Assembly: GCA_015179025.1 (NCBI GenBank)
Contig: WHUX01000098.1
Span: 124,001-188,000 of the forward strand
Direction of reading: 5' to 3'
From: Terfezia claveryi
Taxonomy: Eukaryota; Ascomycota; Pezizomycetes; Pezizales; Pezizaceae
Length of the DNA: 64,000 bases
The position numbers and the translations under genes are program-made. Below, piece after piece: positions 1 through 64,000 of the stretch. The notes beneath the pieces were generated by a model. That model searched no databases. It had not been told where the DNA came from and saw only the letters and a program-made list of their open reading frames with translations. Numbering within the stretch: position 1 is the stretch's first letter; each line of letters opens with the position of its first letter.

Positions 1-1432
1 GATATCAGAGGGAGTTTGACGGTTTCTAGATGGTTGCCAGATGCAGCATCCCCTCGGGAGGTGCCAAAACACCACCAGGAACATTGGCATCTGAACCTCG
101 ACCTAGGAGAAGTGTGGTAACCTCCAAGTTGCAAGTATATGCAGCACTGATTAGGGCAGTATCATAACGACAACCAGTGAAATTGACATCTGAGGCTCAA
201 TCTAGGAGAAGTGTGATGATCTCCAGGCTGCCATTGCACAACTCTTAGTGGCATTGACATCTGCGCCTCGATCTAGGGGAAAGTTGACCGCACACAAAAG
301 CAGAATTAGAGTTCTGCACATGGTTAATTTCAACCCCCCATTTTTATAAAACTTCCGCCACGATCCATGCTGTTCCATGCCCACTTGTTATAACTGGCGG
401 ATGCTTGTTTGAAAGCGTTCGGAAAGCTGTTTAGGAAAGCTGTCCAGGAGTGAATTACTCAGTTCATCCTTGTTTTAGATGTTTACCACGGATAGCACAA
501 GACATTGTTATGACCTACAATGGCTATTGTACTAGTTGTGGTGGCATAATTGTAAAGAGGTGTTCGATAATTAGCATATAGCAGTGCCCATAGACGGGAT
601 TCAGAAACAAAGAGCTGCGCGTTGACGATCCCGATATCCGATTTCTCATCTCGCATCTCAAGAATTCTTGAACTGAGAGATGTGAAAATTGAACTACTGT
701 ACATTCAGGGTCACGTCCAGCAGAAGTAAGCCTTCACAGGACTGTATAAGCCGCTCCACAACCGAGGTGGGCTCCAATAAAGCAGAACTGAACTGTCCGC
801 AGATGGGTTGACCTCTGCCGCCGCAAAAATCTCCTCAGGCGTGAGAGGACGCTCGGAAATCCGCATCCACTTGAGGGCGTTTATGGCTAAGTCGAGGTTG
901 CAAGCAGGTTGAGACTTTAAAGCTCATCGTGGACCCTGGTCAGACCTTTCGGAATTGTTTCCATAGTTCAAGAACGAATATATCCGATTTACGTATTAGA
1001 TTGCAAAGCTCGCGTAGTTGCCAGTCGACCCCCCAGAGAAGCCTAAGCCGTGAATCAGTAATGAATCCTCACTACGTGATAATAAATCGTCTTACTTTCC
1101 GTTGGCGTCTCAAAAGTACGTTCTTCAATACACTTGCTAAGCTCTTGCGAAACTTTTCCTTGAAGCAGCCGTACGTAGTTCTCAATATCTTCAGCATTAT
1201 CTCTTGCTTTGTTACAGACATGTGGTCAGGTACTTGGTTTTCGCAGCGCCAGCTACGATAGATGGAAAGAAATGAATTATTAGCACGACTTATATCCTAA
1301 CCCTTAGACAGGCTGACTCAGGAATCCCATGCAGCTATAATATAGTTGGCGGCTTTTCAATTGTCCCAACTCATAAACTCATTTCTTTTGAATAACCATG
1401 TCCCAGTTATGGTCCACACGACCTCACATGCA
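1..1432 (-). pseudogene. Decayed NACHT-ankyrin (STAND/NLR-like) gene
   Basis: Reading the minus strand in all frames gives, in order, the parts of a fungal NACHT-ankyrin protein. Around 1381-1408 is a pre-P-loop segment (TGTWLFKRNEF). Around 1299-1332 is a degraded P-loop (GIPESACLRVRI, where the family has GIPGxGKT). At about 1115-1175 comes the post-NACHT linker (VRLLQGKVSQELSKCIEER), at 825-880 the winged-helix signature (LKWMRISERPLTPEEIF), and from 300 to the left edge at least two ankyrin repeats (GADVNATKS; LEVTTLLLGRGSDANV). Frames shift several times and stops interrupt, one a TGA where the repeat expects CGA, so it is a pseudogene. In intact relatives, NACHT binds nucleotide and the ankyrin repeats act as sensor in non-self recognition or cell death. 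The 3' end lies outside the window. Family assignment is firm from motif order; function of this locus is inferred to be lost. Confidence 0.82.
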
Positions 1433-3061
1433 AGATCATGGTGGCTTTGTCCTCTTATTATCTAGGGGTATCGTGATGTGAGAATTCGATTCTGTCCCTG
1501 GCACTTCCCTCTTGCTCACCTTCATTGTCTTTGTAATATCTTGTCCACGTTCCTATCGATCCTTGAGATAACAGGCATAAAATACCTCAGAAGTTCCTAA
1601 AGTTTATAAAATTCCTCCAATTCTATCACCATTTAGTATAACACGCAGCAAGGAATAAACGGAAAACCCTTACCTTTATTATGTTTATGTATGGCTGAAT
1701 GATCTACATTTTTCACATGAGTTCCTGAACGCACGCGGGGGGAATAAGGCCTCATACAGCAATTCTCAACCCCTATAGACAACGGAATTCGATCTCGCCA
1801 ATCGTTCTTATCTCCCCAAAGTAGATTCTAGCCTTTTCAGTTTATCAATGAATTTTCCTAGGAGACAAGAATTAGCCCCGCTGGTGCTACACGGAAATAA
1901 CCACTCAAGGAATTAAACAATCGGGGATTTTACTCAATATAGCCGTGTATAAAGTAAGTAACCCTTTAGCAGTACTCTTTTTGCGTTCTTTTAAACATTG
2001 TCAGTTGGATATTAGCCGTTTGTATAAGGCATAACGCCCAGTTAACAGGGCAACCCGCTCCATCCCAACAGTGGTGCTGCTGCCTTCTCTTGTTCTCCAA
2101 CGGCTGGAGAGAGAATATAAAGATTAGAAGATGATCACAGTAAAGGCAGTGTGTATAGAGTGCTACGGACCACAGTAATATAAACCCGAGCCCTCCAATT
2201 TTCTTTAATTTTGCAATCAATCCAGCCCACAGGCCCGCCAGCCGTCTCCTGCAATTTACCCCGTTTTAATTTCGGTAGGTTCGCGATATTCGCCAGTTCT
2301 TCAAAGCCTGTAACCTGACCAGGACCAGGCGCTGTTTGAATTCATGCAGAGGCTTCTCGTAATCTTGAGCCCATAGGCCTCATCACCCCCATTCCCATTC
2401 TCACTGCGGCTATGTGGTGCTTTGATGGGCTTCCCTGCCGGCTCCGCCTTGAAGGGCCTGCGCCGAACCTTTCTCTGGAGGCTTCTCCCCGCTCCGTCTC
2501 AGGCCTGTTTAGCCTATGCAGTCGATGCATTTTCAGATGATTGAGATTTTAGGATCAGTTACGGGCCTGGAATACGCCTCAACTGAGAATGCGCCCTCAC
2601 GCGCCCCACGTGGTATTGTGAACCACTTGGCGGCTACAGTACTAAGTTGCATACAGTACATAGAGGCTTGGTAGGCTTAGTCATAAGACTTCCGCTAGGG
2701 TCCTGTGTCCCTGAGAATAGTCTCATGCCAAGACCCTACTGCTAACTGAGAAGCTTTGCATCAACCTGAGGCCTCCACGACTGCGAAACACCATCAGCCG
2801 CACCAACCCCCCCACCGAAGACCCGTACCTGAGCAGCACCGGTATTTTCCCCCGATGATTCAGGATGTCTCTTCTGCGGTGAAGATTTGGCCATCTGCCT
2901 TGGTGGCGGCTGCGATAGTCTCCTTCTGCGCATGGGTCTAGGCTGCGATGATGCTCTGCCTCCTCGCCTACCTCCTTACATAAGCTAGGCTTGGCCTGCT
3001 TGTTTATATTCTTGCTGCGCGGCCTCCAACTCGATATCAACTACGCCCCAGCAGACGCGCG
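1433..3061. other. Intergenic, no supported gene
   Basis: No family is recognisable. Two GC-rich stretches (about 2240-2540 and 2720-3050) hold short overlapping open frames on both strands with no start, splice or motif support. The right end is the presumed promoter of the plus-strand gene that starts at 3062. Confidence 0.5.
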
Positions 3062-6000
3062 ATGGATGCCCCTCCATCAACACCGCCCTCCCCCTCGCCG
3101 TCGCGTGCTCGCGCTCCTCTAGGCATATCACCGCCAGACTCCATCTCCCCAGGCCCACCACCACATTGTCACGAGACCTCATCCGCCTCAAAATCAAAAC
3201 GCCGCGCAATCGGCATCCACATCAAATCCTTCTTCGAGTCCACTCGCCCTACTCTCTGGACCCTCGCCAACTTCACGTCCCACTGCCACTCATTCGCTGG
3301 TAAAGATGACGCCTACGTCTGGGCAAACGACAAGGTCTACTCCTTCTACATCGACCATCTGAATAAACTGCTTTTGGAGCGGTCTCCGCTCGCAACGGAG
3401 GCGAAGATTAGACAGTTGTTGCAGAGGGCGCAACCACGGAGAAATACGAGGCTGAGGAAAAGGGGGAGTGAGAAGGAGAAACCGCAGGCAGGAACGCAGG
3501 ACAGTAGTAGGGTAAGTGTGGATTTATTGAGTATTTTTTCAGTTATCTCTTGCGTGGTGTGGGTGAGGTGGTCGACGGAGCGTGGTATTTTAATTTCTTG
3601 GAGATATACTCCCCTCCCCCCCCTTCTTGTCAAGATGGCCGTTGAGGCTTGCGGTGTAGCGCCTGGTTGACATATTCTACATTGTTCTTCTTCTTCTCCT
3701 TCTTCTTGCGATCTCCGACTGTCATTCGCTGGAAAGCCACCACTCTTCGGTGGCTTTGGGAAGCGGAGCCATGACATTGTTTAGTTAACTTGCCATTAAA
3801 TTGGTAAGATGCAAAAGCTAGTCCAGTCTGTCCGTCTTTCAGTCATGTTCTCATTATCATAGCTATCTCTGGAATGTCTATATGGGAAGTGGCTGTATGG
3901 TGTTGACGGTTTCTTCAGTTAACTTACTCCTCATCTATACCCCAAACCCCATCCCGTGATAGGAGGAACAAGAGGCTGCAAGAAGAAGCATCAAGTTAGC
4001 TTGCCATTTCTTTGTACTTGGGAAGAGGCTCATTGCTAGTCGTTTGGTTACGCTTGCCGTAATGTTCCTTGGAAGGGGGATGTTATGTGGAAGAAGGCTG
4101 AATGGCGTTGACGGTTTCTTCAGTTAAACTTACTCCCCATCTATACCCAAATACTCCCCATCCCGTGATAGGAGGAGCAAGAGGCTGCAAGAAGAAGCAT
4201 CGAGTTAGCTTGCCATTTCTTCGTATTTGGGAAGAGGCTGATTGCTAGTCGTTTGGTTACGCTTGCCGTAATGTTCCAAGAGGGATGTTATGTGGAAGAA
4301 GGCTGAATGGCGTTGACGGTTTCTTCAGTTAAACTTACTCCTCATCTATACCCCAAACCTACTCCCCATCCCGTGATAGGAGGAGCAAGAGGCTGCAAGA
4401 AGAAGCATCGAGTTAGCTTGCCATTTCTTTGTATTTGGGAAGAGGCTGATTGTTAGACGTTTGGTTACGCTTGCCGTAATGTTCCAAGAGGGATGTTATG
4501 TGGAAGAAGGCTGAATGGCGTTGACGGTTTCTTCAGTTAAACTTACTCCTCGTCTATACCCCAAACACTTACTCCTCATTCCGTGATAGGAGGAGCAAGA
4601 GGCTGCAAGAAGAATCATCGAGTTAGCTTGCCATTTCTTCGTATTTGGGAAGAGGCTGATTGCTAGTCGTCTGGTTACGCTTGCCGTAATGTTCCTTGTA
4701 AGGGGGATGTTATGTGGAAGAAGGCTGAATGGCGTTGACGGTTTCTTCAGTTAAACTTACTCCCCGTCTATACCCCAAACACTTACTCCTCATTCCGTGA
4801 TAGGAGGAGCAAGAGGCTGCAAGAAGAATCATCGAGTTAGCTTGCCATTTCTTCGTATTTGGGAAGAGGCTGATTGCTAGTCGTTTGGTTACGCTTGCCG
4901 TAATGTTCCAAGAGGGTGTAATGTGGAAGAAGGCTTAATGGCGTTGACGGTTTCTTCAGTTAAACTTACTCCTCATCTATACCCCAAACCTACTCCCCAT
5001 CCCGTGATAGGAGGAGCAAGAGGCTGCAAGAAGAAGCATCGAGTTAGCTTGCCATTTCTTAGTACTTGGGAAGAGGCTCATGGCTAGCCGTTTCTAGTCG
5101 TTTGGTTACGCTTGCCGTAATGTTCCTCGGAAGGGGATGTTATGTGGAAGAAGGCTGAATGGCGTTGACGGTTTCTTCAGTTAAACTTACTCCCCCTCTA
5201 TACTCCCAAACTTTCTCCCCATCTCCGTGATAGGAGAGGGGTAAGAGGCTGCAAGAAGAAGCATTGAGTTAGCTTGCCATTTCTTCGTATTTGGGAAGAG
5301 GCTGATTGTTAGTCGTCTGGTTACGCTTGCCGTAACGTTCCTTGGAAGGGGGATGTTATGTGGAAGAATGCTGAATGGCGTTGACGGTTTCTTCAGTTAA
5401 ACTTACTCCTCGTCTATTCCCCAAACACTGACTCCCCATCCCGTGATAGGAGGAGCAAGAGGCTGCAAGAAGAAGCATCGAGTTAGCTTGCCATTTCTTT
5501 GTATTTGGGAAGAGGCTCATTGCTAGTCGTTTGGTTACGCTTGCCGTAATGTTCCTTGTAAGGGGGATGTTATGTGGAAGAAGGCTGAATGGCGTTGACG
5601 GTTTCTTCAGTAAAACTTACTCCCCATCTACTTACTCCCCATCTCCGGTGATGGTAGGAGGGGCAAAAGGCTGCAAGAAGAAGCATTTGAGTAAGCTTGC
5701 CATTTCTTCGTATTTGGAAAGAGGCTTATTGCTCGTCGTTTGGTTACGCTTGCCATAATGTTCTTCGGAAGGGGGATGTTATGTGGAAGAAGGCTGTATT
5801 GCGTTGACCGTTTCTTCAGTTAATCTTACTCCCCATATATACTCCCAAACTTTCTCCCTATATCCGTCATAGGAGGGGGCAGGGCTTGGGTTTGTATATT
5901 ACATCAAAGACTCCTGGGATTGTCCATCAGTGACCGTTCTTATCGCGGGTTTACGGGGATGACATATACAGGATACATATCATATACATCATATATCTAA

Positions 6001-7414
6001 TAATATGCTAGAGAGTTACGATACTGACACTGGATCGGACCACAATAGCTACCGCCAGCCTCAGCGCCCGCATCGGCACCAAACACCATTTTTCAAGGAG
6101 TGGGTGCGAATATCTCTGGATCATCTGGATGCTCTACGAGTCAGAATGTTCTCAACGGCAAAACTACCCCCGGCAATCCTCCTGCAGTGGGATTATCAGA
6201 CCCACCGCCCCAATACCACCAGCTGAAGCCTCTACCAACCCCAAGGCCACCGCTCCCAACAACCCCACCCCCGCGTGAAGTCGATGGCGAAGTCCCCATC
6301 CCTGGCACCCCTCCCGCACCACCCCCAGTTCCACCCTCCAATATAACCTTCTCTGACGGCACCCCAATCGATGTCTTCTTCCGCACCCTCCGTGATAACC
6401 CACTCGCCACCCCCCCTCGCTACGGGTACCTCCTCCTGTCCAACATCCTCGACCTCGACGATGCCACCGTCTTCCTACCAGAATTGTATCTCAAAGAACT
6501 TCTGAAACTCACTACATCTCTCCTCCCCGCTGTCCCCTCACATGTGGCTTACGCCTTATCCCGCTTCCCTTCCCCTCCCGATCTCTCTACGTATAGAAGT
6601 ATAACCGAGAGTTCCCCGCGGCCCCCTGGTGCGCCATATTCCCATCTACCCACTTACATCAACCACGCCATCAGCCATCACCTCACTCTCATCGGAAAAT
6701 TCCATACTTCAGTCACCGAGCTCGCGCCGTTATTCCGCGAGGGCTTCTTTGATTCGAGCGTCAACCCATGGTTTATCGATAACCTCTTTCTGGCCTGCGA
6801 AGGCAGCGCGAATATGTTTCTTAGTAGGAAGGAGATATTGTCTTTTATTCCTGGGTGTGGGGAGAAGTTTGATGGAGTCGTGAGGTGGGCAGATGGAATA
6901 AGGGCGGTGGATTTGGGGGTCGTGGAGGTTAAGGGTGGGAATGGAGGTAGTGTTAGTGTGATGGGAGGGAAGGGTGATGCAGGCGGGGGTGGGGATGTGG
7001 GAAAGGTGCATAGGGCGATGTGTGGAATGTTGGAGATTTTGAAAGGAGTGGTGACAGCTGGCGCAGGGGGGAAGGAGGGGGAGGAGGCGTGGGAGGTCTT
7101 GAGGAAGGTGCAGGTATTGGGGATTGTTAATTCCGGTATGTACTGTGATTTGTGAGTATGAATCTTGCCGGGCCAACTAATTAGTTTTAGGTTTTAATGT
7201 AACAATCATGCGAATGTTGTACATCAGCCCCAAAGTTAAGGTTCTACGAACCCACCGCACATGTAGGATCGCAATGCATATCGATCGGGTTAGAGAGGTA
7301 TTCCCGTTGTTGAGGTTGCTGGTGCAGTGTCAGAGGGCGATGGAGATTACCTTGAAGGCCGTTTTACCATTTTTGAAGAGGGAGGGGGAGGGCGGGGAGG
7401 AAGATGATTTGTGA
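3062..7414 (+). CDS. Three-exon gene of unknown function with a repeat-filled first intron
   Basis: Proposed exons are 3062-3511, 6049-7135 and 7191-7414, giving 1761 nt and 586 residues. Intron 1 has GTAAGT and CAATAG ends and is phase 0; intron 2 (55 nt) has GTATGT, an ACTAAT branch region and TTTTAG, and joins a split Gly codon. Exon 1 encodes a Pro/Ser-rich start and then an ordered segment (about residues 52-120, with SFFESTRPTLWTLANF and DDAYVWANDKVYSFYIDHL). Exon 2 has a proline-rich stretch (about 204-248), a conserved-looking helical region (FFRTLRDNPLATPPRYGYLL; VNPWFIDNLFLACEG) and a Gly-rich loop. Exon 3 is basic and ends in acidic residues. No signal peptide, membrane segment or known domain was seen, so no function is assigned. 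Exon 1 and the later exons could be separate genes; matching phase and frame argue for one. Intron 1 is unusually long for a fungus. Confidence 0.6.
3868..5885. repeat. Minisatellite of ~205-218 bp units within intron 1
   Basis: About ten head-to-tail copies, most easily followed by the recurring block GTTGACGGTTTCTTCAGTTA near 3902, 4109, 4313, 4522, 4735, 4944, 5163, 5380, 5595 and, diverged, 5801. Each unit also carries GGTTACGCTTGCCGTAATGT and a TGATAGGAGGAGCAAGAGGC block. Copies differ by scattered substitutions and small indels, with the middle ones most alike, as expected from unequal exchange. The array lies wholly between the proposed donor at 3512 and acceptor at 6048. Confidence 0.93.
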
Positions 7415-9994
7415 GACTAGGACATGTGCGAACTACATAATACCCCTGTCATGAATATTAAATTAGTTTTGGTCCCTGGAGACCAAGTATCACGTATTTC
7501 TCATTTACATTACGCATGCTGAATCTATGGATTGTAGATTTCATCTGAACACGACTGGACGTTGTGTCTGACATTGCAACCATATCATATGATGCCCAAA
7601 AACATGAATTACTCGGGGTCGTTCCCGCCATATAGGGAATGACGTTGAGGCGGCAAATCCTCCACCTGTAATTGCTGGGAGTAGGGGTGGGTGTACATTG
7701 GTGGTCTAGATTTGAGATTGCGGGCGATTTGGTTATACCTGTATTACGCGTATTTGTGCCAAATATGGGATCAGGGTAACTGGGTACCCCCTGTTACTGG
7801 CGGCGAATTAAGTACAATTGGTAAGGAGGCGCGGAGCAAAAGTCTTTTCCCCTTTTCTATCTGGGAACTCGGTATGAGTTGGGGGGGGGGGAGGTGGGAC
7901 GGGTGTGTGAGGTGGGCGAGGAGCGAGGGCATTGGTTACACAGTAGATAGCTAGTCGTAGATCTCCGAACTGACGTGCAAATGTATGTTTTCCCAATGAA
8001 GAAAGGGGAAATGACTTTTGTTCCGCACCTCCGTACTGACTTGCAATTGGGGAGACAGAGCTCGCACCCGTTAACAGGATGTGATTGCTAAGCAAAATCA
8101 TAATCGAGGTTTGTAGATGGGATTTGTAGCATTATTTGGTGTAATGACAATGCACAAATGCACTTATGCACTTATGCACTTGTTAACTAATTGGGGGTTA
8201 TCGTGCCTTTCACTGATGACGAAAGTTCAAACTGCCCAAATACTCATAGATCCTAACATATCTAACAGGAAGGTATTACTTAAATATCCCAACTAGTCGA
8301 TATTCCAAGAATGTGCTTCTGCGTGCGAGACTGATAATTTCGTCGCTTAGGATCGCGATACTGCAAGAACTCGAATTGGCTGGTTTTAATAAATACTCGT
8401 ATGGCGGCACATAATTCCATTGATTTATCCATACTTATACCATTTTGGCATGTTGGCGGCCTTATTCAGGCATGATCTTAGGTAAATTTATAAAGCTGTG
8501 ACGGGGGTATGCAAATAACTCCGAGCCCTGGTCCACGAACCCACTAGGACCCCTCCACATGATACAAGACACAAATCAGTAGAACGCCACATGGCCCTAT
8601 ATTCCATTTGATACGCAATCTGGTTACCAATAACGAAAGGCAGATCGAGGCTCGTGAGATTCGCCTCTATTCCCTGAGATTTAGGGCGGGAGTGGGAGGA
8701 TTTCCTCACATCCAAGAAATATAGTGTCTCGCTCGGTTCTTTCGCAGAGCCTGCAGAGGTCCAAAATTTCAATATTAGAGAATGCAGTTTTATTGGGGGT
8801 GCATCTTGCTCTTTGGATTAAGTAGCTACTTTCCATGGGCAACCATTCTGGAAAGGCTCTCTTGGCCAATACCTGTCTAGTATTCTCAAACACTCACCGC
8901 TAATCTGCATAATTTACTAGTATTTTTTTAATAGTATGGGTTGGCAGAAGGTAGTTAGGTAGTTATATCTCAAACTTTCCAAGTATACAATTTTTTTGAA
9001 GATTGGTCCTGTATGATGCACTTCTGCAGTTACTTGAATCATGAGTCTAAGTGTAATGATGCATAACTTCAGCAACTGTGGTATATCATAGTCAGTCACT
9101 ATCGGTATATCTAAGGAGATCAAGATAAGGTTTGTCCAGGTTAATGGAGATATTTATGATGTCACCCAAGTGGTACAAGTCATTGCAACCTCTTGATGAC
9201 CCCTAATGTACATTCATATCCTCTTCCACTGGTGGTGCTAGGTGGAAAAGAGATATTGTAATGCAAAGGTGGCCCCAGATTATTGTGCACGGGGCTTACA
9301 TTTCACCACTGCGGATTCGAGTTGTGGAATCAAACCTTATATTTAAATGCTTACCTCATGATCAATATAGATTGTACTTGAGCCACCTGTTAAATCAACT
9401 GGAGATACCAAACTGGGAAGTGGTTTTACAACGCTGGAACCTAAAAATTTGCACCTCCGTGCCAATAAGTTGCTTCAGCGCTTTGATAGTTGTGATATCT
9501 CATGCGTTGAGTCTCATGCTACCATGTTAGGGCCTCGAATTCGACCGCCGTTGATTTGCTAAGGACGTATATACATCCTGTGGCTCCTCCATGAAGGGGA
9601 TACTGTATAGGCCTATTGGAGAACCCCAACTAGACTAGCACAGTGTTCGTAAACAGAGGCTGGAATGTCGCCATCGGGAAACACAGAGAGGGGATCACTT
9701 AGCGTTGCACCTGTGTGCATCTGGAGGTGCTCTGCCTATAGTCTGCAATGTGAGATGAGTTTGTTATAAAGAGGAGCCTATATCTCTTCGATGCCAGCTG
9801 TTTCAAGTTCCATCATCAAACGACCGTAGCAAGATATTTCGCCAACAGCAGGATTCATCAAGCGTCTCGATTAAGAACATTTAGCAGGGCAGCTCACCCA
9901 AAATGTTAGTACCTTCCCTACCCTGACAGTAAAAGCTACGTATGCTTACTCATCAGAACTCTCGTGATCATAAAAGAACCATATTGATAGTATA
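7415..9994. other. Intergenic, no supported gene
   Basis: Contains a poly-G run near 7876, three perfect copies of the 8-mer ATGCACTT at 8158-8181, and short open frames on both strands (for example 8488-8893 minus and 9261-9530 plus) without recognisable motifs, splice sites or codon bias. The last few hundred bases are the presumed promoter and leader of the gene at 9995. Confidence 0.5.
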
Positions 9995-10426
9995 ATGGCA
10001 CCAGTGGTTGCAATCGCGTCTAAGAATCGCGAGTTCTACCTCAGCCTCCTCGGAGAGAATACCCATGAATACAATGAATTCGGCAGCGGCAAAGCAGAAA
10101 CTAGGAACTGGGCTCAAGCCTGGGAGTTCTTTCTCCTCCACTACAATGACGACGGGAGTGTCTCCTTCGAGTCACAGGCATTCCCCAATGTCTACTTAAG
10201 ACTTAGTGGCCATGACAACACTGTCAATGCCCAGTTTGGTGCCAGAGAATGGGAAAAATTCAACATTGTTCGCAAGCCAGCTTCATTCGATGGATATGCT
10301 GGAGCCGTGGGAATTAAGTCCAAGGCGTTCCCGGGGAAATTCTTGAGCATAGCTTCTGATGGAGCTGTCAGAGTCGCGGAAGGGTTTGGGCAGGCGGAAG
10401 AGTTTGAGATTGTAGTGATCACGTAA
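9995..10426 (+). CDS. Small beta-trefoil-like (fascin/ricin-B type) protein
   Basis: A single-exon frame of 143 residues. It shows internal threefold-like repetition: a block ending in SFESQAFPNVYLRL (about 56-69) is echoed by GIKSKAFPGKFLSI (about 105-118), each preceded by an aromatic strand (WEFFLLHYNDDG; WEKFNIV) and followed by a third such strand (AEEFEIVVI) at the C-terminus. This pattern is typical of beta-trefoil proteins such as fascin-like or ricin-B-like lectin folds. There is no signal peptide, so it is probably cytosolic. Ligand cannot be told: neither the QxW repeats of classical ricin-B lectins nor an obvious actin-bundling arrangement is present. The start is the first ATG after an AT-rich leader, and the frame has no introns. 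Fold assignment is inference from repetition; the coding status is likely. Confidence 0.72.
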   Translation: MAPVVAIASKNREFYLSLLGENTHEYNEFGSGKAETRNWAQAWEFFLLHYNDDGSVSFESQAFPNVYLRLSGHDNTVNAQFGAREWEKFNIVRKPASFDGYAGAVGIKSKAFPGKFLSIASDGAVRVAEGFGQAEEFEIVVIT

Positions 10427-12025
10427 GGTGTACCCGCGACACGGTGGGAAAATGGCAAGCCCTGTGAAATGCGGATATAGGATATGCAATTACTCAAGAG
10501 AAGGGTGGATGGCTCTCGCAACATTATTTCAGTCAGTGGTTCATTAGCAGTTCATGATGGATAGGGAATATTATCATTTTCAAAAAGTCTATGTGCCGAA
10601 AAGAATTCCGACTCTCAGGAATTTCTTCATATTTTAACAAACGTGATGGAGTATATTCGCAAGAACAGAGATTCTCCGTTGCAAGTGATGTCTCCTACGA
10701 TAGCATGACTCCCAGAGAGAAGTTACGGTACCGTCAAGCATAGGCTCTATATCTAAATAGAGAATGGATATTCTTGGGGAGGCCGGCCTTCCCCGGGTAC
10801 ATGTGTTCACCAAAAGTGGGAATTTATGCTACAATTGTAGTGTGAGTAGATGTTATGCGAAAAACATATATGTAATAAAAGCAAAACAGCACGTATAAAT
10901 CAACATCGACGAACATGAATTGTGCTAAAAGTTGAAATATCGTCAGCCACCTTCTCTCCTTATCAAGAACATACCCATAATTATACTTATCCCCGTCAAC
11001 TTCCGAACCTCTTATAGGCCATGTGATGGATGGTAATGACTACTACAGGCAATTCGGATTTGACACAACTGCATTGTTGAGTCTAGCATTTAGATTTACA
11101 TTTGCAGGAATTCAAGGATATTGTTAGAATATAGCTTTGAAAAATATGAATTGGTAGTAAATCAAGCCTCTAGATGTCAGCTAAATGCTGTGCGGCGAGC
11201 TGCCTCTCTAAGTGTGATATTTTGTAAAGCAATATTCCGCCATTCTGACTCAACCTTGCTAATCTTGAAGCTTTTTAAGGTTTGAATATTAGGTGCATCT
11301 GTACCATGGTGATCTTGATGAGGAACATATAAGCTGACGAGATGGCAAACAGCAAAAGTCTCGATTCATTTGCGAGCCTTAGTTGTATTTATCCGAACTG
11401 AATGTAATTAAGAGCTGTTCAAAATCTGGCATATTGAGATCTTGAATTTTAGTTTCGGAATTTTCTATATCGGGTTCTTCACTGCTACCAGAATGTTCCC
11501 AGATACATATGTACCTAGCTAAGTCGTATTTCGTTCTGTAACTACCAAATGGGAATTTCGCTTTATTTACTAGTATGATACATAGAAAACAGCTGCCTGT
11601 ACTACGTAGGTCTATATATGTTGTATGCTCGTATATTCTAGTACCAATACCGGTACTATGTACAACCGTGAGAGAATCAAAGAGCACATGATTCCGAAAG
11701 TGAGCTCACATTGGCACCATCTCAAGTAGCGGCCGTGGCGCGCTTCTAACAGGGCCTCCTAGTTAAATCCGTCCAAACTATTGGCTTTTTATCCAATGAG
11801 CAAATGAGGCCAACGAGACTAGCGAGGCTGATGTGGTGACAATCTAGGTAGGCGGCATCAGGCAGTCACTACCTGAAAAAGAATGGCTTTCTTCCAAAAC
11901 AAGTATAGCTCTTACCTACGTGTTGTGACCAATGGGATATTTTACCCCGAACAAGATTGTGATACAGACTATATACATACTAAAGCCAGCCATGATTCAG
12001 TTACCGTAGGAAATTGACACCTTAG
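10427..12025. other. Intergenic, nothing recognised
   Basis: AT-rich sequence with only short frames. No family, tRNA or repeat was recognised. Confidence 0.5.
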
Positions 12026-12165
12026 CGGGAAAACTGGTGAATAAGACTCCTTGTCTGTATCTTTGCTCTTTCCTTTTTGTGGTAGGGGCATTACTAGTTG
12101 TGGGCAGATTAGCGTCCTTGTCTAGAATTTTGACTTATTCTAGAGTTATGATTCAGATACAGAGT
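12026..12165 (+). mobile_element. MITE-like element, copy 1
   Basis: Begins CGGGAAAACTGGTGAATAAG and continues through CTCCTTGTCTGTATC, TTGCTCTTTCCTTTTTGTGG and CAGATTAGCGTCCTTG to GATTCAGATACAGA. The reverse complement of 28238-28328 matches this core closely, so the two loci are copies in opposite orientation. The outer left end is shared with copy 2 in the same orientation, which is what terminal inverted repeats produce. The right terminus has diverged. No coding capacity. Confidence 0.7.
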
Positions 12166-13692
12166 ATATCTGGGGTAGCACTAAACTAGTGAGGCTTGGC
12201 CTTAGCACGAGAAAAGTTGTAGTATCAGAACTCCATTAGTAATTTGCGCAAGAAAAGGCGCCGTTGCCATACAAAATTTGTGTGTAGAAAAAGGTTTGGC
12301 GAACTACCTATATCTAGCCTCGTACCCCAGGTTAATATATTGTAGTGTTCGTGACCTCGCAACTTGGACAACAGACTGGTTACTACGAGGCTAACCTATA
12401 TCTCAATACATCGAATATGGTGTCGCTGCACCGCCAGCTGCAATAAAAGCACAAAGTTGGTCAGGCATAGTGCGAATCAGTCCCCGCAAGAGATCTCCAG
12501 TTATTTCCTTCAATATAGCCTGAGCTGCAAATCTGCCAATATTTCTCTATCCGAAATCCTTCCATTCATTTCTCCCAATTCTTGCTCAATATCCCCATAT
12601 TGCTAAAAGTGTGCCTTTTGCCTTTATTTTATCGGAGGGCGAGAGAATATCCGACAGTGTAGAGTTGTGAGAATGAAAGAGCAGAGTGTGGAATAACTAC
12701 TAGCCAAGTACATATGTAACGCCATCTATGTGTAGTTAGGTACCAAGGAGAGAGTGCAATAGCGTCAGAAGTTCTAGCTAGATTATTATCTTGTCCTGAA
12801 AAATCAAACTTCCATCTGTGTACTGAGACACCTAGCACACCCAAGAACTCTAAATATAGGGGGGGGGGGGGTAAATGGGAGAAGGGGGGCGTTAATTGTC
12901 AATTTCTACGGTATCACAGATCAAAATAGCCCAAATCAATGCTAGCCATGAGTTGGTAATCCTGCATACCTACTTGATCGTCACAATCTGTAGCAAGTCA
13001 CAGGACACTAACTGATGTGATACCATTCTCATTGGATGTATCATACCCAAGTAACAATTAAGCTTATCGAAGACGTATGCAAGCTGGGTAGTTTAGTTTC
13101 TAAACCTATCGGAGGGAGTCACGTTTACCCCGTTTACAACTAAAATTACAACCGATAACCGCACAAGGCTCAAATAGCTAACCTGTGGACATGGCATTAT
13201 GTCTCATACATAGGACATGACCTGCCTGGACAATGAAGCCGAATTAGGATAACGGCTTGTGGAACAATGTTGCTCGATGCAAGCTAGGGCTGTTATGTAT
13301 GTGTATGAGGTTACACTCTAGATTGATCGTTGGCCATCTCGATTTCTTAGTGATTGCGGTTGATATAATCGTTACGTCATTTCATTGTCTATTAATATTA
13401 TATACGAGCTCAGCAATGGTCTGGAAGTCCTTCGGCTGTTGATATGCAGGCCTGTAATTGTGAAGTTCTTTAGCTTTCGCCCAAATCCGACTATAGCTTT
13501 ACTTAAATACATAGGATTCCCCACCTGTGGAAGCCAACTGGAGGAACCAGAACAACGACATCATATCATTCGTTTCACACTTTATTTGGGGCTCAACACT
13601 TACTTTCGCTACATCCAAGTCAAGTGCCAGATTGATACTGAGAGTTGAAATTTGGAGCTATAGTTTTCGGTTAATTTAGAGGCCGATAAAAA
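12166..13692. other. Intergenic; upstream region of the Cys-repeat gene
   Basis: No gene recognised. A poly-G tract lies at about 12859-12871. Short frames at 13257-13648 show no family features. The last 200 bases, with a TTAAATAC block near 13503, are the likely promoter and leader for the gene at 13693. Confidence 0.5.
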
Positions 13693-14673
13693 ATGCAGCA
13701 CAAGGCCTTTTTCGTCATTCTGGTCCTCGCCTTGGGGGCCACAGCTGCCCCAGCAAACAGATGCACTGTGAAACCGAGAGAAACAATCACCGTCACTGCT
13801 AGTGCTTGCGACACTCAACTCTGCGTGGACAATGTTAACTCTTGTGGTGAATGGTATGGGGGATGCTTCCTGGCTCCTGAATGCGGTGGAACCTGGCCAA
13901 CTTTCACCGTCCCCCCATGCAGCCTTACTGTCACCCCGACACCAACGGAAACAGTATACTCAACCAGCATATGTGATATTAACATCTGTGCTGATTACAT
14001 CAATGAGTGTGGTCAAATGTATGGTGGCTGCTTTCTCGCTCCTGAATGCGGTGGAACCTGGCCAACTTTCACTGCCCCCCCATGCAGCCTTACTGTCACC
14101 CCCACACCAACGGAAACTGTATACCCAACCAGCATATGTGATATTAACATCTGTGTTGATTACATCAATGAGTGTGGTCAAATGTATGGAGGCTGCTTTC
14201 TCGCTCCTGAATGCGGTGGAACCTGGCCAACTTTTACTCCACCCCCGTGTACAACTTCATCTCCTACGTGTACCTATAGCATCTGTGCCGATTATCTGAA
14301 TTCCTGTGGTATTCCTTATGGAGGATGCTTCCTTGCCCCACAGTGCGGTGGGCAATGGCCAACATTTACAACTCCTCCGTGCCCCACTCAAACAGCTGTC
14401 ACCTATCCTACCGATTGTCAACTGACGAGTACAATCTGCACTGACCGCTACAATCCTTGCGAGCCACAAAATATCGGGACCTGTTATCTCAATCCTAAGT
14501 GCGGTGGGACAACTCTCGAGCCTCCGAATACGGTATGCAGTGGGACGACCCCTCCTTCAGTGACAACAACTAGGAGTGGCTATGAGAAGGTGAAGAGAGT
14601 AGTGGAATGGTATACTTGGACAACAACCATCCCCCAGGTGACACCAACCATCAAGTGGGACTATGGACTGTGA
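13693..14673 (+). CDS. Secreted protein of five six-cysteine repeats
   Basis: A single-exon frame of 326 residues. Residues 1-20 form a signal peptide (basic start, hydrophobic core, ATAAP). The mature part holds five repeats at about 39-76, 94-131, 149-186, 193-230 and 242-282. Units 1-4 share the spacing C-x4-C-x6-C-x6-C-x5-C-x11-C with the core YGGCFLAPECGGTWPTF; unit 5 is looser. Units 1-3 recur every 55 residues, separated by a Thr/Pro linker (SLTVTPTPTETVY) likely to be O-glycosylated. The even Cys number in each unit suggests three disulphides per module. The ~60-residue tail is Thr-rich and ends WDYGL, with no GPI or membrane signal. Repetition at DNA level is high, implying recent duplication or homogenisation. 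A secreted effector, adhesin or wall protein is plausible; no named family was recognised. Confidence 0.88.
   Translation: MQHKAFFVILVLALGATAAPANRCTVKPRETITVTASACDTQLCVDNVNSCGEWYGGCFLAPECGGTWPTFTVPPCSLTVTPTPTETVYSTSICDINICADYINECGQMYGGCFLAPECGGTWPTFTAPPCSLTVTPTPTETVYPTSICDINICVDYINECGQMYGGCFLAPECGGTWPTFTPPPCTTSSPTCTYSICADYLNSCGIPYGGCFLAPQCGGQWPTFTTPPCPTQTAVTYPTDCQLTSTICTDRYNPCEPQNIGTCYLNPKCGGTTLEPPNTVCSGTTPPSVTTTRSGYEKVKRVVEWYTWTTTIPQVTPTIKWDYGL
13915..14235 (+). repeat. Near-identical 165-bp coding repeats in the Cys-rich gene
   Basis: The DNA for unit 2 with its linker and that for unit 3 are almost identical over 165 bp, including silent positions (for example GAATGCGGTGGAACCTGGCC recurs exactly in units 1, 2 and 3). 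Units 4 and 5 are more diverged. Confidence 0.88.
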
Positions 14674-15108
14674 AAATGTCAAGAGACGAAGCGGAAGTAA
14701 TTTATTCAAATGAATATGAGTGCAATGTTATAATGTGGCAGTTTGCTTTATGCTTGCAGGAATGGGTAATGGCGGAACCAGTGGATATATGCAGGTATAA
14801 TTTCAGAATCAATTATTGGAGCACACTATAATTTTTTCTGTCACGTTCTTGATACTCCAAAGAAATATAAAATATTACCAAAAGCACTCACTATCGTGAG
14901 TAACGCAGACAGATATTAAGGTATATCTGTGCTTGCTACTACAAGATTTATGCTCAAGGAGCAAACAACATATTGACTTACCTATGTACGATAGGTGCGT
15001 AGAATATGGCTAGTCTATCACTTGGATATTTTTAGTAGATTGCGGGCCCCTGGCTAGTCCATCGGAATTTTTTTATGTGATCCCTAATCGACTGCAAAAT
15101 CATTCCCA
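14674..15108. other. Intergenic, nothing recognised
   Basis: AT-rich downstream region without recognisable features. Confidence 0.5.
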
Positions 15109-16790
15109 ATGGGTGAACTTTCCAATGCATACTTAACTATTCATCACGGCGACACACCCGGCACTGCAGATCAGGAATTCCCTTCACAATGTCTTCTCAT
15201 TGCGAGCTTGACAACATTAGGAGTTCATGCACAGGCCCAAACATCCACAGACACTCGAGGTCTAATATGTTTCTTTGACCATTTTCGAACAATTGTCTCT
15301 GAAGACACACTTTTCGTGGATGGCAGGGAATAGGTACCGAAGATACATTTAGGTCGAATGGGACCACAACACCGAGAGTTGACACGGCAAAGTACGTTCA
15401 CTATTTTTCTTCCACCATATGCTCATGGTCCACCAGGAGCTCTTTATGGCCCTCCTTTGTTCACTGGTGGGACAGAAACCTGGGACGCACCCATACCCAG
15501 AATATTTAAATATAATCCGCAAAACCGCACTTGGTCTAACAAACTTTTGCCGGCGGATGTAACCAGGGTGTCACAATCTCATGGTGTCACAATCTCATGG
15601 CCCAGCTCACCGCTTTTGGGGAGGTTGGACACTTGGTGTTTTGGTAATATTAGAGCAAGCATGTACCAAGCCGGATTGGATGGTCTATCTTGACAGATAC
15701 TTGAATACCATGACGGAGTATAGTTTCATAAACGATACTTGGGAACATCCACTTGCCGGATGGGATAGCAACAACAGTGGATGGGGAACTAATAAGCCTG
15801 GACTGAGTTGGAAACGAGGGGGGGGACTGCTATTCTGGCAGGTGAGGAATTTTGGAACAAGTTACCAGCTGGTGAGTGGAAAGGTCTATTTAATATTATT
15901 ACTTTGACCTTCTATCTCCAATAGAAAGTCAGTACCTAAGGTTGCGATGGACGCCATTAGAGCTCTATGAAGACTATCTGATTTATGATATTGCGAGCAA
16001 AACAACCGACATCCGACACTATCTCACCTGGTCGACGTGCAACTTGCTCAGTCATGGTTCTTTGCTGCCAACCTCTCCTCATATTAGATATAAAGTATCT
16101 TCTCTGGCATACTAGCCAACGAAATCCATTTGCTGTATTTATATGTTCTCTCTCTGCCAATCAGATCTTAATATGGACCCAACTCTACCTCCATCTCTAG
16201 GATTGCTTCACCTATGGATACCAATGCTCCCTCACGGGAATCAGAGCCTGGAGCCGTCGCTGGAATCGCAGTTGGTAGTGTTGCTGAGTTGCATTGGAGG
16301 CCTTGCTTATATACTGCATCGTGCCTCGCCAAAAGGGTAAAAATGCTGGCAGTCATTCAGGGCTCAATGGAGTTCTAACAATCCTAGAGCAGAATTAGGC
16401 GCTGGAGTACAGATCCAACTGTAAGATTACGAGGTTATGAGGAGAGGAGGAATCTTTGTTCAAGTAAACAAAGGCTTCGTATCTCGAGAACTATCTTAGC
16501 GATGGCTAAGGCTCGAGGTTTATGGTGTCTAGTGATCTATCTTCTTAAAAAATACGCAGTTGTCATCTTCTGATATAGACCGTCCTCACCCATCATTTTC
16601 TCTCCTGGGAATCCCTGCTAATCGTTACTTTACCATCTCTTCCTTCTCAGGCTTAGGGCGACCTGCTACAGGCTTAAGGCGGGAGTATTTCCCACACGAA
16701 CAACATGAGCTCGATGGGGACTACGAACAGGAGGTGATGGCAAAGCACATGGAGTATATTCATCTCTGCCTTGGGGGTCAAACAGAATAG
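15109..16790 (+). pseudogene. Broken secreted/anchored kelch-repeat protein gene
   Basis: The pieces of a fungal cell-surface kelch protein appear in order. They are a hydrophobic leader (LLIASLTTLGVHAQ, about 15198-15240), a first kelch strand (TIVSEDTLFVDG, about 15290-15325), a blade (LYGPPLFTGGTETWDAPIP then FKYNPQNRTWSN, 15440-15540) and a further blade (LNTMTEYSFINDTW, about 15698-15740). After the propeller comes the membrane-proximal stretch GAVAGIAVGSVAEL (about 16250-16290) and a tail with HEQHELDG (about 16698-16721). A TAG ends the first frame at 15331 and later blades lie in different frames, with no splice sites that would rescue them. A small duplication (GTGTCACAATCTCATG twice, 15569-15600) adds to the damage. 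Intact relatives have a six-bladed propeller outside the cell, one membrane helix and a short cytoplasmic tail; ligand unknown. Confidence 0.68.
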
Positions 16791-18619
16791 CCAGGAAATT
16801 CTGCCGACAGGCGCAATAGACGCTGGTACTTGAATCCCTTACATCTACCGGAGGGAAATGATAGAGCGAAGACTTGAAGGAGATAGATGTGTTTTCTTTC
16901 CTTTCATGTTGTTGAATAGACTAATATATGGCCCATGGGTCCTTGCACTGTCTCGTCGGACTATAGTACTTAACTGACTTCCTATCTGGCGGTTTACCTA
17001 CTGGCCCTCGACACCAGTATCTGCTACTATTTACCATTGCTGGAGGTGCGTCTCCTATGAATGGGAACTTATTGGGGGGCCTTCATGCACAAGATTTCTT
17101 ATGTTTTTTTGTAGGTATGGGCCGCCACCTTGCCTGGTCTACTCATTGGCTGGGTATTTATATTCCAAGCTAACAAGGATATTCCGCGATCTAGAGGGCC
17201 CCTCTCTTTACTTGTCCATAAGTATGGAATATTTAAGCTTAGTCAGACAATTCCTCAACCTTGGTTCATGTATTTATGGACAAAATGGACCTATTTCTTT
17301 TTGGTTTATTCAGATAGCATGCATGCCGGGGTGATGTTAGGTTGAAGAACTTCCTATTATCGACTGTCAGTATCATAGAGGGAGTAGCCTAATATACTAG
17401 CAAATTTATTTCCATCATAAAACTGGGCTGCTCTAATGTCGGTGTTAAGCTCAGGTTTAGCATAGGAAGGGAGATTGAATATCCTGCAATAAGGACAGGA
17501 AGTACAATCCATACATCTATTGTATAATTTCTTGGTGGTATGCAGGATTGGGAGAAGCATCAGAAGCATTTTCATATGGCTAATCTGAAATGAATTCTAT
17601 TGAACTGTAAGCACCCCCACTTTGATAAACTTGTGAGGGCATACGCCGTCCTTGCTAATACGGCATTTGCTGATTAGCTGAATAATCTTCTTCAATTTAT
17701 CAATATACCTCTATTTACGTCAGACCCATTCCACCCATCCCTCAATTTCCTTCTCGTTCTCTTTAACCTTTCTTGCATGTTTCGGTATTATTGCGGGAAC
17801 TATTTATTCGCTACCCAATACCGGCTCCCGGAAGGGTCAGGAATATCTTGTTGGTCTAATTACCTTTTGCTCGCACTCAGAAGCATTGGGATGATCTCCT
17901 TGACTGCTTGGGTAGCCATGGCGTGGTGCAGAGTGGGGAATTGATAATTTAGTAGAATTGATGAATTTAAGGTATATTGGTATTGTAGGACGATTGGGTA
18001 GCTACTCTACTGATCGCCTGTATATAAAAGAATGGAAGCCTTGCCGCAACATATGTGGGTGCTCAGGGTAGGATGCTGGCTGTGTTCTTTTCTAGCAAAA
18101 AGTGTAGACGTACTTGAAAGAATTCTCACAGAGAAACTTGCTATATGCCGTAGAGGATAATTGGAGCATTTCTTGGGAAATGTAAGCTTGGCAAAATGGT
18201 TCTATTACATCTGTTTCCCAACTTACGAATTGCTGGACAGTGTCGTTAAGTTTCCGTCAGCGTTGTTAATGTAGCTATGAGTCTGAATTCCAAACATGCA
18301 CTTAGAATTGTTTCCAAATTCAACATGATCACGTCATACTTTATGCAATTCAAACATAACTACTCTGTACATTTTCCCCTGAAATACAGGATTTTCGGAA
18401 AACGAGAATGCAAATATCCAAATATCCATTGTTGCAGTGAGGCGGGCCATGATAAGAGAAAAATTAGAGGGAAAGCGAAGAAAAAGGACTGCATGATGAA
18501 AACCTCATCCAACTGAAGAATAGCATAGCCTTCTTCCTAGCCTCATTAATCACCCAGATTTGATGACACTTTCTCCCTGCATCATTATACCTACGACCTT
18601 GACACTCGAAACTTCAAAT
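16791..18619. other. Intergenic, no supported gene
   Basis: AT-rich. Open frames at 17101-17345 are short and show no motif. Nothing else recognised. Confidence 0.5.
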
Positions 18620-19287
18620 TTACACGTGGTGTACCCCTCCCGTGTCCGCCATCGGAGTAACCTCGCTTCCGGCAGTTGACCTTGAAAACCTCTTGGTGGT
18701 GCCAGAGAGTCGCTGCTGATCTCGATTCTTCTTTGCCACCCATAGTTGCAGAAGCATAGTGAAGAAAAAGAGTATCCTGCAGCGTTACGTTCCCTTCTGT
18801 CAGCAACCACGTACATGCTTAAATGATCAACTCCGTCCTGGCAACCAGTAACTTACACTTGGATAACAACCAGAGCCGCCAATAATTGCACCAAGGCATT
18901 ATTCCTAGAACCCCGTGGACGCTGCCCTACAGAAGTCCGACCATAGTACAGCTTCTGCCACAACAGGTTGTTTCTTCCCCTCACATGATAATTATGCCGA
19001 AGGAGTCCCGCACTGGCCAAATATCCCACCCACAAGATGATGTCCAGCAATGTGGACAGGAGTTGCATCGAGAAGCTTAAAAAGTATAGGCCGATAATAG
19101 AGAAGGTCGTGAAAATTATGGCTAAAATCGAAAATATCAGTGGAACCACAGTCTCCCGGGCCCCGTGGTAGCCGAAGCTTCTAAACTGATGAATAAAGTA
19201 GGCCGTTACGGCCATAATGATGACCGCGAAGGACCATTGGAAGAAGCGGAGGACCCAGATGATTGATTTTGCGAGAGGAGAGATCAT
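18620..19287 (-). CDS. Four-TM MARVEL-like integral membrane protein
   Basis: Two exons, 19287-18857 and 18776-18620, with an 80-nt intron (GTAAGT ... CTGCAG, phase 2), give 195 residues. Using the downstream CTGCAG acceptor completes a fourth membrane helix and a hydrophilic tail; the nearer CTGACAG acceptor would destroy the helix. Predicted helices are at about 10-34, 46-70, 76-97 and 131-156. A basic loop lies between helices 3 and 4, and the tail (about 157-195) is Ser/Thr-rich and ends in HHV. Length, helix spacing and cytoplasmic tail fit the fungal MARVEL-domain group, whose members act in membrane apposition and vesicle or plasma-membrane organisation. Pairwise motifs in MARVEL proteins are weak, so the family label is an inference from topology. 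It stands alone; the nearest gene is over 1.8 kb away. Confidence 0.76.
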
Positions 19288-22278
19288 AGTGAGAAATTAA
19301 GTTAGGGCAATTATGACAAAAGCGATTAAGAGATATCTCGAAGAAGGAACGATGTACGTGAAATATGTGACAATGGGACTTACATTCAGCGACAAGGCCG
19401 GAGCGATCAAGTTATATCAACGGCGACAGCTGTAGCTTCTCTTGTGTAGAGGCAGTTTGTTATTAGCAAGAGTTCCCCTGCCTAGGTCAATAGAGGCCTA
19501 AAAGGTCTCCAGGGGAAATACAATGTGTTCAAGGTGACGAAGGTGGCTTGAAGCCACTGTGACACCAAACTATCGCCAACTGTCGATGCTCAGATTCAGA
19601 CTGACGGCATGGTGATGGCGGGTCATTCCTCCAAGTCAAGAGTAAGAATTAAGTTCTTAAGCTAGTGTATTTGTATAAGTAAGTATGTAGGTTACTGGTA
19701 AAGTATTAAGGTTCACAGATCAAAGTCTTTCTAGATAGTCATAATTTAAGAGTTATGCCAGTATTTAGTATAACTATTATGAATACAAATAAAATCTATA
19801 ATAGTACTTAAATAGGTAAGTATATAGGTTGCTAGTGAGACTAAGATCAAGGGATATAATCATATCAAGTCTTTATTTATAACTAATAATTCTTTACTTA
19901 CTAGTACTATATATACTTTACCAATAGTACTAAACCAGCTACTAATACTTCTTCTATAGGTATATATTCTTATTAAAGTACTTAGTCAGTTAGATAATCT
20001 TATTTATTTTTTTTCTCCTTTACTCCCACTAGCTTCCACTCAATTCTTGCTTAATATTATTAGTCAAACTAGTTAAATATTTGAGCATTACCTTAGGACT
20101 TCTTATAGGCTACTACTGCCTCAGATAGCTATCCTCCTTCCGTTTCTATGAATTTAATTTTAGTCTTCCGAGGTTTATAGCCTACATATTTCTCCGGTAC
20201 AACTAATAAAGTTTGTGCAGTACTGCAGTATCTAAACATACAAAAGTCCCTTCCGACAGGGTAAAAGGCGTTCCGTATATTGCAATTTGTAACCGTAGTA
20301 AGATTGGAATTCGGACCATTCCTAGGGCATTGGTATTGTACCAAAGCTGCGCTATGTTCCAGAACGCCGGAGAAGGTGAATCGATAATTAATCGGTTAGT
20401 ACAGCAGAGGGGTGCCAACGACGAACGTCAAGTTCACCTACATAAACGGCTAGTAGCTCGCGTGTATTGGTATTAAAGCCCAACGCCGGAGCATACCGGA
20501 CCGTGACCTTGTTATATAATACTCTCCAAATTTCCAAGTCCAGTTAGCTTGCTCGATTTGAGCTGGGCCTCTGAACGGCCTCAATCCAGAAAAGTGGGCC
20601 TCTAACACCACAATATTTATGATATACTGGACCTGCGCTAAAAGAAATTACACCCTCATATTTAGCCTAATTGGTACACGCCGGCAATTCGGCTGTTTAC
20701 TTAGATCAGAATCCACGTGCTCTCAGAACTAGATTCTTTGAGAAGAATATGGATGCATACGCCACTCTACAAGTTTTGCGGTGAGTAACTAAGTACCTGT
20801 GTATCCTGCATACACTGCATCCGCAATGGAATATGGTCCTCTCACAAACATAGCTAGCTACCCATAATGGTACCCTGATGTGATGTCGTCATGGTTAGCT
20901 AGGGTCGATTGCACCACGTGAAGTGGTGATGAAGGTGCTTTGGACATGAATATAATTACAAATTTTCATCCAACTTGCCTTAACTTCAAAAACAGCACTT
21001 TCCATTTGCCTAATGTAGCCTATGAAATCCAAGTCGAACTTGAACAGTTTGGGTAGCAGGGTAAGGAACATGCCTCGCTATAAAATAATCTCAAATCTGA
21101 AGTGTAGTCGTTTTACGTTGACGTGTTAACATCGGGGTTCCACATATACATGTCTTAGAATGTTAGAATGGTAGGGCTGGCCGAGAATACCTACTTAGGT
21201 GCCTACGTTTCCTCGCCTTCGGAATCAAACTGGGGAAATACAACCTGAGCGAGCATAGTAGGTACTCTAAGAAGAAATTATCGCAAGTTGTTCCGTGTCA
21301 GGAACCTGGTAGTTTCTTAATGTAAAACAATGGAGCAGATCAGGGTCCACTGGCACCTGTTCTTCATCACTAGTCACAGTGTTTCCTAAATTACAGCACC
21401 ACTTCAAGTTCTTCAAAATATTTTTGTACACTAATATCCATTCATACAGCATTAATCGAGGGTATGCCACAATATTTGAAGATTCAGAACACCTAGCGAA
21501 GAAAGTCTGTACCACATCCATTTGAACGAAAACAGTTGGGGGAATACAATATACGTCAGTAGGCTCATTTAGCGCAGCTGCACATAACTACGAAATTCTA
21601 AACTAAAAATCCACAATCTTGAAGATGGGTATGGAAATTGTGTGGAGAGACATTCGGAACGCTGACCTATTACTTACCCGCACCCAGTCATTGGACAATA
21701 CAGTAGCTCCGGAATTATCGTTCTATATTTTCTCGGTCTTCTTTGAATTGGTGAAAGGGGAACATTTTTGTAACGTGAGGAAGAATATATACCCACGGTA
21801 TCCCCAGGACTGCCGAGGTCTAACAGGGACAACTGACCGGAAAAGGGGAACTGACAATTTGCTTGTTGGGATCATAGGTTAACATCGTAGAAGAAGCATT
21901 ACCGAGGCACTGGGAACTTCCTCCCTTCTTCCTATCATTTATATAGATATCGGAATTCATTAATTTTCCTTTGGCTTTTCCTAACCCCCCAGCAAAGCCG
22001 TCTCCTACTTTCCTTTTAATATATAAGTGAAGTGCAAGAGAGGTGCAAAATATGCATAGCTTCTCTCTCACACCATGCTGTTTGCAAATGTGCAGCCATC
22101 GGTATTCAGGAAAAACACTTGTCTACAACAAGACCGACATTGCCGGGCTCATATCACGACCACAATACATTTACCAAAAGTTCACCCATTGCATCCGCTT
22201 ATACCATAACCAATTTCCCTCGTTAATTACCACCAATAATTCAGTCAAAGTGCTTCAGGACAGTATCACCAGCTGACC
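19288..22278. other. Intergenic with an AT-rich, probably RIP-degraded block
   Basis: From about 19660 to 20120 the sequence is strongly AT-rich with repeated TAGTACTA/AGTACTTA-like words, as left by RIP on an old transposon. Overlapping short frames at 20129-20476 (both strands) and 21267-22276 have no recognisable motif. The final ~200 bases are the likely promoter of the gene at 22279. Confidence 0.5.
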
Positions 22279-23690
22279 ATGAAGCCCGAAGGCCGCATAG
22301 GCTTTGAGATTGGCCTCGGTCTCCCATGTGTCATCCTCATCATCCTCCGTGCCTGGCTCCTCTCCCGCTTTAAGCAAGCACGTTTCGGGAACTCCGTCAC
22401 TAACGCCGCCTTATACCTTACCCTGCTATGTGTCATCGGCTGTAACGGCTGCAATATCTGGACCTCCGCAAAAATAATCAAGTACCGACATGTCGATGTA
22501 ATACGGGAGCAAAGTTCAGGTTTACCATTACCTCTAGTGAAGACAACGTTGAAGATTTCAGTTGCTCTGAAGTGCTTCTATGTCGTGGGATTGTATGCGG
22601 CAAAAGCGGCTTTCTTCGGGATTTTTGTGGAAATGGAGCAATATCTGGAGCGGAGGTTGAGAGTGTTTGTGAAAGTTGCGATTTGGGTGACTGTGGCGGT
22701 GTTTGTAGCTAACCTTTTGTTGACGATGTTGTGGTGTTTACCCTTTGATAGGAATTGGTATGTGGTCTCTCGATATCCGCTCCTGGACGTGGATCAGCCA
22801 TTGCTGATACTGATATCTCAATTTGCCTAGGTCAATGAATCCTAAAACTTTGTGTTCGAGTTTCCGGAGTATGATAGTGGCAGGATTTGGCACCGCGACC
22901 AATATATTGACTGATCTGGCGAGTGAGTGACTCCAGGGATTTGATTGAAATGAAATTAGAGAAGCTAAATCATATACTTCTTTCTCTAGTCATAGCCATC
23001 CCACTCTTCATCCTCAGGACCCTCCCGCTCCGCCGCCGAGAATTGTACGCAATTGCATTTATCCTCTTCCTCGGCCTCATCTGTATCGCTGCCTCCATAG
23101 TCCGCTTCGTCTTCCTCTGGGAATTCATCTACGCTGACGACCAGAATTTTCCCCCATCCCACGAAACTATTATCATCTATGCCTCTGAAGTTGAGGTTGT
23201 CATCGCCATTTGGGCTGGTTGCTTGCCTGCACTACGTGCTCTCCTCCGACACAACAGGACTTCAGTCTCTGGAAACGGTATGCCACCAAGTAGTTTTTCA
23301 AATAATGGACCAAATGATGGCTCAAGACCAAGATCTCGCAATACGCTGGGTATGGGGAACAGTGGGGCATTCTCACCTCAGCCTATAGACCCTGGCGATA
23401 GGGAGAATCATGTGATGGTACGGCGGCCGAGTTGGACCGGGAATCCAATAGTTGCCAAGGGGTTTGGATATGGCGGATATGACGCTGGAAGAGATGCTGC
23501 GGAAGTGGAGATGAAGCGGGATAGTAGCCGTCAGCAGAATAGCCGTGCGGGTGACTGTGAGAGACATAATGTTGGTGATGATATCGATCACAAATCTAGT
23601 GTTGACTCTGAGCGAGATGGCAGTGACTTTGAAATGAGGAATATTATACCACTGAGCCCTCGCCGGTCCCCACAGATCAAAATTAGATAG
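22279..23690 (+). CDS. Seven-TM fungal rhodopsin-domain (PTH11-related) receptor-like protein
   Basis: Exons 22279-22757, 22831-22922 and 22990-23690 give 423 residues. Introns are 73 nt (GTATGT...CCTAG, phase 2) and 67 nt (GTGAGT...CTCTAG, phase 1). Joining exons 1 and 2 restores the family signature WCLPFDRNW followed by a Cys ten residues on (KTLCSSF); exon 3 continues with helices 6 and 7 (IAIPLFILRTLPLRRRELY; EVVIAIWAGCLPALRALL). The seven hydrophobic helices occupy roughly residues 1-280; the ~140-residue C-terminal tail is Ser/Arg/Asp-rich and probably cytoplasmic. The topology and the CxPFxRxW...C motif match the large fungal integral-membrane rhodopsin-domain group that includes PTH11-type G-protein-coupled receptors. 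No N-terminal CFEM domain is present. Ligand and pathway cannot be told from sequence. Confidence 0.84.
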
Positions 23691-25414
23691 AGCTTTTTTA
23701 TGTTTGCTTTTAGCTCGTATGTACTATAAATACAGACAGTCTTCGCAATTCGAGCACAGAAACCGAAGAACTTCAACACCAAACTATTAAGGAGAAGTCG
23801 AACATCTCAACAAGAAACCGACAGAATTACATAAAAATAAAGGTATACAGATAGAAGAGGTTATTGGGCAAAGGAAATGTAAATCAAATGAGTAGTGAAA
23901 GAGTCTTGGCAAGAATGATAGAAGCAACCCCGTCCGGCATACTTTGCCAGGAGGTTAAATAAAATCAGCATGAAGATCAGGGTAGCGCTGTGCAATGCGC
24001 TTTTTGGGGATGACCCTGACGTGCTCACACTGTGGTTCATTAGTTCATATGGGCGCCCATAGTAAACTTGATTAGTGACGTTGGAGGCAGTTGTGCTGCA
24101 GGGCATGTACAAGGAGGCAAGGGGGTGCACGAGGGAGGTGCACCAGCGTGGGAAGGAGGCAAGGTCTGTCTTAGAATACAAGACGTTGGATGGAGATCCA
24201 ACAAGAGTGCGAGAGCGAAGAGATATATATACATGGTGGCCTTGAAAGCCAAGGCCAATAACAGGTTAATCTTCCCGAGATAGGAAACTTTGACAGTCAT
24301 GCTAGAAACTGGCATGACTCTCAAAACAGAAACTAAGATAACAATAAGCAATAAGGACAATAACGAGGGTCGGACAAGAATCCATCCAACTTTCAAAACA
24401 GGAATAAAGTGAATAAAGAACAGCAAGGACAATAACGAGAGTTATGCTGGAAACTAGTACGACTCTCAAAACAGGACGCGGAGAGATGGTTGTTACAAAG
24501 GCCGAAAGAGATATTATAGGGACAGGAAAATGAAGAGTACTTAAGTAGAATATGAAAGCACTCCTCAACTACTCTCAGTATTGAACTGGCAAAGAAAGAC
24601 TAGGCTAGTAGAGATATATACTAGATAACTATGAAGACCTGATGTATCTAGATTGTCTTGATCTGAAAACTAACAACCATGTAGCCCTAGTATGCCTTAC
24701 AGAGGAATAGTTAGGAAGAAAGTGGAGCACATGGGAACAGGCCGATAATAAGGAGGTGTAGATATGAAAAGAGAAAAAAGAAGATAGGGAAGTTATCTTG
24801 GATCAGATAGAGGATTTCTTTACCCAATTAAACCTCTAAACTAAGTTTAAGTCAGAGGGAGGAATAAGAAAGTTATTTAGTTTCAAGGACGGGCTGTAGA
24901 GGTAGAGGCTAGTATGAGGATTCAAGCCCATTGTTCCATTGGTGTACCGAGTCTTATTAGATAAAGGAATGGAACTGCTGCATGACCTTAAGTCAAATCA
25001 GCATATAAACTTTAAAAAATAAAAATAAAAAACTAGGAGCCAATTAGTATTTAGGCCAAGTTTAAAAATTATGTATTTGATTTCAAAAATTTTCTTATTT
25101 GACTACTACTATTAATGGCCTCTATAAGATTCACGCTACATACTTACCTAGTCATATGTTTTTATGGGGTTAAGACGGAGATCTTTGAGTCATCGAACAA
25201 TTACAATAAAACTATATCTATTTTGTGGCAAGAATATTCATGAAACATTAAAAGGCTATAACTTATGACTATCCAAGACCTCTGGAGTTGCAATCTCGTT
25301 TATCGGCGCTTAAGCCTCCGAGAGTGAATGCTCTCAACCTTTCTTGAGCTCTCTTCAGGCCCCTCTTCAAGTTGTCATCGACCAGTACTGTACTGCCCTA
25401 GAATCATTGCCTCC
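23691..25414. other. Intergenic with degraded LTR and AT-rich transposon remnants
   Basis: Apart from the LTR fragment listed separately, 24500-25320 is AT-rich with no frame of length, a pattern expected of RIP-degraded retroelement sequence. No gene is supported. Confidence 0.5.
24085..24497 (-). mobile_element. Truncated LTR related to elements A and C
   Basis: Shares with the 444-bp LTR of element A the blocks GGCAGTTGTGCTGCAGGGC, ACAAGGGGGTGCAC-type repeats, ACAAGACGTTGGAT, the stem-loop at 24185-24202 and TATATATACATGGTG, and it ends GATGGTTGTTACA like the element A LTR. From the stem-loop onward it also resembles the reverse complement of the element C LTR (TGACTCTCAAAACA). The outer end containing TGTAACG is missing, so it is a truncated solo LTR. 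Confidence 0.78.
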
Positions 25415-27886
25415 TTACTTCTGAAAGAACATATAGTCCAGCAGCGAGTTGGAGAATCTTTGCCTGATATCTTCAATAGTCCAACCTTGATGAGCTCCGA
25501 TTTCTTGTAATCGTTCCATGAAAGCAGGTATCTGATCTTTATAAGATTCCTTCTTCAGATACTCCCTCCACGGTCTTCCATTGACGTTCATTCTTTCCCT
25601 ACAAGATCCAAAATCAAGCAAATTAGAGCTATAATGCATGAAAACAGTAACGTTGCCGGATATCGATGTGAGATTGCTTACCATTCCTTCGCCCAATGTG
25701 GGCGAACTTTCAGCTTTGCCCCATTCGCATCCTTCAATGCCATCCACCGATTGGCCACTTTTTGTGCGTACGGTCCCCAGCTTCCATCCGCCATCGCTGG
25801 CATTGATGAAGCTACCTCAATACTGGCTGTTCCAAACCTGTTTCCATTTTGCGGCGCCATAATCATTTCACTGTCCCCCATGATTCTCATTTCGATCGCA
25901 ATCCGCATTGGGGCTACAGGGTCGGCATACGCTTCAATGATTGCGTCCCACCACGCCTGCTGTACGACGCTGTAATCTGGCTTGGTCGGGTCACTTTTCG
26001 AGGCAGGAATGGGCACCTCCAATTCAAAATCAGTACAACGCATATTTTGAATCCCCCGTCGAAAGTGCTGTGCATCCGGAAGATAAGTGCGAATATGTCT
26101 GTTGAACGGGCCGTTCGGGGGTTGCGCAATGTGGGCGAGGGTACCAAACAGGTACGCTTGCCAGCTACCGGGAAGAGCCCGGAAGAGACAGTCGTCGTTC
26201 AGTATCCCGCCAATCCAGCCTTGAATCCATTGGAAAAACACATCAGGAGGGCTTGGATAGTCGATAACACCCGTGCGGTTCTCGGTGGTGTTCCTATATA
26301 CATTCCATTTTTAGCGAACTCGTTCATCGAACAGATAATGATCGCCCCTCACCAGCAGTTTACAAAAACTTCCGTCTGAAACGGGAACCAGAACCACTCA
26401 CTGTAATAGTCCTTGGTCGCTCTATCCACAAAATCAAGTCTGGCGGCTTCCAATCGTTCCTCGGAATACTCCTTTCGCAGCGGTATTGGGATCATTCCCT
26501 TTTTAAGGTATTCTATTGGTGGAGGGATTGCGAGGTTTACTGGAATCTTTTTTGGTGTCATGTCCGCATAGCTCATCTTGTCGAACGCAAATGTAATGTG
26601 GGTAACTATTCCCAGGAGTCCAAAGGAACCGGCAGCAGCCTTCAGCCATTCCAGATTGAATATGATTTGCAAATTCCCATTGGCGTCGACGTATTCGATT
26701 TTTCTCACGTAGTCGTTGAGAGTTGAGTGCCTTTGTCCCGCGCCATGGCAAATCGGAGAGTTGACACCTGCCACAGTAACTCTAGTTTGTTTCTAAAAGT
26801 TAACAGGAATATCGCTTCGACTATGCAGAAAATGTATGTCAACCTACTCAACTAGAATGACATTTACAGGAATACTCCATTCATCCCTTGCTATGGCCCA
26901 TCGTCTCAATTCCTCATTGGTGACCGCAGCCCCAACTCTCACCATTCGCTTTTTTCCCTCAAAGCCAGGCACATCTTCTCGCACCTCAATGGTTTTAAAA
27001 TCATTCCCTTCATGTGCTGCATTTGGTAAAAGAGACGATGGATCAGGAACGGCGGTGGCGATTTTCAGGTCGAGCATCGAAACCAGAATTTCGCCGTCCT
27101 GTGAAAAGATTGGTGACCAAGAATGTCGGTAGCCAGAAGCACGAACCCGTTTCCCAATGCTCTTCGCATATTTCACAAGATTCTGAGCACCAATAACAGT
27201 TGTAGGGACAAAGGTGAAGGCTGGGGTGTTCTTGACATTGAGACCCCAATTTTCGAATGGTGCCTCAACGTGAGCCTAGGGATTTAAATAAGTGATTAAC
27301 TTCTCATTCAAAGAATTGGTATAAGCACCTTCATAACTTTCGTCTTAGCCTCATCCTCATAAATCACAGGACTGCTTCCTCTTTTTGCGTTCAGCCATGC
27401 CCTGGAGGAGGCGGTTTTTCCCGCCTGCTCCATCCTCTTAAAGTGATGCTTCGCCGCTGGACTAGGTGGGATATAAAAGTTACTGGATCTTTTAACTATC
27501 TTTTCTGGTTCCTCTCCAGCAGCGTACCGCTTTACCTTCTCCTGCATATTGGGATCCAAATCTTCGAATGCTTGTTTGTAAACATCGTGGCCTTGAACAG
27601 CGAGCAAAAGAGCTCGGCAATATTCCTCTGGTTTTATTGTGCCTCTTTTGACCAGTGACAGAGCATCGCGAAGGCCCGGGAATGCATTGTTAATTGCTGG
27701 ATTCGTGTAGAAGCCTTTGATAATGTCGCCTAAGAGATCCAGAGAAAGCACGTTGGTGAGCAGCGGGAGAATGCCGAATTGATCGAGTTGACACGTGTCA
27801 ACATTGTTCCCCAGTCCTGGGAGACCAAATACGCCGGTGCATGCAAGGGGTATTAGCAGAACAAGACAGGAGGATCGCAGGTTCAT
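25415..27886 (-). CDS. Secreted FAD-dependent ALO-type (VAO superfamily) oxidase
   Basis: Five exons, 27886-27329, 27275-26848, 26781-26353, 26293-25682 and 25598-25415, give 736 residues. Introns are 53, 66, 59 and 83 nt; every junction restores the frame. Residues 1-21 are a signal peptide. Residues 22-190 form a hydrophilic N-terminal extension unknown to me. The FAD-binding PCMH domain follows, with RASGYRHSWSP at about 231-241, where the His-Ser pair corresponds to the flavin-attachment motif of aldonolactone oxidases, and SPICHGAG at about 337-344. The C-terminal ALO-type domain ends in RPHWAKEW (about 669-676) and a helical tail. Members oxidise lactones or sugar-like alcohols with O2, releasing H2O2; substrate here is unknown. 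A secreted form with a long N-terminal extension differs from the membrane enzyme of erythroascorbate synthesis. Donor GTGCTT of intron 1 is weak. Confidence 0.86.
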
Positions 27887-28188
27887 GGCGCACGTCGATG
27901 ATGGCGCGAGCTTTGCAATTGCGAAGACATTTTACAACGAGGTGGGACTGGATTTATATATCTTGTGTTGAATCTGAATCAATCAATACAATTAAATTAG
28001 GAGGCAGAAGTGTTCGAGACAAATGCTTGAGCTTTACGGTAGGTACCAGACCTTGGTTGCTCCTCTGTTCGTATTTGACTTTTGAGACAAGTAGCAGGGT
28101 CCCTTCACAGGCAGTGGGTTTTTCTGACGTTACTCAGATGAGGATCATGAGGCGTTCGCGGAAATCCCCCTGTCGATCCTAGACTATA

Positions 28189-28328
28189 CCGGGAAAACTG
28201 GTGAATAATACCCCTTGTCTGTATCTGAATCATACAGTACTCTCAAAATCCGAGTCAAGGACGCTAATCTGCTCACAACTTAAGTACCACAAAAAGGAAA
28301 GAGCAAAAATACAGGACAAGGAGTCTTA
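28189..28328 (-). mobile_element. MITE-like element, copy 2
   Basis: Left end CCGGGAAAACTGGTGAATAA follows a TA at 28187-28188. The right end, read on the minus strand, starts AAGACTCCTTGTCCTGTAT, giving an imperfect inverted repeat with the left end block ATACCCCTTGTCTGTAT. The reverse complement of the core matches 12047-12130. No coding capacity. Confidence 0.7.
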
Positions 28329-28439
28329 CCTACAGATGCCAAGATTCCGACAAATTTTGGCTTGAGAAGATGTCACGTGCCTGCGAGGGTAAAGGAGTAA
28401 GATAGATAGGATGTAGTCAATTTGTGTTCTCTCTACTTC

Positions 28440-29640
28440 AGCCCGATAATATTGCAACATGCCTCCTCACCGCCGATATGGGCGTACTGCCTTAGAAAAA
28501 TGGCAGATACATCAAGTTCGATAGGTTCAAGGACAGCAGCCTGGAGAAGATGACATTGCATCAAGTTCGGCCATTTCCTCAGCTGTCAAGCTTAGCCGCA
28601 GTGGCATCAAGAGTGAACTTGTCGCTCTCCTCAAGGAACGGGAAGCGAACTTCCAAGACACTACCATCTCCTGGGTCCGCGCTCACATTGGAATCCCAGG
28701 CAACGAGAAAGCGGACCGGTTAGCAGCCTTTGCCTCCGCCCTCTCTCCTGTTAGGACTCAATTGTTACAGAAGGGAGAATCAGACAGGCCTCGAAAGCCA
28801 TAAGAAGCCAGGCTCACACAGCAGTAGGGTTTGGCATTAAAAGGACAGCTTGGAATCGCCACGCCCTCTCCGCATACATCTGGTGTCGTACAGACAAGGG
28901 GCCGCAACTAGCCTGGCTCTACAAGATCGGAAATGCAGAATCCAGTATCTGTCCCTGCGGTCATCAATCCCAGGTTGGCTGGCACCTGGTCTTTGTTTGC
29001 CCCCTCTTACACGTTCACAGACAAGCCCTAGGCAGTTTCAAGGACTGGGAGGACCTCGACCACCCAATCTGAATTGAAGAGGAAGAGGAGGACAATTGGG
29101 ATGCAGTAGAAGCCTTCTTCAGTTTTTTGTACAAGCAGATGGTTGGAAGAAGGCACGGAGACATGTAGGCTGGCATCTGGCAGGAGATCCCGCCGTCGTC
29201 GGGAGCTGGAAGTTTTTAGACAAATATCCATCCACGCTAGGATAGGCTGGCCTTAGCTGGCTGGTAGCACTTGCGAGTTTCCTTTTACACATATGTTTCC
29301 ATCTGCTTTTTGTTTTGACGCGGGCTTCAGTCAGGCCCCTCGGAGTCATCTGCCATCTAGGTAGGCGGTTAATGACAGCACTGGAGCTTCGCATCACTCG
29401 AGTCTCTACTTTACTTCTGTTCTGAGTCCTTTCTACAGTAATTTCACACTTTCAGCGTTTCAGGGAGTCTACGAATTCCCTTCACACATGTATCTATCTT
29501 CTTTGCTTTCTGCGCGCCGGACCTGGCAGATTAACTTGCCTTGTCCTGAATCCACCCGGGTTTCCGGGTGGCTCTTCATGGTCCCCTTACTGGGACCGAA
29601 TAAGAGTAACAAGTATTTTTAAAAAGAAAAAAAAAAAAGA
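28440..29640 (+). mobile_element. 5'-truncated LINE (non-LTR retrotransposon), RNase H and C-terminal zinc region
   Basis: Three features identify the 3' end of a fungal LINE, probably of the Tad1 group. First, an RNase H tail (TTISWVRAHIGIPGNEKADR, about 28665-28724). Second, a C-terminal Cys/His region (WLYKIGNAESSICPCGHQ, then HLVFVCPLL, about 28915-29010). Third, an A-rich tail (29619-29639). Stops and a shift after the RNase H part show it is dead. The reverse transcriptase and endonuclease parts are absent, the usual 5' truncation. The region from 29200 to 29610 reads as 3' UTR. The nearest gene is the oxidase at 25415-27886, transcribed away from it. Confidence 0.82.
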
Positions 29641-30230
29641 TAAAATGATGACATTGGAGGAATTCCGTAAATTTACGTTCCGTGGTTTTCCCTTGCCAAG
29701 ACTATCCCTCTCTATGTAGTATCTTATTCCTCTCTAGTGTAGCGTCGTCAAGTACCGTAAGCCCCTTGGCATCATTAGTTTGATTAGCGCACTACGAGTT
29801 TCACTATAGTTTTGCTATAATTGAATTTATTAGGCACGAAATTCACTTCACTATCGTTATATCAATTATTTTCACTATAGCCAGGGCACTTTAGCTGCGT
29901 GCAGGAATGGTCTGACAAATCCCTTCCATATAGCCGGGTTTTCACTATGTCGAGGTTCACTATAGCCAGGTTTACTTGTATTCACTAGTTTTCCCGTAGC
30001 GGTCCACTTTGACGAAATTCAATTCAAGTGGCACTAGCAGGCATTGAGACCGGACTGCATAAATCTGCTGCAATCTGTTCAGGCTAACATCTGGTATAGC
30101 AAACTGCGTGGGGGCCGTTCTAGTCCGGATAAAAGGATAGAACTTGAGTGCTTTCGAAGATTGTTTTCCTATACCAACTCAACCGTTGACTACATATACG
30201 GAATTCTATCAATATATATCGGATTTCTCA
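29641..30230. mobile_element. Pogo-like transposon fragments with TIR-type end at 29978
   Basis: Repeated words such as CACTATAGCCAGG and CGAGGTTCACTATAG fill this stretch. Read from 29978 on the minus strand it starts CAAGTAAACCTGGCTATAGT, preceded by TA, resembling pogo/Fot-type terminal repeats (CARTCAAACYYTGCTATACC at 30695 and 30727). The matching left end was not found, so only an end fragment is claimed. Confidence 0.5.
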
Positions 30231-30527
30231 ATGCTACCAAACAAGAGGAGGGGGTTGAGTGATCTACAGCGGCATAGAATCTGTGTAAGACAAGATCCAC
30301 GGTATACAGACATGACCTATGAAGAGTTTGGGGCTCTGCTTCTACGACCGGATAGTGGTGGTCCTATGGCACGGTGTACTATAAGCGACATTTTGAAGAA
30401 TAAGGGCCGATTGCTAGCTGTAAATACTAGTACTGGGACGGTTTGGAAACTATTTTACACTCTTTTCTATTGCTATACTATTACTCCACTGTTACCATTT
30501 CGTTATAGCAATTATATTTACCTGTGA
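30231..30527 (+). pseudogene. N-terminal CENP-B-type HTH of a pogo-like transposase
   Basis: The frame from the ATG at 30231 encodes 98 residues. The first ~65 match the N-terminal helix-turn-helix of pogo/Tigger/CENP-B proteins in pattern: a basic start (NKRRGLSDLQRHRICV), an aromatic-Glu-Glu helix (MTYEEFGALLL), then the recognition helix (RCTISDILKNKGRLL). The frame ends soon afterwards; no centromere-protein-B second HTH or DDE catalytic part is present. It lies left of a TIR-type end at 30695. I read it as the remnant of a transposase rather than a host gene; a short domesticated DNA-binding protein is possible but unsupported. Confidence 0.62.
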
Positions 30528-30599
30528 TAATCCCTGTAACAATCCCTGTAACCCCTTCCCAGCCCTCCGGTACGGTATCAGGTATTGCAAGTAGAGGCC

Positions 30600-30696
30600 T
30601 CACCTAAATTGCTAGAACTGGCAAATTTTGGCTTGAGCCGTCTGGTATACCAAGGGATCCGCTATAGCGAGGTCCGGTATAGCAGGGTTTGATTGT
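30600..30696. repeat. Right terminal inverted repeat of a pogo-like element
   Basis: On the minus strand from 30695 it reads CAATCAAACCCTGCTATACC and continues GGACCTCGCTATAGCGG, flanked by TA at 30696-30697. It faces another such end 30 bp to the right (30727), so two elements abut. Confidence 0.62.
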
Positions 30697-30726
30697 ATAA
30701 TTCGATAGTGCTCCGTATGTACCGTA

Positions 30727-31784
30727 CAGTCAAACTTTGCTATACCGAACCTCGTTGTACCGGAATCCTTGCTATACTGGAATACTCTTAAGCCCCGCCA
30801 CCAAACTAAGTACTTTTCACTCAAATCACCCTTGCTATAACGGATTTTTGCTTATAGCGGACCGGACAGCGGAATGCAGAGAAGTTACTACTATCTATAT
30901 ATATTTTGCCCTTACTACAGTATAACGGAATCCTTAAGTAGATACTGCTATAGAACCAGGGTATCGAGATGTTCACTGCTTTTTCTTCCATAAATCACCT
31001 GCTGTATGATCAACTTCAAGCCATTTCTTACTATCACTGTGACGGACGTTGGATATATTAGTGGTGGTCAATTAAAAACCCGGGTAATAATAACCCAGGT
31101 TATGCAATGCCTTGGCATGACAAAACTAGCCCTAATAGAGCACAACCGCAAATTTTCAATTGACCCCTCTAAAATGAAGTTGTGGTAGAATTCTCGGTAA
31201 CCTATCTTTAGTCAGCTCTCGAAATAACAACTACATACCACCATAAGATGCCTCGATCTACTCAACGGAGTGTATTACTAGCCAATGATGTTAAGATGAT
31301 GGAACAGCTAATTTTTTGACTATTAGGGGGCATAGCTATTTCGCTGTTCGGTGGATATTTTGCTGTTCGGTAGGTTGGCTTTCGCTGTTCGGTAGGCTTT
31401 CGCTGTTCGGTAGGCTTTCGCTGTTCGGTAGGTATTTGGCTGGGCGATGGTTGTCAGTACCCAACTTTAACGTAACCCAGAACCCATCACCGCACTTAAT
31501 ATTAGTAACTTTACCAACATATATCTACCAGTCGGAGTCTAAGAAATGTTTTCCAAATTCACTCAATTTCTCCTTCGCATACTTGGGATCTTGGATCTGG
31601 TGCTTCTCTAATATGCTGAGAGCTCGATGATTTTGTCTTCAACATGGCTGATGAATCTTGTGCTTAATATTCAAAACACACCAAAGTTGAACGATTTTCC
31701 TTCTTTAGTAACTTTTGTCTTGTGCCACGTACCCTTGTATTATTTCATACCGGAACCTTGCTATACCGGTACAGCATTTAACTG
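30727..31784 (+). mobile_element. Decayed pogo-like element
   Basis: The left end after TA (30725-30726) reads CAGTCAAACTTTGCTATACC then GAACCTCG. A possible right end at 31784 reads, on the minus strand, CAGTTAAATGCTGTACCGGT and TAGCAAGGTTCCGG, only loosely similar. Inside are a sub-terminal block TTGCTATAACGGATTTTTGC and, from 31058, GTGGTGGTCAATTAAAAACC, which resembles the ends of the Tc1-like element at 33422. No intact transposase. Left end firm, right end weak. Confidence 0.42.
31338..31432. repeat. 18-bp tandem repeat
   Basis: Three perfect consecutive copies of CTTTCGCTGTTCGGTAGG at 31379-31432, preceded by two imperfect copies. Because 18 is a multiple of three it reads as a repeated peptide LSLFGR; no gene context supports translation. 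Confidence 0.9.
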
Positions 31785-31884
31785 CCCAACGGGATAGCAT
31801 AGCCCATGAGGGTTGGTTGCCGGCAGGTGCGATGAGTTCTGCCTTATGTGCCTAGGGTCAATGATCGCTTCAATATTAATAATA

Positions 31885-32932
31885 GGGGTATTCAAACCTG
31901 ATTTTTTAATTCAAAGAAATCGGTCAGAATGTCGTTTATTTAAAAACCGTTCAGATCGGTTTGAACGGTCTGGGCGCCTTAAAAAGTTAACGAGAATTCC
32001 TCGTTAAAGTCGTTAGAAATGGCGTTTAAACGACCGTTTAGGGGTGCTTTTAAACGATGCTCGTTATGACGCAAGTTGCCCTGGGTGACGCCAAGTGGGG
32101 GTGGGGTGGGTGACGCTCAGGTGATGTGACAATCATGTGTTGTCATGTGATGTCGGGTAGTATCACTTTCTGCGTAACGATCGACAACCACGTGACGATC
32201 GACACGGGCTCCCCTGCCACAAGCAATATCAATGTAGTAAGAACAATGAATATAGGATAAAAACACTCGAAAAACCCAAATTTAACATCTCCAACCCACT
32301 CCAATCTACCCTGAACCTTCTATAGCACCTAAACCCTCCGTATGACCACCCCTCTAGCATAACCACCTACTCCACACCCCACACGCCGCCCACAACAATT
32401 ACTCTATCAGCCATAGGTTCCCCAGAGGTCCACTCTGTAAGCCATATTAGTATAGACTCAAGCTGCTCACTATATATAGAACTAGATGCACTGTAAACTG
32501 TATTCTCTATATAACCTATATAACTTTTGCAAGCTAGTATCGTTCTACCACAAGCCATAGTCATAGTCAACGTGCGCTCCCTAGAGTCACGTCCATAGTC
32601 ATAGTCCTACGTCTGTACTCTTGCCATTACAATAAGCCGGTAAAGCACAGGGTTCGAGGGTTTGCACTAGTCTTATACCAAGACTCTCCTGCCAAGGGTG
32701 TTCCAGAGAGTGGGTGCAGCTCTGCTTACCTCACATCAACCCACGTGTGCGTCAGCTGACCACCAAGATGACGCGAGACAGCATTTAAAATTGCCGAAAA
32801 ATGCCCATTTAAACGACACTAAAATGCCCCAGTTTAAACGGTCGAAAATGGGGGTATTCAAACCTGAAATTATTCTGACTGATCAGAAAGTCATTTAGGT
32901 TTTTGAATTAAAAAATCAGGTTTGAATACCCC
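31885..32932. mobile_element. 1048-bp non-autonomous TIR element with perfect 31-bp ends
   Basis: The left end is GGGGTATTCAAACCTGATTT and continues to position 31915; the right end from 32932 on the minus strand is identical for 31 bases. Both ends are flanked by TA (31883-31884 and 32933-32934), the target-site duplication of Tc1/mariner-type elements. A second, inner copy of the terminal motif starts at 32849 in direct orientation, so the last 84 bp (32849-32932) form a hairpin of their own. Subterminal regions are rich in TTTAAACGA/CGGTC words. The interior has no frame of any length resembling a transposase. The intact ends suggest fairly recent activity by an autonomous partner elsewhere. 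Confidence 0.88.
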
Positions 32933-33421
32933 TAATAGAATACGTACTCTGTAGGCAATAATGAATTTTTGTAATCAAGATGTCAGATCGAAGAGAGGAA
33001 GGGAAATTGCCAATATAGTAGGTAATAAAAGCATATCACTCAGATCTGAGGGATGATTTTGGGACTATAGAGAGAGTTGCAGACTCACATGGTGTGAAGA
33101 GGTCAACGTTGGAAAGTAGAATATATGGCATAACCCAGTGATCACGGACTGAGGAAGCTTAGAGAAGACAGACACTCTCAGGTTTCTATTTCTCACTGGA
33201 GAATTATAAGATATGTGGTAGAAGAGAATGTTTTGGAGGAGTATTTATTACACTGTGTGTCTGCGATCTGCACCTGAGAGGACACTTAATCCTAATATAC
33301 CCAGTCGCTCACATTCAGCTATCCCGTTAACAGTATGAGCCAAGTCTGCTATACACTATGTTCTTAGGAAATGCCTTGGAACGGAAAACTTTACTATTAT
33401 AGACTTTGCCCACCTACATTA
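32933..33421 (+). pseudogene. psq-type HTH remnant of a pogo-like transposase
   Basis: From the ATG at 32981 the frame reads MSDRREEGKLPI, two stops, then AYHSDLRDDFGTIERVADSH and GVKRSTLESRIYGITQ. The second part is the Psq/CENP-B-like helix-turn-helix motif (regular helix, xxAAxxxGVxRSTLxxRIxG) found at the N-terminus of pogo transposases. More stops follow before 33260 and no DDE region is seen. Confidence 0.58.
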
Positions 33422-34225
33422 GTGGTGGTCAATAAGAGTCTGTTTAGGGTGTCACAGAGTTTCAGATATAGAGCCTGTACTGGTGACTGCAGGTTTTTGT
33501 CCTTTCACCTACAGGAAAAAACCTGTGTCTCCTACAGACTTCCTGTTCAACTCGCACAATTCAACTCGTATAATGCCATCTCAACACATTAGCTCATAGT
33601 CGGGACCTGAGCCGGAGCACTTGGTTGCATGGATGGAAGATAACCAAGAGAAGCTTCAGGGAAAGCAAATAACATGGCATAAGCTTGTAAAAGGTCAGGT
33701 ATTCGCAGATGAAGACCATATTACGGTCAAGAGAATTATAGATAAAGCTATGAATATAAAGCGACCATGGAAGGATGCTCGAGCAATGCAATAGTGCTCA
33801 GGATGGGGGTTAAACCTGAAAATAATGAAATGTCTATCAATGAAGTTCTTGAGTGGAAATGTGTATTCTTTTGGAGATTGGATTGAATATGAGTCTCGAT
33901 GCATATGGAATAAAGAAGGAAATGTAGAATTAGAATAGTCTTATATATAGGCCTTAAGGAGATCAATATTATGCCAACCTGCAACTATATTGCGGGATAG
34001 TAGGTACCAGTCAAAGGCAATAACTTCTCGCACGGTTAATAAGCTTCCTCATAATCATTCTCCTCTTCTAATGAAGATGCCAATGTATAGGTATATATGG
34101 TATTTTCAGCTTCAGTTTCAATTTGATATAAGAGCCTAAACTTTTTTCATTATTCAACACATAATTGTAGGTGGTGGTCACCCTATACATGATAAAAGAT
34201 TCTATAGAATCTTATTAACTACCAC
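33422..34225 (+). mobile_element. 804-bp Tc1/mariner-like element fragment
   Basis: The left end, GTGGTGGTCAATAAGAGTCT after TA (33420-33421), and the right end read on the minus strand, GTGGTAGTTAATAAGATTCT before TA (34226-34227), match at 17 of 20 positions. Inside, 33600-33790 encodes a helical segment (EPEHLVAWMEDNQEKLQGK; ITVKRIIDKAMNIKRPWKDA) with the look of a transposase N-terminal region. The rest is broken. A perfect palindrome AAGATTCTATAGAATCTT lies next to the right end. Confidence 0.58.
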
Positions 34226-34407
34226 TATTGATTAACTACTGGTATACTGGAGAGGTACTTAGTATATAGATAACCCTCGTTATATATATATCGTCTAGAC
34301 GGGGGAAGCACTTAGGATAGGAGTTAAACCTGAAAATAATGAAACGTCTATCAATGAAGTTCTTGAGCAAAAATGTATATTCTTTTGGAGATTAGATTGA
34401 ATATGAG
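33795..34407. repeat. ~513-bp tandem duplication, second copy split by element D
   Basis: Copy 1 is about 33795-34307 (GGGGTTAAACCTGAAAATAA, ... TTCTTTTGGAGATTG...). Copy 2 starts about 34308, is interrupted at 34407 by element D, and resumes at 43382 to about 43795 (GTCTCGATGCATATAAAATA, AGATCAATATTATGCCAACC). Both carry the right end of the Tc1-like element; the second ends at about 43713. Confidence 0.84.
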
Positions 34408-35088
34408 TGTAATGGAGAACGTTATTTCATTGCTTATATAATTGATTATATACTTTTGTATTTCCTATATTACTACTATGTTTATGTAACTAAGCCTCTC
34501 GGTTGAAGGACTAGCCTTCTACCACCTCCTATTGCTTTATAAGCGTCCATAGCACGCGGAATCTGCCATGGGAAGTTCCATGGCACTTGCCATATGAAGA
34601 CACCCTCATTATGGCCGCGTGACCTCTGTTTAAGGAGTGTGACTCATTACTATGGCCACATGACCATCGTTTATGGCGTGTGACTCATTACTATGGCCAC
34701 ATGACCCCTTTTGTACAGCGCACCACCTTCTGGTGTGCCACCCTTTATTGTATTTATTTCCTTAGTCATCAGATCTCAGAGGAGTATAAATAGGCCGCTG
34801 GATTCCCTCTGGAATCCACAAGAAAGACAAGAAGCAACCAAGCAAGCCTTCAGAGCAAGCAAGCCTATATTCCGATCAGATCAAGATCATATAGCTTAGA
34901 TAGCACAAATCATATAAGATAGATTACACCAGTTAATTACTGTTCCCTTCGGGAACGTCCCACATAGTAATCTCCCTACCTTTCTGAGGTCTTACCTCAG
35001 CAGAACCGAAATACACAAACGTCCGTGCCTACGGATATAGATTGTATAAACGGTACCGAATGAATACTGTCTAGTACCATTCATTACA
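34408..35088 (+). repeat. Element D 5' LTR
   Basis: Starts TGTAATGGAGAACG and ends ATTCATTACA. It carries tandem blocks of CTCATTACTATGGCCACATG (about 34648-34705), a TATA box and small hairpins such as TTCCCTTCGGGAA downstream of the presumed start of transcription. Confidence 0.96.
34785..34792 (+). promoter_or_regulatory. TATA box in element D 5' LTR
   Basis: TATAAATA in the context GGAGTATAAATAGGCC, placed mid-LTR at the expected U3/R side. The same box is at 43073-43080 in the other LTR. Confidence 0.75.
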
Positions 35089-35355
35089 TTTTTTTTAACT
35101 CACTTACCTAATCTTTACTCTTAAATCCAAGGCCTAATCAACCTTCGGATACCTTTATTACACTCATGCAAGTGTATACAATTCGACACCCAAATGCACA
35201 TATAAAATCAATATCGTTATTCAACTAGCTAGCTAAAAAAAAATCCAACAAACAAGACATCAGACTCTCAACTGCAGTACATCAACAAAAGACTTAGAAG
35301 CAAGCTAAGTAGAGCTTTAACGGGCAGTGGTATCCTACATTAAACAATCCCACTC

Positions 35356-36102
35356 TCATTCATAACACTTTTCCCAATAAGATCGATAACTCATCTTGCA
35401 CTCCTGGCAACCGCCATTACATCTGTACCTATAAATCCAGTACACTATTGAAAAACCGGCCCCCCAGGTCCCAGGAATAATTGGTCTAAACAACCAAGCG
35501 TCACAATCCCAAGGCTCAAATCTCGCTGCCTCCACTGCAGCCATTTCCTCCAGAAAAGAATTACCTCCATCAGAACCTTCCTTAGGCCCAGACATCTCTA
35601 CCAATACCTCTGCGCCCCCAACGTCTACCTCAACACACCAATCAGAAAACGTGACACTCTTGCCGGAAGAACTAGAACTAGATTCTAGACCAGTAGACGA
35701 AGAAAAACCAGGACCATAAGAAACATCAGGATCCTGACATCCAGCCTCACCAGCCTCGTGAGCCACCGAGCCAACAGAACCGTCAGTCGAACAGAGATCA
35801 TAAGGATCATCAGCCACCACACCATCAGCACAGAAAGGTGCCAAAGAAGAAAAGTAACTTGACGATCGTATCGCATAACCAGCTGCATTTGGTTGCGGAC
35901 AGACGACAAAATCAGACATAATGGCATCTGAACTTAGTAAGAAGACTAAGAGGTCGAGATGGTTAACTATGTTACCTAAAGATATTAAGAAATTAGTAGA
36001 AGAAACTCCCAGAAAGACCAGATTTATAATTCCTAACACAGAAGGGGAAATAAATCTACCTATCGATATAGAAATAGGAGAACCAGATAGAGCAGGAACC
36101 AA
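35356..36102 (-). other. Antisense open frame in the element D leader
   Basis: An uninterrupted 248-residue frame runs antisense through most of the leader and into the first ~180 bp of gag. It has a Ser-rich centre (GLESSSSSSGKSVTF) and an aromatic/Cys-rich C-terminus (IVYWIYRYRCNGGCQECK). No family was recognised. It may be a chance by-product of base composition, but its length and the absence of sense-strand coding over 35356-35920 deserve mention. Confidence 0.3.
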
Positions 36103-37612
36103 ACTATATTTTAGTATGGCTTTACCTCTCGCACCAGAAGAATTTTGGAACAGACATCTTCCAACAATTGAGGAGATTTTGAAATATACTCGCTCAATGG
36201 GACATGCCCAACAGTATCATCCTGATGATACTCGACTCTTGATGGAAGCCATAGCAAAACACTACTTATGGCTAACGCCTTACCCATTCAAAGAAGAAGA
36301 CTTAGAAATGAACACATTTTTAAGTAAAGAATTAAGGAAACCTGTTGTTCCACTTTTAAGGAAACCGAATTGGATAATAAATAACTGGGAAGAAATAATG
36401 GCATTCATGATGAGTGGCACTCATCTAGAAGAATCAGCACATACCGCGGAGGATTTTTTCAATCCTAGCAAAGAACTTCCAGGAGCGTTCCTGAGAACAC
36501 CAAAAGATCAATCGAAAGGCAAAGGTCGAGCACCTGAGACACCAGAAAGGAGGACTGGGTCAGCCAAAGAACCAGACGACAAAGACCAACCACCAGAAGA
36601 TATAGAATTACCAGAAGACGATGATGATCTAGATACAGGACTAGACCAACAGAAGCAGAAAACACAAGGAGGAGGACGAGACCCCGATGATAGCGGAGAT
36701 GATAGCTCGGACTCTGATAAGGCATCGTCAGTTGCAAGTCAAACTCTTAAAAGAAAACCCAAACGAGGAAAATCAGTTGAACACCAGCAATGGGAATCTA
36801 CAACAGGAATGGTTACAACGGGTAACCATAAAGCAACGAATGCTTTAAAAGGAATAAAGATTGATATGCCAGAAAAATTAAGAGGAGAAGACAAAAAATG
36901 GCAAGACTCACAATATTTTGACTCTTGGGCCACAGCAATACAACGTTGGTTTGTTCTCAAAAGAATAGATTTAGAAGGCGCTTCAGCTCTGGAAATTGTT
37001 GGATTCAGAATGGAAGGGAGCGCGCTCACTACTTATAATCAATTCCTAAGAGAAAAAGGAAAGAATGCGACATTCTTTGGATTCATACTAGCGCTAAGGG
37101 ATTTTCTGATACCCTCTACTAGTAAGGACATTTTGTGGAAACGATGGGAGACAACCACACCCTACAAGGACGGATGTCACATAGGAATCAAACAGTTTGC
37201 CAACTGGCTTACTGAAATGCAAATCAAATTGATTGACAAGGATGGTAACCAATCAATATCGCAGGAAGTAAAAAGAAGAAAGTTTCTTAATCACCTGCCG
37301 CCATATATGTCAGCTACATTAATTCCTTTAATTAAAGAAGAATGGTCATATGATCAGCTCGTGCATCAAGTGGAGTCATATGAAGCTTCCAAAATAGATA
37401 ATGCCCCACCATCCACAACAAATACATCCCAACGACAACACCCTCGGAATGAAAATCGAAGTCACGGTCCACGCAGGGACCAGAATCAACGACAAAAAAC
37501 AGGATTTAATCCTAGCAGCAATCCCAACACCAAACACAGAAAATCGGAAGGACTCAGATTGGGACACCATCACAAAAAAATTGGATCAGAAGACGAAGAT
37601 GCAATTAATTAA
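35921..37612 (+). CDS. Element D Gag
   Basis: A 563-residue frame starting at the first ATG after an 832-bp leader. The N-terminal ~170 residues are unlike standard Gag and may be lineage-specific. Residues ~190-300 are acidic, charged and low complexity (PEDDDDLDTGLD; DSGDDSSDSDKASS). From ~320 comes the conserved capsid region (KWQDSQYFDSWATAIQRWF; LWKRWETTTPYKDGCHIGIK). The zinc knuckle CLWCWNPGHSYKDC lies just beyond the stop in another frame (37624-37665), so a one-base indel near 37530 has probably cut it off from Gag; programmed frameshifting is the alternative. Confidence 0.85.
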   Translation: MASELSKKTKRSRWLTMLPKDIKKLVEETPRKTRFIIPNTEGEINLPIDIEIGEPDRAGTKLYFSMALPLAPEEFWNRHLPTIEEILKYTRSMGHAQQYHPDDTRLLMEAIAKHYLWLTPYPFKEEDLEMNTFLSKELRKPVVPLLRKPNWIINNWEEIMAFMMSGTHLEESAHTAEDFFNPSKELPGAFLRTPKDQSKGKGRAPETPERRTGSAKEPDDKDQPPEDIELPEDDDDLDTGLDQQKQKTQGGGRDPDDSGDDSSDSDKASSVASQTLKRKPKRGKSVEHQQWESTTGMVTTGNHKATNALKGIKIDMPEKLRGEDKKWQDSQYFDSWATAIQRWFVLKRIDLEGASALEIVGFRMEGSALTTYNQFLREKGKNATFFGFILALRDFLIPSTSKDILWKRWETTTPYKDGCHIGIKQFANWLTEMQIKLIDKDGNQSISQEVKRRKFLNHLPPYMSATLIPLIKEEWSYDQLVHQVESYEASKIDNAPPSTTNTSQRQHPRNENRSHGPRRDQNQRQKTGFNPSSNPNTKHRKSEGLRLGHHHKKIGSEDEDAIN

Positions 37613-40327
37613 AGACAAGAAATGTCTATGGTGTTGGAACCCTGGACACTCCTACAAGGACTGTAGGAAACGAAAAAATAAGGTACCCATGCGTACAGCC
37701 GCACAAGATTTAGCTATGCCGATAGCTACTAAGTATAAAAACAACAAGGATAAAATCAAGGAACGACCCTTGTCAAGACAGGTACCAGATTTTAGTAAGG
37801 TATTCGTTAGAGCTAATGAACACCCCGCACTAGCTTTAATTGATCTCCAAACGAAGGGAGGAGACTTAATCAATTCTCAATTCGTACACCTGTACAAAAT
37901 ACCGACTAGAAGTATCGAGAAGAAATCATTAAGTACTGCAATTAAAGGCTCAAAGGGAACGATAGACAAAGCTTGTACTATCAAACTTGATTGGATAGGT
38001 TATGTAGAAGAACGAACGTTCTATGTAGCTCATTTGACTGGATGGGACATGATACTAGGAGAACCTGCTCTCAGCAAAGTACAAGCAATAATTCCTGCCC
38101 ATCAGGAACCAGTTACTATCCAACCGGAAAACATTCCACAATTCCAGCTAAGTGTATGGAAGGGATCTAGAACCATAGCGAATGGTATAAGATCAGCGTA
38201 TACACAGGTCAGCTGTGAATCAGTCACAGATTATAGTGAACCGGATAATTGGGAAAATATTAGTGATGCGGAAGAAACTGATTCAGAAAGAGAACTCGTG
38301 ACAGCTGTTTCAATGGTACAGAAACAATTCAACCCTGTAACGGAGTTTCCCTTATTATTTCCCAAGACAATTCCATGGGAATTACCCCCACTAAGAAAAA
38401 TTAATCACTCTATCAAACCAAAAGCAGGAGCTACTTGGATACCAAAATGGCGACCCTCAGGAAATCGATTTAGACAACAAATCCATGACAAATTAGTCGA
38501 AGAAGAAGCATCAGGTCATATATATAGAGTAGAAAATGACACAAATGCTGTAGTCATGTTCACTATCCCTAAACGAGATAAGCCGGAAGAAGCCAGACAT
38601 GTCAATGATTGTCGAGACCGCAATTTAGCTGTCGAACCGGACTACACCCCATTGCCAGATATCAATGAAGCTATTGAACTAGTAGCGGAGAATCCCATTT
38701 GGACTAAGGTCGACTTAGCAACGGATTTTTTAATATCAGGAACGATGAAGAATCTGAGCAACACTCTACCTTTTTATGTCACATGGGATATTTCAGAAGT
38801 AGAGTTATGCAACAAGGGGATCATAACACACCTGCTACCATGGTTCGCTTATGCATGAAATTTTCAAGGACATGGTCTATAAAAGTTTAATCAGCTATAT
38901 TGATGATATTATTATATTCTCTAAAATGTATGAAGAACATGTAGAATTGTTGAAGAAAGTACTTCAAGTCTACAGGACAAGAAATTTATCTTAAAGAAAG
39001 CAAATGCCAGTTCTTTACTCTAAGATTGGAAATCTTAGGACACGTTTTGACATCAGATGGATTACATGTAGACCCGAAGAAGAGGACTACTATATTAACA
39101 TTTCCAACTCCTACAAGAAAAAAGGATCTTAGAGGATTCCTTGGAATCGTTAATTATCTCAGCAGATTTATTCCTGACTTGGCATCGTATGCAAGCACCC
39201 TGTCAGAACTGCAAGGAGAAGCAAAGAAATGGGAATGGACAGATACTCATAACGCAGCGTTTGAAAAACTTAAGGAACTCGTAAATTCCCCACATGTTTT
39301 AAAACCCTGGAATAATGAATCTACTGAGCCCAAATATTTAGTCTGTGATGCTAGTGATGTAGGACTAGGATCTTGGATAGGTCAAGGACCGTTGACGCAC
39401 ATCAGACCATCATGCTTCCACTCTAGAAAATTTAATCCAGCACAACTCAATTATCCTACCTTTCAAAAGGAATTATTAGCGATTATTGACTCATTAAAAT
39501 TTTTTGAAGCACAATTGAGAGGTCACAAGTTCACTATCCTTACCGACCACAAACCGTTAGTAACCTTCCATACTCAAACGCCTGCAAGTCAAAAATTGAG
39601 GCGATGGCAAGATTACCTAATGGAATTTGATACAGACATACAGCATACCGCAGGAAAGGAAAATTTGATAGCAGACGCTCTATCAAGAAAGCATAAATAC
39701 TTGGACACTCCCACCACCGAGGACGATTATATCTCCAACAGCATCGATCCTCCTAACCGTACCTACAACCGCAACATCTCTACCAACGCTTTAAGAACTT
39801 TCTACTCACCAGAAACCTCTACTCAGAACAATATGGTTTCTCGCGGAGCTATCAATTTCAAGCATGTCGACTGCGACTTCAACAAATGTCGTGGAAGAGC
39901 CGAAGAACTTGGACACCATATCTTCTGTCCATACTTCGAGGGCATACAGGATGAAGAAAGCGAATATGATATGATGAAGGAAGAAGAGTCCTCAGACGAT
40001 GAGACTCTATCCACTATACCGGAAGAAGTTTTCAGCGGGTATGATCGTGTACCCAATATAAACAAGAACAAACCCTTAACAGTTCTTGGACTAAATTATA
40101 GGCCTCCATCTTCTGAAAGCACACAACAAAAAACCCTCGCTCCTGAAGAAGCGAAAGAAATTGCTATCGACCTGGCTCATAGCAATTGGCAACAATACAA
40201 AAGGATGTACTGGTCCTTTTGCCGCGATTTTTACTGTCCAGTTCATGGCAGCTCCCACGCCATGAACAACCGCATGTTCACCATTGAAACATGTGCAATT
40301 GCAACCACCACGGACATGGCAGTTTGA
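37530..40327 (+). pseudogene. Element D Pol: protease-like, RT, RNase H and an extra Cys/His segment
   Basis: In frame 3 after the Gag frameshift come the zinc knuckle, a degraded retropepsin-like region (ALIDLQTKGGDLINSQFV, where DSGA is expected) and the start of RT (WTKVDLATDF) to the stop at 38858. The RT then passes through other frames: MGYFRSRVMQQGDH in frame 2, and MHEIFKDMVYKSLISYIDD in frame 1, with catalytic YIDD at 38896-38907. The frame from 39026 gives the rest: thumb (GHVLTSDGLHVDPKK), RNase H (CDASDVGLGSWIG; TDHKPL) and HTAGKENLIADALSRK. A ~200-residue acidic, Cys/His-containing extension (DCDFNKCRGRAEELGHHIFC; WSFCRDFYCPVHGSSH) continues the frame to 40327. At least three frameshifts make it non-functional. 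Confidence 0.88.
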
Positions 40328-40981
40328 ACTGTGACCTGACAGCCTCAGTTCTTAAGAAGGAGAAGGAATTCTTACGACTCGTATTGGGCATATCTTATCC
40401 GCAAATGAGCCTCAAAAGGAACTAGCACCAGTACAACAAACGCCAGCTTATCCACCTCCACCAGCTCTCAGCCGTGAAGAAGCTATCCAGGAAATCAGAG
40501 AATGGGCAAAAAGATGGATTGCCAACAAGCCGACACAACCCACTCTCCAACCCAACATTCAGTTCAGTAACCCTACCGAACAGATGAGCAACCGACAAAT
40601 GGAACAGGAGATCATGAATACTCCTGTTGCCCCACAACAACCATGGAATGCACCTCAACAACCAGCTGCAACCGCTAGCAGCAGCAACGCAATTCCAATC
40701 AACACCGCTGCCGTCACCACTCATTCTAAAAAGCGAGTAGCCATTGACGAAGATCTACCCTCTTTCATTCAAGACACCAAGACCTCCCGATAGCGTTGTG
40801 ATTTCTGTAAGTTCCAGGACATAATGCTTCTACATGCAAGGAGAAGAAACCCACCATCAATGACTTCAACACAAGGATCGAACCGACCCTCAACAAGCTC
40901 ATTGAAGAGAAGCACATCAGCGATGGATTTGAAGACGACAAGGACTACTTCATCACATACTAGCTTGACCAAGGAACAGGT
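40328..40981 (+). other. Element D spacer between RNase H and integrase
   Basis: Encodes Pro/Gln-rich low-complexity pieces (PPPPALSREEAIQEIREWAK; APQQPWNAPQQPAATASSSN) in broken frames, ending before the integrase frame. It appears to be a continuation of the non-canonical insert between RNase H and integrase. Confidence 0.6.
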
Positions 40982-42667
40982 ATGAAAGCCGCATATCAAT
41001 CATGCATGAGAGTATGTCCTATCTGGAAGAACTATTATGATACCTTTGTGAATCGTAAGGATCATAGAAGAAAAGACGGATTTTTGTATGTCAAGAACCG
41101 ACAAGGACAATGGAGACTAGTCTTGCCCTCTACTTTTAACATCGAAGGTAAGAACTATCTCGAATTGGTTATTAAAGACGCACATGAAGCAACCGCTCAT
41201 GGTGGTATTGAAAAAACGATGAAATATCTTACTGACCGATATGATTGCCAGTCCTTTGCAGAACCAACTAAGGACTATATCAGAAGTTGTGATACTTATC
41301 AACGGACAAAGTATTCCAACAAGGCACCACTTGGACTCGTAACCCCATTACATGTACCAAGCAGGCCATAGACTGACATATCGATGGATTTTCTTAAAGT
41401 AGCACCTGTGTTTACTAAGTGTTCAATTTTGTAACCGAATATTCCTATTGAAGAAGATCATGTAGTTTGTATTTCACGACTTTGGACGATTGTTGATAGA
41501 CAATCAGGATTCAAGTTTCTTATTCCTGTCTCAGATAATTTCACAGCAGAACAATGTACTGCTACCTTTGATACTCATGTAGTCCCGACTATGGGATACC
41601 CTTTCTATATTGGTTTTGACCGTGACACTCTTTTTATGTCAACGCACTTTCAAGATTGGGCTAGGAATAAAGGAATCAAGTCGGAACCATCCACCGCATA
41701 TCGTCCATGTGCAGACGGACAATCGGAAATTGTGAACAAAGAAATTCTACAAGTAGCAAGAGCCTGTAAAATCGAAGGATTTGATTGGCTACAGAAACTA
41801 CCAGAGATACAGTTGAAACTTAACTCTAGGTATAATGCCGCTAGACAGAATAGTCCCTTTTCCACACTATTTGGATTTAATGCACATCTTGGCGTATCGA
41901 TACTTCCATACCCCATTAATGCATATGTACCAGCAAATGAACGTCATGAGGTAACATCTAAAAACCTATATGACGCCAAGAAGACTCAAGCATCTCAAGC
42001 GAACAAACGACTACCCAATACAGCCAAATTTTCAGTCGGACAACAGGTTATGCTTTTCTCAGAAAATATCAACCTATCGAACATCTCACCCAAACTCAAA
42101 CCAAAATGGCTAGGCCCATTTCCCATTATTTCTAGTAATCGGAAACGCAATAATTATAGCCTAGACCTATCCAGTCAACCTGACCTCCACCTCATATATA
42201 ATACTTTTCATATCAGTAAACTTAAACCCTACTATAAAAACGATCCTACCCAGTTCCCTCATAGACAAACTCAGGAACCAGGACCAATTCAAGACGATCG
42301 TTATGAAGTTGAAAAGGTGTTAGAATTCAGAACAGCTCCTCGAACTGGAGAAAGACAATATAAGGTCAGATGGCTTGGATACTTACCTAAACATGATTCC
42401 TGGGTAAATGCCAAGAATATCACTACCGAAATTCTTCAAGACTTCTGGACGACCGGAAGTATGGAAGACACATTCAAGAGACGTCGAAGAACTAAAGGAA
42501 AACAAGGACCACGAACCAGAGATAAGACCCGAGCTCTCATCCAACAAGAACGAGATAGAATCATGAGTCAAGGAAATACTAAGGATATTCATGTTAATGC
42601 TAATGTATTAACAATGCATCAAATCTTAGGATGTATGGAAACCAATATGGCAGAGCGAAGGAAGTAA
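40982..42667 (+). pseudogene. Element D integrase with C-terminal chromodomain
   Basis: One reading frame runs from 40982 to 42667, broken by a TAG at 41369-41371 (where Trp of the PWxxISMDFL motif is expected) and a TAA shortly after 41430. The HHCC zinc region has HEATAHGG but its last Cys is Tyr (SCDTYQ for CDxC), a G-to-A change. The core shows the three acidic positions: IVDRQSGF, GFDRDTLFMS and DGQSEIVNKE. After the GPY-like region (PKWLGPFPI) comes a chromodomain at about residues 455-510 of the frame (DRYEVEKVLEFR; YKVRWLGYLPKHDSWVNA), which in such elements targets integration to methylated histone H3 chromatin. The C-terminus is basic and Arg-rich. Confidence 0.9.
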
Positions 42668-42695
42668 GGATAGGAAATCCTTGTATGTGGGGAAG

Positions 42696-43376
42696 TGTAA
42701 TGGAGAATGTTATTTCATTGCTTATATAATTGATTATATACTTTTGTATTTCGTATATTACTACTATGTTTATGTAACTAAGCCTCTCGGTTGAAGGACT
42801 AGCCTTCTACCACCTCCTATTGCTTTATAAGCGTCCATAGCACGCGGAATCTGCCATGGGAAGTTCCATGGCACTTGCCATATGAAGACACCCTCATTAT
42901 GGCTGCGTGACCTCTGTTTAAGGCGTGTGACTCATTACTATGGCCACATGACCATCGTTTATGGCGTGTGACTCATTACTATGGCCACATGACCCCTTTT
43001 GTACAGCGCACCACCTTCTGGTGTGCCACCCTTTATTGTATTTATTTCCTTAGTCATCAGATCTCAGAGGAGTATAAATAGGCCGCTGGATTCCCTCTGG
43101 AATCCACAAGAAAGACAAGAAGCAACCAAGCAAGCCTTCAGAGCAAGCAAGCCTATATTCCAATCAGATCAAGATCATATAGCTTAGATAGCACAAATCA
43201 TATAAGATAGATTACACCAGTTAATTACTGTTCCCTTCGGGAACGTCCCACATAGTAATCTCCCTACCCTTCTGAGGTCTTACCTCAGCAGAACCGAAAT
43301 ACACAAACGTCCGTGCCTATGGATATAGATTGTATAAAGGGTACCGAATGAATACTGTCTAGTACCATTTATTACA
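42696..43376 (+). repeat. Element D 3' LTR
   Basis: Same length as the 5' LTR (681 bp), with about nine substitutions by eye, and followed by the target duplication ATGAG. Confidence 0.96.
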
Positions 43377-43823
43377 ATGAGTCTCGATGCATATAAAATA
43401 AAGAAAGAAATGCAGAATTAGAATAGTCTTATATATAGGCCTCAAGGAGATCAATATTATGCCAACCTGCAACTGTATTATGGGATAGTAGGTACTAGTC
43501 AAAAGCAATAACTTCTTGCATAGTTAACAAGCTTTCTCATAATCATTCTCCTCTTCTAATGAAGATGCTAATATATAGGCACATATGGTATTTTTAGCTT
43601 CAGTTTTAATTTGATATAAGAGCTTGAGCTTTTTTCATTATTTAACGTATAATTGTAGATAGTGGTTACCTTATATATGATAAAAGATTCTATAGACTCT
43701 TATTGACCATCACTATTAATTAGCTACTAGCATACTGAAGAGGTACATAGTATATATATGACCTTCATTAGATATATATTATCCGGACAGGGGAACGTAT
43801 GCTCATAACTAATATATACTTAT

Positions 43824-44267
43824 TGTAACGATGGCTCTGGAGACAAGGCGACCAAGGGGTACGCCGGGGCAAGGGCAAGGCTAGGGTGACACTCACGTAG
43901 GAACACTACGTGTGCGACTAGAGGAAAAGGCTAGGACGGGGGCAAGGGCGAGGGCGAGAGAGGCAGTGGGCAAGGGACACGAGACATGCGGAGGCAGTTG
44001 CCGCGTGTGTCAGAGAGAGGCAGCTGTGCTACAGAGCTGTTCACGAGACAAGGGGGTGCACAAGGGAGGTGCACAAGCGCTGGGAGAGGCAAGGTCCTGT
44101 ATTGGATATACAAGACGTTGGATGGGGATCCAACAAGAGTGCGAGAGCCGGGGTCTATATATACATAGTGACCTAATAGACTTTCCGACAATAACGACAA
44201 CAAAGAACGCTAGACAACGACAACCCAACAACGACAACCCGAAGGTCAAGGGAAGATGGTTGTGATA
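43824..44267 (-). repeat. Element A 3' LTR
   Basis: Plus-strand TGTAACGATGGC to GTTGTGATA. It holds the stem-loop GTTGGATGGGGATCCAAC (44117-44134), upstream of a TATATATACATAG core on the plus strand. Confidence 0.94.
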
Positions 44268-44439
44268 CTATCCCCTCTTTAGGCAGGACCTCCAGCGACA
44301 AGAATGAAACAACAAGCCCCAACTCCAAACAACAACAATAATAACCATAACCCATATGACCTGGCCCTGACCCTGAACTTATGACAAAAACGACAACTTT
44401 AACTCCAACTCCAAATGATAAGAACAAAAGTAGGATGAG

Positions 44440-46011
44440 GTATTATTCGACAGGGTGGGGCTTTCCGGAGTAATGCTGGTGGAATAGGGCCACTAGATCA
44501 GGGGCGTTTTCCAGGTCCTCCGCAGGCTGCCAGGTTGTCTCTTCATCCCCTAACCATTTGACCTTGTACTGAACTCGCCCATAGCACTTCCCGGAGTCCA
44601 GTACCTCCTCAACCTCCTACTCCTCTTCACCTGCAATCACCACGAGAGGAGGTGGGGGATGCTTTTGCCCTGGAAGGGGATCGTCTGTGGCTGGTTCAAT
44701 CTCTGAGACGTAGATAACAGGGTGGCGCTTGATATCTTTAGGGAACCTCAATCGGTAAGCATGGGTGCCTACGGCCGCCTCCACTGCGAACAGACCCAAA
44801 AACATGTAGTCGAGCTTGCGGGATGGCCATTCCGTCTGGAAATGCCAGCTAGAGAGCCATACCTTGTCTTCGGGCTAGTATCTTGGGGCTGGCAATCGTG
44901 ATCCATTGGCATACTCGGCTTGCCTGGCTTGGGCATATCCCAACTCAGTTTTCAGGGTAAGATGGAGTTCAGCGATTCTAGCTGCGAATTCTTTAGCTGG
45001 GGGATGGGCTTTCTGTGGGGGTGCTAAGGTATCTACGAATCAGGGGTGCCAATCGTAATTGGCTAGGAAGGGAGAGGTTTTGGAAGACTCCGAGAACTAG
45101 TTGTTGGCGGCAAATTCGAAGGTTGCCAGCAATGAGACCCAATTGTTCTGCTGGTAATTGACGAAAGCCCGTAGATACTGCTCTATAATGGCATTCATTC
45201 TTTCCGATTGGTCATCTGTTTGGGGGTGGTAGGCTGTTGACAGTTATACTTTGATCCTCAGGAGCTTACAGAATGCTTGCCAGAAATCTGAAGTGAACTG
45301 GGGGCCGCGGTCGGACATAATCGATTCAGGGAGGCCATGATACCGGAATACGTTGTTGAGGTAGAGGTCAGCTAGCTCCGGAGTGGAGCAGGTATCTCGG
45401 CAAGGTATAACATGCCTCATCTTCGTCAGTCGGTCTACTACCATTAGAATGGCATTGAACCCCGAGTCTTCTGGCAACCCAGTTACGAAGTCCATGGTCA
45501 GGTGTTGCCAAGGTCGATCTGGGATCTCTAGGGGTTTCAAGGTTCTGTAGGGGGCGTGGTGAGTAGGCTTCGATCTTTTACAGGTATGGCAGTTCCATAC
45601 ATACCTTTCTACATCTTTCCGCTGATCGATCCAAGTGTATTACCTGGCTAGCAGCTCTAGGGTTTTAGCTACTCCAGGGTGGCCAGCAGCTAGAATGTCA
45701 TGGTGCTCCCTAATCAGGCGGAGGTGCAGGTCCCCTTTTGGTACGTATAGCCGATCCAGGTGGTATAGGAGGCCATCCTGAACAGTGCACTCAGCTAGGG
45801 AGATCTTGATGTGGCGGCACTGGCCGGAATCTACCGCTCCAATAATGTCTTTGGCCAGGGGGTCATCCTCATATGCTGTTTTCACCTGTCACTGGAGGTT
45901 TCCATCATTAATATCGGCAAGGTCATTAGCTGATATATCCAGGTTTTCAGGTTTCAATACCACCTGGTTCTGATACTTAAGCCTTTCATCCCCCCCTTTA
46001 GGGAGATCTCC
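44440..46011 (-). pseudogene. Element A integrase and chromodomain
   Basis: On the minus strand the frame runs through the HHCC zinc finger (HHDILAAGHPGVAKTLELLA; WNCHTCKRSKPTHHAPY), the core ([54 protein letters not shown]), the GPY-type module and a chromodomain near 44470-44620 (EVEEVLDSGKCYGRVQYKVK; LGDEETTWQPAEDLE). It is interrupted by single stops at positions where B or C keep Gln or Trp (for example the LLAR-stop-YTWID, CAG to TAG or similar). Nearly all pieces share one frame, so the damage is mainly point mutation, as RIP produces. The nested element at 46014-48471 separates it from its RNase H. Confidence 0.92.
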
Positions 46012-46013
46012 TG

Positions 46014-46240
46014 CATCACCAAAAATATTATTTGCGTCCTGTGCGTCCGGACGCCTGGGACGCACAGGATGCATGGGAGACAAACTCAAGATCAGGATGC
46101 CAAATGCTCGGCGCGTGAGCGTCCGGACGCACTCGGACGGTGCTCGAGCGGTGCTCGCGCGCCTGGGACGCAACACATGCGCTTTGAAGATGCTCCCTCC
46201 TCTTGGAAGCAACATGGAACGGGCTGCTCGTCCCCAACGC
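46014..46240. repeat. Left subterminal GCGTCCGGACGC repeats
   Basis: The palindrome GCGTCCGGACGC or close variants occurs repeatedly within 230 bp (for example 46043-46052 and 46118-46130), with GGGACGCACAGGATGC nearby. The right end (48250-48460) has the same motif in more mutated form (GTCCAGACG, GTCCGGACGC). Subterminal motif clusters of this kind often serve as transposase binding sites; that role is inferred. Confidence 0.75.
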
Positions 46241-46454
46241 TATAGGTTCTACCGCTGGCGTTGCTAACGGATAGCCCACAATCGCTCTGTTCTACAATGC
46301 ACATCCGCTCACCACTTGCATGTACGACAGCCAGGTACGTAGCCACTATTGCAGCCATTGAATATGCACATAGCAGAAATATCCATTGTATTCGCTAATA
46401 ATTATATACACAGAAGTAATAGATATATATATAGAGCATGCAATCGCTGCTCCA

Positions 46455-46620
46455 ATCGCACTAACACTCGCTCTAATACTCGCACTAATACTCGCCCTAA
46501 TACTCACTCCAATACTCGCTCTAACACTCGCTCCAATCCTCGCTCTAATACTCACTCTAATACTCGCTCTAATACTCGCCGTAATACTCGCTCCAATAGT
46601 CACTCTAATGCTAGCTGTAA
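46455..46620. repeat. 12-bp satellite, left arm
   Basis: About fourteen copies of a CTCTAATACTCG-type 12-mer (variants CTCCAATACTCG, CACTAATACTCG). The inverted counterpart lies at 47830-48000. Confidence 0.92.
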
Positions 46621-46924
46621 TGTGCTGGGATAGAGAGCGAAGGGAAAATGCACGGGGAAGGGAGGTATATATACAGGAAAACGATAGTTGCCAAGGCCGA
46701 CTGCTAAGGCCGACAATTTAGACTTTCCGAGGACAATGAGATAAGCGATAACAAGAGAAGTGGCATGACCGTGACCAATGGCGCTCAGCCCCCTTTCGCC
46801 CGCGGGTGCCATACTATCCAATGCCTGGCCTGGTAATAGTCATATTGGGAAATCGTAGTCGTTGTATGGAGATATGTGCGGAGTTCACGCTTTGTGATAT
46901 GTTTCATAGGAATCCATGCATTCA

Positions 46925-47520
46925 CGGGCTTATATATATATATAAGCGAGAAACTGGAGCTTTTGGAGACTTATATATATATATGTGAGAAACTCATGCT
47001 TTTGGAGACATATAAGCCCGCGAATGCATGGATTTCTCGCATATATGTATATATATGTCTCCAAAAGCATGAGTTTCTCACACATATATATATATATATG
47101 CTCGCGAATGCATGGATTTCTCGCATATATGTATATATATGTCTCCAAAAGCACGAGTTTCTCGCACATATATATATATATATGCACGCGAATGCATGGA
47201 TTTCTCGCATATATATATATATGTCCCCAAAAGCACGAGTTTCTCGCACATATATATATAAGTCTCCAAAAGCACGTGTTTCTCGCACATATATATATAT
47301 ATATATACGCGAATGCATGGATTTCTCGCATATATATATATATGTCCCCAAGAGCATGAGTTTCTCGCACATATATATATAAGTCTCCAAAAGCACGAGT
47401 TTCTCGCATATATATATATATATATGCCCGGGAATTCATGGATTTCTCGCATATATATATATATATGTTCCCAAAAGCACGAGTTTCTCGCACATATATA
47501 TATATATATGCCCGCGAATG
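46925..47520. repeat. Modular TA-rich core of the foldback element
   Basis: Alternating modules X (GCGAATGCATGGATTTCTCG) and Y (CTCCAAAAGCACGAGTTTCT) are separated by TATATATA runs. The two left-most Y modules are inverted (AAACTGGAGCTTTTGGAGAC), giving a switch of orientation near 47010. Open frames on both strands, up to 197 codons, result from repetition (YIYIC-type peptides) and are not considered genes. Confidence 0.92.
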
Positions 47521-47829
47521 CATGAATTCCTACGAAACATACCATAAAGCGTGAACTCCGCACATATCTCCATACAACAACTACGATTTCCCAATATGAC
47601 TATTTCCAGGCCAGGCATTGAATAGTACGGCACCCGCGGGCGAAAGGGGGCTGAGCGCCATTGATAACTATCCTGCCACTTCTCTTGTTATCCCTTATCT
47701 CATTGTCTTCGGAAAGTCTAAATTGTCGGCCTTAGCAGTCGGCCTTGGCAACTATCGTTTTCCTGTATATATACCTCCCTTCCCCGTGCATTTTCCCTTC
47801 GCTCTCTATCCCAGCACATTACAGCTAGC

Positions 47830-48000
47830 ATTAGAGTGACTATTGGAGCGAGTATTACGGCGAGTATTAGAGCGAGTATTAGAGCGAGTATTAGAGCGAG
47901 GATTAGAGCGAGTGTTAGAGCGAGTATTGGAGCAAGTATTAGGGCGAGTATTAGAGCGAGTGTTAGTGCGAGTATTAGAGCGAGTGTTAGTGCGATTGGA
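47830..48000. repeat. 12-bp satellite, right arm
   Basis: Inverted counterpart of the left satellite: AGTATTAGAGCG units with variants AGTGTTAGAGCG and AGTATTGGAGCG, between GCTAGCATTAGAGTGACTA and GCGATTGGAGCAGCGATTGC. Confidence 0.92.
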
Positions 48001-48473
48001 GCAGCGATTGCATGCTCTATATATATATCTATTACTTCTGTGTATATAATTATTAGCGAATACTATGGATATTTCTGCTATGTGCATATTCAATGGCTGC
48101 AATAGTGGCTACGTACCTGGCTGTCGTACATGCAAGTGGTAAGCGGGTGTGCATTGTAGAAGAGAGCGATTTGGGGCCCTGGTTCAGCAACGCCAGACAT
48201 GGAACCTATAGCATTAACAACCTCAATTGAGTTGTTGATGCGATAGGAATGAACTCTGACATCCAGACGTTGAGCTTATGTCAACCACCGTCTGGACGGC
48301 TATTGTTGCCCCAATGGCGTCGGGATTGTATTGCGAGCAGCGCAGGGCCCTAGTTGCGTCTGGATCGTAATGCAATACCCCGGGGCGTCCAGATGCACAG
48401 GACGCACAGGATGCAAAATCGCGTCCGGACGCTTGGTGCTGCGTCCAGATGCCAAATTTTTTTTCCTGATGTG

Positions 48474-50018
48474 ATCTCCAGGTTAATGCATCCAGCTTGC
48501 CATCAGCTTTTCCTGGGTGGTACTGAATCTTGAAGTTGAACTGGGATAGAAATTCTGACCACCTCGCCTGCCGGCGGTTCAACAACTTGGTGGTTGTGAA
48601 GTACTCTAGGTTTTTGTGATCGGATAGAACCTCGACAATTCCTTTAGCTGATTCCAGGTGGGGCCTCCATTCCTCAAATGCTCGCACAATGGCCATTAAC
48701 TCCTTATCATAAATTTCGTAATTGTACTCCGCCGGGGAGTATTTCTTTGAAAAGTAGGCCACTGGATGAAGGATCCTATTGTCATCGTTCTGGGACAGGA
48801 TTCCTGTAGAGACATAGTCGGAGGTATCGGTTTCAACAATGCATTCACGATCAGGGTCGAAATGGGCTAGGATGGGTGCCGAACAGAAAGCCTTTTTGAG
48901 GTTTTTGAAGGCCACCTGAGCTGCCAGATTCCATTGGAAAGCCCTTTTTGTCGTTGGGTGTAAGCCAGCTTCCACCTTCGTCTTTGTCAAAGCCGTCAGG
49001 GCGCTGCGATCCTTGAGTATCCTAGGATAAATCGGTGGTAGAAGTTGGCAAATCCTAGGAAGGCTTACATATCCTTCAAATTGGCTGGAGTTTCCCACTC
49101 TTAGATTGCAGCAACTTTGGTGGGGTCTATCCTAATACCTTCTATGGTTATGATCAAGCCCAGGTACTTCACCTCTTTGACATGGAATTCGCATTTTTCA
49201 GGCTTAAGGTACAACCCAGCTTGCTCTAGCTTCTCCAATACCTGCCGGACATGGATCTTGTGCTCTGTTAGGGTATCTGAATATATCAAGATATCATCGA
49301 GGTAAGCCATGCAGAACACATCCAGAAAGTCCCGTAGGGTGTCATTAATAAAGTACTGGAAGGAGGCCGGAGCATTGGTTAATCCAAAAGGCATGACATT
49401 GTACTCAAAATAGCCATATCTTGTCCGGAAGGGAGTTTTCCACTCCTCCCCCTCGGCAATCCATACCAGGTTATAGGCCCCTCTTAGGTCCAACTTGGTG
49501 AACCACTTGGCCTTTGACAACCTAGCCAACGTCTCCTAGATCAGGGGCAAGGGGTACCTGTTTTTGACCGTTATCTCGTTCAGGCCACAATAATCCATAC
49601 ACAGCCAGAGAGAGCCATCCTACTTCTTCATGAACAGAACAGGGGCACCCGCTGGTAAGGAGCTGTGGCGAATGAAGCTCTTATTGAGGTTTTCTTCCAA
49701 GTATTGATTCAGAGCTTCCAGTTCCACTCGGGACATTCCGTAGAGAGGTCCATAAGGGGGGGTCTTGCCCTCTACCAGCTGAATTGTGTGGTCATATGGT
49801 CGATGGAGGGCAAGCTTTTCCATGGCTTTTTCCGAGAATAGGTCAATGAACTCATGGTATTCGTCTGGGACCAGGGATTTCCACTCATCCTTAGACCTTG
49901 TCTTGTTAATCTCCAGATTGATCTCATAAATTGAGAGAGTGTGCGCCTTGAGCTTATACCTCCTGGTGAGATAAGCGAAGGCCCCTGCTCCGATAAAGTT
50001 AATATTCAGGGGTTTCAC
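48474..50018 (-). pseudogene. Element A reverse transcriptase and RNase H
   Basis: Minus-strand order: pre-RT linker (KTPPYGPLYGMSRVELEALN), fingers (RHSSLPAGAPVLFMKK), palm ([37 protein letters not shown]) and catalytic YLDDILIYS (near 49270-49300). The connection segment and RNase H follow ([57 protein letters not shown]), reaching the insertion point after [10 protein letters not shown]. Breaks are a stop after the KK of the fingers, one before [10 protein letters not shown], further stops around 49030-49100 and one frameshift near 49099. Catalytic residues themselves are preserved. Confidence 0.93.
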
Positions 50019-50391
50019 GGGGGTGGGGGATATCAGGGAAGCTAGGGAACAGGGTTTTTAACATAGATGTGTGCGGCAGTTTGGTGTACTACCTGAGCAG
50101 GGTCCTCTACTGGGGGGGTAGTGCACATAACCCCTTAACGGCAGTTCGTGGGGCACTGCAGTACCTCTTGCAATACCCACTGTTGAAAGTCAAGGTATAA
50201 GAGCCAAAGTTAATGGAGATGTCATGCATTCGGAGCCAAGGAATCCCCAAAACAATGAGGTATTTGAGCTTGGTCACAAACATCGGTAGACTCTCCGAAT
50301 GGTCCCCAATGGCACTGAGCAGGCAGGCAAGATCGGTGATAGCCCCAGAAGAGATAGGGCGGCCATCAATAACATCGAGAAGGTGGGGAGT

Positions 50392-50592
50392 CTAGAGTTT
50401 GGCTGTTGGTATAGAGTTTTTACTGACGAAGGTCTGATCAATAAAGGCTATCCCTGAAGCACCACAATCTATGAGAGCTGATGTTACCACTGTTTTACCA
50501 TTGAATTTAACAGTTATTGGTACTACAAAATGCTCGCCAAACAAGCGAGATTCATCAATGGACATAGGTGCGGGCAAAGAAAACGCAGACAA
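50392..50592 (-). pseudogene. Element A protease
   Basis: The 66-residue fragment contains VVTSALIDCGASGIAFIDQT, where the aspartic-protease motif is normally DSGAS; here Ser is Cys. The sequence continues on the minus strand with a hydrophobic-rich region to 50040 interrupted by stops. Element C has the same motif as DCSASG. Confidence 0.82.
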
Positions 50593-50689
50593 AGATAAAT
50601 GACCCTAGGCAGGTCCCTTGCTAGTGTCAGTAACTAGGCAAGGGACTCCCCTTTTCCCGACTCTTCACCAACTTCTTCGATCCATGATT

Positions 50690-51830
50690 CGGATATGGCG
50701 TGGGTGGCCAGGGAGTGGTTCTTGCAGAGAGGACATGCCGCAATGAAGTGGTCTCCCTTGCCGCAGGCGATGCATAGCCCATTGTTGCGGCGGCGATCAC
50801 TTTCCCCTAAGTGAGCCGAGGTCTTTCCGAAGATAAGTCCATTGGGGTGGTTCCCCCAGCTACCATGGAAGGGTGTGCTGCCTTAACTGGGTTGGGTTGA
50901 TTCTGGGGGCGGGGTTGCGATAGGTTCTGGGGGTGCTGATTTTGAGGCGGGGTTGCGATAGGTTCTGGGGGGATAGATCCGAGCCTGTTACATCCTCAAC
51001 CTGGCCGTCCTTTGTTCCACCTGCGAGACTAGGTCGATGAGCTCCTCAAGAGTTTTGGCTGGAGACAGAATCAGGTCCTTTTTGATCTCGATACTAAGGC
51101 CCTCTTCGAACTGTTCCAGTTTTACCTAGTCGTTCCATGGTACCTCTGCCGCTATCCTCGAGAATTCGCCTACATATGTCGAGAGGTCATTGCCTCGTTG
51201 TCTTATGGCCCGAAGGGCTCTGGTTGCTGTTCCTGCCGGGTCTGGATCTCCAAACGCCCAATCGAAGATAGCGAATAGTGCAGGAATGTCTACTAGTTTG
51301 ATACCCGAGTCTTGGACGTATGGTTGGACTTGATCTAAGGCTTTATCCTCCAATAGGCCATACACGTAGGCCAAGCTGTGTTGGATGGTGGGGATCTTTG
51401 CAGCGTCCCCATTTAGCTTGATATTGATTGAGTTTTTCCAAGGTTTGAGGTAGGACCTTTCGCGCTTGAATTTCGGTGGAGTGGGGAGGTCTTGTGTTTT
51501 GGGGGCCTAAGGTGCCTGATTCCCAGGGTTTATGGTGTCCAGGGCCCTGGTCAGGGTTTGGACAGTCCTCTTTTCATTGGCCAAGTCCTTCTGGCAGGAT
51601 ATAAGGTCCTTTGTGAGTATTGTGATTTCGTCTTTAGCTCTGGCCAGTTTCTGTTGGGCTTCACACATGGCTGCTTCTAGTTGCAAACCCATGGTGTCCG
51701 CAGCGAGGTAAATGTCGATGATGGTATTGCGATAGTTGTTGAAGTCGGTCTGATTTTTTGGGATTGGCAGTCCTTGCCAGGCTTGGAACCTAGCTCCTGG
51801 GAGCGTAGGAGTGGTTTCTTGAGTTGCCAT
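50690..51830 (-). pseudogene. Element A Gag
   Basis: Starts MATQETTPTLPGARF just inside the 5' LTR, with a coiled-coil-like segment (CEAQQKLARAKDEITILTKD). A stop lies near 51507. The retrotransposon gag domain follows (HSLAYVYGLLEDKALDQVQP; AFGDPDPAGTATRALRAIRQ; STYVGEFSRIAAEVPWND), then a Pro/Gln-rich part with a small tandem duplication (about 50905-50975), and the zinc knuckle CIACGKGDHFIAAC (about 50745-50790). Several single stops interrupt it. Confidence 0.9.
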
Positions 51831-51869
51831 AATGTGGACGTACCAGTTGGTCAGGGCGATCCAACGTAG

Positions 51870-52313
51870 TGTAACGATGGCTCTGGGGACAAGGCGACCA
51901 AGTGGTACGCTCGGGCAAGGGCAAGGCTAGGGTAACACTCACATAGGAACACTACATGTGCGACTAGGGGAAAAGGCTAGGACGGGGGCAAGGGCGAGGG
52001 TGAGAGAGGCAGTGGGCAAGAGACTCGAGACATGCAGAGGCAGTTGCCGCATGTATCAGAGGGAGGCAGCTGTACTGCAGAGCTGTACACGAGACAAGGG
52101 GGTACACAAGGGAGGTACACAAGCGCTGGGAGAGGCAAGGTCCTGTATTGGATATACAAGATGTTGGATGGGGATCCAACAAGAGTGCGAGAGCCGGGGT
52201 TTATATATACATAGTGACCTAATAGACTTTCCGACGATAACGACAACGAAGAACGCTAGACAACGACAACCCAACAACCATAACCCGAAGGTCAAGGGAA
52301 GATGGTTGTGACA
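51870..52313 (-). repeat. Element A 5' LTR
   Basis: 444 bp, TGTAACGATGGC to GTTGTGACA on the plus strand, with the stem-loop at 52163-52180. The following CTTAT repeats the sequence before the other LTR. Confidence 0.94.
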
Positions 52314-52318
52314 CTTAT

Positions 52319-52678
52319 AGCTAGAGAAATTTTTTCCTAGGTAGGAAAACCTATGGAATGATACAATAAATAATAGACATACATATAAAGAAGAGAGAGA
52401 TATTAGGAAGAAGAGGAAGATACTTTAGAAGGACCTAAAAATCAGTTATCCTATACTAGACATACTACTATCTCCTGGATTTATATCAGGGAGACCTCGA
52501 AGTCTTTTTGGATTGAGGATTTACTGATTTGAGAGCATATAAGCTCCTTATTTGGGTTTTGTACTATAAACTAGTATTTAATATAGCAGTAGGTAGTCCC
52601 TGTGTTTTCTGCATATATTTGAATAGCTTGTTGCTCACTCTTTAGCCATGCTTGTCATTACAGACTATGTAGAGATCC
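52319..52678. other. AT-rich sequence between element A and the Copia-type LTR
   Basis: No frame or motif recognised. Because the Copia-type LTR pair adjoins it, it may be older flank or degraded transposon sequence. Confidence 0.45.
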
Positions 52679-52992
52679 TGTTGGATATATTCGGTCACAC
52701 ACTTGATAATATAAGTACATACATGTGGCAACATATGCTATTCAATATATTCATAGGTATTTATGTAATAAGGAGGATATCATGTATATATATCTCTTGT
52801 GGTAGCTAATATAAGTAACTAAGCAAGCAATATAATAACATCTATCAGCTTTTTCTCATAGAGTTTGTCACGCAGAGGTTTTTAATAGCAATGGTACCTA
52901 AATTGAGTTAACCCAGTAAAAGGGGGTGTTGGAAATACTCAGTTACATATGTGGTAACACATAAGTGCATACATGTGACAACATGTGCTATT
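52679..52992 (+). mobile_element. Copia-type LTR pair with a very short interior (left portion)
   Basis: 52679-52847 (TGTTGGATATATTCGG ... TCTATCA) and the sequence beginning at 52927 (TGTTGGAAATACTCAG) are the same LTR, sharing ATTCAATATATTCA, TTTATGTAATAA and GTATATATA blocks. The 79-bp interior ends in the purine tract AAAAGGGGG directly before the second TGTTGGAAA, as in Copia elements. The second LTR is split by element B and resumes at 57548-57703. This looks like a TRIM or an extreme internal deletion; end duplications were not found. Confidence 0.65.
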
Positions 52993-53477
52993 TGTTACAA
53001 CCATGTTCTTAGTCTTGATTTGACACTCGAATAGACTTGTTCGGGTGTCATTGATGGGTGATTATTATCTTAGCTTCTGAGATAGAAATCTTAGGAAGCT
53101 TATTCCTTCCACGGCCTTGGCCTGGAATCATGTATATATATCTTTATTTCTCTGCCCTCTCGTTGGATCCCCATCCAATGTCTTGTATACCTAATACAGG
53201 ACCTTGTCTCTCCACAAAGGTGTACCTACCTTGTACACCCCCTCGTCTTGCCTTATCCTATGAATAATTCTGCAGCACAGCTGCCCTCCCTAACATATAT
53301 GGCAACTGTCTCCGCGTGTCTCGTGCCCCTTGCCCTCTGCCCCTCTTGCCTCTTGCCCTTGCCCCCCATCCCAGCTTTCCCCAGATCATACATGTAGTGC
53401 TCCTACATATGCGATTTCCAGTTGCCACTGCCTCGGCGTACCTCTTGGTCACCTTGTCCCCCAGAGCCCTCATTATA
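52993..53477 (+). repeat. Element B 5' LTR
   Basis: TGTTACAACCATG to CTCATTATA (the terminal CA reads TA here). It contains the stem-loop GTTGGATCCCCATCCAAT (53162-53179) after the core ATGTATATATATC. It is followed by CTATG and TTGGATCCTTTAGACCAACT, matching the presumed primer site of A. Confidence 0.92.
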
Positions 53478-53506
53478 CTATGTTGGATCCTTTAGACCAA
53501 CTGGTA

Positions 53507-54417
53507 TGTAGTTATCTCAGGAGCAGCTCTCTCACCACTCGCCATCAGGTTCTAGACCTGGAGAAGCTCCTCTATACCCTCAGGCCCAAATGAATTGAAT
53601 GCCTATCGTCGAGAAATTATCAACATCTTTGAGGCCATGGATGCCATCAGGGCCGAACTTGGCAACAGCCTGGCCGTGGCTGAACAAAAGCTAAGATCCA
53701 CCAACGAAGAGATTACGCTCCTCCAGATAGATCTCGACCATATGAACCTTGCCTTGGCCAACGAATGGACTACAGTCCAAAACCTCAACCATGTTCTAGG
53801 GATCCTCGCAATACTAACAGCAGCCAGTAGCAACAAGACCGAAAGCATTCCGACTCCCCCTAAGTTCAATGGGAATAGGGCTCATCTATAAGTATAGAAA
53901 AATTGGTGAACTTGAAGTTGAGCAGGGATTCGGCTAGGTTTCCATTAGAACAACACTGCCTAGCCTATGTGTTTGCCCTACTGGAGGGCAAGGCTACGGA
54001 TCAAATTCAGCCATATGTGCTCGAGACAGGGATTAAGCTCGACAACGTCTCAGCCTTGTTTGTTATTTTGGATCAGGTGTTCGGATATCCTGATGCAGTG
54101 GGGACGGCCAATTGAGCCCTCCGAGCACTGAGATAGTACAACTCAGACCTATCTACTTATATCGCAGAGTTTTTGAGGCTAGCTACAGAGGTAAGGTGGA
54201 ACAACTAGGCTAAGTTCGAGCAATTCCATGAGGGGCTCAGCGATGAGCTTCAACAAGCTATAGTTACCCTCCCCACAGTTAATACCCTCGAGGAGTTAAT
54301 CGATCAGGCCTCTATAGTGGAGCAACGAATGGCTAGGTTATGCCACTGACTGGCCTTCCGACCGACTACCCACCCAGCATAACAGCAGCAGTAGCCGAAG
54401 CTAGCCCAATCCTCAGA
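53507..54417 (+). pseudogene. Element B Gag remnant
   Basis: Shares with A a coiled-coil-like N-terminal part (AEQKLRSTNEEITLLQIDLD) and the gag domain (HCLAYVFALLEGKATDQIQP; VFGYPDAVGTAN). Stops at 53890 and after 54115 and a frameshift between them inactivate it. The zinc knuckle is deleted. Confidence 0.86.
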
Positions 54418-55255
54418 CAATGATACCTTACGGGACTTTCTAGATATGTTCTGCACAGCTTACCTTAATAATATCTTGATTTATTCAGATACACTAGTAG
54501 AGCACAAAATTCATGTCTGGTAGGTATTGGAGAAGCTGGAGCAAGCTGGGTTATACCTCAAGCCCAAGAAATGTGAATTCCATATGCAGGATGTTAAGTA
54601 TCTAGGGTTGATCATTACCATGAAAGGTATTAGAATGGACCCCGCTAAGGTCACTGCCGTTCAGGAATAGGAAGTCCTAGCAAATCTTAAAGATGTTCAG
54701 GTCTTCCTGAGATTTGCCAACTTTTACCAATGGTTCATTCTAGGATATTCCAAGATCGTGGCCCCCCTCACAGCCCTGACCAAAAAGGACCGGCGATTCC
54801 ACTGGAGTCCAGAAGCCCAATCTGCTTTTCAGAACCTCAAGGAAGCCTTCTGCTCAGCACCTATACTGGCTCACTTTGATCCCAATAGCGAGTGTATTGT
54901 AGAAACAGATGCCTCTGACTATGTCTCTCCTAGAATTCTGTCCCAGTATGTTAATGGAGTCCTCTACCCAGTGGCCTATTTCTCCAAAAAGCACTCCCCA
55001 GCGGAGTATAATTACGAGATCTATAATAAGGAATTAATAGCCATTGTTTGAGCTTTTGAGGAATGGAGACCTCACCTGAAGTTAGCCAAGGGAATTATCG
55101 AGGTGTTGACTGATTATAAGAACCTTGTGTATTTCACCACCACTAAGCTGCTGAACTGATAGCAGGCTAGGTGGTCAGAGTTCTTGTCTCAGTTCAACTT
55201 TAAGATCAAGTACTAGCCTAGAAAGGCTGGCAGTAAGCCCGATGCACAGACTAGG
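54418..55255 (+). pseudogene. Element B RT C-terminal half and RNase H
   Basis: Begins abruptly at [20 protein letters not shown], where A has YLDD, so both catalytic Asp are changed to Asn (GAT to AAT, G-to-A). The thumb and RNase H follow ([33 protein letters not shown]) with stops at several TAG/TGA. Confidence 0.88.
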
Positions 55256-57020
55256 AGATCAGGAGATCACCCTAAAGGTGGGGATGAAAGGCTGAGGTAC
55301 CAGAATCAAGTGGTACTGAAATCAGAAAATCTCGACCTGGCGGCCAATACTCTTGCTGACGCTGACGCCAGAAATGACCTCCTTCTATAGTTATGACAGG
55401 CACATGCAAAGGACCCCCTAGTTACAGATATAATCGTTGTAGTGGAATCTGGACAGCATCGCTATACCAAGATTTCCCTGGCCAATTGTACAACTCAGAA
55501 CGGTCTTCTCTACCATCTGGACTGTCTCTATATACCTGCAGACGATAAGCTATACCTGCGATTAATTAAAAAACACCATGACATACTAGCAGTGGGTTAC
55601 TCTAGAGTGGCTAAGACATTAGAGTTACTGTCGAAGCAATATACGTGGATTGACCAACGGAAGGAAGTGGAGTGGTACATATGGAATTGCCATGTCTGCA
55701 AGCATGCCAAACCTACCCGCCATACTCCTTATAGTACCCTAAAGCCCCTGGAAGTCTCAGAATAACCCTGGCAATACCTAACTATGGACTTCATCACCGG
55801 ATTGCCAGAAGACTCAAGATTCAATACCATCTTGATGGTAGTAGATCGGTTAACAAAAATGAGGTATATGATACCCTGTCAAGACACCTGCTCGGCCCCC
55901 GAATTGGTATCCTTCTACCTGAATAATGTCTTCCATTACCATGGACTCTCAGGATCGATTGTCTTAGACCATGGCCCTCAGTTTGTTGCTGACTTCTGGA
56001 AAACATTCTGTAAGCTGTTGGGTATTGAAGTACATCTGTCTATAGCATACTACCTTCAGACTGATAGCCAGTCAGAACATATGAATGCTATTATGGAGTA
56101 ATATTTGAGGGCATACATCAATTACTAGCAGAATAATGGGGTTTCATTGCTAGCTACCTATGAATTCTCTGCCAACAGCCACTTCTCTAAGACCTTGAAG
56201 ACCTCCCTATTCCTAGCCAATTATAGCTGGCACCCTCGGTTCATAGACTCTCTAGTACTTCTGTACAAGGCTAGGGATAATGCTCCAGCTAAGGAGTTCA
56301 CCACGCAGATTTCTGAACTTCACTCTACCTTGAAAGCCGAGCTAGTACATGTGCAAGCCAAGCAAGCTAAATATGCCAATGGATCACAGTTGCCAGCCCC
56401 CAAGTATCAGCTAGGAAATAAGGTGTGGCTCTCTAGCTGGCACTTCCGGATGGAATGGCCATCTCGCAAGCTCGACCACAAGTTCCTAGGTCCATTCGAG
56501 GTGTTGGCTGCTATGGGCACTCATACCTATCGATTGAGGTTCCCCAAGGATATCAAACACCACTTGGTTGTCCATGTATTGGAAGTTGAGCCTGCAGCAG
56601 ACAACCCCCTCCTAAGACAGAAGTATCCCCCCCTTCTCCCATAGTGGTCGAGAGTGAGGAGGAGTGGGAGGTCGAAGAGGTATTGGACTCGAGGAAGAGG
56701 TACGGTCATCTGTAATACAAGGTTAAATGGTTAGGGAATAAGGAGGCTACTTGGTAACCCACAGAGAACTTGGAGAATGCGCAGGATTTGGTCGCCCTGT
56801 TGCACTAGTAATACTCAAGGAAGCCTTGCCCAATGGAATGATGTTGTACCTTTTGAGAATCATACAGTATGGTCCGTTCGACTCTCATTCTTCTTGTTCT
56901 TCTTGTTGTTTAGAGTTGGAATCATTGTTGTTGCCCTTATTGTTGTTTTCTATGTTGATTTTGCCAGTTGTCGTGCCTAGGCCTCCTAGTTGCTAGAGCT
57001 CTAGCCTAACGGGGAGATAG
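55256..57020 (+). pseudogene. Element B integrase and chromodomain
   Basis: Contains the uninterrupted insertion-site sequence AGGAGATCAGGAGATCACCC (55251-55270), then the zinc region (HHDILAVGYSRVAKTLELLS; WNCHVCKHAKPTRH, with one His changed to Tyr), the core (MDFITGLPEDSRFNTILMVV; QTDSQSEHMNAIME) and a chromodomain near 56650-56800 with two TAG/TGA stops. After it, up to the polypurine tract, is 3' UTR. Confidence 0.88.
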
Positions 57021-57542
57021 TATCACAACCATGTTCTTAGTTTTGATTTGACACTCGAACAGGCTTGTTCAAGTGTCATCCTGTTTTGACACTCGAACAG
57101 GCTTGTTTGGGTGTCGTCGATGCATGATTGTTATCTTAGCTTCTGACATAGGAATCTTGGGAAGCTTATTCCTTTTACGGCCTTAACTTGGAATCATATA
57201 TATATATCTTTGTTTCTCCGCCCTCTCATTGAATCCCTATCCAATGTCTTGTATACCTAATACAGGATCTTGTCTCTCCGCGAAGGTGTACCTCCCTTGT
57301 ATATCCCCTTGTCTTGTCTTGTCCCGTAAATAATTTTGCAGTACAGCTGCCCCCCCGACACATGCAGCAACTGTCTCCATATGTCTCGTACCCCTTGCCC
57401 TCTGCCCCTCTTGCCTCTTGCTCTTGCTCCCTATTCCAGCTTTCCCCAGATCACACACGTAGCGCTCCTACGTATGCGATTTCCCCTTGCTACTGCTCCG
57501 GCGTACCTCTTAGTCGCCTTGTCCCCCAGAGCCCTTATTACA
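57021..57542 (+). repeat. Element B 3' LTR
   Basis: Begins TATCACAACC (TG changed to TA) and ends CTTATTACA. It is 37 bp longer than the 5' LTR because the block TTTGACACTCGAACAGGCTT is tandemly duplicated near 57047-57110. Confidence 0.92.
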
Positions 57543-57547
57543 CTATT

Positions 57548-57703
57548 CAATATATTCAGGAGTATTTATGTAATAAAGAGGATATTATGTATATATACCT
57601 CCTATAGTAGCTAGTATAAGCAACTAAGCAAAGAATACAATAAGATCTATATCTCTTCTTACCTTATTATTACCTATGCACAATACTTATTATTACCTTA
57701 TCA
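57548..57703 (+). mobile_element. Copia-type LTR, right portion after element B
   Basis: Continues the LTR broken at 52992: CAATATATTCAGGAGTATTT, TATGTATATATACC and AGATCTATATCTCTTC, ending near TTACCTTATCA. It matches 52741-52847 of the first LTR apart from a deletion there. Confidence 0.65.
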
Positions 57704-57734
57704 GCAAGAAAAAAGTGGCATCTGGACGTCAGGT

Positions 57735-57930
57735 GGTGTCTTCAGGAGACAGGGTTGTCTTTGGTGTCTTTTGTGTCTTTTATGTCTCCTAGGTGTCTCC
57801 TGAGTGTCTCTCATATGTCTCCCAGTGTCTCCTAGTATCTCCAGAAGATATTGGGAGACATTTTGCCAATTGTAGAGACACACCTTATCTCTAGTGGCAA
57901 TACTATCTCTAGAGACACTGGAGACAAACT
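57735..57930. repeat. GTGTCTC-rich simple-sequence block
   Basis: More than a dozen GTGTCT/GTCTCC words run in one direction to about 57860, followed by AGAGACAC and GGAGACA words in the opposite sense, so the block can partly fold back. No coding frame. Confidence 0.75.
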
Positions 57931-58176
57931 ATTTTCTTTACTGATGATGCATTCCACTGATCCATGAGAATTAGGTATTTGAGCTTATTGAGTAAATAGT
58001 AGTAAGGCTTATTTATAATATATTACTATAGATTCAAATTATATGTTTCTTCATGAGATCATGTGGAGTTATTTCTTAGCTTCTCTTCTTACAAGCATAT
58101 GTATAGTGACTAAACAAAAAAAATAGGAATATTCTAGTAATAAAAATATACTTATTTACTATGTGGGACTACCAAA

Positions 58177-58371
58177 TGTTGTAGGAAATACTCTTCTAAT
58201 ACATATGCAAACATGTAAGTACGTCAACAACATGTGGATATAGAAGTATATAGATAAGAAGGAATATAATAAGTATATGTGAATATGGAGGAGATATGTA
58301 AATATAGACTGCTAGAATACCTATAAGAATTATGAGATCTTAGGATATGAATATAGATATTTATAACAACC
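58177..58371 (+). mobile_element. Third Copia-like LTR fragment
   Basis: TGTTGTAGGAAATACTCTTC, CATATGCAAACATGTAAGTA and AACATGTGGATA recall the Copia-type LTR at 52927 (TGTTGGAAATACTCAG, CATAAGTGCATACATGTG). The element C LTR begins at 58372 inside it; a continuation is not visible in this window. The 57940-58176 stretch before it is AT-rich with no recognised frame. Confidence 0.5.
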
Positions 58372-58839
58372 GTCTTTCTTTACAATTGTTATTGTTATTG
58401 CCTAGTACCGGGTTGTATTTTGAGAGTCATGCTACTTCTAGCACAACTGTCGAAGGTTCTCTATCTCATAACCTTATTCTGTTATCGGCCTTAGCTTCTT
58501 GAGCCACCATGTATATATATCTTCATCTCTCCACCCTCTTATTGGATCTCTATCCAACGTCTTGTATACCGAATATAAGACCTTGCTTCTTTCCATGTCA
58601 GTGCATCTCCCTTGTACACCCCCTTGCCTCGCCTTGTCTCTACATATCATATGCAGTACCCGCTTCCACATGTTTTTGGCCTCTTGTCTCCTGCCTCTCA
58701 TCTCCTGCCTCTCGTCTCCTGCCTCTTACCCCCATCCTAGCCTTCTCCTATCACACACGTAGTATTCCTATGTATACAATCTCCTTACCTACTGCCTAGG
58801 CATATCCCTTGGTCGCTACATCCCTCGAGCCCTATCACA
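58372..58839 (+). repeat. Element C 5' LTR
   Basis: 468 bp from TATAACAACCG (TG changed to TA) to CCCTATCACA. It includes the stem-loop ATTGGATCTCTATCCAAC (58542-58559) and a TCTCCTGCCTC tandem block (about 58683-58730). It is followed by TTACG and TTAGATCC, aligned with the primer-site region of A and B. Confidence 0.86.
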
Positions 58840-58868
58840 TTACGTTAGATCCTTATAAATCAACCAGT

Positions 58869-60060
58869 ATGATACCCATATCAGCGCCCATACCATCAGC
58901 CCCCTTACCTACCATTAGATTTCAGACTTAGAAGGAGACTCCAATCCCCTCTGACCCAGCCTAACTACTAGAATACCAATGAACAGCTATCGACATATTT
59001 ACAGCCACCTATGCTATTGGCAAAGAACAAGGAGCAGAGCTCCAAAAGACTAAACAAAAACTGAAGGATGCTGAGAATGAGATTCTCTTCCTCCAGGAGG
59101 AATTGGGTAATGACTGCCTAACCATTCAGAACCTTAACCATGCCCTAGCTGACCAAAAAACACAGGCACTAGCGAATACCATACCTGCAAAGACCCAAGA
59201 CCTCCCAACTCTACCAAAATATAATAGCGAATGGGCCCGCCTCAAGGCCTAAAAAAACTCCATCAGTATTAAACTCAGTAGGGATGCTGCTAAGTTTCTA
59301 ACCACCCAGCACAAACTCCCCTATGTTTACGGCCTGCTGGAAGGGAAGGCTCTGGACCAAGTTCAGCCCTATATTTTAGGAACAGGGATCAATCTACTAG
59401 ACGTTTCCGCCTTATTCATTATTCTTGCCTAAGCATTTAGGGATCCAGATCCAAAAGGAATGGCCACAAGAGCCCTTTGAGCTCTTCAACCTAAAAACAC
59501 TGACCTCACTACCTATATAACCAAATTCTCTAGGTTGGTTGCTGAAGTTAACTAGAGTGACAAAATAAAATTGGATCAATTCCAGGAAGGTCTAAGCATG
59601 GAGCTAAGGCAGGCACTTATCAATTTCCCAGATGTCTACACTCTCGAAGAGTTTATTGATTAGGCCAGCCGATTGGAGCAAAAGATGGTCAGGTTCAAAA
59701 ACAGCTTAAAGGCCTCCCCTACCGCAGCCCCCCACTTGACTTTCACACTGACTCGCACTCAGCTATAGACCTCCATTACTAGCAACCTAGCCTACCCTTC
59801 CCTCATGGCCGGTGGACCAGCGCCTATAGATGTATCGGTAGGCAGGCCTCGCCTGACCCAAGAAGAGAGAGAACACCACTAGAATAATAGGTTATGTATA
59901 GCCTGTGGGAAGGCTGACCACTTCATTGCAGGCTGTCCACTTCGAAAAAACCGCTCCCTGGCCATCCACACCATCTCTAACCATCCAGCCAACACACCAG
60001 AATCTAGGATTGTAGAGGTGGATGAGTTGGGAAAAGCCCTGTCCCTTATCTAGTTGCTGA
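58869..60060 (+). pseudogene. Element C Gag
   Basis: N-terminal coiled-coil-like part (LKDAENEILFLQEELGND), gag domain (KLPYVYGLLEGKALDQVQPY; KIKLDQFQEGLSMELRQALI) and zinc knuckle CIACGKADHFIAGC (about 59897-59938). Interrupted by many TAG/TAA stops. Confidence 0.88.
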
Positions 60061-60690
60061 CACTAGCAAGGGACCTATTCTGAGTTATTTGTCTTTGTTA
60101 TCTTCCTCTGTTCCTGCATCTATGTTTGTTGATGAATCTCGCTTATTTAGTGAGCATTTTGTAGTACCAATAACTATTAAATTTAATGGTAAAATAGTAG
60201 TAACATTAGCTCTCATAGACTGTAGTGCTTCGGGAATAGCCTTCATTGATTAGACTTTTGTTAGTAAAAATTCAATCCCAACAGCCAAACTAAAGACCCC
60301 CTGCTTTTTTGATGTTATTGATGGCCATCTAATCTCTTCTGGAGCCATCACTAATCTCACCTGTCTACCTAGTACCATTGGAGACTATTCAGAGAGTCTC
60401 CTAATGTTCATAACCAAACTCAAATACCCCATTAATCTGAGGATCCTATAGCTTCGAATACATAATGTCTACATCAATTTTGGCTTCTACACTTTGAATT
60501 TAAATAGTAGTTATTACAAGAGGCACTGTAGTGCAACATGAACAGCCATTGAGGGGTTAAGTATACTACCCCTCCCAGTAGAGGACTCCACCCAAGTAGT
60601 ATACCAAACCACTGCACACATTAATGTTGACAACCCTATTCCCCTAGTTTTCCCAATATCCTCTACCTCTACGAAACCCCTGAATATTAA
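60061..60690 (+). pseudogene. Element C protease region
   Basis: Contains EHFVVPITIKFNGKIVV and ALIDCSASGIAFID followed by TAG where A has Gln. The rest (TKLKYPINLRIL etc.) retains the hydrophobic pattern of a retropepsin with scattered stops. Confidence 0.8.
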
Positions 60691-62190
60691 CTTTATCAGA
60701 GCAGGAGTATTCACTTATCTCACCAGGAAGTATAAGCTCAAGGCACATACTCTCTCAATTTATGAGATCAATCTAGAGATTAATAAGACAAGGTCTAAGG
60801 ATAAGTGAAAATCCCTAGTCCTAGACGAATACCACGAGTTTATTGACCTATTCTCGGAAAAAGCTGCAGAAAAGCTTGCCCCCTATCGACTATATGACTA
60901 CACAATTCCACTGGTAGAGGGCAAGACCCCCCCTTATGGACCTCTCTACAGAATGTTCTAGGTAGAACTAGAAGCTCTAAAAAAATACTTGGAAGAAAAC
61001 CTTAATAAAAGCCTCATTCACTACAGCTCCTCACCAGTGGGTACTCCTGTACTGTTTATGAAGAAGTTGGATAGCTCTCTCTGGCTGTATGTTGATTATC
61101 ATGGCCTGAATGAGATAATAGTCAAAAACAGGTACCCCTTGCCCTTGATTCAGGAGACATTAGCCAGGTTGTTGAAGGCTAAATGGTTTACCAAATTGGA
61201 CCTGAGAGGGGCCTATAACCTGGTATGGATTGCTCAGGGGGAGGAGTCGAAAACTGCCTTCCAAACATAATATGGCTACTTTGGGTATAATGTAATATCT
61301 TTCAGTCTAACTAATGCACTGGCCTCCTTCCAACACTTTATCAACAATACCTTGCTGGTCCTCTTGGATATATTCTATACAGCCTAGCTAGACAACATCC
61401 TTATATACTCTAATTCACTTGCAGAATACAAGATCTATGTCTGATAAGTACTAGAGAAGCTAGAGGGAGCTAGGTTATATCTGAAGCCGGAAAAATGTGA
61501 GTTTCATATGCAGAAGGTCAAGTACTCAGGGCTAATTATTACCACAGAGGGTATCCAGATGGACCCTGCAAAGGTTGCTATGATCCAGGAGTAAGAAACT
61601 CTAGCCAACCTCAAGGATGTATAGACCTTCCTAAAATTTGCTAACTTCTACTGGTGGTTTATTCTAGGATACTTGAAGATCATGGCACCCTTGATAGCGT
61701 TGATAAGAACAAAGGGTATGGACAAAAGCTAGTGCTTCTAGTGGAGTTTAAAAGCCCAATCTGCCTTCGAGAGGCTTAAGGAAGCTTTCTGCTCAGCCTC
61801 AATCCTAGCATATTTTGACCCCAATAGTGAGTGTATCATGGAAATGGACGCCTCTGACTATATCTCCACTAGAATCATATCCTAGTATGTTAATAGAGTC
61901 CTCTACCCAGTAGCCTATTTCTCCAAAAAGCACTCCCTGGCAGAGTGTAATTATGAGATCTATGATAAGGAATTAATTGCTATTGTACGAGCTTTTGAGG
62001 AATGGAGGCCCTACCTGGAGTCCGTGAAGGGGGTTATTGAGGTCCTTTCTGACTACAAGAACTTAGAATACTTTACAACCACCAAGTTGCTGAATCGCTG
62101 GCAGGCTAGGTAGTCGGAATTCCTCTCCCGTTTTAACTTTAAGATTAAATACCACCCAGGAAACGCTGGTGGAAAGCCAGATGCATTTAC
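60691..62190 (+). pseudogene. Element C reverse transcriptase and RNase H
   Basis: Collinear with [53 protein letters not shown], then A-stop-LDNILIYS where A has [10 protein letters not shown] (Tyr to stop and Asp to Asn), and RNase H ([44 protein letters not shown]). An extra 10-codon stretch lies near 61710-61740. Confidence 0.9.
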
Positions 62191-63497
62191 TAGAAGGTCA
62201 GGAGACTTCCTAAAAGGGGGAGATGAAAGGCTAAAGTACTAGAACCAGGTGGTACTGAAGCTAGAAAATCTGAACCTGGCTGCCAACATTCTGGCTAAGG
62301 CTGAGGCTGAGGCTGATATTGTAGATATTGAGGCTAATGCAGATGCTAGAAGTAATCTCTGACAATAGGTAAAAAGGGCATATGTGGATAACCCACTAGC
62401 CAAAGACATTATTGCAGCAGTAAATTGCGGCAAGTGCCACCATGTCAAGATCTCCCTAGCTGAGTGTATCGTTCAGGATGGCCTTCTATACTACCTGGAC
62501 CAACTATATGTACTGGAAGAGGACTTACACCTCAGCCTAATTAGAGAACACCATGACACCTTAGCTACTGGTCACCCTAGAGTAGCTAAAACCCTAGAGC
62601 CACTAGCTAGGCAATACACTTGGATTGATTAGTGGAAAGACGTAGTAAGGTATGTATGGAACTGCTATACCTATAAATGATTGAAGCCTACTCACCATGC
62701 CCCCTACAGAACCTTCAAGCCTCTGGAGATCCCAGATCGACCCTGGCAACACCTAACCATAGACATCGTAACTGGATTATTAGAGGAGTCAGGATTTAAT
62801 ACTATTCTGATAGTGGTAGACTGGTTGACAAAGATGAGGTATATTATACCTTGCTGGGATACTTGCTCTGCTTTAGAGTTAGCCAACCTCTACCTCAATA
62901 ATATATTCCAGTACTATGACCTCCCTGAATCGATCATGTTCAACCATGGCCTCCAGTTCAACTCAGAATTCTAGCAAGCCTTCTGTGAACTTCTGGGGAT
63001 CAAAGTTTATCTGTCAACTACTTTCCACCTCCAGATAGACCTCTAATCAGAGAGGATGAATGCTATTATGGAGTAGTATTTGAAGGCTTTCATCAATTAC
63101 TAGTAGGACAACTGGGTTTCATTGCTGGTAACCTATGAATTTGCTACTAACAACCAGTTCTTGAAGTCTTCAAAAACCTCCTCCTTCCTAGCCAATTACG
63201 GTTGGCACCCCCGATTCATAGATGCTCTGGCGCCCTTGCAGAGAATCCACCCCCTGGCCAAAGAGTTCACAGTTGGAATTGTGAAGCTCCACTCTATGCT
63301 GAAAGCTGAGCTGGGTTATACACAAGCCAGGCAAGCTGAATATGACAATGGATCATGGTTGCCAGCCCTTAAGTATCAACCAAAAGATAAAGTATGGCTC
63401 TCCAGTAGGCATTTCCAGACGGAATGACCTTTGCATAAACTGGACTATAAGTTCTTAGGTCCTTATGAGGTATTGGGGAGTATGGGCACTCACTATC
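62191..63497 (+). pseudogene. Element C integrase, cut short
   Basis: Begins with an expanded Ala/Glu repeat (LAKAEAEADIVDIEANADA, about 62290-62345). The zinc region follows (HHDTLATGHPRVAKTLEPLA; WNCYTYK with both Cys altered), then the core (ESGFNTILIVVDWLTKMRYI; SIMFNHGLQFNSEF) and the GPY-type module (KLDYKFLGPYEVLGSMGTH). At 63498 homology to A and B stops and the chromodomain is missing. Confidence 0.88.
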
Positions 63498-64000
63498 TTA
63501 AAAGAATTTTTCTCACCCTAATGCCTCTCAGGGCCTTCTGGCGTACCCTCAAGATCCCTCAGATGCTGGGTCGCCACATGCACCCCAACGCTTGTCGTCC
63601 AGTACGGATATGCCCCAACACTTGTTGTCCGGTAGGGATGCACCCTAATGCTCATTGTCTGGTACGGATATGCTCCAACACTTATCGTCTGGTACGGATA
63701 TGCCCTAACACTTGTCATCCGGTACAGATGTACCCCAATACTTGTCATCTAGTACAGATGCGCCTCAACCCTCATTATCCGGCACAGATACACTGCAATG
63801 CCATATTTGTAGCATCCATCACAAAAGAATTTTCCTCGCCCTAACACTTCTCAGGGCCTTCTGGTACACTCTCAAGATCCCTCGGATGCCGGGTCGCCAT
63901 ATGTGCCCTAACACTTGTCATCTGGTACGGATATACCTTAATGCTTATTGTTCAGTATGGATATGCCCCAATGCTTGGCATCTGGTATGGATATGCCCTA
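63498..64000. repeat. 30-bp satellite within a ~324-bp higher-order repeat
   Basis: Units of 30 bp such as ATATGCTCCAACACTTATCG + TCTGGTACGG recur from about 63585 to 63790. A non-satellite block beginning AAAAGAATTTTTCTCACCCT at 63498 returns at 63822 (AAAAGAATTTTCCTCGCCCT), again followed by 30-bp units, so the higher-order period is about 324 bp. The array continues beyond the window. Confidence 0.9.

Follow-up and report, generated by a model that had tools for sequence, protein, structure and literature searches.

The present study analyzes a 2458-bp insertion at positions 46014-48471 of the window, which is the whole 64,000-nucleotide stretch of DNA that was analysed. The insertion is nearly mirror-symmetric, has no recognisable gene and lies in a Gypsy-type retroelement whose RNase H domain adjoins it. 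It starts with CATCA and finishes with TGATG (ends CATCACCAAAAA / CATCAGGAAAAA), and its 2-bp target-site duplication (TSD) reads TG on the + strand and CA on the other. The empty site is preserved in a sister retroelement, where the alignments of the two flanks meet cleanly, with an overlap of just the 2 bp that are duplicated. All of these features, the ends, the duplication and the empty site, had been described in a sequence-only reading of the same DNA and were borne out. That reading had also placed GCGTCC clusters in the outer parts of the element, and within the element these words are indeed confined to the ends, with exact counts of 6 GCGTCC, 6 GGACGC and 3 GCGTCCGGACGC in the ends, 0, 0 and 0 in the interior, and 5, 7 and 0 elsewhere in the window. 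Other features of the window include a Gypsy-type element with a chromodomain, bounded by direct repeats of 683 bp with 98.7% identity (34406-43376) and likely a young LTR insertion, and a 214-bp tandem repeat of 9.4 copies (3891-5876). Pfam analysis of the other open reading frames (ORFs) of the window found retroelement pieces only.

The two inverted arms (46236-46907 and 47531-48215) are identical at 637 of 672 aligned positions (94.8%), and the alignment upholds the earlier claim of an inverted structure. The mirror 12-bp satellites, the TATA-bearing block in each arm and the TA-rich core of x and y modules, all proposed from the letters alone, were likewise recovered (Table 1). Arm-to-arm identity is not uniform, being 72.9% at element positions 223-270, 97.7% at 271-442 and 95.1% at 609-894, so that the description of the arms as near-identical holds for their inner parts (95-98%) and fails for the outermost segment. 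Two stop-to-stop frames of 180 and 199 amino acids cross the repetitive core and look like repeat translations. Inspection of the element's ORFs found no Plavaka transposase (PF18759), and an RNA gene was considered and rejected, as all 48 Rfam matches, located at 46892-47537 in the TA-rich core and its edge, were to microRNA models and below gathering scores.

Table 1. Features of the palindromic element and its empty site (positions in the window; L052 is the autonomous partner described in the text)
Feature	Position	Strand	Remark
Left TSD copy, TG	46012..46013	.	Single TG in the sister's empty site
Left end CATCACCAAAAA..., GCGTCC/GGACGC cluster	46014..46145	+	Common with L052 (132 bp, 90.9%)
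Outermost 48 bp of left palindrome arm	46236..46283	+	Side-specific, no exchange
Inner left arm	46284..46907	+	Exchanges with right arm
12-bp satellite, left copy	46456..46621	+	13.8 units
91-bp TATA block, left copy	46654..46744	+	W, A and C types agree at 96-97%
TA-rich core of x/y modules	46908..47530	.	3 reverse, 19 forward (fuzzy match)
Inner right arm	47531..48167	-	Mirror of 46284-46907
91-bp TATA block, right copy	47695..47785	-	98.9% to left copy
12-bp satellite, right copy	47818..47995	-	14.8 units
Outermost part of right palindrome arm	48168..48215	-	Side-specific
Right end ...TTTTTTCCTGATG, GCGTCC cluster	48383..48471	-	Common with L052 (89 bp, 91.0%)
Right TSD copy, TG	48472..48473	.	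2-bp target-site duplication
Empty site, sister retroelement	55260..55261	.	Overlap of aligned flanks equals the 2-bp duplication

Copies of the element were sought in the assembly (72.6 Mb, 794 contigs). With its left 237 bp as query there were at least 40 scored matches (the best 40 of 264 candidates), and a 23-bp end pattern, with at most 2 mismatches allowed, matched 94 times, compared with 0 for the reversed control; these matches are mostly of the window's own W type (CATCACC) and of an A type (CATCAGC). Among 40 stretches around W-type matches, 10 were without a second end, 2 were duplicates and 2 adjoining ones were merged to one element, leaving 28 W-type elements with both ends, the window's included. 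Both five-base tips are intact in 23 of the 28 and the other approximately 5 are one base off; for a few copies the end was set at a mutated terminal base, and the right end of one autonomous copy (L053) was read as TGAAG. Together with 2 A-type palindromes (from 3 A-type stretches) and the 3 autonomous elements described below, this gave 33 elements in which duplications could be scored. A perfect 2-bp duplication was found in 31 (11 different dinucleotides; binomial P about 2e-35 at an expectation of 1/16), a 3-bp duplication in none, and the two elements without a matching duplication were L030 and L034. Perfect duplications occur in 26 of the 28 W-type elements, each in different flanks. 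Mobility, which had been proposed earlier, is therefore strongly supported by dozens of copies, varied 2-bp duplications and the empty site. The 8.3-kb copy L030 was examined as a candidate autonomous partner and rejected, being of W type with an LTR retroelement nested inside. Another W-type copy (L009) has, in its left arm, a tandem duplication of the TATA part of the conserved block.

The palindromes extend beyond the W and A types. When 3 mismatches were tolerated, a 26-mer taken from the inner arm matched 514 times (control 0), which, assuming two matches per element, gives an estimate of roughly 250 elements. Among the 100 matches listed, 60 belong to 30 pairs that converge at spacings of 0.6-2.9 kb, and 60 of the 100 are away from any listed W or A end. 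The one locus of this last kind that was read, L058, has a left half with an end of its own (CATCAGCAAGAAATCG, C type) and the module order of the window element; its right side is known from the convergent 26-mer alone. Three further end types were sampled. In one of them (L055) the arms are 865 bp long and 92.8% alike, with a 23-bp mirror satellite, a related core and one end in the sequence read, and the TATA block is absent from the part read. The others, L056 and L057, have other CATCA ends; with about 3 kb of each compared with itself, no inverted repeat was among the top 8 self-matches of either. L051 has an A-type end and matches the A palindrome in its first 378 bp only. Two end families thus show the complete palindromic plan and two others a part of it, and it was not recovered in every family sampled. 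On contig C84 (11408-13604), two right-end matches with 1 and 2 mismatches point outward 2.2 kb apart, possibly an element with one end exchanged.

An autonomous partner was found on contig C699. This 8375-bp element (L052) has the CATCA and TGATG ends of the window element, a TA/TA duplication and an intact 806-amino-acid stop-to-stop ORF that matches the Pfam Plavaka transposase PF18759 (E 1.5e-70). Outside the two ends (Table 1), its only matches to the window element are of about 30 bp or less. A second copy, L053, is 92.7% identical with its frame broken. The third autonomous element, L054, is of A type; its pieces are 72-80% identical to L052, three long ones 75-77%. The window's W ends are 74.6-76.3% identical to those of L054, and the ends of the A palindrome are 80.5% and 93.0% identical to L054 compared with 77.6% and 86.0% to L052. 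Judged by these identities, the ends of palindromes and autonomous elements pair by type. Searched with the L052 protein, the whole genome gave 60 reported matches, that of L052 included, and there are 85 public relatives, the named ones from Tirmania, Kalaharituber, Terfezia and Morchella. For a protein encoded in the window, 3 relatives were found, of which the single named one is from Peziza echinospora (43%); from these names a Pezizomycete is the likely host. A second Plavaka transposase group, about 50% identical to that of L052, has at least 8 stop-free matches of 700-701 amino acids on contigs such as C33, C446, C112, C786, C645, C88, C19 and C794, and is likely a young, active family.

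PlavakaB has been described as a member of the CACTA-related CMCT clade with CATCA and TGATG termini and 2- or 3-bp duplications (Kojima 2025, PMC12730594). CMCT transposases carry a C(2)C and an H(3-4)H motif, and the L052 protein has both, as CPVC at 225-228 and HLILH at 499-503. As the window element has the termini and the duplication of PlavakaB and lacks a transposase gene, it is classed, from its termini, its duplications and the transposase of its partner, as a non-autonomous, foldback-like PlavakaB passenger. The sequence-only reading had been unable to name a superfamily with certainty; PlavakaB can now be named, through ends 91% like those of a Plavaka-encoding element and 2-bp duplications, and the genome search with the ends that this reading had suggested found both other copies and a partner with an intact transposase ORF and common ends. 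The likeness to PlavakaB as reported (PMC12730594) thus comprises the termini, the 2-bp duplications and a Plavaka-encoding partner in the same genome, and the differences are the missing transposase gene and a palindromic interior unrelated to that of the partner. Subterminal GCGTCC clusters are common to the ends of the window element and L052, and would be putative binding sites of the L052 transposase. Mobilisation of the window element in trans by a PlavakaB transposase is likely; the active source may be an element other than L052.

Some PlavakaB relatives in this genome may carry a further gene. For three of the four listed ends of the form CATCAGGAAAAAAAATTCTGCGTC (on C31, C319 and C774), there is a Tet_JBP match of like orientation at a distance of 5.7-6.9 kb; the match on C774 is below the family cut-off and none was reported at C757. 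On C31 a Plavaka transposase match lies between the end and the Tet_JBP match. This suggests a TET-carrying PlavakaB in this likely Pezizomycete genome; section 3.3 of PMC12730594 reports only Helitron and IS3EU for TET in the context of Pezizomycetes. A TET/JBP gene in L052 was considered and rejected, as none of 18 reported matches is on its contig.

Of the segments compared between end families, the 91-bp TATA block is the best conserved. In left arms its identity is 0.96-0.97 for W with A, W with C and A with C, compared with 0.73-0.88 in the ends, 0.48-0.92 at element positions 133-282 and 0.76-0.87 at 283-442, the alignment being approximate in the weakest of these segments. Directly beside the block, identity is 0.75-0.86 in the satellite and 0.56-0.84 in the strip just outside. 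Rfam gave no match for the block. A coding function was rejected: none of the six frames is free of stops over element positions 641-860, with one frame open for the last 62 codons, and the 10-bp and 1-bp gaps in A-type copies also disfavour it. Read outward, the block has a doubled GTCGGCCTT, then TATATATA and a pyrimidine-rich stretch, an arrangement that we take to resemble a fungal promoter. From conservation alone we infer that the mirror blocks may be a functional cis element, most likely a promoter pair. The main rival to selection is that the block is alike through recent swapping of interiors between end families, which we regard as a serious contender at somewhat under even chances. 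Consistent with swapping, the inner arms of W and A have a mean identity of 0.89, compared with 74.6-76.3% for W ends and the A-type autonomous element, long pieces of the two autonomous elements are only about 75-77% identical, and recombination between arms is evident. A swap would, however, be expected to carry neighbouring sequence with it, and the local conservation of the block, well above that of the satellite and the outer strip, counts against it.

Recombination between arms was analysed in 27 W copies with 5000 shuffled pairings. At element positions 223-270, arms of the same side are 0.934 identical and arms of opposite sides 0.725. Further in, side is no longer distinguished: identity is 0.933 within and 0.931 across sides at 285-442, and 0.945 and 0.944 at 609-894. 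The two arms of one copy are more alike than this (0.951 and 0.957, respectively), a value reached by 0 of 5000 shuffles in both inner segments, and neither ignoring transitions nor excluding four near-identical copies altered this outcome. In 60-bp windows the excess for own pairs had P of 0.002 or less in 9 of 10. For the outer segment the own-pair P was 0.33 with all sites, with a slight excess (P 0.02) when transitions were ignored. Exchange among the inner arms is therefore supported, and the tips and outermost 48 bp keep their side identity; the homogenisation between arms that the sequence-only reading had suggested stands for the inner arms, whose own pairs exceed shuffled ones, and not for the ends and outermost 48 bp. 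Nearest-neighbour and tree counts, made after six short block matches were dropped (four of the two A copies, one of L029 and one of L030), agree in direction. In block 223-442 the arm's own partner is the best match for 2 of 54 arms, and the arms are sisters in 1 of 27 copies. In block 609-894, with A copies included, it is the best match for 11 of 58 arms (18 of 58 without transitions), with sister arms in 7 of 29 copies. Homogenisation is thus partial, because the own partner is best for just these few inner arms.

The polarity of the core is also variable. By fuzzy module counts, 13 of the 28 W-type cores are forward-rich, 8 reverse-rich and 7 mixed, and the core is wholly reverse in both A copies. 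Polarity does not track the tree of ends, a tree with long, poorly resolved branches. Sorting arms by core polarity instead of side restored no difference (0.953 versus 0.951 at 609-894), so that inversion alone is insufficient and conversion is needed. An alternative explanation could be that the arms are alike from recent inverted duplication alone, with no exchange between them, as the 95-98% likeness of the inner arms in the window copy might imply. This appears improbable: the A family shares the palindromic interior in spite of different ends (73-88% like the window's by segment), own pairs exceed shuffled pairs while same-side and opposite-side identities are equal in the inner arms, and core polarity varies between copies. 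The earlier suggestion of recent formation by inverted duplication is accordingly unsupported.

Most differences between copies are transitions, and ignoring them raises same-side identity in block 223-442 from 0.934 to 0.979, which makes C-to-T decay of some kind plausible. The earlier reading had spoken of surrounding RIP. The flanks have TpA/ApT values of 0.84 and 0.77, the element minus its core has 0.91 and the sisters have 1.0 and 1.13, and a second dinucleotide index is 1.22-1.38 throughout; these weak indices do not support heavy RIP, and what may be kept of the claim is C-to-T decay of some kind.

Long inverted arms with internal tandem repeats, as present in the window element, are a foldback hallmark (PMC4079207), and it could be argued that the element belongs to another superfamily (Mutator-type Foldback, P-type Galileo or KDZ) and is like PlavakaB at its ends only. 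We consider this very improbable given ends 91% like a Plavaka-encoding element and 2-bp duplications in 31 of 33 elements, compared with the 8-10 bp reported for Tetris (PMC4079207) and 8 bp for the KDZ element Zisupton (PMC12730594), lengths seen in none of the 33. Tetris, in the account of PMC4079207, is likewise a non-autonomous foldback element with tandem repeats in its arms and end portions common with another element; no autonomous partner was found for it, whereas the window family has a 2-bp duplication and an identified partner. The nearest precedent for arm exchange is Galileo, of the P superfamily in Drosophila, for which recombination and conversion are inferred both between arms and between copies (PMC3573991), and which also has long, internally repetitive inverted arms. 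It differs in transposase superfamily and host, and in the window family exchange is bounded: the ends stay as they are, the inner arms have lost their side identity, and the polarity of the core varies. Among the papers listed in a literature search, which is no proof of absence, there was none on palindromic or non-autonomous Plavaka elements. From the comparison of copies it is scarcely credible that misassembly, with two contigs collapsed or mirrored, produced the palindrome, a doubt raised in the sequence-only reading: palindromes are a common assembly hazard and several copies end at contig ends or without a second end (10 of 40 stretches), but the flanks differ among the 28 W-type elements that have both ends, the duplications are near-universal and varied, the arms are not identical to each other and the empty site is clean.

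Patterns detected make it highly probable, in our view, that the element is a palindromic transposon with no recognisable gene, mobilised in trans by PlavakaB, with inner arms kept alike by recombination. The transposase would recognise the common ends, excise the element and integrate it through cuts staggered by 2 bp. After events such as excision, or a break in the palindrome, the inverted arms would act as templates for each other in homologous repair; one arm would then be converted to the sequence of the other, and at times the interior would be inverted. Exchange that reached the tips would give two left or two right ends, and mainly products with one left and one right end would move on. 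More speculatively, and in our opinion with the chances against it, the element could be a self-homogenising cassette that outlives any PlavakaB lineage, with an invertible TA core, at least four end families, TATA blocks selected as divergent promoters or for another cis function, and tips barred from exchange so that transposase recognition can keep changing.

A genome with an estimated 250 palindromes and an intact partner ORF can be used to probe the origin of foldback elements, their persistence and the exchange between their arms. Arm recombination becomes measurable and mappable through the sharp transition from arms that exchange to ends that are fixed. Finally, the locally conserved TATA block opens the possibility that a gene-less passenger keeps a functional cis element.
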